In this document: piece by piece, positions 1 through 64,000 of the stretch
Numbering within the stretch: position 1 is the stretch's first letter
How the letters are laid out: each line of letters starts with the position of its first letter
Assembly: GCA_025331445.1 (NCBI GenBank)
Contig: JAIWNE010000008.1
Span: forward strand, 551,158-615,157
Length of the DNA: 64,000 bases
Source: Blakeslea trispora
Lineage: Eukaryota > Mucoromycota > Mucoromycetes > Mucorales > Choanephoraceae
Reading direction: 5' to 3'
Made by a program: the position numbers and the translations under genes
Notes under the pieces: generated by a model
What the model saw: only the letters and a program-made list of their open reading frames with translations
Database searches by the model: none
Told to the model about the DNA's origin: nothing

Positions 1-29
1 CACGTACTTCACTAACATCTCTGCTTTAG

Positions 30-752
<723 letters not shown>

Positions 753-1583
753 CTTTCTTGTTTTCTAAGGATATGATAATAAAATTTGAAATCACTTAAA
801 AAAAAAACTGTTTAGTACCAAAATGCAACTATTGTCATTTAACCAGAGCACTGAGCTGCATGATTAGTCTAAGCGAGAAACATCATCATTTAAATCTCAT
901 AGTTGTCGTTCCTTTTCTTCGTATTGTAAGAACAAACTGATTAGAATAGAAAAGAAGTGCTCATGAAAAGCTCATGTATGGATAGAAGCATAAAGCGTAT
1001 TGCTGTTGTTGATGGTGGCCCCCTTAGATTGGCTGCTGTGCTATTTGACAAATCCTTGCTAGCAAAAAAAAAATGTACTCTTTCTGAAACGATTCAACTT
1101 CAGAACAGTCAGGCCATCAACCATGTTAGCATTGTTATCTTTAGTACTGACTACCTTTACAGTTTTCCTTTTTGCCAGTTACAGTCAAGCAACTCATCAA
1201 GACAGGATAAGAGGTACATTTGCTAGATCACTTTATGTTTCATCAATAAAGTCCCATTCTTTGCTTCTCAATCTTGCCCATTCGTGCTATTTCATTACTA
1301 CTGATGCAACGCCAAAGTGTAGTCATGGCTATGCACTGGAGTGGCAAAATACCTGATACCACATGAAGGCTACAAGAAAAACAAGTGGTGAAGATGATTG
1401 ACTTGGATTTATTATGGGCTTGGATCGTGAGTTTGACGACGGGCGATTAGGTGCATGAACAGAGAGTCATCAAGGATCTTTAGATGACTGACAGTCAATT
1501 GATTCCATCACTGGTAGACTAACTATCTAACGAAAAGAGCTTGGAAAGGACGCATTGGCATCGCACAAACAGTATTTAGGATA
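753..1583. other. Intergenic region with one weak secreted-peptide ORF
   Basis: No recognisable gene. An ATG at 1123 opens a stretch that looks like a signal peptide (MLALLSLVLTTFTVFLFA...SQA), and a possible GT-AG intron at 1214-1251 would give a very short product of under 50 residues. There is no homology cue and no good promoter context, so it is not called as a gene. Between 1360 and 1440 a frame reads VVKMIDLDLLWAWIVSL, possibly coding debris. Confidence 0.3.
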
Positions 1584-2813
1584 TTAAGTGTTTATTTCAT
1601 CAATACATCGTGTACACTGACACTCAAAATGATAATGCTCTAATAAACGAGCACGGCGTGTCTCGACAGGCTCATGGACAGCGCCATAAGAGATGCATGC
1701 CTCTTGGCCCTGTTCAATTGTATGTCTAGCAATAAACTTGATGTTTCTTTTTTCTCTTACCTTGATGACATTAGCATCACAGGAATGATTGAAATAGACA
1801 GCAGAAGGATAGATGCCCCAACCCAGTAATTCCAAATCGTCTGTGATGGCTCCTTCATCTTGATTTGATGTATGTTTAGGTAGCTCCCAAAGACCAAAGC
1901 TGTTTGCACGTTCACGAAAGAAAATAGCTCGGAATAGATTGTGCGTAACTGAAACAATGGTAGGTATGTTGAACAGAGGTGTAGTAAGAGCACGCCTCAG
2001 AAAGGTGTAGAGAGCCATGATATCCAAGACCTCCACGGGTAGTGTCTGAAGCAATAGCAATGCTTGATTTGGTATAGTAGGATCTAATTTAGGTAGCATG
2101 ACATGACTGCAATGGGCTCTGAAATGAGATAGTTCGTTGTTCTGAATGACCAGCAAATTTTCAAAAGGTTGAACATAAGTTGATGAAATTTCGTTTGTGT
2201 TTTTTCGGACAATACAAGTAGCAATCAGTCGGCACATGGTAACATCTGATGTTTCTATTTCTCTATTAAAAAATTGAGGACTGTCTTGAAGGATGTCCCA
2301 GGCTTGGTCTAACCAATGCATAAGTATTTCATCATCACGACTGTCTATTGTCAATGAGGCTGATGGCTTTGCCGCGAATGCTTCTTCTAACCGTATAGTT
2401 GGCTCAGATTTCTTAAATTCAACATCAATGCGATGATATGCAGCTAGCAATTGTTCCCATTCATCCGATGATGATTGGGTCTGCTTGAATGTATCTCTAC
2501 ATTGCTCTGAGCAAAAGAGGATGCTGCTCAAAAAGACAGGAAGTTTGTTGTTTTTGATCTGCTTAGACGTGCATAAATTCCAAGCCTGTGCTAAAGCTAA
2601 CCGATCGATTTCTGTCAACACTTTGACCTTTTGTTTTTTAGGGTAGCTAAAATTAAAGCACCAGAAGCAAGTTTCTGGTGTCCATTCATGCGACACAATG
2701 GCTGCAATTGGCTCGGAGATATGGACGACAGTACCGGCATCGATTCTTTGAGTTGCTTTGTAGCCTCGCCCTTTTCCAGGAAGAATTGCTACCTGTAAAT
2801 ATTGATTTTCCAT
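1584..2813 (-). CDS. SET-domain protein, SMYD/Set5-Set6-like
   Basis: Single-exon gene of 409 residues. The open frame extends ten codons further upstream but only to a TTG; the first ATG is at 2813 (MENQYLQVAILPGKGRG). The N-terminal segment (KGRGYKATQRIDAGTVV) is the start of a SET domain. It is followed by a cysteine-rich insert (CFWC ... FCSEQC) resembling a degenerate MYND zinc finger, then the catalytic NHSCDAN motif, the substrate-side tyrosine region (GQEACISYG) and a post-SET cysteine cluster (FECQCTRC). This order, a SET domain split by a MYND-like insert, is that of SMYD proteins and fungal Set5/Set6. The family methylates lysines on histones or other proteins; the substrate here is unknown. 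The middle of the protein (residues about 130-300) is poorly conserved and helical. The gene stands alone in a gene-poor region. Confidence 0.85.
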   Translation of the reverse strand: MENQYLQVAILPGKGRGYKATQRIDAGTVVHISEPIAAIVSHEWTPETCFWCFNFSYPKKQKVKVLTEIDRLALAQAWNLCTSKQIKNNKLPVFLSSILFCSEQCRDTFKQTQSSSDEWEQLLAAYHRIDVEFKKSEPTIRLEEAFAAKPSASLTIDSRDDEILMHWLDQAWDILQDSPQFFNREIETSDVTMCRLIATCIVRKNTNEISSTYVQPFENLLVIQNNELSHFRAHCSHVMLPKLDPTIPNQALLLLQTLPVEVLDIMALYTFLRRALTTPLFNIPTIVSVTHNLFRAIFFRERANSFGLWELPKHTSNQDEGAITDDLELLGWGIYPSAVYFNHSCDANVIKVREKRNIKFIARHTIEQGQEACISYGAVHEPVETRRARLLEHYHFECQCTRCIDEINT

Positions 2814-5778
2814 TCGTTGCCTGATAATCAAATGAACAAACAATAAAAAAGAAAAAAACTTTTTTTTTTTGGTTACAAGACAACGAGCGCTCTCTTTTTA
2901 TTGGCTAGTTCAATTAATTCTGATGTCCCAAATCTTCTTACTTTTACTGTATAAAGCACTTTATTAGGTGGATTAAGCTTAGTCCACTTCAATTAGTTCC
3001 AAGGCAACATCAGAGGATTTTGAGCAAGCACACCTATAGAGACTTTAAGCAGCAATGGGTGTATCATGACGGATCATATATCCGAAGCCACTGGTCAAGC
3101 CACCAGCATATACACTCAGATGCAAAGGTCTCTCTAATTTTTTCTGAGAAAAAAGAGTACTGCTCGAATAGCCATCAAAGAAAGCTTCTTGTGAATTTCG
3201 AAATACATAAAGTAACAAAGCACTTCAAGACGAAGAGAACAATTCGTTAATATATAAGAATTGAAACGCACTTTGATATATTAAACGATTAAATGACGAC
3301 TCGTCCCTAGATCCAAATTGAGAATGATTTTTACAAATGTGCGATTACATATCCTATTATTGCAATGTTAGGACAATAACACCTGCTGCTTTATGAAGTT
3401 TTGCCATAGTTAGTTCATTATATAGCGTCTGGCGATAAACCGACAGGAGGACTTGTGGTATGACTGCTGCCAAATTATATACTTTGAATGCAGGGTTCTT
3501 TATTGTCATCCCTTATAACCGTGAGAGCTGTAGCATATGGTGTATCGCCTCAATAAATTGCTGTATTTTGATTGAAACTGAGACAATTGCTTAACTTTAA
3601 GCTGTTTGATTCAGGGAGCTGTTAGTCTAGGGAAAACTTTCTGCAGGATGAATCAGCGCTTTAAACTTTGACATTCATTTGATATAGGAGTAATCATTTA
3701 CCCTCCTTAAATCGAACAACAACTGTGTTGATCGGCAACCTTGTGTTGACACTAAAGGAGCAAAAGATCTTCTGAACCTCTGCCTATGCGCATGTTTTAG
3801 AGTATATATCTGATGGTTTAAATGGTTGAGCCAAGACGAACTTAATAGCGAATGATCTACCTTCAAAAAATTAAATTCACAACGCACTATACAAAACAAT
3901 GATATAATACAGTCAGGCTTATGGAAATACACAGGTTGCTGAAGCGAAGGATGAAGAAGTGGTGGTCACCCGCCCATGGTATAAGTTTTTTTTTAAACAA
4001 GACTCAATTCCCAACTCTATAAAAGATTCAAAAAAATTGTATCACGAAGCTAGCATTAGAAGATATAAAGGGAAGGGAATTGGGGATCAAAAATTTTATT
4101 AGAGATATATGCAAAAGGTTTCATCCTGAAATTCAACCACGATTGATAGCCATTCTACAAGAAATAGACTTGAATGAACCAAGATGGCATGGTAAGAAAG
4201 CTCTTTTTCTTCCCAAGCATTCTATGACATCCTGATTCATTCAAGTCTATTTCTTGTAGAATGGCTATCAATCGTGGTTGAATTTCAGGATGAAACTTTT
4301 TGCATATGTCTCTAGATCAAGATAAAGATGATTTTTATTCAATAAAACTGTGGATATTTATACTATTCTAAAGGTGCTAAAATATATGCATTGACTAAAG
4401 CTATAAGCTGTTAGTTTCTTGGCAGAAAGATGTTTCTTTACTATTTAACGTAGGAGCTCATTAACAAGTGACTTGTAGCTGTATATAGGGCTGGTGCAAC
4501 GTGATTGTTAGATTGTTACAATGTTATGCAGCCCACAGACTGCATTTCTTGACACATTTTCTTTATTCAACATTTCAGATCTGGCTTTGTATTGCTTCTT
4601 ATTATTGTTTTTTTTTACAAGTGTTCAAGTATGAAATCATACATCTGTTTTTTTTTATTCGAATGCTAATCTGTCTTATGAATTGCATATCGCTTGGTGA
4701 TTTTTATTTCACTTCTGATTAGGCAAATAAGGAGGAGGAGACAAAGGGCGAGGAGAAATTCTGTGATATAGTAAGCCTATCCCACAGAAAGCAAATGATA
4801 AGCATTACTGTTCTCGGGAGGCCAGATCCTCTTTTCATGCTCATGGGTTGTTTCGCTAATCAGGATCTGAGTATCCCTTGCTCTAGCATCGGTAGAATTA
4901 TATTTTATTTGGATTTCTTTAGGCAAAAAGAAGAAAAAACAAAGGGTTGACTCCACAAAATGGGTTGCCTGCTAAATCCCCGGCTGCTGAACTAATGATA
5001 CAAACAAAAAGAAAACCAATAAAATTGGTACCAACTTAGATTGGAACAAGAAGATAGAGCTTTATATTATACTGGTTAGAACTCTTTAATCATTGTTTGT
5101 CTGAAAGATAATAAAGTGAAACATAATATAGTAGCTGATAGTCTCTGTCTCAAGCACCCTTCCTTAATTTTTTAACTTTTTTTTCGATCTCTGTTAGGGA
5201 GGCCTGTGATTGTGATTTAGTTCAGTTATTTTTCTCTTTTTTCTCTCGCTTTGATGTTCCCATTTATGAGCATTCGAGTGCAATTTTGCAACTACGTAGG
5301 TTTTTTTAAAGTTAATCGATGATCGAGTCAAATTTTGATTTCCAATTGATTAAAATGAATCTTATTAACTTCATTTTTCGAAATAAACCGAGGAGCTATA
5401 TTTCCACAATGTAAGCGAAACTTCGAGTGGATAGGATGCATATTAACCCATGAATCAGGTGAAATCATTATGACTTGCTTATGCATTGAACCCTGAATAA
5501 TCTCAGGACATTACCTTATTTTTTCACTTTATTTTTTTTAGATTCCAGTTCCTCCGAGCGAACAAACAAACAAGCTATAGAAAATAGGTAAGCCAATGAC
5601 AAAAAAAGAAAGGGGAAAAAGGAAAACCTGCAAAAATATCGCATGGAAAAACGTGAAAAAAGTCAAGGATAAAGAAAACCATAAATAGAGGTCTCTTTGA
5701 GACAGTAGTATTTATTCCTTTCTTTTTTTTTTCTTTCTCTTTACTCTTGACTTATTTATAAATCATAGTTATCTGAGC
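2814..5778. other. Gene-poor intergenic region
   Basis: About 3 kb without a convincing gene. It contains short ORFs with no motifs, homopolymer A/T runs, and one strong structure, the inverted repeat at 4100-4312 listed separately. Towards the right end, 5681-5700 carries a TATA-like stretch (CATAAATAGA) followed by a long pyrimidine tract at 5715-5745, a plausible core promoter for the gene starting at 5779. Confidence 0.5.
4100..4312. repeat. Long inverted repeat (hairpin) with coding-like arms
   Basis: The left arm, about 4104-4177, is repeated as its reverse complement at about 4232-4306 with only a handful of mismatches; weaker similarity continues inward toward the loop. Both arms are open in the same frame and read DICK(R/K)FHPEIQPRLIAILQ followed by EIDLNE, and the one clear difference in that frame is a conservative Arg/Lys change. 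The structure would fold into a stem of roughly 75 bp with a loop of about 55 nt. It could be an inverted duplication of a gene fragment or transposon piece, or a small-RNA-generating locus. Confidence 0.85.
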
Positions 5779-6907
5779 ATGCTTCTCGTTACAGGTGCCG
5801 ATCATTACATTGGACATGCCATTGTTTCGCATTTAGCTCAGTACAAAGAATTGCGACCCAACTTACGGGTACTCTGTCAAAACAAATCCCGCTGTTATGG
5901 TTTTGCCAATGCCAACATTGATGTCCGCACAGTAGACTACCAGCATCCTAATCAGCTCTCAGTTGCATTCCGTGGCGTAGAACACTTAATATTAGCCATT
6001 GGCAACGAAGATAATAGAGTTAGCAATGCTAAATCTGTTTGTGCTGTAGCTGCACAATCTGGTGTAAAAAATATTATCTGTATCTCTCATGTAGGTGCTA
6101 TCTCAAAAGTACATGCTTCATTACAAGACTATGATCAAATTGAGCAATATGTCATGGAAAGCGGCTGTTCCTATACAATCCTCAGGTATATACAAAGTAG
6201 CAATAACATATCAACAAAGCCAATTGACCTCCTTCTATAATACAGACTTGATTTTGTACAACAATACTTTCATTTATGGTCGAATTATGCAGAAAAACAT
6301 CGACAGATCTTATTGCCTTTGACTGAAGATGTAGAATTTTGCCCTATTGCTATTTCAGACGTGTGTAAAGCCATAGAGAATCTGTTGTTTGAAGAAAATA
6401 CACATACTTGCAAGCCGCTAGATGACATACACGATGGACAAGTCTACATTCTCACTGGTCCTGAAAAGTTACATGGAAAGCGCATGGTGGAGCTCTTGAC
6501 TTCTAGCACAGGCTATTCGCACTTTAAATATCGCCGTGGCCGGCCCATGGACCTTGATTATTATCTAAGCGGGCTTAGCAAGGATATTTGGTTCGATGCT
6601 CGACTCAAGCAAGAAATGTCACACATGTACCATGATACGTTTGATCAAAAAGAATATCAAAGTCGAGTCCATGGCTTTCCTACAGGTAAAGAGAAGAGAA
6701 GAAGAAAACGTCATGGTTGAAAACTAAAGCTTTCATCACTGTACAATAGCAAAACAAATTCAAACTTATTTAGATTACTTTGATTGGGTCCAACAAACTT
6801 CAGGCAGTATTTGTGTACCACATGCAAGTATGCTAACAAAATCACCTTGTGAGCCTATGCAACTCTTTTTTGAGCAAAATGCCAACAGCTTTAAGCCTCG
6901 AGTATAA
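5779..6907 (+). CDS. NmrA-like NAD(P)-binding Rossmann protein
   Basis: Three exons: 5779-6185, 6246-6685 and 6750-6907, with introns of 60 and 64 nt. The N-terminus MLLVTGADHYIGHAIVSHL carries the glycine-containing nucleotide-binding loop of atypical short-chain dehydrogenases in the place of GxxGxxG. It is followed by CAVAAQSGVKNIICISHVGA and a YDQIEQYVMESGCSYTILR segment, which matches the NmrA/HSCARG pattern where the active tyrosine and lysine of true reductases are absent. After the first intron the frame continues with LDFVQQYFHLWSNYAEKH, and ISDVCKAIENLL and YILTGPEKLHGKRMVELL are the usual C-lobe features. Family members are NAD(P)-sensing regulators or isomerases; no substrate can be named. 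The last exon encodes the C-terminal tail ending at TAA 6905-6907. Confidence 0.85.
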
Positions 6908-7063
6908 CAAAGAAAACAAAGCATATTTTCTATGGCAAAAACTCATATTAAAAGAAGAAAATTTGCTTTATGTATATAATCTTTTTTTTTTATAAACAAG
7001 AAAAAAAATCGTTTACACTATTTTGACAAACAATCAATAAAGAGAAAGCAGATCATATAATCT

Positions 7064-7953
<890 letters not shown>

Positions 7954-9988
7954 CTTTGCTTTAGTTGTTGGTATTTAAACAATAAGTGAAAAGAAAAAAG
8001 AGAAAAAGAATGAAAAAAAGGGAGGTAGCTGCCTAATAAAAAAAAAATAGACTGGTGTCTGCGACGGCTAAAATGGCCCAATCAGGTCCATGCGGTCATT
8101 CGCAGCTGGTATTAGCACCTTATTATTAAAAATCGAATAGTCTAATTCAAATCCAGCATTTGAATTCCTCTGATTACAATGGCTTGCAAAAAGTAGCTCT
8201 GAAAGCCGAATTGCTATAGCCAATTCGAAACGCATAGAAAGCTAAAGATCCTTTTGAGAAAGCAAAATCGAAGTTGTGAAGACTATAGGAAAGGAGCAAA
8301 AAAAAAGACTCAAGTAGTATCAGGAGGGAGCAGATATTGCAGGAGCATAGAGCCGGGATCTGTAGGGGGCGGTGGGACAGTCGAATAGACAAGGTAATCC
8401 ATGTAATGCAGAATATGGCATACAAATGACCGTTGGATTAACCAAGGAAAGGGCCGGAGTGAATAATGAGGTCGTTTAGCAAAAAGTATTGGTAGTCAGT
8501 TGTGAAGTTGTAAGCAATTGATGGTACGGGTTCTGTTAGAGGCTTCGGAAGGATGTATAGGTTGTGCGAAGGACTTGTTAGGGAGCCATCTATGGCGCAG
8601 CTCCTTTGGTATACACTATTCCAGCAAATTATCGGAACAAAAAAAATCGGATTAGAGGATTGATCAAAAGCATTCAAGAGCACAAACAAAGATAAACCTT
8701 TATGTATGTGTCAATGTTTCAAGTGTTTCAAAATTGTCATGCCTATTGCTTTATTCTTTATGGTAAGCTGCCAGTTAACTTATTGCAGGAACAACCAAGA
8801 TACAGTGGTCATCAAAGTAAATTGTCAAAAAGTTTGCGCTTGTGCCTGTACAGTCGTGTGCTGCTGTATTTGTAATGTTCTTTAAGGGGACATAAAGAAT
8901 AAAATAATAAAGAAGATATTTTGAAAACGTTTGTAGCTGCCCCGCTTTGAATTGAAATAGAGAGGACAGGTTTATGGCTTATCATTGCAACTATCATTTA
9001 TTTACTTATCTTGATGATTATTCTTGGCTGGTCTAATGAGAACCTATGTTGACATACATTTGAATACTTTTGGTAAAGATTCTACCATGGTTGAATCCAC
9101 TTGTGTTGATGTTATCTTTGTAATTTATTTGGCTCTCCTCATGTGACCTTGATTTCATTGTTGAGACTTGTATGAATTTACTTCGAATCCTTCAATATTT
9201 TGTATTTACTTAAAAAAAATAGCTTTAATCTTGAAGCAAATCGATTTCCTACAAACGATAGTTTATTATAGCTGAATTTTGCTTATTATGACAGTAGAAT
9301 TTGAAATGTAAATCAAGTATATGTACAGAATAAGCATAAATTTGTAGAGAGGAACTCTCATTGTTAGGTCGAAAAGCATTGTATAAGGAATATAAATGAT
9401 ATTAGATAACTTTGGTCAAACAAAAAAAGCAGCAAATGCTTTGAAGGTTTTCTATTTTCGTTGAACAAAGAAATTCGAAAAATATAGAAAGAAGCATGCT
9501 TTTTAAAGGTTGAAATCCTTAGCTTTTCCTTACCTGCTTTCTAAAGATAAACAAAAGTTTCCCCTTCCTTTACTATGCCAAGATGGCAGTGGCACCTTCC
9601 TACCCGTGAAGACTGTGTCAATTAAGCTGAAATTTCGAAGCTATGATGGCTCTTTTTTGGTGATTGTTAAATGTCAGAAGAACTTAATGTCGATGTGTCG
9701 CCAAACATCCATCAAATTAGGCCCATCACAGTTTAACGCTGATCAAATACATATCCTGAAAAGAAAAGAAAAACTCTCTTATGATAAGCATGTACTGTTT
9801 CATTGCATTCTGCACTATGTCCTTGAATATGAAATGATGCGTAGAGATTAGTCAGGGCATTATTACGCACAACTTGTTTCTTCTTTAGATCCAAGTAATG
9901 ATGTATTCATGTAAATATGTTTAGCCTTGAGGTAGCTATGCTTCATTAATTTGCTTGTTTTTCCAAGTTGGATAGTGACAAAAAGGTC
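7954..9988. other. Gene-free region
   Basis: Two kilobases with no recognisable gene. The longest ORF, 9510-9851 (113 codons), is serine- and lysine-rich, shows no motif and has no promoter-like context. The first 100 bases upstream of the E2 start are rich in A and G on the plus strand and probably hold its promoter. Confidence 0.4.
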
Positions 9989-10444
9989 TCATTCCAGGTA
10001 TATTCGATTTTTGTAAGTCAACAGGGAGTCATTGATATACACAAAATGTTGATTGATGTGTATTAACAAATCAAAATGACAGAGATTGTCATCACAAGTA
10101 CTGAGGCATGGCGAATTTGTACGATGATGAGATGTTCCAAGATAATGATGAGTAACTTCTCCATGGTTTTCTACTCTTAGGAAGAGATCTTTCCCAACAT
10201 CAAAGTAAACATGGGTTAATTTTTGCTGCTTTTCAAAATTCAGCGCCCAACTATCTTCAAGCCTTTGTGTAGAATGGGTATCTATACAAGCTTCATTTGC
10301 CCTAGTAAATTCATATATAGAGAGGTTGGGAGCTGCATCGATCAAGTGTTGAATTCTCTTCAGAAAAGTATACACATTATCAAGTTTGATTAAGTCATCT
10401 TGTGATGCAAGAGAATTAGTTTGTCTTGCTACAGTGATAGTAGT
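9989..10444 (-). other. In-frame continuation of the F-box ORF beyond a TGA
   Basis: Directly after the TGA that ends the F-box ORF (10445-10447), the same reading frame stays open for 151 more codons to TGA 9989-9991. The translation runs TTITVARQTNSLASQDDL and further to INDSLLTYKNRIYLE. Its leucine spacing (VYTFLKRIQHLIDAAPNLSIYEF) looks like the C-terminal part of the same LRR-type protein. This suggests an originally longer protein of about 608 residues, close to the 646 residues of the other F-box gene in this window. A sequencing error, a recent nonsense mutation or stop readthrough are all possible. Confidence 0.6.
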
Positions 10445-11818
10445 TCAGTTTTTTATCCGGAGTTCCTCGAGTACAAGTGGCTCGTTGAAGAGGCATATCT
10501 CTTCATGCGAACAGACAAATCCATGTTTGAAAATAAGTTGCCTTATTCCCTTTGCAACTCGTAAAATAACAAACATTAAGCAGATGTCAAAGAAGTCGCA
10601 CTTATATTCATCTACCAAAGTTAGACTCGTTAGGCATGAAAAATCGGAAAGCGTGCTGCAAAGACCCCTAGTGTAGATGTATATAGGATCGAAGTCGGGA
10701 TCAACACTGATTAGTTGGAGCGATTTTATTTGGTCCTTAGTTGCATCTGATGTAGAGAGCAAATACAGTTGATCTTCAATTGTTTCTGTATCAATATAAG
10801 CCGTTATAGAATTTATCTTGCATGGTTGATGAGCTCCTAGTGCACGAATAGCTGCTAGATTTATTATACACAAGTTGATGTTAATGACTTCAATCTGCGT
10901 CATCTTTGACAAGAGGTTAGCAACACTCAACTCATAGACTTGTAGCTCTTCTGAGGAGTAGAATTTCACAGAATCAGCTATCAATTCTAAAACTGATATA
11001 TTAGGGTACTTCAGGCTGATGTATCCAGTCAGGAGCTCCATGCGGAAAAGTACTGCAGACTCAATCAGATTTTCGATACTAAATTCTATGATGAGCGTCT
11101 CAAGAGTAAGGTATGGCACATATTGAAGATCGGTTATTTCGGGTCTCATAAAGATTGATTCCATTGTAGTGTTTAGGGATAATTGTGCATCTTGTAAGTG
11201 CAATTTCTTGAGAGAGCTAGTATTTGCATCAATCTGCTCGAGTAGAGAGACACTTAAGATGACTCTTGTCAACTTGAGATTTTGAAGATGTGGCGCGTTT
11301 CCTAGTGTGCTAATCAAACCGAACAACTGCCTCGAATTACCATATATTTGCCGCAAGCTCCCACGAAACTGACAATATTCAATCCGAGTTAAGTTTGGCA
11401 TGACATTGTTAACAAGCAACATGCTAGCAAGTGAAAAGCGTGTTTTGTGCTCGCATATAGACTGCAGCTTGTGCAAGCTAAAACTAGGACTTGTGTGAAA
11501 AAATGAACTTTCAGTTTTGCCATCACCAAACCAACTAAAGTGCTTCAGATTGGTTAGATTTCTCAAGATCTCGAAAAAAGATGGCGGCTTGGTATCAGTA
11601 GCATGCCAGGTCAGACTGGATATCTGCGAGAAGGGCTGGAGATGTTCTATCTTACGCCATAGAGTCAAATGATCGTCTTTGGTAAAGATCTCACTATAAA
11701 GACCACTTTGTTTGACTGTGTGATACCATGAGCGAGATGTCAGAGCAAGTTGAAGCTTCTCCTTGAACTTTAGTTGACTCGTAATTAGCTCAGCAACTTC
11801 GAGTGGCAGTTGATCCAT
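10445..11818 (-). CDS. F-box/LRR-like protein (possibly truncated)
   Basis: Single exon, 457 residues from ATG 11818 to TGA 10445-10447. The N-terminus MDQLPLEVAELITSQLKFKEKLQLALTSR is a typical F-box (LPxEvxxxIxxxLxxxxxLxxaltcr) that would bind Skp1 in an SCF ubiquitin ligase. The remainder is a series of irregular leucine-rich stretches such as LTNLKHFSWFGD, APHLQNLKLTRVIL, SSLKKLHLQDAQL and KYPNISVLELIAD, a common arrangement in the expanded F-box families of Mucorales. The substrate is unknown. Its frame continues past the stop codon (see 9989-10444), so the product may be shortened relative to its ancestor. Confidence 0.8.
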   Translation of the reverse strand: MDQLPLEVAELITSQLKFKEKLQLALTSRSWYHTVKQSGLYSEIFTKDDHLTLWRKIEHLQPFSQISSLTWHATDTKPPSFFEILRNLTNLKHFSWFGDGKTESSFFHTSPSFSLHKLQSICEHKTRFSLASMLLVNNVMPNLTRIEYCQFRGSLRQIYGNSRQLFGLISTLGNAPHLQNLKLTRVILSVSLLEQIDANTSSLKKLHLQDAQLSLNTTMESIFMRPEITDLQYVPYLTLETLIIEFSIENLIESAVLFRMELLTGYISLKYPNISVLELIADSVKFYSSEELQVYELSVANLLSKMTQIEVININLCIINLAAIRALGAHQPCKINSITAYIDTETIEDQLYLLSTSDATKDQIKSLQLISVDPDFDPIYIYTRGLCSTLSDFSCLTSLTLVDEYKCDFFDICLMFVILRVAKGIRQLIFKHGFVCSHEEICLFNEPLVLEELRIKN

Positions 11819-14436
11819 TATAGAAGTAGTTTAAATGTTTAAAGAAAAAAGTTGCATGATTAACACCCGTTATTCCCTGCTTGAAAAGAAATTTTAACAT
11901 GTTTTCCTTTTTTGTTAGAAGAATCGGACTCTATTGTATTTACAAGCAAACAAGTTGTGATAGTACGCTAGTTTGGTGAAGAATATTTGTATACGAGCAA
12001 CACGGCTCATTGAGAAGATTGGGTGAACGTGTGCTTAATAACCAAAGGAGATATGAGGGGTAGCCTTATAATAAAACCATTTCTAAGATAAGGTTAAACG
12101 AGCTGAAAGTATGGGTATAGAAGTCAACATGTTGCAAAGGAACATCTAAGGGTAAGTGGCTTATTAGACAAGGATTGTTATATGCACTGATTGCTTACTT
12201 CTCAAACTAGAAACTATACATTGAAAGGAATTTACACTTGTCATACTTTATCCGCCTCCTTCGACACCGTTTGCAAAATTTATACTTGTTCTAATGGAAA
12301 GCTTTTTGGCCTATAGCGCAGCGGTTCTTTAGATTGTTCCTTCTGTTGCGTTTCTTGGATTAGGCAAATGCTAGCATTCTTCCTGTTTTAGCTGATTTGC
12401 AGTTCTGAGTCGTATAGAAGACATTCGTCCAGTAGATGTGAAGTGTATAAGCCTGAAGCAAAGGATAGAGCTAGAACTGGGATGAGAAAACGTGAGAGGA
12501 AGAAATTTGGCAAAAGTATAGATGTCAACGCAGTAATAATGGACTAAAAGCTTGAAAGGGATAAGGCCGGGAAAAATCACATCACAACATAGACTCACTG
12601 GCAAGTTAAAATAACATCTATAGAGTCTTATGCGGTAACTCTCATATGCAGAATAAAATCTTAAAGTTCAAGGAACAAGCAGACGAAAATGAAGCTGCGA
12701 ATTAAAAATGACCAGGTAATATGAACTATAGTCCATCCTCTTTATGGCAGCAACATGTAAAAGTAATGATAGAAAGTGTTTCAAGCTCATTCCTGAAAGC
12801 ATTTCCAAGTCTTATTCTATTGAGCGCTTGCGTATGTCATTTGAGAGCTCAAGTATTACAAAAAGTTGGTGAAAAACGTCATACTATATATCGTCAAGTT
12901 GTGTTGGCAAATAAACCAGCCTCGACGCTTTGTAATGCAAAAAGCCTTCCTTTATATCGTACTATTTTCTTTCGATCACATCTCCATATAATCAAATCAA
13001 TCAAGATCGTTATATTTCTTATTCTTTTTACATATATTTCGCTAGTGTAAGAGCTACCAAACATTTACAGAGTCTTATTGACTGTTCTATCGAGTATCTC
13101 TCTAAACGTTTGAATAAAGAGGGCTTGTTGATTTTATCAGAAAGCTGGTCAAATAAGCTTTAAGCGTCTGCATCTGGGTGATCAAACTTCGTACTAGTGA
13201 ACAATTTTTCATTTTTCAAGAAGGTGGGTAGGGGTTCTTTTTTTAAAAATTGGTAAACTTAGAGCAGAATCGCTGTAATACGATAAAACTTTAAAAGCCT
13301 TAAGATTTTTAACCTGACAAGAATTCAGTGACACAGAATGATGGTGACAATGAGATTAGTTTTAATATGCTTTATCTAAATTGATTGGTTTTGAGTTCAA
13401 GTACCTTTTTTATAGATATCAATCAAAATAACAGTAGAAATTTGATACGGTCTCCGCTCCATCTCCATTAGTACGACAAGAGAAACTTCAAGCTTATCAT
13501 CCGTTACGTAAAGTTGAGCAGGATCGTTTGTGGGGATTTGGTTCTTTCAATTTTTTGCATTAATTTTGACAATTGAACTTGGTATAGTTGAATTTAATAT
13601 TCATCTTGTTATTTCTTCAAAATTGTGTATGATTCAATAAACTGTTAGAGGGTGAGGTGACACAAGCAGGCCACCGGATTGCTGGTGCCCCTCCTTTTCC
13701 TTTGTTTACCACAGAGATACGTTTCATTCATGATAATCAGATTAAGCCCAACTGAAAAATCGTGTCCGTTGTTATGTGGCATAGAAATTACTTCTTTTGT
13801 ATAAATAATGGAGCCAAGGAAAACCATAAAATCTCAATCTGATAATTGTCTGTGATGTCAACAACACACACCCCTTTTTCTACAACGTGGCGCTGATCGC
13901 ATTAGTATATAGAAATGAGCCATGGTAAAGAACAACCAAAGGTAAGCATGGATGAATGTAATTATTGCTTAACATATTCGCTAGAAAGAGCTTAGCTTCT
14001 TTACAGATCTAGATTCTGCCTTTTTTTGTTACATTATGTTAAATTCTTATGTGTGCAAATGAAGCTCAAGTACGAAATTGATTTCACTCCCTTCAGTCCT
14101 TCGTAATTGTTCTAAGTCGGGCCTTACACAGCCAATCTGTTCATCAAAGTTAACTCAAATTCGACAAATTAGTGGTTTAGGTCACAGAAGATTGCATTCT
14201 ATATCAAGACGTAAAACATAAAAGCTATCCGTATGTCAGTCATTTGTTTGTTAAAAGAAACGAATGTATTTTTTTTTCGCATAGTATAAATGAAATTAAG
14301 ATGAGACATAAAAATAGTTTTCGAAAGAGTGGTTTGTCCAGAAAGGAAGGGAAAATAATAAATATACATAGGTCTGCTCGATATCATCTTGTTGGTATTG
14401 TGCCTTGTAAAGGATGAAGGCATTTTCTTTCTTTTG
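11819..14436. other. Gene-free region
   Basis: About 2.6 kb without a gene that I can support. ORFs at 12371-12604 (-), 12721-13050 (+) and 13645-13827 (-) lack motifs. A tRNA-like 5' half near 12311 has no T-arm. The minus-strand frame at 13645-13827 (GHDFSVGLNLIIMNETYLCG) reads a little like eroded coding sequence, but nothing identifies it. Confidence 0.4.
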
Positions 14437-16350
14437 TTAGACTGTTTCTATAGGTTTTGAATCACGACGATGAAGGCGCGGTGATTCGTTTCTCTTGGCT
14501 TTTTCATCAGCTTGACTGTCGGTACTATTTCTATGATAAGATTGCTGGGTGGGTGTTAAATTTGTATTGATCAATCGGCTACTTGTCAGCCCATAATTAA
14601 CGCCGCCTAATAAAGAACTTGGTAGCGAGGAGTCTGCTCTACGTCTATTGCGACCAGGCTTATTGAATCGAGCAGGCTCAAATGTTTGCCAAATATATTG
14701 TGAACATTTTGAAGCATTTGGCAAATCTTGAATCATTTTAGCAATTGTGTTCTTTCTGAGACCAAAAAAGTCGGGTCCGACAGGGTTATGACCGTATTCT
14801 TGATTCCGTATGGCAAAGGCACGTCTGTACATATAAAGCATGTTAAATCTTGATTTTTTTTTTGTGATATTTGGCTCATTTTGTGTGCACCTTTTTCTTT
14901 TTATAGTACCTTACAATAATAGTCCAAACAGTCGTTGGTGTTGGTCCAGAATACGTCATTGGACAATCGTCTGCTGTTACTTCAAACTTAGGTTCTCGTC
15001 CGTTTTCCAGAATACGGCAAGTATATTGCGTATCACTCTTAGGATCGATCATACTTCGGTACCATCTATAAATAAACGAATTAGCGCCATTTGTATCTTG
15101 TCGGGTTAGAAAATTTAGTAGTAAATCACTTTACTTGCGTACTGTGTAATTGGCAGGGTAAATGTAACGTTGATTGTGGTAAGCAGGTCTGTCGTAAATG
15201 ACGGTACCCAAATCAACTACCGTCCAGGAATCGATTTCTACTGGTAAAATATATTCGCCTTTACTATCTTTGTCTACTTCATAATAGGTACGAACAGCAG
15301 TATTCACTTGTTGTTGTGTCGATTGCGAGGAAGGATGTGCCTGCTGCAACTTTGAATAGGCTGACTCGGATGATAAAGGTATGTTGTTTTTCTCTGAAGG
15401 CATCATCGCTATGGGCTTCTTTCTTTTTTTGTTGCTAGGTGTATAAACTACTGGTATTATGGAGGCATGCTCATTATTGCTGTCAAGTTCATTGCACAAA
15501 GAATAAGACGAGTGGTGATGGGTAGGAGGAGAACCAGAAGAAGAGTTGGAGGAGCTTGAGTTAGGAGGCAAATGGCGAGATGGCTCTTTGTCAGATAGAG
15601 AAGCAAGAGTGAATGCTGATCGTCTACTTGACTCTGGTCGTTTAGGATAAGATATAGATGGCATAGGCAAAGCCATGTCGTTATGAAAAGAGTGCGATGA
15701 TTGTTGTTGGCGATGATGATCTTCATTCGTGCTGTTATAATAAGGCTTTGTGGGTGATAACAAACGAGGACGCTTTGTTGCAAACTCGTTCAAATTGACA
15801 TTTGTCGCCGTAGATGTTGCTGTTGCTGCTGGAGAAGCAGGAGGAAAAACAGGTTCAGGTCGAAAGACAGGTACCGAAGAAGACAGAGAAGGAAGTCTTG
15901 AAGGTATTGGCGGGCTCCCTTGATTCTCGTTGTCAATGTGGCTGCGTTGTCTTAGGTAACGATCAAATTCGGTATCATGCACTTTTGAGAGAGAGGGTGG
16001 TGGCGACACAGGTGGGTTCCGTAAATAAACATTATTTTCTTCAGAAGCGATGTAACAATTACATAGCGAATGACTCGGAATTTGCGATGTTGCCCTGAAT
16101 TGCTCGAATGATTTGGATCTGAGTGCAGAGAAAAAGCTATCTCTTTGCCATTTCATTGTCTACATGTAGTGTTGAGCAAGTTATGTTTAGAAGGTTTTCT
16201 TTATAAAGTGCATAAAGTATAATAACGTATGTGAAGCAGTTTCGTCTTCAATCTTACAGGCTGTAGTTCCAAGAATATTTCTAGGTAAGGATCAGTTTCA
16301 GTTTGAAACGGCTTTCCGTAAATGACTAATTCATCGTCAGACTGGTCCAT
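14437..16350 (-). CDS. FYRN/FYRC-domain nuclear protein (TBRG1-like)
   Basis: Four exons: 16258-16350, 15135-16159, 14910-15065 and 14437-14824, 1662 nt in all (553 residues). The first 300 residues are Ser/Pro/Gln-rich and disordered, with a basic NLS-like patch (NKKRKKP). The C-terminal part carries an FYRN domain (VVDLGTVIYDRPAYHNQRYIYPANYTVRKW, split by an intron after RK) and then an FYRC domain (GPTPTTVWTIIVRRAFAIRN ... GPDFFGLRKNTIAKMIQDLPNASKC). FYR domains occur in MLL/trithorax proteins and TBRG1, where the two halves fold together; this protein lacks a visible SET or PHD finger, so a TBRG1-like chromatin or transcription role is inferred. The start is uncertain: 16350 is the first in-frame ATG, but the same frame remains open upstream and joins through a plausible intron to coding-like sequence around 16580-16700, so the gene may begin further up. 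Confidence 0.82.
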
Positions 16351-17969
16351 AATCCAAGTGAGAAGACCATGTCCTTCCCATATTAGTGAATCGCGCTTAT
16401 GAGTGCTGTCAGAGTGTTGTTCGCTCAAAGAATGCCTGGTCTCCTGGAAATTCGCTGTGTAGACAGACAGGTCATGGTCTCTACAGATGATATCAGGGCT
16501 GCCAAGAGAGGCGAAGTTTTAGAAGCTTTATGTCACGTGTAGTTGAAACTCTTCTATTCTTACCTAGAAGAGCAAATAGACCACAAACAAGTTTTTAAAG
16601 GGATCGGTATTGATGAATAGTCACTAATTGTATCGTCATGATTGTCAAGGGTAAATGTCGTAAGTCGAGTTAACCTTGATCTGCTCAAAGTATAAAATAC
16701 TTTAACTATGATCACAATGTGAATTATGTGGGACCAACATACACATCACAATCAGTCTCTAACCTTTAATTGATTTATGATCTTGATGTTCTATCTTTAA
16801 AGTTGACATATTTATTCAATGTACATGTATGTATTCTTGTTTAATAAGAAGAAGAAGAAAAAAAGAAAGGTGTTTTGAAAAGATAAGAGAGAAAGGAAAG
16901 AGCAGGGAAAGAAAAGAAAAGAAAAAAAGCTTTTTTTTTCTCTCTTTCCAAAGAGAGTCAGAGAGGTTTGTGTGTGATATCAGTACTAAACTCCCTACGT
17001 TCTTTTGCCTGATTTGGCTACCTCTCCCATTATACACAAAAGAAACAAAAATTCATACAAAAGCTATAAGCTAAAGTCGTGAAACATAAAACAAACTAAA
17101 TAGGTTGTCTTGGTTTGACCATGCTTTCCTTTTCTTCTTTCGAGTCATCATGCTCTCATACTTTTCTTTGCTCAATGGGGTCAATAAACAGAATGTCTCT
17201 TACTTTGCGTATACAGCTGCGCATACTAAATTAACATAGTCTCGTTCAACTTTGACCAATCAATATTCATTAAAGAATTATCTTGAACACCCAAGATCTT
17301 GCAAATATTGGGAAACATTGCTTGATGATTGCTATCATAGTCGTACAATGAAGGCATGTATTTTATTTACTTTTTTTTTTTCAATGGTTGTACTAGGTCG
17401 AGAAAAAAAAATTGAACAACTTTAATTACACATGTGTGTATGTTTACATTATCTTTTCGGCTATTTTGCTTTTCCTTTTTATACTTCAGTAAGCTATTGA
17501 ATTGCATATCACATCTCGTCTGTGCGTATTTTTTTTTAAAGAAATTTAGCCCTTTTTGTTTAGTATGAACAACTCAGGAAAAGAAATAAAAAAAGATCTC
17601 TTTTTTATTATTATTATTATTGTTTTAAACATTACCTTGTTGGCCAATTAGAAACATAACATTTGTTCTTTTTTTCCGCGCTCTTAATGTTAGCTTCACA
17701 CGACCTTTGATTATCCTTTCTCTCAATTTTCTGAAGCCGCTTCGTCCATCTGAAACAGATTTTCCTTTTCTCTCCTTATTTTGCATTCTGTTCTCGGTAG
17801 CATCCAGGATTTGTATTTATCTTTATTTACTGCATTAGTCTCTAGGCACATAGTGAAACCTATAACTCAAACATTAAAAATAAAAATGAAAATAAGGGTC
17901 TAGTCCCTTATCGGCAAATAAACTTGTCACCATCTTTCCAATGGCCTACTAGTAACAGCTGAACCCTTA
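16351..17969. other. Intergenic, possibly 5' exons of the FYR gene at its left edge
   Basis: 16351-16700 stays open in a frame compatible with the FYR-domain gene (reading DYSSIPIPLKTCLW, and after a possible intron SPDIICRDHDLSVY), so an upstream exon may exist. The rest is AT-rich sequence with purine tracts at 16845-16930 and a TTATTATTATTATT run at 17606-17622. No other gene is visible. Confidence 0.4.
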
Positions 17970-17985
17970 CAGTGCTTACGGTCCC

Positions 17986-18108
17986 AAATGGCGGATTCGA
18001 AAAATCATTAGGCGGTTTCCAAAAATCCAATTGGCGTAAAATAAAAATCAATAAGCGTAAAAAAATATATCCAATCAGCGGTTTTCAAACTGTCAATTGT
18101 CAAAAACC
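17986..18108 (+). repeat. Subterminal iterons of the Tc1-like element
   Basis: Five degenerate units of 21-23 nt follow each other, starting at 17986, 18007, 18029, 18050 and 18073, with a shortened sixth at 18095. Each starts with AAT/ATT-type bases, continues with a core of the type (T/A/C)(G/A)GCG(G/T) and ends in an A-rich run closed by ATC or ATCC (GTC in the fifth). The spacing is two helical turns. In related transposons such subterminal repeats can be transposase-binding sites; that role is inferred here. Confidence 0.6.
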
Positions 18109-18163
18109 AAATGACAGACTTCCACATTCTAAAAGACGTCTTTTTTACTTTAAATATTTTCAA

Positions 18164-18872
18164 ATGAGCAACACGCATAAATTCTTTATTGAGGGCTGTC
18201 AGGGCGGAATAACTACGGAAGACGGCGCAGAAGCCATGGATTACGTTATTGAAGAAGGAGAGGAATTCAATCTTCAAAACTTGACTAATCTAAGTGAATA
18301 TAATGATTGTCAAGCTGTTCCCATTGAGCTCGATGCCGAAGACGAGAGCTTAGAGAGCAGAATATCACTTGTTATCGAAAAAGTGAATAAAACTATTGCT
18401 GACAAAATTGGCAATGTTAGAAGCTACACGTCTTATACGGACGATCAGAAAACGTTGTTCCTTTATTATTTGAAAATCAAATTTTTTTCGACAGCTAAAG
18501 CAGCAGAGTATGCTGGAGTTTCCAAGAGAACTGCTCAAACTTGGGCAAAATGAATCAGAACAGAACCTGGTTGGAACATATATGAAAAACAGACTAACAA
18601 AAAACAATAGGGCCAAGAGTCAGCTTCAAGAGCCACAAAAGTTACACATTCTTGAGCTTTTTGACAATAAACCTTACACTACAACCGACGAGGTTGTAGA
18701 TAGCTTAACAAAAGCTTTTGAAGGATTTACGTTAAAGCAATCAACTGTCAATAGCTTCATATTACATGAGTGTAATTTGACGATCAAAAGGTTGCAGCGT
18801 CAACCTAAAGAAAAAAGCAGAAGAAAGGTGGCGCGTTCCATAAGCGTCGATACTTTGCTGGGTATTTATTAA
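18164..18872 (+). pseudogene. Broken Tc1/mariner-like transposase (N-terminal half)
   Basis: The ORF starts MSNTHKFFIEGCQGG and reaches a helix-turn-helix (FSTAKAAEYAGVSKRTAQTWAK). It is then stopped by TGA at 18551-18553, where the family frame clearly goes on as IRTEPGWNIYEKQTNKKQ. That frame meets a second stop (TAG 18608-18610), and the continuation appears in another frame: RAKSQLQEPQKLHILELFD, then LTKAFEGFTLKQSTVNSF and ECNLTIKRLQR, the second DNA-binding helix region typical of fungal Tc1-like transposases. Translation ends at 18872 before any DDE/D catalytic motif. The gene therefore carries at least one nonsense mutation, one frameshift and a 3' truncation, and cannot make an active transposase. 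Confidence 0.75.
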
Positions 18873-20793
18873 TATACATACTAGGCTCTTTCTACAGATG
18901 TGTTAACTATTTGTATTTTGTAGTTGAGGGAAAAACAATATCATCTTAAGCTCAAACGGTAAATCATCAATCAAAATAAGTGATGGGCAGAAGATGGTAA
19001 ATGAGAGATTGTTAAACCAAAAGTGAAATTTCTCAGATCCTGCTTTTGACGAAACATGAAAACCATTTTAACATTAGGTCACGTTTCTTTTTTTATGGGA
19101 ACTGCTTTGAATTGACCTCATCGCCAAGATAAAGTTTGAGTAATGATAGCAACTAAAAATAAAAGTCTTGAGGTCAAGACAACAGCAAACAAGCGCAATG
19201 ACATTTACTTTAAACATACTGCAAAGAAAACTAATGCTTCATTTGCAATCTAAAAGATAGGTAGTTTTGTCTGCTCACGAGCTCCAATTGCTTGCAGCTC
19301 CAGCCATTTCCTTACTACAATTGCTTCTTTCGATTAAACATTTACTTTTGTTTTGCTCTTGTGTTACAAGAAATTCCTATTTTAGACTGTACTTTCAAAG
19401 GGGCAGCACAATCCTACAAAATACTTGTCAGTTGATCTGGTTAAAAACTCAATGCATAAACAATTGTAACTGCATGAAATCACCAGCAGTGATATATTAG
19501 GCTGTAGAACAATATCATAAGCTTTCATATTGTTTGATGTTGAACTAAGCACATGATAAGGCCTGTGTTCGTTTATACAGATATTGCTTTTGTCATTGAT
19601 TCCTAAAGGACAACTTTATAGGGTTTTCTTGAGCAGTCTAACTAAAACAGTAGCCAAAAATTCAGCCTCCCTTCTGTTTTTAATTTTCTGTCCGTATTTT
19701 TCGTGTACTTGTTTATCTGACTCCAATAAACGAGACAATTACAAAAAAAAAATGAATTGAATAAACTACCACAACAGCTAATAGAAAAGAGTGAAAAAGT
19801 CAAGGGCGAAAAAAAAGAGTTTGCATAGTAAAGGAATGTCATTCTGTATACCCTGTTTTTTTTAGAAGAGTCCGGATTCAAAGCGCAGACACTAAACTTT
19901 TGTTTGGATAGCATGGGATGGAGTACAAGGTTGATTTGGCATCATTATTACCACTCAAAAAATTCGTCCTAGGCAGCTTTGTACTTTCCTTTATGTCAAG
20001 AGATAACAGTAACGTGCCAAGTGGGACATCTCTTTCTATTTTTAAAAAGAAAAAAGGGTGTCAGTCTACTTTAAGTTGTACACAACTTTCTTTCTACTCC
20101 TATAGGACCCGAACTAGATACCAAAACTGTAGTCTTAATCAATTAACTCAGCTCTCTTATACATACGACTTTCCTTTTTTTTTGTGGTCAATTGAGTAAC
20201 ATGATCGATACATGCGCAGTCAATGTATGTCAAATATAGCTGTGCATGAGCCAGCATATAAAAAGCCAAGCAATGATTCATCTATAACAAACAATGCAGC
20301 CATAAAGTCTATAGGCTTTATCTTCTTTTTTTGTTCGAGAGTCATTCGTTCTTTCTCTCTCTTTTCTTCTTCTTTTTTTTTTTTTGCAGTTTCTAACTAT
20401 CCAGCTTAAAGACTGATCCCTGTCACGGGCATTTATTTTCTCAGAGCGGATCGGTAAGCGATAGAAGCATCGGAAACAACTTTGTTTGAGTGATACGAGG
20501 AAATGCAATAAAATTTAGTAATTTAAGAGTAAAATTTGAAGCTATTAGACGAGATATATTCGAAAAAAGAAGACAAAGATAATGTTGTAGCCATACATGT
20601 TGATTTCCACTCTATTTAAAAGATATAGCCAGCATAGTGCTTCTTTTTAAAAAAAGAAAAGAAAAAACGATAACCAAACATGCTATCATTGTCTATTAAA
20701 TGAATAAAAGATTTTCAATTCCCTTTTTATCTTTTTTTTTAGGGTAATTTAGCATGAATTTAATCATGATTTTTTTTTCTTTGCTAATAATCA
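18873..20793. other. Gene-free region
   Basis: No gene supported. It holds AT-rich sequence, poly-T tracts around 20370 and 20735, and short motif-free ORFs (for example 19267-19500 and 19918-20199). It probably contains the promoter of the F-box gene starting at 20794. Confidence 0.4.
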
Positions 20794-22734
20794 ATGATGA
20801 CCCAATTACCTCTAGAAGTGATTGAACTCGTCGTATATTTCCTCTCTAATAAAGATCGCTTAGAATGCTTGACAACATGCAAAGCTTATTATGCAGCGTT
20901 TTATCCTATACTTGTACGTTCAGTTACTATACAATACCGAAGACAGTTCAAACAATTCTTGACCACAATGGTTCGTCACAGCTTTGGAATACATATACGT
21001 GAGATACACCTGAAAAATCGTGTAGGTATTACTCAGCATGAGTTTGAGCTGCTCCAACGCCATTGCCCTTATATTGAGATCTTCAAGTTCAATGACTGGC
21101 GACATTACAAACATCCCACACTTCAATCTTTTCGTTACCTTCAACAGATTCCTAAAGTGTACGATCGTTTCAAAGGACAGCAAGCACTTTTAGACAGAGG
21201 ATCCAGCCTGACTCATCTTGAATTATCGCCTCGAGTTGTGAGAGACTTGGTTTTGGAGCGTCTTCTCCTGTCATTCCTAACCTTGGGAAGTCATCTTACG
21301 CATCTGACATTAGATGGCTACTACAGCCCCAACACACATGCTGGACAACTTCAATTCGATCACGATGCGTGGCAACAGTTGCATCAATCGTGTCCTCATC
21401 TCACGCATATAAAAATGCTGACAGTGAACTTGACAGCCAGTCTGGCCCAAGTAAAGCAGATGACAACAAAGGAATACGTACACGAAGGCATGACTTCACT
21501 CATCTTAAGAGAGATCTGTATGGACAATCCAGTTTGGCTAGTCTACTTGGCTGCTCAATATCCCAACTTGACTACACTCGAACTTCGGTTTGATCTAGAC
21601 GCATTTACAAACTATGATGAATCTGAGGAGAAACTAAGTCGAGCTAGCTGCTCTGCAGGATTCTTAGGTTTGGCCAACCGGTTGACTCAATTGAATTCAC
21701 TGAGCCTTCAAGGCCTCAAGGGTTCTCACTTTCCTGGTGAATTGTTTTTTGATGCCCTGACTCATAGAGAAGTTCGATTGCAGAACTTGATAGTGCGATA
21801 CAACACCGATATTTTGTCTCGATTTGGGTTGAACAAGAGTATTCTGAAAACTATCATATATGGACAACAGCACACAGTAAGGAGTCTTCATATTGACATG
21901 TGGGCGAATGCGCATGAACATTTCTTCGAGCTTTTGGAGCAGCTCTCATTCTGCCCACGCCTTGTCGACCTTTCTTTAGCGAGTGATGACTTTGGCAAAT
22001 TTAAATACAACCCTATTCCTTTAGACATGCTTCTGAGTGCTTGTCCACATTTGCAAAAGCTTGAATTAATCCGTACAGCCCTAGTGATAGAAGACAAGCA
22101 TACCAGTCGTCAGATACATCCTCTAAGGTCATTGCGTATTGCTATCTCGCGAGTGTCTGAATCTTTGTTTGTCTACTTGACTAACCGATGTCCATCTATT
22201 TCACACCTAGAAGTGGTCACAAGTTACTGGATGCCTCGGGAAATTGAAATGAGAATCGAGATGCCAAACAATACGTTTGATTATGTGCGTATCTCAGATC
22301 TCAACAAGCTCAACGTTCCTGGTCTCGAGGGCAATCTATGCTCCGGTACTTCTGTCAACTTCTTTGCTGTCAAACAGCTAGATCTTGTAGAGAAGCACCA
22401 AATGCGCTACAAGGCGAGGAAAGACGTGTCGAAACCAAGAGATTTGACGAGCTGGTACCATTTGTATGAAGTAGAAGATGAAAGAAGGCTGAGATACCCA
22501 CCTTGTTGGTTAAGAAAACTTCACCAACAGGAAGTTGAGTCGCTAAAGTATCTTGTCGAATTCTACAAGACAAATTACTATCGAGATCAAGCAGGAACAA
22601 CTGGGTTTGTTGTGGATCGTTATGTATCTAAAAAGGATTGGAGAGACGATGTCCAATTTGGGTTTGTTTCTCTAACTTGTAAATCCGTTCGAACCCTTAA
22701 ATACAATTACAATATAATTGATTGGCCAAAATAG
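20794..22734 (+). CDS. F-box/LRR-like protein
   Basis: Intronless gene of 646 residues. The N-terminal MTQLPLEVIELVVYFLSNKDRLECLTTCKAYYA is an F-box, so the protein should dock on Skp1 in an SCF ubiquitin ligase. Leucine-rich segments follow throughout, for example SSLTHLELSPRVV, GSHLTHLTLDGYY, CPHLTHIKMLTVNL, YPNLTTLELRFDL, CPRLVDLSLASDDF and CPHLQKLELIRTAL. The CPxLxxLxL pattern recurs as in the AMN1/F-box LRR proteins that are numerous in Mucorales. The last 100 residues are charged and lack LRRs. Its general design matches the interrupted F-box gene at 10445-11818, but the two are clearly diverged and not a recent duplicate. Target proteins cannot be predicted. Confidence 0.85.
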   Translation: MMTQLPLEVIELVVYFLSNKDRLECLTTCKAYYAAFYPILVRSVTIQYRRQFKQFLTTMVRHSFGIHIREIHLKNRVGITQHEFELLQRHCPYIEIFKFNDWRHYKHPTLQSFRYLQQIPKVYDRFKGQQALLDRGSSLTHLELSPRVVRDLVLERLLLSFLTLGSHLTHLTLDGYYSPNTHAGQLQFDHDAWQQLHQSCPHLTHIKMLTVNLTASLAQVKQMTTKEYVHEGMTSLILREICMDNPVWLVYLAAQYPNLTTLELRFDLDAFTNYDESEEKLSRASCSAGFLGLANRLTQLNSLSLQGLKGSHFPGELFFDALTHREVRLQNLIVRYNTDILSRFGLNKSILKTIIYGQQHTVRSLHIDMWANAHEHFFELLEQLSFCPRLVDLSLASDDFGKFKYNPIPLDMLLSACPHLQKLELIRTALVIEDKHTSRQIHPLRSLRIAISRVSESLFVYLTNRCPSISHLEVVTSYWMPREIEMRIEMPNNTFDYVRISDLNKLNVPGLEGNLCSGTSVNFFAVKQLDLVEKHQMRYKARKDVSKPRDLTSWYHLYEVEDERRLRYPPCWLRKLHQQEVESLKYLVEFYKTNYYRDQAGTTGFVVDRYVSKKDWRDDVQFGFVSLTCKSVRTLKYNYNIIDWPK

Positions 22735-23976
22735 GCTTATAATATTGTAAATTAATAAAGGAAGAAAAAGCAAAAGGAACATAGTATTCGATATACTATG
22801 GAATAGATGGCTTTTTCAAAGTGTAATGGATAAGTTGATTTGAATTTCCGCAAGTGTAGAGCTGTTAATGCATTTGTGAATGTCTGTGCTTTGTCATCGA
22901 TGTGTCAGAAGAATGAAAATGAGTTTGAAAATTGTGGTTACATGACACAAACACAGAAAAAACTGTTGCCTTTTTCAATTTTTTTTCTTTCTCTCCATGC
23001 GCTCATTTAAATCGGATGGTCACTCAAGGTACTAAATAATCTCTCTTGTTTTTTTTTACCCAAAGGACATGTCCCGTTTGAAAAGGATAGAGAGGATAAT
23101 GAACTGAGATCGAAATATGAAGCACAACTTTATCGTACGAGAATCGCATATGGTGTAATTATATACAGGTTAACACCAATGATGAAGCTGGTTTTAGCTG
23201 TATTTCCTTCTGGACATTTGTGATATAGCATTGGTTTCAAGAAAAAACAAACCAAACCAAAGCGAAACTGCGCCCATATAACATAAAAAAAGAACACTAA
23301 GGAGATATTCTCTTACCCCAAAAAAAACAAGTGCATCACTTTATCTTTGGGTTGATTTTCACCACAGCACAGGTTTATATGTGCTGCATTGATCTGAGTC
23401 AACTCAATTGCACAGAACCATTCGTCAAACTCAAATACCCGACGGGAAACAATACACAGTATGTATAATGAACTCTAGAAATAAAAGTATGCTGTTTGCA
23501 CAAAAGGTTCTGCATACACACTTTTTGTTTTGCTTAGTGCTCGATGCTCTGAAGTGATGAATAGCATAAATGGTTGTCTAAAGATCATTTTTTTGTCTGA
23601 CCTAAATAAGATTGTTATAATGGAATATTCTCTATCAGATCCTCAGATACAATATCGTCCAAGAAATTCTTGAAAAAGGAAGGGACGGGAGCGGTTCAAC
23701 AAAAAAGCCGGGTCTAATGTAACATGTGCAGTTCTATTGATTTCGAGATTGTGCTCTTGAAAGACCAATTACTCCATTACATCATTAGTGCTTCATGTAA
23801 ACCATCCTATGCAGGTAAGTCTATAGTCTTTTCTCTTTTAAGGAAAGGAAAAAAAAAGGTATTACTCCACGTTGTAGTTATGGATCGGTTCTTGTTGCAA
23901 TCTATAATGAATAGTTCTGTCAATAAAGCTAAAATGTTTAAGCCCCGTTAGATTGGGGTCAGCGAGTTTTTTTTTA
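22735..23976. other. Intergenic region
   Basis: No gene supported. AT-rich sequence with short homopolymers; ORF 23724-23951 has no motif. Confidence 0.4.
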
Positions 23977-25486
23977 TTAAAAAATATTTATAGTTACACA
24001 TTGTTGAAAGGTGGAACATAGTGACACTAGTGAGGTACAAGAATCATTCAATGATTCATGAGAACAGAAAGTGCCTCTTTTGAAGCAACGACTAAGAGTG
24101 TCATTGGCAATCTGTTCCTGATTGAAGGGTAATGAGTGGATGGTGAACTGGAAGTACCCAGCCCATATATGCCATTGTGTAATGGCTGACATTTGTATCA
24201 AGAGCGAATCTAAAGTAACAGGGGGGGTAACAGCCTTAAAGCAAAAAGATCTGCAAAATAGAGGAAAGGATAAAGTAGAAATGTAAGATGAATCACGTTA
24301 GGACCTCGACCCAAATGGTTCATTTCAGAGTGACAGTGAATGGCAAAAAACCCAAAGAAGTCTCGTTGGCGGTTACATAGACGGCATGGATCAGAAGGTA
24401 CTCTGTCGATAGGAAATAGAGCCCCTCTAGTTGGAGTTTTGTGATAGAGAACTCAATATCAAAGATCCAGAGTGGATGAAGGCATGAGTGTCAATCAGAA
24501 AAGACGTAGATATGTTGCTACTGTTGTAAATTGGTGGGTGGCGGCCTCAACGCAGTGGTGCAAGGTGGATACCCAAAGATGGCGAGTTTTCAGTTGAGTG
24601 AAAAGAGATGCCTGAGACAAGTCAACTCATGGAATTCCTATATCAAAGACAATACATTGTCATAGAAAAGAGAGAAAGAGAGAGAGAGTAGCCGACTGAG
24701 GATGTCTAGGAGCAAGGAGTGGCAAAGACGTGGATGATTCGTATACTTGGATTGGACTCAAAGTCCTAGACATTGTTGCTGGATACCAATGCAACCAGTC
24801 ATCGGCAGGTAAGGAGCAGGAAGATTGGGAAAGAGAGGGGAAAAAATGAAGGGATAAATTCAGAGGCAGACAAAGGATCAGAGAGGAGTCCAAGTCCATT
24901 TGAAAGTCTTGAACATGACTTGCAGAATGCAAGTCTGGGTACACAAGGGATCTGAGTGTTGAACTTGTTAAAAGAATAAAAAAAAAGAGAGAGACAAAAT
25001 TAAGAGTGCAAAGTACGGGAGTAAAGTAGCTCGAATGATGAACGAGAGCCGACTTATTAATCCCTTGGGCCACAACAGAAAGGAACAGACAAGGCAAACA
25101 CTTGGCCTACAGTACTAGATGTTACTAAAAGGGACTCAAACAACCGATACCTCCTCTGGGCGTACGGTAAACAGAGTTGGTCAAAGGCTAACTGAGGCGA
25201 GGGAGGGGAGGGGGGGGGGTTGTCATGCCAGACAAACTGATAGATCAAGCTCTCAATGAGACTTTGAATATCTTGATCTCTATGGATAGGAGTATTGTCC
25301 TTAATCGGATAATGGCCGGAACAATCCATTTAAGACGCTACTAATAACATTAATGGAATGAATAATGCTACCACCGACTCTTATATCCTGAAACTCATGT
25401 TTTGTTTTCTTTTTCAAGGCTATTGTGATCAACTGATTCAAGACTGCCAAACTCTGTTTGATCAACACACTAAGCTTATCATCCAA
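23977..25486 (-). mobile_element. Decayed non-LTR (LINE-like) retrotransposon, 3' part
   Basis: Read on the minus strand, several frames in order give fragments of the region after the reverse transcriptase in LINE ORF2 proteins. Around 25100-25320 a frame reads YQFVWHDNPPPSPPSPQLAF and then DQLCLPYAQRRYRLFESLL, resembling the F(I/V)W...LCLPYAQGGLGLFDPLL pattern. 24660-24790 reads DDWLHWYPATMSRTLSPIQV. 24330-24410 reads DPCRLCNRQRDFFGFFAIHC, which looks like the C-terminal Cys/His zinc motif. 23977-24201 reads IWAGYFQFTIHSLPFNQEQI. The pieces sit in different frames with stops between them, so the element is dead. A run of G at 25200-25219 interrupts the first fragment. The family assignment is by eye and tentative. 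Confidence 0.5.
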
Positions 25487-26504
25487 AGTGATAGAGCTAA
25501 TGTTGTTGTCTGTTCATTTTAACCACAAAACTCCCTATGCACATCAGTTAAGACTAGAAGTCTAACTTGCCTGTTTTTTTTTCTCACTATCAAAAACTCT
25601 TTGGATTTAAAAAAAAAAAGCTAAGGAGCTAAGCTAGTCTTTTTTTGACCCAGTTGTGTGTGCTGTTCGAATATGAAGATTAATAGCAGCAGCACGGGCA
25701 TTCGTTTCCTTTCTTCTTTGACAAGGAAAGAAAAAAAATTCTCCTTCTCGATGCTCCTTTCATTCTTGCGCGTGCTTCTCTTTTCTTAGTAGCTTTGTTT
25801 TGCCTTAGTTTTTTCATTTATTCCTTTTTTTTTTTCGGAAGGCTTCAAACTTGTGTAGCTATGATAGTTTGTTACACTTTCCATTGGATATACATCATCA
25901 TTAGACTCCTTTTCGAATTACATCAGTCTGTTGCCCTGAATGTCAATATTGTTTCCTAAACCATCTTTAAAAATAATGCTGTCTGTTTTTCTTTTTTTCT
26001 TAAAAAAAAGGAAAAGAAATGCATGAACACACTTGGATTTTCAAATTAAAAAAACCAGAACCAAAAATTTGGTGCTACTGCTGATTGGATAAACAAAAGG
26101 TCATATCTTCCCAAGTATGGAATATTTTTATTCTTTTTTTATTTTTTTGCCCAACCAGGTGTTTATAAGATCTATCTGAACTCTTTGTTATCCAAGCCCA
26201 AAACTGACATGTAACTTTCTTATGCGTGACATGTAACTTTTTCTCAATACCCAGGTTCAATTCTTTAGAAAAAAAAATTACACTTTTGGCTTGTGACCAC
26301 TTGAAATCCATTCATTTTTTTTTATTGTATTATCAGATACACACACACACACACACTTTTTTTCATATACAAACTCTTTCTTTTTTTTTTTTTTTCTTGC
26401 CTGTGTACCGAAGACGTGTGTGTGTTTGTTAGTTTTGAAGGAATTAACCCTTTTATTCATACATTATTATTATTGTTTTTGTTCTTAAAGAAAAGACACT
26501 CGTT
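25487..26504. other. Upstream region of the TBL1-like gene, with microsatellite
   Basis: No gene. Long T and A runs, an (AC)n tract at 26340-26356 and a pair of identical 11-base words (see 26205-26237). It probably includes the promoter and 5' UTR of the gene at 26505. Confidence 0.4.
26205..26237 (+). promoter_or_regulatory. Direct repeat of TGACATGTAAC upstream of the TBL1-like gene
   Basis: The word TGACATGTAAC occurs at 26205-26215 and again at 26227-26237, 22 bp apart (two helical turns), both followed by TTT. A third noncoding copy lies at 28440-28450, between the TBL1-like gene and ATG14. The core ACATGT is palindromic. A transcription-factor site is plausible but unproven. Confidence 0.35.
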
Positions 26505-28403
26505 ATGGTACTCACAAGTGAAGAAGTGAATATTATTGTATACAAATATCTACAAGAATCAGGTAGTCTATATCGATACAAAGAAGAAGAAGAATTCACC
26601 GGTTTGTCTTACAAAACAAGTGTATTTTCTTTGATTAGGCTTTCGACATACATCGTTTGCTTTTCAGTATGAAAGTCAAGTTGAAAGATCAACCTATCGA
26701 GATGCACAAATACAGCCTGGAGCACTCATCAACATCATCCACAAAGGACTTCAGTTTATGGAAATCGAAGCTCACATGAACGAAGTAATTAAGAGAGCAA
26801 TGGGCTTCATTGACGCGTCTGTTCTAATAAGAATTGACTTAGGATGGTGAATTGATGGAATGCAGTGTGCCTTTCTCTCTTTTAGAACCTCATCATTGTG
26901 AACTGACTGGCAATACATTCAACAATGAACCCATCGCTACAAAACCACCTACATCCAAACGACAGCGTAAAGAAGAAAAGAAACAGAAAGATAGAGAGAA
27001 ACGAGCCAGAAGAGAGAATGTAGAAGAGGAAGTGGATGGTCGTATCAAAGAAGAGAATGGCAGTGCCAGTCTAATGGAAGATATCAAGGAAGAATCGACA
27101 GCCATTAAAGAAGATCATGTCACTGTCTTGAAGGGACATAAAAGTGAAGTCTTTTCGTGTGCATGGAATCCTGTTATGTCTTCCTTATTAGCCTCTGGGT
27201 AAAGAAAAGAAGAATAGATGTACTTTGTTCCTTATACAAGTGATTGCTTATTTTCTTTCTTCTTTTGTTAGTTCGGGAGATGCCACGGCTCGATTATGGA
27301 ATGTGCCAGCCAATAAAGAGGAAGTAGCAGAACCGATTGTATTAAATCATTTACCTAATATGAATGACAACAAAGATGTGACTACACTAGATTGGAATGT
27401 AAGTGTGCTTCTGATTGTTGATAGTAGTAGTTTTTTTTATTTATTCATACTATGTTAGCCTTCTGGAACATTATTGGTCACTGGCTCTTATGATGGACAA
27501 GCAAGAATCTGGACACAAAAAGGTCAATTGAGATTTGTGATGGGACATCATACAGGGCCTATTTTCTCTCTTAAATGGAATATGCGTGGTGATCTTGTGT
27601 TGAGTGGTAGTGCAGATACAACAACCATTGTATGGGATCCAGAGACAGGTGAAATGAAACAGCAATTCGAAATTCATGGCTGTAAGTTGACTATTTGCTA
27701 TCAAAAGAAAGAAGCCATTTACCTATCTCTGTTTTAGTGGCTATTTTGGATGTGGATTGGATGGATAATACGACATTTGCCTCTTGTTCTTCCGACAAGA
27801 CCATTTATGTATGTCGAGTGGGATCACCAAAACCTTTAAAGAAATGGATCGGACATGAAGATGAAGTCAATGCAGTTCGCTGGGATCCCTCTGGTCAATA
27901 CTTGGCCTCATGTTCGGATGACATGACTACCAAAATCTGGAGTTTATCCTCGGATGAGCCTGTGCGAGAGATTAAGGGACATAGTCTTCAGATCTACACA
28001 ATACAATGGGCACCCTATACAAACAACTCACCGAGAGTTTTGGCTACAGCCAGTTTTGATGCCACTGTCCGTCTTTGGGATGCTCTTAAGGGTACTTGCC
28101 TTCATGTGCTAAAGAATCATAGTGAGGCTGTCTATTCCATCTCTTTTAGTCCTGATGCTCGTTTATTGGCCTCTGGTAGTTTCGATGAAGTGTTGAATGT
28201 CTGGGACACAAAGGTAAGAAACAGAAGAGAGTTAGTGTTGATGATAGACCATCTCATTAACCTATGTATAGGATGGCACATTAAAAAAGACCTTCAAGGC
28301 AAATGGTGGTATATTTGAAGTGCATTTCAACAAGACGGGTGATAAAATAGCAGCGTGTACTTCCAATAAGCAAGTTGTCATTTTAAACAATATTAAATCT
28401 TAA
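26505..28403 (+). CDS. TBL1/Sif2-like WD40 repeat co-repressor subunit
   Basis: Seven exons: 26505-26562, 26639-26784, 26843-27198, 27272-27398, 27459-27681, 27738-28213 and 28272-28403, giving 505 residues. The N-terminus has a LisH dimerisation motif ([25 protein letters not shown]) followed by the conserved [24 protein letters not shown] block of TBL1/TBL1XR1. A basic, lysine-rich nuclear-localisation stretch ([20 protein letters not shown]) links to WD40 repeats starting [18 protein letters not shown]; later repeats include [25 protein letters not shown] and [11 protein letters not shown]. Orthologues are Sif2 in yeast (Set3 complex) and TBL1X in animals (NCoR/SMRT-HDAC3), where they recruit histone deacetylases. 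All exon junctions keep the WD40 repeats intact. The gene is followed at only 129 bp by ATG14 on the same strand. Confidence 0.93.
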
Positions 28404-28532
28404 CTCTTTATTATTATTATTATTAAAAAAGAAACAAATTGACATGTAACTTTTTTATTATTATTGCTTGTTTGCATGAAAATTCTCTCTTTCTCTTTTA
28501 TTTTAATTTCATTTTACATTATCTTTAAATAG

Positions 28533-30329
28533 ATGAATTGTAACTATTGTAGTATTGCTCATCGTAAATTCTATTGCTCAGACTGTATCCAAGAAAAGTA
28601 AGCAAATCATACTTTGGACAATAGGAATAGGCTGATATGAACCATACTACTGTTTAGACTTCAGAAGCATAATGAGCAGATTAGCTTTTTAATAAAAGAG
28701 AAAGATGCAGCTGTGACTAAAGCAACCACATTCTTTGAAAAGGCTACTCTTCTACAACAACGTATTGCGGAAAAGAACAAGAGAGCTAGTCGACTGGAAC
28801 AGATGCAAGAGAGACAGACACAACTGATGAATGAGTGTAGCCAAAGTAAGTAAGCTATTTGTATCTGTGTATTGTTTCTAAACTTTTTGATAGAGAGACA
28901 ACAGCTAAAAGAGCTTCAAAGGCAATTAAAAGAAAGAAAGACACGCCTAGAAGAAGCACAAAAGAGAGCTTCGTTGAACCAAAAGAAGAGTCAGGTTCAG
29001 TCTACTATGAAATCATGGCAAAAGATACATAAAATGACAGTAGGCACTCGACGTATCTTGGTGAACGAAGTCAGTTCACTTTTTGAATTAAAGCCTGGTG
29101 TAGTTGAGGAAGTAGAGCATCAGGCACCTACCATGACTTCCTCTATTGAATTACCACCCTTCAGTCAACCTACAGCAGTCCCCATAGAGGGTAAAGATGA
29201 TCTCTATATCTGTGGCGTGACCTTATCCACACGACTGATTGATGTTTCAAGTAAGGAGAAAAAAGAAAGAAATAAGCAAATGCTCATGGTCACTATTTAG
29301 AATACAGAAAAGAAGAATTGAATGCTCCTATTGGCCTTGTGGTTCATATGTTGAATTTGATTATACGGTATCTTGGTATTAAGTTACCTTTCATGATCTT
29401 TCAAAAGGGTGTTCAGTACTATATTCGAATGATCCCCTTAAACCCTCAAAAATGGAGTAGTGCAAAGTAAAGAAGAAAAAACAATAGATAGGCATAAAAG
29501 AAGATGCTGAATTATTCGCAATAGGAAATTCCCTTTGTTTCTCGACAAGAACTTTAAGCGATTTGTTGTAGGCATGGCCATGTTGAATTACAATTTAGCT
29601 TATCTATGCCATACTCAAGGTGTTGAGATTCCTCTCAGTCAAATAGCCAATACCCTTCAGAGCCTGATGGCTTGTTGTCGTTCACCTCATTTAGGCATGT
29701 AAGTAGTATTGTACAAAAGAAAAGAATGATTCTAGTCTCTCATCCCTCCCCTCTCTTTCTATCCAAGTCAATCCCATGCTTTATACTATCAAGGTTTACG
29801 CGACCTGAATTTCCCTATTGAATTTCATCAAGTGTTAAGGGCTACTACACTACGTTATCGCTGTAGTGAACTCTCATCTACCTCAGAGACACCTTTACCT
29901 ACCTTACTTCATCCCTCAAATCAGTTGCCTGGAGACTATTTTAAAGTGCGACATCAAAAGTACAATGAAGAAGAAGAATATGAGGGACTTTATGTGGATA
30001 GTGAAGATGAAGAAGATGTCTTGGTTCACTGCACATCACCCTCTGAACAACCATCCAAAGGAGAAGAAGAAGGAACAGCTACAGATGGTCAAAACGAAAC
30101 ATGGAGTTTAGTCGAGGTAGCCCCCTTTCTAGGTGGAAGAACAGCACATAATGGAAATGAAGGTGACAGTCTATTTCAGATGGGGGCTGCTTCTATCGTG
30201 CCTGGTGTATTGAATATGATTGAATCTTTAGGTGGTAATAGCACCAATGCTTATCCATCCTATAGTCCAAATCATCATCTAGAACGTTATTTATTTGCTA
30301 GGAAAAAAAAAAGAAATCATAAAGCATAA
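28533..30329 (+). CDS. ATG14: Autophagy protein Atg14/Barkor-like (Vps34 complex I subunit)
   Basis: Six exons: 28533-28597, 28658-28845, 28894-29250, 29301-29466, 29525-29698 and 29768-30329, giving 503 residues. The N-terminus carries two CxxC pairs (MNCNYC ... YCSDC, Cys 3, 6, 15 and 18), the signature of Atg14. It is followed by a long coiled coil (about residues 20-130: KELQRQLKERKTRLEEAQK) that would pair with Atg6/Beclin. The C-terminal region contains APIGLVVHMLNLIIRYLGIKLPF, MAMLNYNLAYLCHTQGVEIP and the LRDLNFPIEFH stretch, matching the Atg14/UVRAG (Vps38) fold. The cysteines favour Atg14 over Vps38. In the family, the protein directs PI3-kinase Vps34 to the site of autophagosome formation. 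The C-terminus is acidic and ends in a basic RKKKRNHKA tail. The stop lies 65 bp from the convergent SEL1 gene. Confidence 0.88.
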
Positions 30330-30394
30330 AAAAAAAGAAGAAGAAAAGGAGTGGTATTTTTTTTTTTTTATAATCATACATTATGGGGGATTCT

Positions 30395-32034
30395 CTAATT
30401 AGCTTTTGTTGCCACTACAGATTGCATCATTGTATTGGAAGGTAAAGAAGAAGATGGCATTTTGTTTTGAGTTGATTCAAGTCGCTTTTTAGCACGTTCA
30501 TCACCCTGTTGAGCTGCTTTTTGATACCATGTCATGGCATCTTGACTGTTCTTGGGTCGACCAATTCCCATTTCAGCATAATAACCCAAGGCAAAAGCTG
30601 CTTTCGGTAGACCCTTGAGGGCTGCTAACTTGGCCCAATGATAGGCCTTTTCTTCAGAGGGTTGTAATCGAGGAGGGTCACCAGCTAAATGCAGCACAGA
30701 GAGTGAATAACAGGCTTCTGCATGTTCTTGACGAGCTGCCAATTGATAGAATGACATGCTTGTTATAATATCCTTTTGACAGCCTAGATAGCCACGTTCA
30801 TAGCATTGACCTAATCGATAAGCAGAGGGAGCATACCCTAGTTCGGCTGCTTGACGATAGAGTCGGACAGAGTAATCGGTATCTTTGAAGATGATGCCGT
30901 CCAGTCCCTTTTCGTGCAAGAGACCAAATTCGTGAAGTGCATGTGGGTATTCTGGTGTGGCTGCCTCGGCAGATCGCTTCAGCCATTTATTTCCTTCTCG
31001 TACATTACGTTGAAGACCGAGGTCGCCGTGAATAGAGGCAATGCCTAGTCTATACATTGCGCCAGGATGATTTAATGTCGATGCAAGTCTAATTTTGGTA
31101 AAAACAATTGTTTTTAGCACCACTTTTTTTTTTATTTTTTTTATTTATTTCTTTATTGCCTTTTTCTTCTCCCCCTCCTTTCTTCCTTACCTATAATGTT
31201 GAATTGCCTTTGATTTGTTTTTTAAACACCCTAAACCATCTTCATAACATTTAGCAGCACTAAAAAGACAATAAAAACTAATATTAGCATGAATGGATTT
31301 CTTAAAATAAAAAAAAAGCCTGGGCTTTAAAACATAAAAAAAAAGTCAAACATGACAAATGATATAATATTGTTTCTTAAAATACATTACCGATAAGCAG
31401 CATCTGCATGTTGATGTTTGGCAGCTTGTACAAACAAAGGGAAAGCACGATTGAAATTCGGTTTACCGGATTTGTGCAAGGCGCCGGAAGCATAAATATT
31501 AGCTAGATAGTATTGCGAATTGGCATGGCCTCGTAAGGCCAAGGTCTTGAGCATCTTGACAGCTTCCAAGGCATAAGCCGATTGTTGTTTCTTATCCATG
31601 GATTTGTTCTTGCAAGATTCATAGATAAAGACAGCAAGATCATGTTGTAGATTGGGATCGTTGGTTCGTTTTGCATTTTCTCGATACATGTTGATGGTCT
31701 TATCGTACGATAACAGTTCGGCATTTGTACCTGGCTTAAGATGGCTGTGATTCATCAGGTAATCACTGTTGATCGAGACAGAGGAACTGGCAGTGGATGG
31801 GTATCGATGGGAAGTAGGTTGAGGTGTGGCTGGCATGGAGAGACTGCTGCTAGAAGAGCCTGAGCTCATCATTGGATGGTCTCGACTAGAGGCTCGACTT
31901 GGTGTCTTTATACTGTTGGATCGATGCTGTGTTAGTGCAGGTGTTGATGCACTCACTTGAGGCATTGGAGGTCTTTCTTGTAGGCTTAATGATGGTGATG
32001 AACGTTTAAAACTATTTCTAATATCTTTCAACAT
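30395..32034 (-). CDS. SEL1-repeat protein, chitin synthase activator Chs4/Skt5-like
   Basis: Three exons: 31391-32034, 31191-31259 and 30395-31088, giving 468 residues. The first 110 residues are Ser/Thr/Pro-rich and disordered. Then come tandem SEL1-like repeats: AYALEAVKMLKTLALRGHANSQYYLANIY, FPLFVQAAKHQHADAAYRAAKCYEDGLGC, HPGAMYRLGIASIHGD, HALHEFGLLHEKG, APSAYRLGQCYERGYLG, AEACYSLSVLHLAGDP and PKAAFALGYYAEMGIGR. This layout (disordered head plus about seven SEL1 repeats) is that of fungal Skt5/Chs4 proteins, which bind and activate chitin synthase III at the plasma membrane. Unlike yeast Skt5, the C-terminus (SVVATKAN) has no CaaX prenylation box, so membrane attachment, if any, must differ. 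The middle exon encodes exactly part of one repeat. ATG14 converges on it 65 bp away. Confidence 0.85.
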
Positions 32035-33778
32035 TTGATTTTTTTTTTAAAAAAAGAAAAGTAAATAATAATAAAGAGGAAAAACCGGTAAACTTTTTTT
32101 TCTTTCTTTCTTTCTTGTTATTTATTTATATACTTGGGCGGATGTTGAACCACTCTAAACTTGTCAATAACCTTTTTACTGACTTTGAACATTGAAAAAA
32201 AAGACACCTCATCATTTAGAAGAGAATCAAGTTGGGCTCAGTCCATATCGATAATTAGCTTACTCTTGCTTTTTTTCCTTTGTCTTTCATGTCGATAGAT
32301 CTTTCTGCTTAAGGTCATAAAAGTAAGAAAAGAACAAGTTGGTCTGTAAGCCAAAAGGAAACCTAAATCATCTCTTATCTCCCCCTTAAATGAAGTAATT
32401 CTTTTATCATCATACTAAAGGCAATAAGGATATTTTAACCGTATTATATAGTTTACTACATATAAGATTTGAATGGCTGTGAATCTAGGTGGTATTTATC
32501 TACTGTATGTCATCTTGTTAAGCACGCTTAGTCACTGTGTGTTGTCTATGTCTGTCATGGCTCTTGACGAAAACAAAATGGCCTCATTGATTCATGCAAA
32601 TTCAACATCAGATTTTAAGAAAAGAGGTACAAAAACTCGTTTCATCTCTTGGCAACATTTTACAGAATAATAAAAAAAAAGACCTGCTTCTTGTCACTTT
32701 ACCCTTACAAGCAAGAAGATGTTTAAGCCTCTTTTTGGGAGGGGATAAACGAATATGGATTCTGTTTTGCACAACCTAATAATTACTCATTGATACACGT
32801 TTTCTTCTTCTCAACATGTCCTTAAGCTAAAAAAGAAACAACTTCAATTTATTAACAATAAAACAGAAATGCTGAGTTAAATGACACTTCAAAAAAAGAA
32901 GTTTTATCGTATTCTATTTTATTATTTTTTTTCAACCTCGGTAGGTTTATAAATAAACCAGAATGACACAGGTTGAGAAAAAAAAAAGGTACATAAAAAA
33001 CATTGAAGTGCACAAAGCTTGATTATTGGCTGCTGATGTTTATTAAGGTTGTTTCGAGGGATGACAGAAAGAAACAAGAGAACATCCCAATTAACTCAAC
33101 ACACACAGGCATGCAGGGTAGTCTTTGCAGTTGAGTCTTCCCGAAAAAAAAAACCAGATACCTTGAATCTCTCATGGTGAATAAAGTATAGATTCTCTCT
33201 CTCTCTTTTCTTTCGCCAATGCATCTCTTTAGCCCATCTTTTACGTCATTGAATTCGAGTTTCTTTATGGAGTACAAAATTAATAAACGCTCAGGCCTGA
33301 TAAAATATCATCTGAGCTATACAAACGATAAACTTTTTTTTTTGTGGAAACAGACAGAAAAATATACTTTCAGAAAATGACACAATACCCTCAACCTTAT
33401 ATCATCAATCTAAGTGTCTCTCTTTTTTTTTGTCTTTTATAGGAAGAAATGGCCATAATTCACCTCTTTTCTTATAAATCAATTCATTGTCATGGCCATG
33501 GAATTAACATTCTGCAATACTCTGACTTTGAGTAGCTCGGTAAAGTCTTTTCTTTTAGACCATGCACGTCAAATTGTCACTTTTGTGCTCGACATCATTT
33601 ATTATTGATCGGGATACATATACCGTCAAGACCCGGGGAGATCAGTATGTTTGTTCATAACGAAACTTCAGGGCTTACAACACTTGAATTTGATTGGCCT
33701 TAACTGTAAGCTATCTTTACCGAAATTTCCATTTTTTTTTCTTCTTTCCTTCTTTTGTTTTTTAAAACTTAGATCAAG
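32035..33778. other. Intergenic, with one weak secreted-peptide ORF at 32473-32670
   Basis: An ATG at 32473, 20 bp after a TATATAG-like stretch, opens a 65-codon ORF starting with a signal-peptide-like sequence (MAVNLGGIYLLYVILLSTLS). It has no other recognisable feature, so I rate it as a possible small secreted protein only. The rest is AT-rich with TTTC and T tracts (32095-32118). Pyrimidine-rich sequence at 33720-33770 is the likely start region of the SRPRB gene. Confidence 0.35.
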
Positions 33779-34738
33779 ATGGACAACGATTTAATAATCA
33801 AGGCTATTCTAGCACTTACTGTGCTCATCGTTTTAACTTGTAAGCAAGCATCTTTGTTTACAAAAGTTGAAAAAGAGAGAGAATAAAGCTCATGACATAT
33901 TTTTCTTAAATAGTAATCGCACTTACTGTTTATACCAAAAAACAAACCAAGAATACCATCTTATTATTAGGCATCAGTGATGCTGGCAAGACATCCATGT
34001 ATATATTCGTAAGTGGTTCCTTTCGACATTGTTCTCGAGATGAGTTATTGACTTTCTTTTGTTTTAAAATAGTTAAAAAGTGGCAAGAACCACCCAACTG
34101 TTTCTTCCATGAAAGAAAACGAAAGTCAAATAACACTCAACAACAAAGTAAGGGGTTTTTTTTGACAAGCAAACGATAGAGCTCTACTTGACCTTCTTCT
34201 TTTTTTTTTTAAAAAAAAAAAAGGTACTCGATTTAGTGGATATTCCAGGCCATGATCGTGTTCGCTTTCGATATGCTGAATTCTTACCAGTAACTCAATC
34301 GATTGTGTTTGTTGTGGACAGTACAACCATTGCTCGAAAGATTCGACCTGCAGCCGAGTACTTGTATGATATTTTGGCTCAACCTCAAGTCCAAAAACAA
34401 AAGACACCTATTCTAATTGCATGCAACAAGTCAGATATGATTACTGCTTTACCTGTTGAAAAAATCAAGCTTTTGTTTGAGACCGAATTGTAAGTTCTGA
34501 TGTTGATGAGGTTTCATGTCATACTGAAAGTGTGTGTATGTGTGCATATAGAAATCGTTTAAGAGACACTCGTACAGCTCGTGTTGAACAACAAGAAGGG
34601 GATGAACAGGAAGCATTTCTTGGTTATGAAGATGAAGCCTTTCAATTTGAACATATTGATAATCATGTTGAATTTGAATCATGTTCTGTTCAAGACCAAA
34701 AACTGGATTCAGTAAAGGATTGGATAGTTTCTCAATAA
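33779..34738 (+). CDS. SRPRB: Signal recognition particle receptor subunit beta
   Basis: Five exons: 33779-33839, 33914-34008, 34073-34147, 34224-34489 and 34552-34738, giving 227 residues. An N-terminal transmembrane helix (IIKAILALTVLIVLTLIALTVY) anchors a small GTPase domain: G1 LGISDAGKTSM, G3 LVDIPGHDRVRFRYAEF and G4 ACNKSD. A final helix (DSVKDWIVSQ) is typical of the family. The protein sits in the ER membrane, binds GTP and holds SRPRA, so that ribosome-SRP complexes are targeted to the translocon. Introns are 59-76 nt; intron 3 ends in a long run of T followed by A before AAG, an unusual acceptor context that nonetheless fits the conserved frame. The 3' end converges on the phospholipase D gene, 64 bp away. 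Confidence 0.93.
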
Positions 34739-34802
34739 AGGATAAGGGAAAGGGGCATTTTATTATTGTTATTATTATAATAGATGGATATTAAGGCAAT
34801 GA

Positions 34803-37446
34803 TTAAGTATAAAGTTCTTGAACAGCAGAACCAACAATAGGAATAGCTTCACCTTGAAGATCTTCTTCCTTTAAGAAGTCAAGAGGAAATTCAACCAAAT
34901 GGCCACGGATGGTACTGAGATGTCTACGTACATCATGGACAGACATGTTGGGATCATGAACATGACCCAAGTTGATCTTTTCAGGGTCCGGATAGAATTG
35001 GTGGTATTGATTCCAATTGGTTACTATGGAAACATATCTTAGTTACCTTAAAGGGGGGAAGGGTAATATAATCAACTTACTAGTGTCATCAGGAACACAA
35101 TGGAATACTTCTCGGAAAGCCAATGTGTTTGTCTTGGCTGTGTGGTTCCAAAGATGCAAGGTTTCTTCACCCAAGGGATCCATGACTAATTTATCTTGTT
35201 CCGAGTCAGTGTAGTCAATTTGAGGTACTGGTAAAGGCAACATGGCATCATTGACAATATCCAATTCATCTTCTTCATGGACCATGCCTAAATGTTCTTT
35301 CCATAATTGACGACGTAAAGTAGCTGCAAATCGACTGGCTTGGTACTAGAAAGAAAATGAATGATTTGAAAAGTATATATATAAAGACACTTACAGGTTG
35401 ACCATTCATCATGGAAGGAATCATATCTCGATCCTCTACCATCAAGGCAACTTCAGAATCACGGTCACCACATTGAGAACGGTCGTTCAAGTTGGCTGAG
35501 CCCATGATGACAATACGATCATCTGCAATCAACAGCTTAGCATGAACATAGAGTTCCTCAGTCACATAATCATCCAATTCAAGACGTTCAGACAATTGAT
35601 CTGTAGGCAAAGACAGATGACTGCCATGATGTTGACTACTGGGACGATTGGGATCAGGCATCTGAGGACGTTGATCAGGCAAAACAAAGCCTGCAGGAGG
35701 TGTTGTGACTTGAGTATGCTCTACCTCTTGCTCTCTTAAGGGTCTGCCACCTTTATGAGGTGTGTAACCAGCATCACGTGCCATCATTTCTTCCACCATA
35801 GGACGGTTGATACGATCATAGCTTCGGAGACTGTAGAATCGAATGTATTCTGAGGCATCAATGTTTTCCTTTCTAAGCTTGCCGACAATACTCTTCTCAC
35901 CACTACAGATGGAGATGTATTGATAGTACATGACAAGTCTTGCTGTGGCTGCATCTTTCGAACTCAACTCGGCTGGGAAAGCAGGCATTAATGGAATAAT
36001 GACAAACACTTTGAATTTCTCTTGGTTGTCATATGCTTTCTTGATACGTCTGACAAGTGCATCACCAATTTGATTTTTGATGATGAAATTAGGGTCATCT
36101 TCAGTGGTAGTGACTGAGTTGTTTCAAAAAAAAATACAAGGTTAAATCCTATTTTATAATACGAGTACAATGACTTACTAAAAAACTGGTTTTCGATATA
36201 GACATAATGTTGAGCATTTGAAATGACATCTAAATAAGCATTTTGAATGGAATGCTATATAAGAGAAAGTATAGTTCAATAAACAAGCCATTTGTCTTTT
36301 TTTTTTTAATAGAAAACGCTTACTTCTAATTCAATACCAGAACTCCATGATGCACTACTACGTAATACTTGAGCAGTACAGGTACCATGAATGCCTGAAG
36401 TGTGATGATCAAAGTGATAGGATCTTAACAATTTGCTCTCCAAGGGAATCTTGAAAGACTGGTAACTACTGTAACCACCCAATGGTGGCTTCAAGAAAGG
36501 TGCGTTCTTCTTGTCGAGTGATTTAGATTGCTTGACAAAGTTCCATCGATCGCAGAAATGACGTGCAACATCTAGAACTGGTTCACCCAACTAGAATGAC
36601 TATAAGATGACTATCCATACACACATACTACTACTAATACTTTACCACACAAAGTGACATATCATGCCAAGGCATACGAGGTACAATCGTCTTGTCAATC
36701 AGACGCATATCCCATTCTTTGACTTTTTTATAACAAGTCAGTATGTCTCTTTGTAACAATAAAGAAAATAAGCTTACCATACTCAAAATCCCTTAAACGT
36801 GCATCACTATAATCTTGACCAGGATAAATTTCATAATGTGGGTCGGAAGCTGTAAAATCAGCTAATCGGTGAGCATGTGTATCCCAACGCCTAAACGGGA
36901 ATGCGTTAATCATCTATTCATGATATCAACGGAGCTGAATTTACCCATAACAAAGATCAATACCACCCAAGAAGGCAATACGATTGTCTACGACAACAAA
37001 CTTTTCATGGTGAGACCAAAAGAACGTACCACCTACAGCATGATCAGGATGTCTCTGTACTGATTTCCCCCCCACACCAGAAAATCAAATTAAGCTTAGA
37101 AAATAGTATTAAATCATTCAATTACGCTTACCTATGATGTTTTCGTGTAAGGATTGTAAATGTTTCTTTGTGTGAGCACTGTCTAATGTCAGAGCCAATT
37201 CCACTTCCTTTAGAGAGAGATGTAAGCAACCAAAAAAAAAATGAAACAAGCACGTCATCCATACAATCATTTACCTTGTACACTACAATATAAATCATAA
37301 CACCTTCTTCTGCCTTCTTTTTAAGTAATCGGTCGATTCTGTATTGTTCATATTTCTTGGGTGGTCTTCGGAGATACTTCAAAAAAAATTTATATTAAGA
37401 ATTGTGGCAAAACTAGTGTAACTCTTTAAGCTTACCAATTCTGGTG

Positions 37447-37488
<42 letters not shown>

Positions 37489-37859
37489 GAGAGTATTTAA
37501 TAAAGAACAGTTTTTTTGAAATTCCCTTTGAATGGACTTACCAGCCACCAATCTTCTATAAAGATCACCTCTTTAGCACTCTCAATTGCTTCCGAAACAG
37601 CCCTAAATGATTCATTTCGTGACTCAGTAACACTGGCTTTTTTTCTCTTTCCTTGTTTTTACCAACTATAATCATGACCATCTATAAAATATTTAACCAT
37701 GGCCTCATTTCGAATAGGTGCAAATGATTCATAACGATGTCCTTGAGCAAGATATTCTTCTTCTCGGTCATCTAAATCATCCTCGGATTTGATGACATGA
37801 TTAATAGCATGTCTAACTTCATGCTTTAATTTCTTGGCGAAATGGTTTAAGATGGGCAT
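34803..37859 (-). CDS. Phospholipase D (two HKD motifs, no PX/PH domains)
   Basis: Thirteen exons on the minus strand: 37663-37859, 37542-37602, 37436-37447, 37275-37376, 37132-37207, 36945-37059, 36778-36890, 36646-36722, 36324-36590, 36179-36254, 35395-36113, 35081-35345 and 34803-35023. They total 2301 nt, 766 residues. The enzyme cleaves phosphatidylcholine to phosphatidic acid and choline. It has EDWWLSPELYLRRPP near residue 80, HKD motif 1 ([20 protein letters not shown]), the downstream RWDTHAH and PWHDMS blocks, YVYIENQFF, and HKD motif 2 ([18 protein letters not shown]) followed by [13 protein letters not shown]. The N-terminus ([22 protein letters not shown]) starts directly before the catalytic region, so the PX and PH domains of yeast Spo14 or animal PLD1 are absent. 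Exon 3 is only 12 nt (encoding SPEL) and is preceded by an intron whose pyrimidine tract is a (CT)n microsatellite. The frame closes throughout. Confidence 0.92.
37449..37486. repeat. (GA)n microsatellite inside a PLD intron
   Basis: About 19 GA units on the plus strand, so (CT)n in the transcript. It lies in the intron just before the 12-nt exon 3 and forms its polypyrimidine tract, ending CTCTCAG at the acceptor. Confidence 0.95.
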
Positions 37860-38249
37860 GAACCGAAAATATTTTTTTTTTAAAAGAAAAAGAGAGAAAA
37901 AGAATACAAGCAGACACACTAGAAAGTTGAATTCTTTACTTTATGCGGAATACATTAGCAGTCTCAGCTTAGAATTAAAATGCTTACCTAAACTGTTTGC
38001 AACACCATTATTTTTCAAAGTAAATTGTTACAGATTCTTAAAATAAGCATGATGCAGCAAACAAAAACACACACACACACACACACACTATTTTATACTA
38101 CAAAACCATGTTTAGTAATAAAATGAATCTAGTAGTAAAAAAAAAACAAGCAAAACTATATATATAAAAAAAAAAGGGGGGTCACTTAAGAGTGTTTTTT
38201 TTTTATCCAACTCATTTTTCTCTTTTTCTAATAATGGATATAAATGACT

Positions 38250-39016
38250 TTATTCTAAATCGCTATCACTTGATACTGCTTCATCTTCACTGTCTGATTC
38301 TTGTTCTTCTTCCTTGAACATCTAGAAACAAAGTCAGTCATTGGCCCCAGCTATCTTTTCTTTCAACTTACTTCATCAGCATGATCCATTTCCATCAAGT
38401 TATCTTCATCACTCTCTAAGTCTTCATTTTCATCATCCAAGTCATCCTCAATATCACTTTCACTCTGGTCATCTTCTTCGTCTTCTTCTTCATCATCGTC
38501 TGTATCTAATGCTTGTTCATCATCAGATGTGTTCTCTCTACGACGACGAGCTTCTACTTGGTTGTGTACAAGATCTAGACGACCATGCATGGCCAATAAT
38601 TTAGGATAGGCTGTTAAGCGATCATCGAGTGCCTTGTAGACATTGGATAGTCGTTGTACCGTATCAGGTTGTGACATGAAATAGGCTGTATGAGTCAAGA
38701 GAACAACCTTGAGCCATTCTGTTGTGTCCCGAGCAGTAGGGTTCTTTTCGAATGAATCGAGCAACTCTTTTAATAAAGGCAAGACATGATCGAGAGGCAA
38801 TTGGCGTACTTTCTTGCGCATATCATCCATCGACTGAACACCCTTCTTTAATTCTTGCCAAGGTTGGCTTGTCTGTTCTTTTTCGTTAGGTGTGCATGTC
38901 ACACTGAATTTGCTGTGATCTGTTTCGTTATGGTTGACAATAGTAATATCTGTGTTGGTTATTGAGCTTCTTCTTACTTCTGTTGTGCCGTTCTGCTTTG
39001 ATCCTTTTTTGCCCAT
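38250..39016 (-). CDS. Stand-alone Utp12-domain protein (Utp5/WDR43-like)
   Basis: Two exons, 38372-39016 and 38250-38321, give 238 residues starting MGKKGSKQNGTTEVRRSS. Residues about 65-160 form a Utp12 domain: MRKKVRQLPLDHVLPLLKELLD, EWLKVVLLTHTAYFMSQPD, LSNVYKALDDRL and KLLAMHGRLDLVHNQV. These match the C-terminal domain of Utp5/WDR43, a component of the t-UTP subcomplex of the small-subunit processome that supports rDNA transcription and early 18S rRNA processing in the nucleolus. The last 70 residues are very acidic (DTDDDEEEDEEDDQ, ESDSEDEAVSSDSDLE). No WD40 propeller, normally N-terminal to this domain, is encoded upstream; instead there is repeat-rich DNA. It may be a genuine short family member, or the WD40 half may be a separate gene elsewhere. 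Confidence 0.82.
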
Positions 39017-39140
39017 TTTTATAAAGAATAGTATGCTTCAACTGAAGTAGAGTTATAAAGAAAAAAAAAAAAAAAACTAGACATAAAAAAAAAACTTGCT
39101 CAGTCACAAATAAAAGACTGCTTTTATAACAATGCGCTTA

Positions 39141-39181
<41 letters not shown>

Positions 39182-40473
39182 TTTTGAGTCTTTGCAAGTG
39201 AACAATAAGGTGGATTATAGAAAGACGGATATGAAAATTCATAGACTACATAGCCATTTGAAACCAATAAACTGAGCCTCCCGTTGAGCTGCTTTTCTCT
39301 TGTTTAAAATATGTTTGATTGCAGCAGAAGTACTGCCTCTTTTTTTTTTTGACAGATTGCATCTAACAAACCCCCCTTTCAGTTTCAGTGTATTCTGATA
39401 GCAGTGACGAAATTACTTAAGCTATTTTGTTGTAGCCTATTTATTCTATTTCATCACAACCAAATAAGTTTTCTTCCTTCCTTCCCTCATGCTAAATAGG
39501 TTTACCGGAACAGTCAAATCTATCATATCACAGAGTCAGCAATTGTTGATTTGCTATCCTCACCCAAAGAGAGTAAAATAGGCATTATGGTGTATTTAAA
39601 AGAAGGCTTTATTTATTCTTCCAAACAATGTTACTTTCTTTCTATACAGACCCAAAAGTAGAGAATAAGCCTGTTATACTTATTTCCTACAGTCAAATCT
39701 ATCCCTTTTTTTTTTTTTCAAAAGGAGTTCTATTTGTTGCATGTATCAATCAAAGTGGTGCTTGACAATTGTAACAAAATAAAATGTTAAAAGCTAGAGG
39801 ACGTATGAAAGTAAAATGAGCGAACGATTAGTCGTCGACAAAAGGTAGCCTTCCATGAAATCATGAACTTTCTCCCCTTGTACGTTATAGAGGTCGCCAA
39901 GCCCATCTTTGCAAAGAAGGTACTGATTGGTTTCAAAAAGAGATTGAAAAGCGCAAAAAAAAAAAGTTATTGTTTTAGCACTTTTGGACATTTGTCTATA
40001 GCCTAAAAGACCAGCCAATATTTCTTGTTTAACTCTTCAGTTAACAACAAGAAATGCTTCCCACATTTGAAGAGATGTAGAGTAGAAACTCACACTATTC
40101 AGTTGTCTGACTTTAGTGGTTACCCCCCCCTCTTTCTTTTAAACTCAGCGTTGCTTCTCACCACCATCAAAAGCAAATAGATCTTCTTTGAAGAGTGTTG
40201 CTCTCAATATATCTTGTATGTCTTTTCGATATACAGAAAAAAGAGAGAAAGAGCAAAAAGCCACCGAGTGGATTGTTGGGATAAGCTTTTTCCGGAAATA
40301 GTGTAGATACACTTGCTTCCCTTAAAAATAGATTGTACCACTCTAATTATCTGTATAAGAAAATTTTTCTTTTTTATTGTTCTTTATCTTTCTCTCTTTT
40401 ATCTTTATTTACTACAATAAACGACTTACAAGAAGGAGAAACAAGAAAAAGAGGGAGTGGGGAGAAATTTACC
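39017..40473. other. Intergenic with (CT)n microsatellite
   Basis: No gene supported. A (CT)n tract at 39140-39178 and several homopolymer runs. ORF 39794-40018 (-) has no motif. Confidence 0.4.
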
Positions 40474-40919
40474 ATGTCAACCTACAATCTAAACAACAAC
40501 CAAACTCTTTCGTCCTATACCCACTCTTATATATCAACAGAGCAGACGAATGGTAAGGAAATACAATAAAAGACGATTGTGATGATTTACCTTCTTTCTT
40601 TTTAAGTGACATGTAACTCCGATGAATACAACTGTCAACCAAGGCCTTTCATGAACATTGTACTGATTGTGTCTGTGCTTGTGTTTATTGTTTTGCGTAA
40701 ATCATCTTTTCTTCATGTAAATATAACTCTGGAAATGTTCAAAATATGAGCTAAATTGTTGTTCTTTTTTTTGGTGTTAGGATTGGAGTCAAACACAACA
40801 TGAAAACCGAATCAAAGAAGAGGAAGAGGAACAGGTGGGACTTATGCAAAGAGTAGTAAGTAAGCCATTGACAGAAAATTCAAAACTCGAAAATTAAATC
40901 TTGTATCCTTTAGTTTTAA
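40474..40919 (+). CDS. Small single-pass membrane protein, unknown
   Basis: Assembled from four exons: 40474-40552, 40607-40716, 40781-40855 and 40914-40919, for a product of 89 residues. All three introns (54, 64 and 58 nt) have GT-AG ends, and the donors GTAAGG and GTAAGT are strong. The N-terminal 45 residues are polar (MSTYNLNNNQTLSSYTH, then TCNSDEYNCQPRP). A clear hydrophobic helix follows (FMNIVLIVSVLVFIVL), then a basic residue and a charged C-terminal tail (HENRIKEEEEEQVGLMQR). I do not recognise a family. If the last intron is not removed, the frame instead continues to a stop at 40895-40897. The evidence is the consistent splice pattern and the membrane segment only, so this remains a prediction. 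Confidence 0.5.
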
Positions 40920-41481
40920 ACTCAGTAGACCATTTTTTTTTTGTAAATATTTCCACCTCTCTACTTTTATATGTACTTTGAATAAGTAAAACTAATAGTC
41001 ATTTTTTCTGCTCAATGCGCTTGATCGAATCTTGTTGTTACGCTTTTGTTTCACAGTCAATTTCTTTCTCTTTTTATAAGAGAAAAAGGATTTCAAAATG
41101 AACTTTTTTTTTTAATGTTAGTTTTTACTACTAAGCTTTTAGTCTAAATGTCCAAAATCTTGACTGTCAAACGCCAAGATTTTGATTCTTAGACCAGAAG
41201 AAACTACTGTTTTCTGAATATGAGTTTGCATTGAGATAAAAATTAGCGTGCGCTGACATGAAAAGAATAATTGCGTCAAGGTAAAAATAGTTTTGGCGTT
41301 GCTTAGCACCAAGAGATTAATATGAAATAACTACTTTTTATTTTCTCAACTGTAAATTTCCCTATCCCATTCCTTTAGCGTTGGATAATCATTGACATTT
41401 CTAGTTACAGTTTATTGTTCTTGTAATATCCATCATGGCTAGGGTGATTGTTTCTCCTATAGTTTAAAAGAAATTAATCTT
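40920..41481. other. Intergenic region
   Basis: No gene seen. AT-rich sequence between a plus-strand and a minus-strand gene that converge here; presumably terminators and 3' UTRs. Confidence 0.4.
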
Positions 41482-42660
41482 TTAAAGAGAACTAGTGTTA
41501 CAGCGCTTCTTGATCCATTGAATATAGCATAAAAAGACTGCTTGTCTGTCTGATGGATTTTCATTATGTACTAACGTTAAACAATAGATGAGAAATTCGC
41601 ATCTCATAAGCAGGAGATGAAGCACTTACATTCATGATAGTATGCAGACCATGTCTTGAGCTCCTTATCCTGACTAGCTGTCAATTCAAATGCTTCAGCA
41701 GTACCCTTATAAGCATTGATAGGATCGGCGTCACTATGAGAATATAAGATGGGTGTTTGGATCAACTTGGCTTTTGACTTAATAATATCGGTTCCTGCAT
41801 CAATAAAGCTTCTTACTATTTTGACAGTCAACATTACATTCCCTTTTTTTTTTTTTGTGTATTCAAATAAAAAAAAAAAAGTTTGCTTACACGTAGATAA
41901 AGTAGCAAAGTCATGTACCAATGGATCGTTGATGTAAGCATTTACTTCATCTTGGTCGCGAGAAATACCCTTTGGATCTACCTTGGCGTGAATAGTGACA
42001 CTAGGTACAACAGTCGACATTGCTCTAAGCGAATAATATCTGAGTGGAGGAATAGGCATTGACAGAGTAACAAGAGGTGCAGAAGCAATAGCGCCCGTTA
42101 ATGTAGATACACCCTTGAATTTATCACCTCTAGCCAAATAGTTCAAGATCAACCCACCACCCTGTTTTTAAACTTAATCTTCTGCAAACCTATTGTTTAG
42201 ATCTGTCCCTCACTTACCATACTATGGCCCATCAAGAAGTGAGGAACCTTGTCTTTCTTAGTGGACAATACAGCATTGTCGATATCTTCAAGAGCTTTGT
42301 CATAACTAACGCGATTTGTTAACATGTTGTTTGAAAATAAATAAATAGATGATGTTACCCTTGATTGTTGCCGAATTGTTCCGACTTCTTGCCAGTCTCT
42401 CCCCAGCCGCGTTGATCATAACCATAAGATTGAATACCTTGATTAGCAAACTCTTTAAGCATACGGTCGTATCGTGCAATGTGATCGCCAAATCCATGAA
42501 TGACTCTTGAGAAGGTAAAAAAAAATCAGTTTTTCAGTTAAATTCAAATAAGAAATACATACACTAATGTAGCAATAGGTTCCGTATCAGGCTTCCATGT
42601 CATTGTGAAGATTTCATGATTGTCTTTTGTTTTTATCCATTCCTTGGTGACAGTTACCAT
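41482..42660 (-). CDS. Monoacylglycerol lipase (serine hydrolase, S33/hydrolase_4)
   Basis: Six exons: 42563-42660, 42359-42505, 42218-42305, 41891-42161, 41630-41815 and 41482-41570, giving 292 residues. The enzyme releases glycerol and a fatty acid from monoacylglycerols; yeast Yju3 is the closest known type. Visible motifs are the oxyanion-side LVVIHGFGDHIARYDRM, the YDQRGWGETGK loop, the nucleophile elbow GHSMGGGLILNYL, the catalytic aspartate in PILYSHSDADPINAYKG and the histidine in the joined YYHELHNENPSDRQ. The elbow is split by an intron directly after GHSM. The start ATG at 42660 (MVTVTKEWIKTKDNHEIF) is the first in frame, since the frame extends upstream only into a poly-T region. 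Length and motif order are normal for the family, so it should be active. Confidence 0.92.
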
Positions 42661-44034
42661 TTTGATGCTTAATAATTTCGAAAAGAGAAAAAAAGAAAAA
42701 AAGTAGAAAAAAAGAAAAAAAGAAAAAAAAAAAGCTAAAACATATGAAAAAAATTGGTGTAACAATTCATGTGAAAAGATTAGTGTCCTTTTTTTTTCTC
42801 ATTTCACAGACGACATGACTGATGACAAATGATTCAAGAATCGCTTACACAAGGCTCTGTTTCAAAAAAAAAATATGCCTTTTAATTTTACAAAGTCTCA
42901 GTCTAAAGTTATGTTTGAGTATGATGGAGAAAACAAACTATTTTCGGTCAGATCAGAGTTACTTTAAACCTATCTATTGGAATCAATGCTTGATACTCGA
43001 TTTCAGATAGAACTGTAATTCAACCAAACTATAGACTAGGCTACTATTCAAAAAAAAGAGTAGTCTGCAAAACAAAGCAGTTGAAGCAGCTTAATGTTGT
43101 ATGACCTTGTTTAAATGAGAGACTGATGAAGATTTATTGTCAGACCGAGTGATTGCTTGAGCATCATTGTAACTTGTCATACCAAACTGTAAGCTGCTGA
43201 TAAATTACCTTGCCAAGGCATTTCACGCTTCAAGCTCTAGCCTCGAAATCCAAAGCTATCATATCGAATATCTGCTCTAGCTATAGATGCTTATAGAAAC
43301 GTTTGCCTTGGAATTGGTTTCTTTTTCTATTGCCATTTTTGAAGCCAAAGTCTGCAGATAAAAACCTTTGTTTCCGTTCTTTTTCAAACAAACAGAGTCG
43401 ATTTATATCGAGAAGAGAGCTTTTCATATTGCAAAAATGGAAGCAATCTGGTAGAGAGAGAGAGAGAAATGACAAACCGACTGTAGAAAGCTGTCAGGTC
43501 AGATTACGACAAGCGGTGACATTCATGCGAGCAAAGTTTGTTTCGATAATCAGGCTCCTCTTCAATAATAAAAACAAAAAACTCGCCTTGCATGTAAGGT
43601 AAATCAATGTATCTACTTTTTATTGTTGAGCAAGATAAGAAAAGTTATAATGTGTTCCTTTAGAAGAGGGAAAAAGTAGAGACGGAGTTTACATGCATTG
43701 ACCAGCAATTTTGATGGTTGGACAAGTGTCATAATAATCAATGCTTTCTTTCTTTTCTTTTTGGAGTGGAGTTCATAAGTCAGTGAAGCAAAAGACAGGG
43801 AAATCTATTTTACTTCTTTGCTTTCTTAGCTCTCTTTTCCTCCCATTTGTGTTTGCAAGGTATACAGTGGTAGTAAAAGGAATTCAAGGTGTGGAAAACA
43901 ACAAAAAGCCAGTCTCAAAAGATCGGCAAATAAATTTCAGCAGTCCAAACCAACATGTGATTGAGTGCTGTCAAAAAGATATAAAAAGGCTTCGTTTTTC
44001 GCCTTCTTTTCTTCTTTTTTTTCTTTATCCATTT
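42661..44034. other. Start of a gene desert
   Basis: No gene supported. Homopolymer tracts lie at 42690-42735 and 43450-43470. ORFs at 43303-43602 and 43741-44076 overlap pyrimidine-rich sequence and show no motif. Confidence 0.4.
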
Positions 44035-44202
44035 AAGATGAACGGGATGGTCGTTCTCTATAGGCATGTGTCATGACACCTCTGCTGAGTTTGTTGGGCT
44101 AAGGGGACAAGATGAACGGGATGTGCGTTCTCTATAGGCATGTTAATAATACCTCTGCTGAATCTGTTGGGGCTAGGGGAGAAGGGGGCACTTGGTGCCC
44201 TT
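44035..44202. repeat. Tandem duplication of about 74 bp plus GGGCAC palindrome
   Basis: A unit starting AAGATGAACGGGATG occurs at 44035-44108 and again at 44109-44181, sharing GCGTTCTCTATAGGCATGT-like and CCTCTGCTGA segments with scattered differences. Immediately after the second copy lies a short perfect inverted repeat, GGGCAC TTG GTGCCC, followed by TTTTC. It could be a relic of a transposon end or SINE; I cannot assign it. Confidence 0.7.
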
Positions 44203-44911
44203 TTCTGTTATAATTAATAAAAAAAGAAAAAAAGTTAATTTGATTGTGAAAACCTATATTGCGCATAAGCCTTATTTTGTGTTGTGTTTACTTTTTGTCT
44301 TGTTATTGTTTCAATGATTCGTGTGTAATGTGTTTATACGATTTATCCATATCTTGGTATGAGTAAACTAAGATGTAGACAATAACTGTATTTTGTTACA
44401 GTCTTTTGTCCAGAGACTTGCATGATCAAGAAACCATCCATATTGAAATTTCATCCTTTGATGACTGCCAATACAAAAACATTCCAATACCTCTTCTCCA
44501 ATCTTACTAACTTTAGCATTGTGTTTATTTTCATTCGACTGATCAAGCCAGTCTATATCCATGTTCACTTCTGGATGCTTTTGTTTACAAAGATTACAAC
44601 AACACTGATATTTACAATCTAGTTTGTTTACTGCCATGCTCAATACATGGGCTATCTAGTCTGATTGCAAAGTCTGGCCTGTTCCATTCAATTCAAGGAG
44701 AGTCAAGAGTGACACAAAATGGAAGGGGAACCAAGGATTATAAGCAGCGAACGCAATTCAAGAGATTTTTTTTCCTTTATTGTATTTATTGAGGATGCGT
44801 TCGAAATCCATCGTTGTCAGTGCCGACTATTATCATCAACACTATCACTGTTGAAATATACCGAGATGCAAAATAAGAACGCGTAGAACAACTGATTAGT
44901 GCCAAAAGAAA

Positions 44912-44942
<31 letters not shown>

Positions 44943-45460
44943 AACCGGTAACTTGTATTGACAGACGCAGAGTGATTGAATGGAAAGAGCGCTATGCTTT
45001 TTATTGCATTTTGTTTCGTTTGGTTTATTGTTTAGACAGTAACTTGAAATAAAGGTACCTACAAGCATACTTTACATTTTGGCTGTTGTTGTTGTTGTTG
45101 TTGTTCAATCACCAAGGTATCGGTTGCAATCTATTCCACGGCCCTTTTTCTTTCTTTCTTTCTTTCCTTCCTTCTCTTAGCTGGTAAGCCTGAGTGTTGA
45201 TTGGAGGCTTAGACACCGAAGGCAGACCGACTCTCAGTAACAGGAATAGCGTGTTTAGTCAGCAAGCATACAGCCTCAGAGAGTTGAGGGTCAAGCTGCA
45301 GAATGAAGGATTGGATCGAGGTTGCTCAAGAAACAAGTGGAGAAAGAGCAGAGGAAAAAGAAGACGAAAAAGAAGATAGAGATAGCCGGTACAACGAGCG
45401 ATACAGTATCTTGTTGTATTGCATTGCACGATGGAGAAAGAGAGGAAGAGGAAGTTGATA

Positions 45461-45508
45461 GATGGTCCAAAGGATGGTCCAAAGGATGGTCCAAAGGATG
45501 GTCCAAAG
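45461..45508. repeat. Minisatellite, 4 x 12 bp (GATGGTCCAAAG)
   Basis: Four exact copies of GATGGTCCAAAG in tandem followed by a partial copy. In one frame they read GWSK repeats and in another DHPL, but no gene context supports translation. Confidence 0.95.
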
Positions 45509-46063
45509 GATGGCCGTATCATCTCAGTATAAAACTATCTATCTGCCAATTCGTCGATAATCAACATAGCACCACAGTATAGTACATTCAATCATATGCT
45601 CTTGACTTGTATTGAACTCTGCCTGCATTACCCTGCATCTATGTACAATTATCTATGAAATGCGGTGGAGGAGAATGGCGAGGATCAGAAACAGTGTGGC
45701 AAATATAGCAGTGTGAGGAGCATATGAGGAACATTTGAGGAAGATGCAGCACAGCCAAGTGATAAGGAAGGCTTTTGTTCAAGTAGTTTGACAGCATGTG
45801 ATTGCAGCCCCGGTGAATATGCCGGATATGGATATGGATACAATTCCGTGATTAAATGTACTGATGAGAGCAACAAAGGGCTATCATAGTATTGTACATG
45901 TTGCAATGAGTACAGATTAATCTGAGTCTATGGGAGGGGACGAAAGAGCATGTAAAGCAGATATGACATACTTTGATTCAACCATTCTTGCCTATCCGAA
46001 ATAGTACAATGAATGTATCACGTGGAGAAGCATGTAAAGTAATGAAAGATCCATCTTCCTTCT

Positions 46064-46128
46064 GTGAGAGTGAGAGAGTGAGAGAGTGAGAGAGTGAGAG
46101 AGTGAGAGAGTGAGAGAGTGAGAGAGTA
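46064..46128. repeat. Minisatellite, about 8 x 8 bp (GTGAGAGA)
   Basis: Exact GTGAGAGA units in tandem over 65 bp, inside the gene desert. Confidence 0.95.
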
Positions 46129-46590
46129 AATGAGAGGTTCACTATCAATTATCGTTGCACCCTCTTTACTATGTTGTCTGAGCATTTCATCAACTTGTAT
46201 GCAATTACTGAGTGAAAAAAAAAGGGGGGGGGATTGTGAGTAGCACATACTATCAAGTAAGAAGAATAAGTCTTGACTATGCAAACATGCATGAGATCAG
46301 TAGAGTGCTTCTCAAACAAAAGCACACCTTGTTAAGGCACTATTGCTGTTCAACATGAGAGAGATAAAAGTCTGGAAGTATATGCATGAATCTTGAGGAT
46401 GGATCATGAAGCAATTGATAAGCATGATAGAGTGTGTAGAGGATGTTCATCATTCCATCCAAGTCAGGTAGAGATTAGGCTTGATCAAGCAGTAGATTTA
46501 GATAGGTTGATCACATAAGAGTGACAGTAATCGAACAACCTAGTGTCAGTCAGTAGAATGTTTATTGAATGTAGGCATGATTTACTGAAT

Positions 46591-47960
46591 TGATTGAACT
46601 TTTGTTCATTCAACAAAATTAAGTGATCAAGAAATGCATCTTTAGCGAGCAAAAAGTAAAAAAAAAAAAAGAAAAGTAAGACTTTATAACAAGTATTTAT
46701 TTATTGGATTTATAACAACATAATGTTAGAAGTCTATTAGCCAGTTTATTACAACTGTTTCCAAGGGTAACCAATCGTGGAGGTTGACTTCAATCTACCC
46801 TCTTCTCTAGCTCACGGTGCGAGATACCGCCTGAGTGACCTCGTAAGGTAAAACAGGGGAAGACCATACCAACGTCCTACTGAGGATCCCTAGGGGTTGA
46901 CGACAAGCAATGAGAGCAAAGGTAACCAATACCCTCAAAGTGTCGCATATGTCAAAGACTCGAAAGGAAAAAGAGTGTCATATTTCGTATGAAGAAAACA
47001 TAACTTGTATGCTAGGGGTACCCTCCCCGCTCTTCATCTTCCATAAGCACTCCCCGAATTGCTTCTAATATCCACGTCTGAACCTGCCTAGTAAAGAACC
47101 ATAGCTCAAAGAACCACAGCTCTCACTTGACTAGGGTAGCCAGCATACGTCCAGGCATCACCCTCTCTCTCTCCCTCTAACTCTCTCTCTAACGAAAAAG
47201 AAAGAAAGAAAGAAAAAAAGTGAAGCTGTCACATCCTGAGTGAGAGTATCCTCCCCTTTAACTCCAACTCCTAGCTCTCTTATTCTCTACTGCTCCCTCA
47301 CTGAAGGGGACTAAAAAGCAAAAGAATAGTCATGCGAGAAGGGAGAAAGAGATCAGCAAAAGAGAAAGTCCAACACTGCTACGAAATCAGGAGGGCACCC
47401 TTTCAAACATAACAGCAGCCAACGCGTCTATCGAAAAGATGTCATTCACGCCGGTCTCTCTTGCAACTGTACATTACTGAAGAAACAGTAACGAGCTGCC
47501 TCAGTCTGTGCGATAGCAAGAATCACCTTGCCCTTGAAGAGAAAAAAGCGAAAAAAAAATAGGGCGAATTTTTTTTCCTCTATATGAAAATTGCCTCCTC
47601 CTCCCTGATTTCTCAAAAGCAGTCATAATGGTGACGTAGCACATCACTCAACATCTATTGTTGGCTTCTTTCTTTCTTTTTTCTCTCTCTTTCTTTAAAT
47701 AGTTGAGACAATAGAGAGTAAAGGGGAATCGACAATATGAAAGAGCTTGCTTTATTATGCAGCTAATGACTTTGGATATAGAACTCCTCTACAATTGCAG
47801 TAACACATAGCCAACACCCAAATCATGAAATTATGCGGAGCAAGAAAAAAAAAGGCACTTCTAGCCGAGACCTCGTTATGTTCAAAAATGAATCAAAGCA
47901 TAGTTGGAACGAACAACACAAGACAAGCCAAGTTAGCCAGTCATGCTTGTCACTACAGTA
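46591..47960. other. LTR-like block of unusual composition, no ORF
   Basis: About 46750-47470 is less AT-rich than its surroundings and has almost no open reading frames. It contains sequence such as GGTAACCAATCGTGG, repeated in part at 46921 (GGTAACCAATACC), and AAAGAACCA(T/C)AGCTC twice in tandem near 47095-47130. On the minus strand it ends in AATAAATAAATA-type polyadenylation-like sequence near 46690. This looks like a solo LTR or similar noncoding retroelement part, but no paired copy or target-site duplication could be shown. Confidence 0.3.
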
Positions 47961-49566
47961 ACTGAGTATTTATGAGAAGACACACACTCAATCTCAAAGT
48001 ATTGATTGGTGGCTTATCCGCCAAATCTAAAGCATCAAATAAATGCTGATACCCCTTTGAGCCAGTTGTTAGGAAAAGAAAGAAAGAAAGAAAGAAGAAT
48101 CAGTGCTTGATAATAACATCTGAACGAAATGGTTACATCTCGTTTGATTCACTCTGAGAAAAAAGAAAGAGAGATGAATTGTTGTCTCCAATGAAGATCT
48201 GGATCCAAGCACTGTGTAACTTTGTTTTCTTGTTCTTTTTTATGTTTGGGCTCTGAGATAGCTGTCAAGATGGTTTTTTTCTTGAAAGAAAGACATAAGT
48301 TGTACTTTTGGAATTGGAAGCATCAAGGATTTACTTGTCTGATTGTGAGGATTAGCTGTGTTTGATTTACAGGGTTGAGATACCATTGCTGTATACTAGT
48401 GTTCTCTTTATATTGGCATTCTGCACTATAAGCAATGGTTTATAAAAATGCTGTATATCCCTATCAGAGAGGCTGTTATGTGGTATCTATTTCTGGTTAT
48501 TATTGTTATTCATGTGAACTTTCCAATATGCTTGCATTTCTGATTTTAAAGTGTATTTTGTTTGATTCCAAAAATATCAGAATTCTATCTCATTGTCTTC
48601 ATTTGGCTGTCAAGCATGCTTTAAGCAAGTTTTATATGGCATTAGAGTCAAAGACTTTCTTAAGACTCAATCCTCACATAAAGAACAGAATTTGATTGTC
48701 TCAATCATTGATTTCCTTTTTTTTTATTTTGATTTCACATATTCCTCAGAAAAAGAACAAAAGAAAACATACATGTAATCCCAAGCTAATGAAGTAACAG
48801 AATATAACTTACATAGTATCAATTACTGGTACTTTGCATTTAACAGTCTTTACTGCCTACCATTAAAGGAATGGGTGGCTTCATCTCAGTTTTCAGTGCT
48901 AGGAAGCTATGCTTGATAGCTTCTGTGGAATTATATATATATATATATAGCCTTTTCAACCCAGATGAGTACAAATGAAACTGCTTGTTATTATTCTGTT
49001 TAGATGACAGCAATACTTCTTCATTCTTCACTCTTCTTTTCTCGAATGCCATCTTTTAGGCTTATCTGACCTGTTGGACAAGTATCACTGTAAATTAAAG
49101 AGGAGTTTGGCTGTCACAATCAAAAATGCAGGAGAGTGAATGTCGGCATGAAATAGCATGGCATCTCTTAGTTTGTTTACTTCTCAACGCCCTCTAATTT
49201 ACTGATTCTATTGGTTATCACATGTTTTATGTTTACTGATGGGATAGATACAACAGAAATGACAGGCTCTGATTGGATGACTGGTTTTTTTTAGCGTGCA
49301 TTCGAAGTAACTAAAACGTAATGATCATTTTCTCCGTCTTTTTTTTTCTCTCTCTTTATCAAAGTCATCTCAACTACATCTTGAAACTTTGTCACCCAGA
49401 CAACCTCAAAGGCAAGTAACAAAATACCCTTCTTTGATAATGCTGTTATCTAACTTGCTTTGTCGTGCATAGCCTAAAAACCTGCAATCTACGCAAGTCT
49501 ATTATTGCACCAAGAGCAAAAAAACATTACCTACGAAAAAAGAAGAAAATACGCGTGCCTTTCCAT
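47961..49566. other. Gene desert with possible hAT transposase debris
   Basis: A plus-strand frame at 48575-48692 reads LSHCLHLAVKHALSKF, reminiscent of the HtLNLavkhal segment of hAT transposases, without any further domain. There is an (AT)n tract at 48935-48951. Nothing else is supported. Confidence 0.3.
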
Positions 49567-49685
49567 CTACAAAACTACAAAACTACAAAACTACAAAACT
49601 ACAAAACTACAAAACTACAAAACTACAAAACTACAAAACTACAAAACTACAAAACTACAAAACTACAAAACTACAAAACTACAAA
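49567..49685. repeat. Minisatellite, about 15 x 8 bp (CTACAAAA)
   Basis: Fifteen nearly exact CTACAAAA units in tandem. Both open frames across it are periodic artefacts of the repeat. Confidence 0.97.
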
Positions 49686-50763
49686 TGCTTTGAAGCTCTA
49701 TAAATCCTTTTTAAGCGTTCTCTCTGCTCTCTCTCTGCTCTCTCTCTTCTTCTCTTGGTGCTTCTGCCTCTACTTCAAGCTTGATGGGGGTAAGGACAAA
49801 GACTGATGCTGCCTTTCCTGATCCTATATAAAGTGGCTTACGACCGGAATCTAGTCCATTTTCGCGAACGACCCTCGTTTTCTAGTATTGGGACTGAAGT
49901 CGGAATGACTGAGGGCAATTACGCCGCCTGATCTGTTAACACTATGAGCGTGTCCTGTAGGGATCTGGACAGAGGAAGCGGGTACAGACATACTTGTACT
50001 ATTCCTCGTTAGTTGACTGGTATGGGGTTGCTAAGGATTTGGGATAGTGCGAACAGAACTGAGTCTTCTTTGGCTTATTCAAAAAAAAAAGTAAGCCAAG
50101 GAAGGCTTACCCTCTGCGTTCTTACCTTTCTTGTCTTGCTTTGTTGTTGGAGGTGACTCTATTACTAAACAACTCAAGACTTGCCTTTACTGATGCCTTT
50201 ACTGATGCCTTGCTGGGTCTCTGCTTCTGTGTCAATTTTTGCTTCCAACTGTGCCTATCCAACTGTGCCTTTCCAACTGTATCTTAACAGTATTTATCGC
50301 ATCTGAACCACCATATACCTTCTCAGATTGTCTTAAGAAGAGTTTTTTATCGTGTTTAACACTTTTTCTCTTCATCTAAATAAAAGCCTATTTCATATCT
50401 TGTTTCATGATAAAACCACAGACATCACAGTCTCGATATTGTATGCGATGTTACCTGTGATATTACGATATTTATAAGAGGCAAAAAGGTACAAATATCA
50501 TAACAGCACAGTATATGAGTGATGCTAATTGATGAATTGCCAATTATCACTTGGTAGATATGCCAAGATTCTTTTAGTGTGCGATTGTTCATAATTTTCC
50601 TATAGATGTCTTTATTGGAGGCTGAGTGATGATACCATTATAGCGTGTTTGAGCTATCAGAACTGGTTCCACAGTGCAAGACTGCTTACAACATTCTTAA
50701 AAACGACTGTGGATGTGTACCTTTATAGGCAGTTACTTTTACAAAGAAGCAAGTATGGCAGAT
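49686..50763. other. Gene-free block with hairpin and short tandem repeats
   Basis: 49820-50110 has a balanced base composition unlike its neighbours and no ORF. It contains a perfect stem TTGGCTTA (50070-50077) / TAAGCCAA (50092-50099) around a poly-A loop. 50165-50212 repeats TGCCTTTACTGA, and 50243-50280 holds three copies of a TCCAACTGTGCCT unit. No gene is visible. Confidence 0.4.
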
Positions 50764-51026
50764 CTATTTTATTTGCATGGCTCTCTCAAGGACTCTCTTG
50801 CTGCGTTTGTCAAGAGATTTAGGTCTTCCAGAGCTCTCAGCTCTTTCAGCATACCTCTGGCCTGAAATCTCTTGATAATCTTGTTCAGTGTGATTGGATT
50901 GATTTCCAAGTTCTTCAGTGATTTTGATATATGATAGCTTTCTTTGACAGTGATTAATGATAATGGCTTCAAGTTCAGTCGATAGTTGAGGCGTATTAAG
51001 AAAAGTGTCATGCATTTACGCTTCAT
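50764..51026 (-). pseudogene. Tc1-like transposase relic (N-terminal HTH)
   Basis: Two overlapping minus-strand frames together give a Tc1-type DNA-binding region. One frame reads LSTELEAIIINHCQRKLSYI and KITEELGNQS, the other frame carries on with ITLNKIIKRFQARG, and the first resumes with YAERAESSGRPKSLDKRSKR and VLERAMQ. The GRP turn is the AT-hook-like linker between the two helix-turn-helix units. Two frame changes over 80 codons and the lack of any DDE region show that the gene is dead. It differs in sequence from the Tc1 relic at 17970-18872. Confidence 0.6.
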
Positions 51027-51135
51027 TTAAGGAGTCTAAAAAAAGTACTTTTTCTTTTGATTTTATGTTTTGATAATTTTCTTTTTTTTCTTATAAAATC
51101 TTTATTCCAACTCATTCATATATTCGATTACCACT

Positions 51136-51753
51136 ATGCCTAACAGCAAAAGAGCTTACAAGTTACCCAGGTTCAGATACCCCAAATTCAAGATGCAAAC
51201 TCACGAGGAAATGGTCGAGGAATATTACAGACGAGGAAGAGAAATGGAAGAAAATGAAAGAAAACAACAAGAACAAGAAGACCTTTTGAGGCAAAAAAGA
51301 GAAAAGAAAGAAAGTCAGAGAAGGGAGAAGGAAGAACAAGATCTCTTGAAGCAAGAGCAAGATCTCTTGAAGCAAGAACAAGATCTCTTGAAGGAAGAGC
51401 AAGATCTTTTGAAGGAAGAACAAGACCTCTTGAAGCAAAAAAAAGATCTCTTGAAGCAAAAACAAGATCTCTTCAAGCAAAAACAAGAACATGTCCAACT
51501 GATGCGTAAGAAACAAGGAATACGATACATTAAGTCTTTGTTCCCCAAGTTCAGATACCCCAAATTTAAGATGCAAACTTACGAGGAAATGGTCGAGGAA
51601 TATTACAGACGAGGAAGAGAAATGGCAATAAAAAGACTCATACAACAAGAACAACAAGACCTTTTGAAGCAAGGAAAAGAAACGCCTTGTCCAAACTCCA
51701 AGTATTCAGGAAAAGTGACAAAAAAGACAACAGCCTTGAAGAAGAAAAAATAA
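51136..51753 (+). CDS. Coiled-coil protein with heptad repeats and a duplicated terminal module, unknown
   Basis: Intronless ORF of 205 residues with ATG at 51136. It consists of a 27-residue module (residues 11-37, PRFRYPKFKMQTHEEMVEEY followed by YRRGREM), a charged linker, a run of seven-residue repeats of the type QDLLKQE (about residues 68-117, encoded by 21-nt units), and a second copy of the 27-residue module (residues 137-163) differing at two positions. A shorter echo of the repeat follows (QEQQDLLKQ), then a lysine-rich tail ending LKKKK. The heptads place leucines in a coiled-coil register. There is no signal peptide or membrane helix. I recognise no family and no function can be assigned. 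The gene starts 110 bp from a Tc1 relic transcribed away from it, so a transposon-related origin is possible. The low-complexity core makes it hard to exclude that it is not expressed. Confidence 0.55.
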   Translation: MPNSKRAYKLPRFRYPKFKMQTHEEMVEEYYRRGREMEENERKQQEQEDLLRQKREKKESQRREKEEQDLLKQEQDLLKQEQDLLKEEQDLLKEEQDLLKQKKDLLKQKQDLFKQKQEHVQLMRKKQGIRYIKSLFPKFRYPKFKMQTYEEMVEEYYRRGREMAIKRLIQQEQQDLLKQGKETPCPNSKYSGKVTKKTTALKKKK

Positions 51754-51953
51754 ATCAAAGGCGCTCAATGCCATCACAACAGTTCTCAAGCATTGACTCA
51801 GGCTCAACATAAGGCTCAATAATAGATAAGTTGCATGCTTTAAGCGAGAGAGAGAGAGCGAGAGAGAGAGCGAGAGAGAGAGAGAGGGAGGGAAAGGTGG
51901 TGGTGTTTATGGTATTATTTCTTGTACAAAAGGTTTTGTGTGTCTATGTATTC

Positions 51954-53246
51954 TTAGTCTGTGGACCAAAAATAGCGTATAAGCATAACAAGGACTACAC
52001 TATAGATGGATAAACAGATTAACTTGATAGAATAAAGAACAACCTTTTGTTTCTGTCTATTCTCCTTATCTATAGGATACAAGACATTTCCAATCAGAAT
52101 ACCGGCAATCAGTCCACCGACATGAGAAAAGCTATCCACGCTAACAAACAGCTATCAGTTAGTTCCTGTTTATATGTATATAAAAAAGAAAGACAAGCGA
52201 TTTAATCATGTACCTAGGTAAAAGACCATACAAAAATCCTAAAAGAGTGTACAACACAAGCTTAACCAAAGATCGAATAGGATACTCCAAGGTTCTCCAA
52301 TGAAATACCAAATCCACATACATGAATCCTATCAGTCCAAATAATGAACTGCTATATCCCAAAAAGGCTTCACTTTAACTTATTAAATAAACTTCTTTTG
52401 TTCCTATTGTTTCTTTTTTTTTATGTCTATTTATCTATCACTTACGATTGATGGACAATGCAAAACAATCGCCAAATATATGACCGAAAATACCTGAACC
52501 AAGAAACAAAACTGAATGTCTTTTTTTTAAACATACAATCACTTGTTTTGTATCATTGACTTACTCGAAAACCATAAAGAATTGATACATGCTTCAATTC
52601 GACAACCCAAATAGAACAATCCAATGCTATTGATCAACAAGTGGAAAAGACCCACATGAATCAAAAGTGAGGTAAAGAATCGATAATTCTGATCAGGCAT
52701 GAATTCACGTTGAAATCCACTCATACCACAGAAGGAAACTAACGAGCAACTGACGTTCAACAAAACAGGATCATCTACCGAATCAAGCAAGAGCAAGGGC
52801 TCCCTTTGATCTTTCTTGATATCCTCTAGTTCTGCAATCGTCTGAAGACACACATAGTGCTCCGTAGGCGGCATGGATGGAGTGGGACGCATACAAGGCG
52901 TAAACCGAGCACCTGATTGTATCATGATCTCAACTGAAGGACCCAGCATGTAGTTGATAGGCTCCAATTCAAAATATTCGCCTGTCCTTTGTCGGTTAAA
53001 TACAAGCTCGCCTGAGAAGACGATGAGTGAGACAAACAGAATAAGGTAAGTAATGATTGGCCAATGACTATCCGTTGTTTTGAGGTAAGGACTGATAGAC
53101 GAAAAGAGCCAATGAAATCGTCTGGGTTGCTTTTCCTCTTTCTCTGTTTGAGTTTCAAGATCAGCATGCCATAGATTCATGTTGGGTAGATGATAATTTC
53201 GTTTGTTTAATTGAACATGACTGAATTGTCGACTTGGTTTATTCAT
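51954..53246 (-). CDS. Rhomboid-family intramembrane serine protease
   Basis: Four exons: 52565-53246, 52446-52493, 52214-52367 and 51954-52140, giving 356 residues. A cytosolic N-terminus of about 65 residues leads to a first membrane helix (PIITYLILFVSLIVFSGELVF) and a loop domain. Then come the conserved QNYRFFTSLLIHVGLFHLLIN block, where the HxxxN element contributes to the oxyanion hole, GHIFGDCFALSIN, the catalytic serine motif LGYSSSLFGLIGF (GxS, here GYSS where bacterial enzymes have GASG), and the catalytic histidine in DSFSHVGGLIAGILIG. Such enzymes cleave membrane proteins within the bilayer, usually in the Golgi or plasma membrane. Ser and His are both present, so it is probably active, unlike an iRhom. 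The third exon acceptor was chosen because it alone restores the frame before LGYSS. Confidence 0.88.
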
Positions 53247-53478
53247 TATGATTTAGACTGAAAATTTTAAAAAAAAAAAAGAAAAAAAAAAGAAGAAATA
53301 CAATCAATGATTCCATAAACACATTAGTTTATATGAAAATTAAAATTGAAGTATTTCTCTAAAGAAGAGAAAAAAAAGGGGGTGTGTGTGTGAAAGACTG
53401 GCAAAAAAAAAAGAAGATAGGAGACAAAAAGCTCTTGAAAGGGAAAGACATAACATATTTATATAAAAAGGGAAAGAC

Positions 53479-55662
53479 TTACACAATTCTAGGCTTATGA
53501 CAACCACGGGCAAAACTAAGAGGAATCAGCTTATTCAATTCCACTTTGGCAAGTACCTGAAGATCCTTGGCATCCAAGACTAGCAAGAATGAAGTAGCTC
53601 TTGCAGAATCCATCACTAGACTGATCAAGACACCTGCATCTTCTTCTAGGTTCGATTTGTCTCCTGATTTAGGTATAAACTGAGCTTCACTAGGATAACA
53701 GTTATCTTCACTCCAAGAGGCAAGTACCTTTCTATCATTGACATCCTATCAAGGTATATCTCCTCTTAATATGCTATTATAGGAATTTTTCCTGAAAAAT
53801 ACTACTTACAATCTTGACAATACTATCCCAGATTTTACCTTCAGGAACGGGTAGAGAAGAAACTGTGTCTTTGAAGCCAATACCATAGACAAATGAATAA
53901 GGCTTCATCTTGTAGTCAGGATTGACACAGGGTAATTCCAATGAAACATCTGTCAGTTTTTCATAATCAACCACAGGCATCCATGCATGCCAGCCACTAG
54001 AACCAGTTGCATTTTCTGGTAAATGTGTATTGCCTGTGACGTAATTCCAGACTGTACCTACACGCGATGTGATACTGACAGCAGAGGGAATAAACGAGTT
54101 ATTGGCAATGTAGGCTTGGTGAGCATCATGTTGAGGTTGTTTCAAGGTATACCGTCTCAGTTCAGCAGAGGCTAAGCGGCCCATCTGTTCAGGCTGACGC
54201 AACATCTCGGTAGACAACTGCTGCGTGATCTTATCGTCTTGATAGCTGACAAGATCGACCACCACATTGCCATGAATATCTTCAAAGGCATTGGCATGAT
54301 GGAATGAAAAGCTTGCACTGGATCGATAACAGGCAATGACATCCTTGTCTTTACGAGAGATCACGTAGAACAAGGTGGGTTCTGAGGGATAAAAGTCAAA
54401 CGAGTCAAGGATACTCTCTGACCATGAAAACTTGACTGCACCTGTATTGGCCAACATGGGGTGGATGACCATCACAATGTAGTTGGGTGTTAAGCAGAAT
54501 TGATTGGTCCATCCTGTAGGTGCATTCCAGATGGTGGCTATGATGCTGCCTTTGGGATCCGCTTCAGAGATAGAAAAGAAGTGATATTTTGTGGATCGAT
54601 AACCAATCTCCATAGTGAAATTGATGTATTCACCTGTGTGAGGATCATATTGACCATGAGGTGAAGCACTGTAACCTTTGAATTCTGGATTCACTTCATC
54701 CCATGTTTCTACTCGCATTGGCTTTAAATCAATAGGATCCAGTTCTTGAATCTAACAAGAATTAAATTAGCATAAAATTGTCCTCTTTTTTTTTTCTTCT
54801 TACATGATTAGCGAAATTCTGACAAAACAATCGACCTTCAATACCCGGTAATTGAGTAGTGATACGTTGTCCACAAGGTACACGATCGGGCTTTGGCTTT
54901 TTACCGTTGTTTAGAAATTTGATCAACATGGTTTGGTTGGGATTTGTCTTGAACAGACCTGCAGGATATTGAGGAGCATAGCCATGATGGTCCCGGATCT
55001 TTTCTGTCAAGCGTTTATTAACTAAACGATGTCGATAGGTCACTGTATTTCTCTGACCATCCAAATCAAAACGGTTGACAAGCGGTAAACTGAATGAAAG
55101 AAGAAAAGAGTCAATTCCTATCTCCTTCTTCAGACAAAGTAGTTAAACTTACGCGTCAAACCAATGGCCCAAAGTGAAAGTAGATGTAGCACTTTGAAGT
55201 ACACCATCAATTTCAATCTTTCTTGAATAACGTACATCATAAATGCCGGGACCTACAGTATAGTGCTCACCAAGAAGCCATTCAGGCAATTTGCCTTCTA
55301 CTGTAAGATCCAAAATATGTGAGGAATCTGTGATATTATAAAAACCCTACATTCATAGGAAAGAGAGAGAGAGAATCCATGGTGAGATTCCATTCCAGCA
55401 TTGTTTGAAAGTAACAATTAAAGTTTTTGTGTATGTCTGTATATATTACCTTGATATGACTGGTATCCGGATCTAATGCTGGTTCTTTCAATTGCTCGAT
55501 TTGACTTAAAGTAGAGTCCGAAGGAGTGAGGTTCGGTCTACCTTCACTATCAAGTAATGCTCTATCTTCTACTGGCTCAGGTTGAAGAGGATGTTCTTCT
55601 ATTATATCTTGTACTTCGTCTGCCTTCTCAGGCATGGCATAATGGTTAGTTGTATCTTCCAT
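53479..55662 (-). CDS. Carotenoid cleavage oxygenase (RPE65/CarS/AcaA-type), possibly catalytically altered
   Basis: Five exons: 55450-55662, 55153-55346, 54804-55089, 53810-54751 and 53479-53745, giving 633 residues. The seven-bladed carotenoid oxygenase fold is recognisable from EWLLGEHYTVGPGIYDVRYS through SASPHGQYDPHTGEYINF, TNQFCLTPNYIV, FSFHHANAFEDIHGNVVVDL and PLSFARG near the C-terminus. In this family four histidines bind the iron. By eye, the first (PHGQYDP) and third (FHHANAFE) are present. The second position, H in HSFxLTPNYIV of RPE65, is Asn (AAT), and the last, H in the FxHG-type motif, is Arg (CGT). In Mucorales such enzymes cleave beta-carotene and its products on the way to trisporic acid, the sex pheromone. 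The replaced ligands would predict weak or no activity, or a regulatory role, if the reading is right. It lies 149 bp downstream of taspase on the same strand. Confidence 0.9.
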
Positions 55663-55810
55663 AGCAAGTTCTTTTTTAAAAAAAAACGGAATTAATAAAA
55701 AAAAAAGAAAAAGAAAGAAAATGGGCTGAAAAAAAAAGGCTACTATTTTATCCAGGTTTAAATTCCGTATATGATTGCATAAGTTTTCAAGCAGCCCCTC
55801 TTTATCTTTA

Positions 55811-57530
55811 TTATGATATAAGCCATCCAGAAGAAGCAAAATCTTCATTAGGTGGCTTTCTTGAAATGAATGTCTAATTTTCTTTTTTGGTGAGTTGTGA
55901 AGAAAAAGCAAAACTTCCTCTCTCTTTGATTTTTCAAAGCAATAAAACTTACCTTGGGTTTCAAGGATTTCTCTGACATGTAACCAATTCCCTTAACATA
56001 AAAGAGCTGTTTAGATGCTTTTGTTTGCAACTATTCTCTCGTACTCACCATATCGTCTGTCACATGACCAAACCAAAACTCGATTCCTATATCGAATAAC
56101 AAGTCAACGACTGAAAGACAATTTAAGACAAAGTGGGAAAAGGACATTACTTGCTTTATCTTTCATTGTTTGTTTTCGAAGAGCAATGATGCCTACTGAT
56201 TTCTTGGGGTATATTTGTAACAAAGGAGACTCTGTTGCTATTAAAACACAAAGTTCACAAGTAATTTGAAACAGACGTTACCAAGGAAATCTTTTGTCAA
56301 TGTGGTTGCCATGGCTTCTTGCATGTCTTGTTCTCTTGATAGACGATCGGCACATTTATAAGTAAACATGGTTCGCATAATTTGTTCTCCGGTGCCTAAA
56401 TTTGAATCAGCTTTTTTATCCTTTTTTTTTTGAGCAACAGTTTTCTTTACCTGTTGTACTACATGCAATACCGGGTGTTTGACATGTTTCATTTTGTGCC
56501 CAACATCCAGACCCATAGACAGCTGCCTTTTTTATATATACATGTAAGAAATCAATCCAGCTATATTTGTATATCATCTTTTCTTACTTCGCCTATACGT
56601 CCAGGATGTTTGAGTGAAATACCTCCACTGCTTACACCAGAGGCAATATCACCCGATCGGTCTACACAGATAGCACCTACTGTATCATGTCCAAGATCGG
56701 CTGTTTGAGCTGCTTGTGCCTCTACAAGCATTTGGATATGCTTAAGGTATGTCTGTTGAGATGATGCTACACAACAAAGAGAGAGAGAATCAACAGCAAC
56801 TCTGTGTCTGCTTATTGCACTTGTCTTTTTTTTTCTTACGCTCAATCAGATCTGTATTGTCTACAATAGTATATCCTCGACTCTTTGCCCATTGTTTTGC
56901 TCCCTCACCCGCAAGTAACCTAAATGAAATAAGAGAAATGAGCGATAATGTAAAGACATATCCATTGATTGATTTAGCTTTTTACATAGGCGGAATTCTT
57001 CCTAAAGTCAACAATCCTTTTTCTGCTTCCATCACCATTTGACAGGCCACTTCAATTGGATTCTGGATCCCACTGACAGCACCTACACCCCCAAATGTAG
57101 CACTTTTGCCTGTCATAATACTGGCATCGCATTCAATTGTACCTGTCAATGTCAAGTTGGAACCATAACCGGCATTTGTGACTGGATCATTCTAGTGTAG
57201 CAAATGTATTATTTAAGAATAGATTTAAGATGAATAGAAGAAATTGACTTACTTCGAGTACTTTGATTGCTTCTGTCACTGCTTCAGTAGCAGTTGCATT
57301 ATTGTGCTTCATAAGGTCCATGGCTTTTCGACACGCTCTAATTCATGCATCATGAGCTTTTTCGTTTATATAGAATAAATCATTTACTTTGCACAAGCGA
57401 GTCGATAGAGTCTTTCTCTTGACCTTGAAAGGTTACCTAATAACAAGTGAATGACTGGCTTATTTTTCCGCTGTTTTTTTTTGTTTTTACCTGCTCCTAC
57501 ATGGACAGCAATAAAAGCAGGTTCTGACAT
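55811..57530 (-). CDS. Threonine aspartase (taspase 1-like), Ntn hydrolase
   Basis: Twelve exons: 57491-57530, 57388-57436, 57253-57337, 56986-57191, 56840-56919, 56588-56766, 56451-56526, 56282-56395, 56151-56237, 56049-56086, 55953-55991 and 55811-55873. They total 1056 nt, 351 residues, close to the family norm of about 400. The N-terminus MSEPAFIAVHVGAGNLSRSR is the start of the alpha chain. AGYGSNLTLTGTIECDASIM and FGGVGAVSGIQNPIEVA are typical of asparaginase-2 family members. The autocleavage site and catalytic threonine is in LGHDTVGAICVD, followed by SSGGISLKHPGRIGEAAVYG and SGCWAQNE, which is specific to taspase rather than asparaginase. Animal taspase 1 cleaves MLL and TFIIA after Asp; the fungal substrate is unknown. 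The C-terminal SRKPPNEDFASSGW fits the family end. The frame closes over all twelve exons. Confidence 0.92.
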
Positions 57531-58154
57531 CCAAAAAGAGTGAAAAAGAATGATTAATTAGAGAAAAAAGAGAAAAAAAAATATAATTGCATGTATAAAA
57601 AGAGTCAACACAATGCAGAAGCAAATTCAAAGTCACATGACATGTAGAAGTCAGTTTATAAAAATGAGAAACAGAAAGACAAAGTATGTATTAAAGGGGG
57701 CTGCGAGGGTGAAGAATTAAGCTAGATTGGTTTAGATTGGGTTTTGGGAAAGGAAGAGAAGGCAAATATCAAAAAGTACTCTTCACAAGCATTTTATGAT
57801 TTCTGGAAAAAGAAAAAATGAGACAACATTCAAAACCCGAGCTAAACTTGCATAGGAATGACGGATTCTGGTAGACAATGCCTGTCTAATCCATTTTGGT
57901 ATGTCTAATGTTTGCTGAAATCGATATTTCAATCACTATACGAAAACCACAAGACGAGAATATACAGCAGATGAAGCCTATTTATCTTTGACACATCATG
58001 CTATTAGGTGTGTCTTCCATCAATCGGTGAACAGTCACGCGTTTGATTTCATAAGAGAGGGGGGTAAAACACACAGAATGAGAAAAACGCGTTTTTTATT
58101 TTTTTATTTCCCTTTCTTTTTTTATTATACCATATACAAACACTAATTAAAGCA
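57531..58154. other. Divergent intergenic region (promoters of taspase and the SWI3-like gene)
   Basis: No gene. 624 bp between two divergently transcribed genes. A T-rich stretch with TTATACC-like sequence at 58110-58135 precedes the SWI3-like start. No further motifs are evident. Confidence 0.45.
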
Positions 58155-60314
58155 ATGTCAACACCACCTAAAAAACCAAGTATTGACATTGAATACTTTG
58201 AACAGCCTAAAGTCATTGGTTATTTCGAGAGCATCATCAACTCTTTGCGTATCGAACTAGACAAGGCAGGCTGTGTGACCGATTTCACTACACCTGATCT
58301 AAGTTATTTCACAGCTCATTTTCAAAAGTTTCAACTGGATCACCTCAAGAAACAACACGAGACTTATATCCCTTTTGCCTACTTTAACCTACTCTCACTC
58401 ACCACCCGATCCCCACTCTATCATATTCTAAAGTCAGCATACCGATTCAAATCAGAGAGACAGATGGCCGATTGGCGTTGGGATGCACCTGAAGAAACAG
58501 CACACTATCTTCAGATGATTCAGGTCATCAAGGATGACTTGGACAAAGCAGGATTCGAACTCGCAAAGCCTCGTATCTGGTTTTATGAGGCCAGTCAGGA
58601 AGAACAAAAAAAGAAAAAGCATCACTATAGCAACCACCAGGGCCAGCTGAATCATTGGCATGCCTTGGTAGAACAATTGGGAGGTGTGGTCGTCGAGAGC
58701 ATAGAAGAAGCCACGTTTGTGGTTTATCACCAAGAACAGACATTTGATCGATATCATCGTAATTGGCGTATTGTGCATCAAACTGGAACAAAAGAAGAGG
58801 CCTTGATTCACTGGATTGGTTTACCGGATTCTTATAATACGTTGGTCCATTTGGATCAGTGTGCTGAAGAAAGAAAGGAAACAATTCAGCTAGCCAAAGA
58901 CAAACAGCGTGCACCATGGCATGTCAAGTCAAACTGGATTGATGATAGTGCGAAATACAGCGAATGGATGTCACCTCTGGACTATGTCATGTTGGAACAA
59001 CAGACTACACTTAAAAGAAAGGAAGAAAGTGCACCACACGAAGTAGCAGTAAAAAAGACCAAGGTGACAGAAGAACAGACAAGACAAAAGACATGGGCTA
59101 TGGCACGCCAATATATGCCCATTCAACAATTTGAGGTCATCATTCCGTCCTACGCTGCCTGGTTTGATCTAGAGACGATTCATCCTATCGAAACCAAGGG
59201 ACTGCCCGAATTCTTTAATGATAAAAACAAGAGCAAAACTCCCAGCATCTATAAAGAATACCGTGATATTATGATCAACACCTATCGATTAAACCCTATG
59301 GAATACTTGACTGTCACAGCCTGTCGACGTAACATGGCAGGCGATGTGTGTGCTATCATTCGAGTGCATGAATTCTTGGAACAATGGGGGTTGATCAACT
59401 ATCAGATGGATCCTTCGGCTAAACCAACAGCTATTGGCCCACCTTTAGAGGGTCAAGTGAAAGTGGTTGCTGAATTCCCTATGAGCATGACTTATACGCC
59501 TACTAGTAATAGCTCTTCTCTAGATAGCCCTCCAGATGCTTCCCCTACATCCAACACCGACACTACTTCCTCTGCTTCAGACAAGACAATTCAACCTGTA
59601 GCCTCTAAACCTAAAGTAGAAGATCTTCTTCATTTGGATTTACGTAAAGATATCTACAAGCCAACTACGTGTACTGTCTGTGGTCAGGACAACAAAAAGA
59701 AAGGTTACATGTCAACAAAGCAATGGATCTGTGATGATTGTTATGAACCAGAAAAGCATCAGGATGAATTCAACAAGCAACCATGGACAGAGCAAGAAGA
59801 GATGCTGTTGTTGGAAGGATTAGAGATGTTTCCCGAGGATTGGCACAAGATTGCTGACCACGTAAACACAAAGACACGGGATGAGTGTATTCTACATTAT
59901 CTTCGGTTACCTCTGGTGGATCCTACTGACCTTAAAGAAGAAACAAATAAAGCATACAGCCATACTGAAATGGATAACCCCATCATGTCTGTGGTTGCCT
60001 TTTTAGCAGCCAATGTACCTCCTAAAGTAGCTGCCTCTATCCTGTCACAAGAAGAAACAACCGTCAGTCCAACAGAACCTACACAAAATGAACACACGGA
60101 AAAGTTCAATCTGATCCGTGCCAAAATGGATGCTTACTCCGACCGTATCCGTCAATTTGAAAAGCTAGAAGAATGGGTGGATACAGAAAAGAGACAGCTA
60201 GAAAAGGCGCGATGGTTGATTCAGAATGAACATGTGGCGATACGAAAGCAAGTGAATGATATCTGTCATCGTATGTTTCAGCAACAGCCTAATGGTCACA
60301 TTGAACAACAATAA
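58155..60314 (+). CDS. SWIRM-ZZ-SANT chromatin remodeller subunit (SWI3/RSC8/SMARCC-like)
   Basis: Intronless, 719 residues. The order of domains is that of SMARCC1/2: an N-terminal region with the MarR/BRCT-like module (YFEQPKVIGYFESIINSL ... GQLNHWHALVEQLGGVVVES; WRIVHQTGTKEEALIHWIGL), then a SWIRM domain (about 335-420: FEVIIPSYAAWFDLETIHPI ... YLTVTACRRNMAGDVCAI), a ZZ-like zinc finger (CTVCGQ ... ICDDCY, about 508-532), a SANT domain (QPWTEQEEMLLLEGLEMFPE and DECILHYLRLPL), and a C-terminal coiled coil (KLEEWVDTEKRQLEKARW). These subunits form the scaffold core of SWI/SNF and RSC nucleosome remodellers in the nucleus. It has no introns, while neighbouring conserved genes have four to thirteen exons, which is notable. 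It converges with TRM7; the stop is 20 bp from where TRM7's conserved frame would end. Confidence 0.93.
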   Translation: MSTPPKKPSIDIEYFEQPKVIGYFESIINSLRIELDKAGCVTDFTTPDLSYFTAHFQKFQLDHLKKQHETYIPFAYFNLLSLTTRSPLYHILKSAYRFKSERQMADWRWDAPEETAHYLQMIQVIKDDLDKAGFELAKPRIWFYEASQEEQKKKKHHYSNHQGQLNHWHALVEQLGGVVVESIEEATFVVYHQEQTFDRYHRNWRIVHQTGTKEEALIHWIGLPDSYNTLVHLDQCAEERKETIQLAKDKQRAPWHVKSNWIDDSAKYSEWMSPLDYVMLEQQTTLKRKEESAPHEVAVKKTKVTEEQTRQKTWAMARQYMPIQQFEVIIPSYAAWFDLETIHPIETKGLPEFFNDKNKSKTPSIYKEYRDIMINTYRLNPMEYLTVTACRRNMAGDVCAIIRVHEFLEQWGLINYQMDPSAKPTAIGPPLEGQVKVVAEFPMSMTYTPTSNSSSLDSPPDASPTSNTDTTSSASDKTIQPVASKPKVEDLLHLDLRKDIYKPTTCTVCGQDNKKKGYMSTKQWICDDCYEPEKHQDEFNKQPWTEQEEMLLLEGLEMFPEDWHKIADHVNTKTRDECILHYLRLPLVDPTDLKEETNKAYSHTEMDNPIMSVVAFLAANVPPKVAASILSQEETTVSPTEPTQNEHTEKFNLIRAKMDAYSDRIRQFEKLEEWVDTEKRQLEKARWLIQNEHVAIRKQVNDICHRMFQQQPNGHIEQQ

Positions 60315-60360
60315 AACATTACTATTATTACTATTTATTTATTATAAAAGTTGTTTCGCT

Positions 60361-61388
60361 TTAATGCCATGGCAGTCTTATAAGGTGCAGTAATAGGAGG
60401 TTGTAAGGGATCCAGTTGTTGATAGGATGCCTGTAAAGGATAAGTTCGGTCAGCATCATACCCGTTGAGATCACCACAGGCAATGAAGGGAACAATGGTA
60501 CGATTGGGTCAACCAGTTCATTCATGCCATCGTATTGTAGATCCAAAAGAGGATTGGCCATAGTAGGTGTATAGCCAGCAGGAGGTTGATAGCCTTGACA
60601 GACAATAAAAGATTCAATACTTGAGTTACGTGAACTTCGAGGCTTTGAGCAAGTGACAGTAGGGAAAAAGATCTTGAGTTGACTGTATAACAAAGTGATA
60701 TCTTTACCACGGAAAATCTTGGCTACAAATGTACCTCCAGGACGCAATACATGAGTTGTAATATTCAATGCCTAATAATATCGTGTCAAAAAAAAAGGTC
60801 TCGTTTGGCGTCTAGATCAACTTACAGCCAAGAGTAATTGAGCTTGAATGTATTCATCCATATCATGAAGACCTGTCACATCGGGTGCACCATCACAAAT
60901 CACAATATCTGCTAACCCACCATCAAAGTATGAAATGATCTTTTCGGCTGTAGACTCTTTAGTAATGTCACCCTGTAGCTGAATTACGCCATCCAAAGGA
61001 GCCATAGCTTGTAGATCTACAGCGACGATCTTGTGTTCTTGTTGATTCTCACTAAATGAATGTCTTGTTAGCATACAAACTACAAGTTATTATTGCTATT
61101 ACCTAAGTCGCTTGGAAAGGACTTGAGACCAGCTACCAGGTGCAGCACAGAGATCGACTGCTCTCTGAACACCTTGTAGAAAGTTGAATTCTTCGTCTAA
61201 TTGTAACAGTTTGAAAGCACTTCTAGCACGCCAGCCTTCTTCTTTTGCTAATCGGTAATACTGATCATAAAAAACTAAGTCCTCATGTCAAACCCCCATG
61301 TTCTCTCTCGCACTCTCCCTTCTTTTTTGGTGCGTTCTTCTTTACTATGACTTACAACATCTCTTTTGTCTTTAGATGATTTGCCCAT
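60361..61388 (-). CDS. TRM7: tRNA 2'-O-ribose methyltransferase Trm7/FTSJ1, with a frameshifted 3' end
   Basis: Four exons: 61356-61388, 61103-61260, 60826-61051 and 60361-60771. The protein starts [20 protein letters not shown] and has the SAM-binding [19 protein letters not shown], the catalytic tetrad K (YRLAKEE), D ([11 protein letters not shown]), K ([10 protein letters not shown]) and E (NSSIESFIV), and QLQGDITKE. It methylates positions 32 and 34 of the tRNA anticodon loop, with Trm732 and Trm734 as partners in yeast. As sequenced, the frame after [10 protein letters not shown] becomes nonfamilial and ends at 60361-60363. A shift of one base at about 60504-60509 restores the conserved ending ([20 protein letters not shown] and [11 protein letters not shown]) with a stop at 60335-60337. 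So there is a one-base deletion here, either real or a sequencing error. The whole catalytic domain is intact. Confidence 0.9.
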
Positions 61389-61619
61389 GTTGGTTAGAGT
61401 AATAACACACAAAAAAAAAAATTTCATTGATAGAATTTTAACTTGACACTTTATCGAAAATGATATCCAAAGTCACGTGATATCTAGCAGAATAAACATC
61501 GAATAGGTCATTGATTTGTATAGGCTAAAGTCAAAGGACTGAACAATATCACTAGAAGCAGTAAGACGAGTTTCAAGGGATCATTGGAAACAAGTAGAAA
61601 GCTATTCTTTATAGTCCAA

Positions 61620-62127
61620 TTATTGTTCTTCTTTTTCTGGTGGAGGACCACAAGGTTGAAGCATTTTCTATGTCATTCAGGAAATAAGCATGGCTGAACA
61701 ACGCACATTAACTGTAGAATCTTACCTCCAACATGTTCATTTTAGCGCGTGCCTTAGTTTCGTTTTCTGCAACACTAATATAAGACAGTAAAGAGTTGTG
61801 TCCAACAAACGAAGCAAGTGAATCTCTATACTGGTTGGCTACCCATTCACTAGTTTGCAATTTAAGAAAAAAAAAAGCAAGTGAGTTGATGATCAAGTCG
61901 GTTTTTTAAGAGATTCGACTCATTACTGTTTGATGGTATCGGCATGTCCAGTGCCTACATATTTAGATTGTACTGTATAGAATAAAGTCAATATAAGCTA
62001 AGTTTATAACTATCTATTCTTTCAAATTACAATGTTCGATTTGGCTGTTGATATTTAGTCTATCCTAACCAATGATACCATGTTAGTTATTGCTTCTCTT
62101 CTTTAGTTATTACAGTAAAGTTACCAT
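61620..62127 (-). CDS. SF3B5: Splicing factor 3B subunit 5 (SF3b10)
   Basis: Five exons on the minus strand: 62125-62127 (only the ATG), 62031-62064, 61927-61972, 61726-61849 and 61620-61667. The total is 255 nt, 84 residues, against 86 in humans. The protein reads MDRLNINSQIEHLQSKYVGT, GHADTIKHEWVANQYRDSLA, SFVGHNSLLSYISVAENETK, ARAKMNMLEKMLQPCGPPPE, KEEQ. It is a small subunit of the SF3b complex of the U2 snRNP that holds the branch site during spliceosome assembly. Conservation of the joined sequence makes the structure secure even though the exons are tiny; the start codon stands alone as a coding exon before a 60-nt intron with a CTAAC branch-like site. Confidence 0.92.
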
Positions 62128-62410
62128 TTACACAATTTGTCTTAAACGAAAAAAAAAATATACAAAAAAAAATAAGAGCATAGACATTATCAACCTATGT
62201 CTGTGTGACTCTTAAAGCATTGGGATTCCGGTAGATTAAGCATAAATCAATCAAATTCCCCCCTCTGTGATAGATTGAAAGGCTAAGCCTGCTTAAATCA
62301 AATGAGTTTTATCTTTTTCCCCTTGAGTTTAATTGGTTCCAAAGATAGGTAAAGGACAAACATTACTCCTTTCTATTTATTTGCTTTTCTCTCTCTCTAC
62401 TATTCACAAA

Positions 62411-62920
62411 ATGAATCAAATCGATTTTGAGAAGCTAAACATGCTCACTTATGAAGAGTCTCTATTCAACATCAACCGCTTAAAGTGTGCGCATAATTGG
62501 CATACCATTGCCAAATTCCAAAACTTGATTCACAACATAGATTTCGCAGACCTGCGAAATAGGGATGATATTCTATATAACAAAAAAATACTGTGGGAAA
62601 TGAGTGATGGGTGCTATTCGGAAGAAAGAGAAGCAATTTTTACTGTACATGAGCCGTTTCCAAAGAACGAGTGTTACATCTACGTGTATGCACCTGAATA
62701 TGTCGAGATAATTACCAGAATGAAGAAAAGGTTGAAGCGCATGCAAGACAAGATATGGATGGAAAAGATTGAGCAATACGTGGACAATACAAAAGAGATG
62801 GTAAACGCGTTTTATGATGATGTCGCGACACTGAAGAAGATGGTACATGATCAAGTTCATGTGTACGACCGAGCCAAGTTTGAGAAGACGTTTCGCGTTG
62901 ACTGGGACTTGATGAAATAA
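62411..62920 (+). CDS. Orphan protein, plus-strand copy of an inverted pair
   Basis: Intronless, 169 residues; the ATG at 62411 is preceded by a C/T-rich leader. I recognise no family. The sequence is acidic to basic and helical: MNQIDFEKLNMLTYEESLFN, then RLKCAHNWHTIAKFQNLIHN, ECYIYVYAPEYVEIITRMKK with the basic KKRLKRMQDKIW, and YDDVATLKKMVHDQVHVY, FEKTFRVDWDLMK at the end. There is no signal peptide, membrane helix or zinc motif. The last 145 bp, including the stop, recur exactly on the opposite strand at 63852-63996. It lies 283 bp from the divergent SF3B5 gene. Being duplicated and conserved to the base over the coding end but not in the 3' UTR, it is probably a real gene of a lineage-specific family. 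Confidence 0.7.
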   Translation: MNQIDFEKLNMLTYEESLFNINRLKCAHNWHTIAKFQNLIHNIDFADLRNRDDILYNKKILWEMSDGCYSEEREAIFTVHEPFPKNECYIYVYAPEYVEIITRMKKRLKRMQDKIWMEKIEQYVDNTKEMVNAFYDDVATLKKMVHDQVHVYDRAKFEKTFRVDWDLMK

Positions 62921-62923
62921 AAA
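62779..62923. repeat. 145-bp exact inverted repeat, left copy
   Basis: Identical, as reverse complement, to 63852-63996. It covers the last 46 codons, the stop and the first bases after it. Similarity stops abruptly five A residues into the UTR. Confidence 0.95.
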
Positions 62924-63854
62924 CAAACAAACAGTTCTTTTTTGTTTTAATAAACAAATCGTGTTATTATCTTTTTCCATTTCACAATACAAACAGTCAA
63001 AATAAAGAAACTCATTCTTAGTGCAAAACTAGGCTTGACATTGAAGGAAAACACAAACGCCAATCTCCATGCTAAACTTCACTACCAAAAAATCATTGCT
63101 TGAACAATTTAGAAACTGTCATTCGTAATACTTGATTTGGTACATGATGTGTGAAGTGTACCTTTATCTTTATTCCTGGCATTGTCTCGCCACATCTTTT
63201 TTACTTTTGCTATTTGATAGGAAGGAAAGCCGTATGGTCTTATCTTGGGAGGGTTTTTTTCTTTCTCATAATGAAAAAACTGATAAATCAACACGAAGGA
63301 CTCGTGACAAGGTTTGTAAGAAGCGCATTAAAGCCTACTCTATATTGTGTTACAAACTCTAGCTGTCCAAACCAGCTTTTTTGATTTTCTGAGCAGAGAA
63401 ATAAACGGATACAAAAGTCAAGCCGAAATAGCGTAAAACTGTCGACAAAGAAGATGTTGAATCACCAAATATTGTGATTTCTATTTCCTGTTTATTGACC
63501 AAGGCTTCGTGCAAAGTAGTTTAGGTCATTCATTGCTATCTTTATATGGAATAGTTTATCAGAATTTCTTCTTACAAGTGTTCTTCTGACAAGCATGCAC
63601 GATGACCTTTCTTTTGTTGTTGTCAGAGATGAATTGATTTGTTCATCAATTATCGTGTCTTTGAGAAAAGAATTTTTTGCATTTGTAGCTTGAATGCTCA
63701 TACACTCATTTAAATAGAATTTCCTGAACAGACATGGCTTTAAGTTTTCGCAAAGTATTTTAAGTGGAAACGGGGTAAACAAATAATGCTATGTTGTAAA
63801 AAAGAAGAACATATATATAAATTTTATTCCTTTAAAACCAAATTAGATTCATTT
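62924..63854. other. Spacer between the inverted orphan copies
   Basis: No gene supported; ORFs at 63109-63294, 63132-63384 and 63492-63782 have no motifs. About 0.93 kb of ordinary AT-rich sequence separates the two tail-to-tail copies. Confidence 0.45.
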
Positions 63855-63996
63855 TTATTTCATCAAGTCCCAGTCAACGCGAAACGTCTTCTCAAACTTG
63901 GCTCGGTCGTACACATGAACTTGATCATGTACCATCTTCTTCAGTGTCGCGACATCATCATAAAACGCGTTTACCATCTCTTTTGTATTGTCCACG
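63852..63996. repeat. 145-bp exact inverted repeat, right copy
   Basis: The mirror copy of 62779-62923. The four bases beyond it (63997-64000) already differ from the left copy, consistent with a one-base deletion or a substitution just before the window ends. Confidence 0.95.
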
Positions 63997-64000
63997 ATTG
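63855..64000 (-). CDS. Orphan protein, minus-strand copy, 3' end only
   Basis: Partial gene cut by the window edge. It encodes the C-terminal 46 residues VDNTKEMVNAFYDDVATLKK ... FRVDWDLMK, identical in protein and DNA to the end of the copy at 62411-62920, with the stop at 63855-63857. The base sequence departs from the other copy at the very edge (CAATCGTGG against CAATACGTGG), which may mean a frameshift in one copy or simply divergence. The rest lies outside the window, so it cannot be told whether it is intact. Confidence 0.65.
   Translation of the reverse strand, partial: IVDNTKEMVNAFYDDVATLKKMVHDQVHVYDRAKFEKTFRVDWDLMK

What the first reader, a model, noticed from the sequence alone, without database searches (positions are those of the whole stretch)
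62411..64000. Orphan gene present twice, tail to tail, with 145 identical bases
An unrecognised 169-residue gene (62411-62920) has a second copy on the other strand whose last 145 bp, 63852-63996, are identical including the stop, while the following UTR sequence is unrelated and about 0.93 kb of unique DNA separates the copies. Identity ending at the stop suggests a very recent coding duplication, ongoing gene conversion, or a gene family under strong homogenisation. Inverted close copies can also form hairpins or feed RNA interference, which is active in Mucorales. A spurious assembly inversion is a rival explanation.
Basis: partly seen in the sequence, partly recalled or inferred. Interest (0 to 1): 0.75.

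Follow-up and report, generated by a model that had tools for sequence, protein, structure and literature searches.

The report
Tobacco-mosaic-type coat protein genes in fungus
The 'orphan' gene is one of at least eight intact genes in the mould Blakeslea trispora that encode a protein with the fold of the tobacco mosaic virus coat protein, a virus-type gene family that the fungus seems to keep as its own; the reported second copy is a fragment cut off by the end of the assembled piece of DNA.

Summary
The inverted repeat is real in the sequence: 145 identical bases, 928 apart. But base 64000 is the end of the 615,157-base contig, so the "second copy" is a terminal fragment. The rest of it was not found elsewhere in the assembly by DNA. 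A recent inverted duplication is favoured; an assembly fault is not excluded.

Best reading: an old virga-like virus coat gene, captured and expanded by Mucorales. Function is inferred only (interference with virga-like mycoviruses, about 0.3); expression is not shown. The known parallel is a coat gene in flies (PMC6520822); ten paper searches gave no fungal report.

The parts
62411..62920 (+). intact single-exon gene, 169 aa, TMV-type coat protein (PF00721); one of 8 intact family members in the genome
62779..62923 (+). first arm of the inverted repeat: last 142 coding bases with stop, plus 3 bases
62924..63851 (.). 928 nt between the arms, one match in the genome (itself)
63852..63996 (-). 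second arm: 3' fragment of a second gene copy, tail to tail, 100% identical
   Evidence: 92.6 bits as protein; 22.6 bits, below the Pfam cut-off
63997..64000 (-). 4 further bases matching the gene after a one-base gap; then the contig ends
60361..61074 (-). two FtsJ-like methyltransferase pieces (60361-60768, 60817-61074): host neighbour
58155..60314 (+). SWIRM/Myb protein (SWI3/RSC8-like, name recalled): host neighbour

Best explanation
The gene is a host-resident member of a Mucorales gene family descended from the coat protein of a virga-like (TMV-type) RNA virus. Shown: homology to TMV-type coats by sequence profile and by predicted fold; eight intact copies on seven contigs; host neighbours at the three loci whose neighbours I scanned; relatives in six Mucorales genera counting Blakeslea; a codon pattern of purifying selection between the closest paralogues. 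Inferred: the direction virus to host, an old capture (before the split of the three sampled families for clade A), then duplication, with clade B (the window gene) found only in Blakeslea and Choanephora. The terminal fragment at 63852-64000 is most likely the newest product of that duplication, an inverted tail-to-tail copy that the assembly does not follow further. Working mechanism (inferred, about 0.3): the proteins fold as coat subunits and hinder assembly or uncoating of related virga-like mycoviruses, as coat-protein-mediated resistance does (concept recalled); duplication and divergence would fit an arms race.
Confidence: 0.72

Rival explanations
1. The terminal copy is an assembly artefact: a chimeric or wrongly polished end of contig C264, and the genome has one copy of this gene.
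For: It stops at the contig end; the one-base gap 4 bases before the end looks like an end-of-contig error; no other part of a second copy was found in the assembly; 2 of 40 other contig ends tested are inverted self-copies (C180, C200), so inverted artefacts or palindromes occur in this assembly.
Against: Those two are full palindromes without a unique spacer (C180 bases 1-4328 at 94%, C200 bases 1-553 at 95%), while here 928 unique nt lie between. 0 of 40 other ends show an inverted copy above 96%. A separate 610-nt ENA record (P0003) departs from the intact gene within the same codon, 123.
Confidence: 0.35
2. The second copy is a full gene interrupted at codon 123 by an insertion, and the contig ends at the insertion.
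For: P0003 is identical to residues 64-122 of the gene and then departs, and the exact identity of the window copy begins inside codon 123.
Against: Four more bases of the window copy match the gene after a one-base gap, so a break there is not established; the tail of P0003 is not found in this genome; P0003 has no named organism and no Pfam match; its DNA is not at hand, so its junction is read from protein only.
Confidence: 0.2
3. The family is a co-opted structural or RNA-carrying protein (capsid-like particles, in the manner of Arc, recalled) and not an antiviral factor.
For: Conserved across genera, fold of a self-assembling subunit.
Against: Expansion and strong divergence of clade B fit conflict better (inference); the tobamovirus arginines are not kept in the printed alignment.
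Confidence: 0.25
4. Host to virus: the coat fold arose in fungi and was taken up by virga-like viruses.
For: Spread over six Mucorales genera; [quoted passage not shown]
Against: TMV-type coat models occur in many plant, insect-associated and other RNA viruses. No test of direction was made.
Confidence: 0.08
5. Contamination or a live virus in the culture.
For: Virus-type protein.
Against: The copies lie on DNA contigs of 128-818 kb, with host genes beside them at the three loci scanned (FtsJ and SWIRM, XRN, WD40), GC .37-.42 near the window's .37, and relatives in other genera.
Confidence: 0.02

Closest known systems
[quoted passage not shown] abstract, passages and Discussion read)
   Same: TMV-type coat protein encoded in a eukaryotic chromosome, single exon, conserved, function not determined
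   Different: Flies (plus one possible bee hit in the same paper), described as a single transfer; here fungi, eight intact copies in two clades. The paper states that Pfam PF00721 (versions 28-31) held no true eukaryotic sequence.
Endogenous RdRp-derived genes of Phycomycetaceae and Mortierellales (PMC7482067; passages read)
   Same: RNA-virus gene kept and transcribed by Mucoromycota
   Different: Replicase, not coat; other lineages
[quoted passage not shown] passages and two sections read)
   Same: Virga-like virus in a Mucorales host; RNA6 and RNA7 proteins resemble hypothetical proteins of Rhizopus arrhizus and Mucor plumbeus
   Different: No coat protein named in the parts read; not compared here by sequence
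Tobamovirus coat proteins (TMV, CGMMV)
   Same: Fold; F-P and F-E residues in the printed alignments
   Different: 12-14% identity in structural alignment; T-R-N-R arginines not kept in the printed alignments

Membership tests
Pfam PF00721 TMV_coat | Score over the curated cut-off | tested here: met
   56.8 bits against 26.5; 9 of 9 rows of A1 at E<=0.01; 8 of 9 matches over the cut-off in the genome, the terminal fragment not
TMV-type coat fold | Fold of TMV coat | tested here: met
   predicted model only; weaker for clade A
TMV-type coat proteins | RNA-binding arginines (role recalled) | tested here: inconclusive
   aligned to i and d of the consensus in printed low-identity alignments
TMV-type coat proteins | Assembly into disks or rods with RNA | not testable with these tools
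   needs purified protein
Endogenous viral element | Lies in a host chromosome among host genes | tested here: met
   neighbours scanned at 3 loci; contigs 128-818 kb
Endogenous viral element | Nested within viral diversity on a tree | not tested
   no viral coat sequences fetched; four IMG/VR scans gave none
Domesticated (co-opted) viral gene | Purifying selection on an intact frame | tested here: met
   codon positions in the two closest paralogue pairs of the window gene; 8 of 8 full-length loci free of stops; no dN/dS with an orthologue was possible
Domesticated (co-opted) viral gene | Expression and function | not testable with these tools
   no RNA data
Fly eTCPL | Orthology with the fly genes | not tested
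   fly sequences not at hand
Inverted gene duplication | Second full copy with start and own flank | tested here: inconclusive
   cut by the contig end

The most novel reading that the evidence does not exclude
Mucorales run an expanding family of captured TMV-type capsid genes that still make coat subunits, acting as a heritable, gene-encoded defence (or as RNA-carrying particles) against virga-like mycoviruses; the tail-to-tail fragment in the window is a duplication caught in the act.
Probability: 0.2. Interest if true: 0.9.

Novelty: new variant of a known kind. Interest (0 to 1): 0.62.

Why it matters
TMV coat is a textbook virus protein (recalled), yet the only chromosomal relatives that I found in print are in flies, with one possible bee hit in the same paper (PMC6520822). 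A multi-copy family shared by several genera of culturable moulds would make capsid co-option by fungi, and the question whether captured capsids protect against mycoviruses, directly testable by gene removal and electron microscopy. It also shows that proteins listed as 'hypothetical' in Mucorales can be recognised by current profiles and folds.

Tried and rejected
Rfam over 61800-64000: 0 matches. IMG/VR scans with A2, P0003, the window protein and P0014: pattern matches, no relative; A1 was not conserved enough to scan. Viral RdRP_2 and Vmethyltransf in the genome: 0 matches, but the 14 controls were silent too, so absence is not shown. Viral_helicase1 gave 6 weak partial hits and also rings in 9 of 14 controls, all nine bacteria or archaea by name, so it is uninformative. 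The 14 codons by which own C209 exceeds P0005 could be an intron or a model difference; GT and AG bases stand near its ends; not pursued. Papers: ten searches listed no report of TMV-type coat genes in fungal genomes; subscription papers and preprints are not held, and most listed papers were seen as listings only. A hairpin or RNA-interference role was not tested. An earlier idea, noted, that P0003 lacks the same base as the window copy was dropped: its next residue is serine, whose codon cannot be read from protein.

Rows dropped: the tree left out P0001 (window gene itself), P0003 (partial), P0004 and P0005 (same genes as own C224 and C209), P0008 (85% to P0007) and P0016 (fragment).

Full report
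What was claimed. A 169-codon orphan gene at 62411-62920 with an inverted second copy whose last 145 bases, stop included, are identical.

What is there. The frame is present and so is the repeat: arms 62779-62923 and 63852-63996, 145 nt, 100%, with 928 nt between. It is the longest exact inverted repeat in the window in a scan for 30 nt or more, and the 928 nt match only themselves in the genome. The window lies at C264:551158-615157 of a 37.2 Mb, 285-contig assembly, and 615157 is the last base of the contig. The second copy is therefore cut by the assembly. The identity covers 142 coding bases with the stop and 3 bases beyond. On the inner side one base, 62778, is missing and 4 more bases match up to the contig end (150 columns at 99.3%). 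The rest of the gene is found only once by DNA.

Artefact or duplicate. I tested 40 other contig ends of this assembly: 20 starts, first 400 nt against 6 kb, and 17 ends and 3 starts, 300 nt against 1.5 kb. None had an inverted copy above 96%. Two small contigs, C180 and C200, begin with full palindromes (bases 1-4328 at 94%, bases 1-553 at 95%, no unique spacer), and one further end had a 39-nt direct match at 82%. One of the 40 (start of C264) is N from 2501 to 6000. So inverted faults or palindromes occur here but look different. P0003, a protein from a 610-nt ENA contig without a named organism, is identical to residues 64-122 of the window gene and departs at codon 123, the codon inside which the exact identity of the window copy begins. 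This would fit an interrupted second copy, but its tail is not in this genome, its DNA is not at hand, and the window copy goes on matching for 4 bases. I give a real recent duplicate about 0.65.

What the gene is. Pfam: TMV_coat, 4.4e-15, 56.8 bits against a cut-off of 26.5. In the whole genome PF00721 gives nine matches, eight over the cut-off and none with an inner stop: C224, C209, C258 (two), C135, C264, C124 and C280; the ninth is the terminal fragment. The 14 controls have none, but those named elsewhere are prokaryotes. All 9 rows of alignment A1 (window gene, P0002 and seven own paralogues) match PF00721. To avoid leaning on Pfam, whose current training set I could not see, I searched the PDB with fungal sequences only: A1 finds cucumber green mottle mosaic virus coat at 1.6e-8 and hibiscus latent Singapore virus coat at 9.2e-6 (name of 3pdm). 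Clade B alone gives 3e-5. Clade A profiles give only 0.05 and 0.23, and the single window sequence finds no coat.

Family. Profile searches returned 12 proteins, window protein included (11 with PF00721), and 7 proteins (all PF00721), from Blakeslea trispora, Choanephora cucurbitarum, Cokeromyces recurvatus, Benjaminiella poitrasii, Rhizopus microsporus and Sporodiniella umbellata, all Mucorales, in three families, plus unnamed sources. Those with a name are called hypothetical or uncharacterized. P0004 equals own C224 (100%) and P0005 equals own C209 but for a gap (91% over 162 columns); their contig lengths, 243151 and 817757, are those of C224 and C209: the organism is Blakeslea trispora, Choanephoraceae. 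A tree of 18 rows splits into clade A (11 rows, all six named genera) and clade B (7 rows, Blakeslea and Choanephora), each 100/100, joined by long branches and rooted at the midpoint for drawing only; C124 and C258a are long and their places unsure. The two clades are related by profile comparison (92%, E 5.9e-7, 131 columns). Whether they are one capture or two is open.

Selection. Codon positions differ .36/.29/.61 between the window gene and C135 and .41/.32/.62 with C280; 37 of 65 and 38 of 64 codons for the same amino acid differ. In a neutral simulation without indels the frame stayed open in 1.6% of 1000 trials at 20% change and 0.2% at 30%. Distant pairs are saturated and say little. 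Against: five of six clade B genes of Blakeslea did not come back as annotated proteins, so expression is not shown.

Context. Host neighbours at three loci scanned: SWIRM/Myb and FtsJ at the window gene; XRN_N at C280; WD40 at C258. The C258 pair is also tail to tail (51936+ and 54659-), but only 28% identical. 3 of 8 genes lie within 6.5 kb of a contig end, chance about 0.04, noticed after the fact.

How it may work. The fold is that of a self-assembling subunit. In the printed alignments the two arginines of the tobamovirus T-R-N-R stretch face i and d in the fungal consensus; if these are the RNA contacts (recalled), RNA binding may be changed. I commit to interference with virga-like mycoviruses as the likeliest role (0.3), with a structural or RNA-carrying role close behind (0.25). 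A virga-like virus of Rhizopus microsporus with seven segments is known, and its authors raise gene exchange with the host (PMC11351042, two sections read).

Novelty. TMV-type coat genes in a chromosome are known in flies (PMC6520822) and viral replicase genes in other Mucoromycota (PMC7482067, passages). Ten paper searches listed no fungal coat family; the library is partial. I call it a new variant of a known kind.

Noticed in passing
window 4100-4314: Foldback element: 91-nt arms 95% complementary around 33 nt. 80 matches on both strands, about 40 places besides itself at 83-91% on the better strand (161 candidates in the first look, 40 scored): a MITE-like family.
   Followed up: partly
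window about 46066 and 49567-49677: Simple tandem arrays with 8-nt periods.
   Followed up: no
C258:51936-52340 (+) and C258:54659-55090 (-): A second tail-to-tail pair of the same coat-protein family, 28% identical, about 2.3 kb apart.
   Followed up: partly
C180 start (L022:1-4328), C200 start (L023:1-553): Small contigs that begin with full palindromes at 94-95%: they look like hairpin-read artefacts (recalled type) or true palindromes.
   Followed up: partly
P0003 (ENA, 610-nt contig): Identical to residues 64-122 of the window gene, then unrelated sequence not found in this genome.
   Followed up: partly
C264:2501-6000 (L027): 3,500 N in the first 6 kb of the window's contig: gap or withheld.
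   Followed up: no
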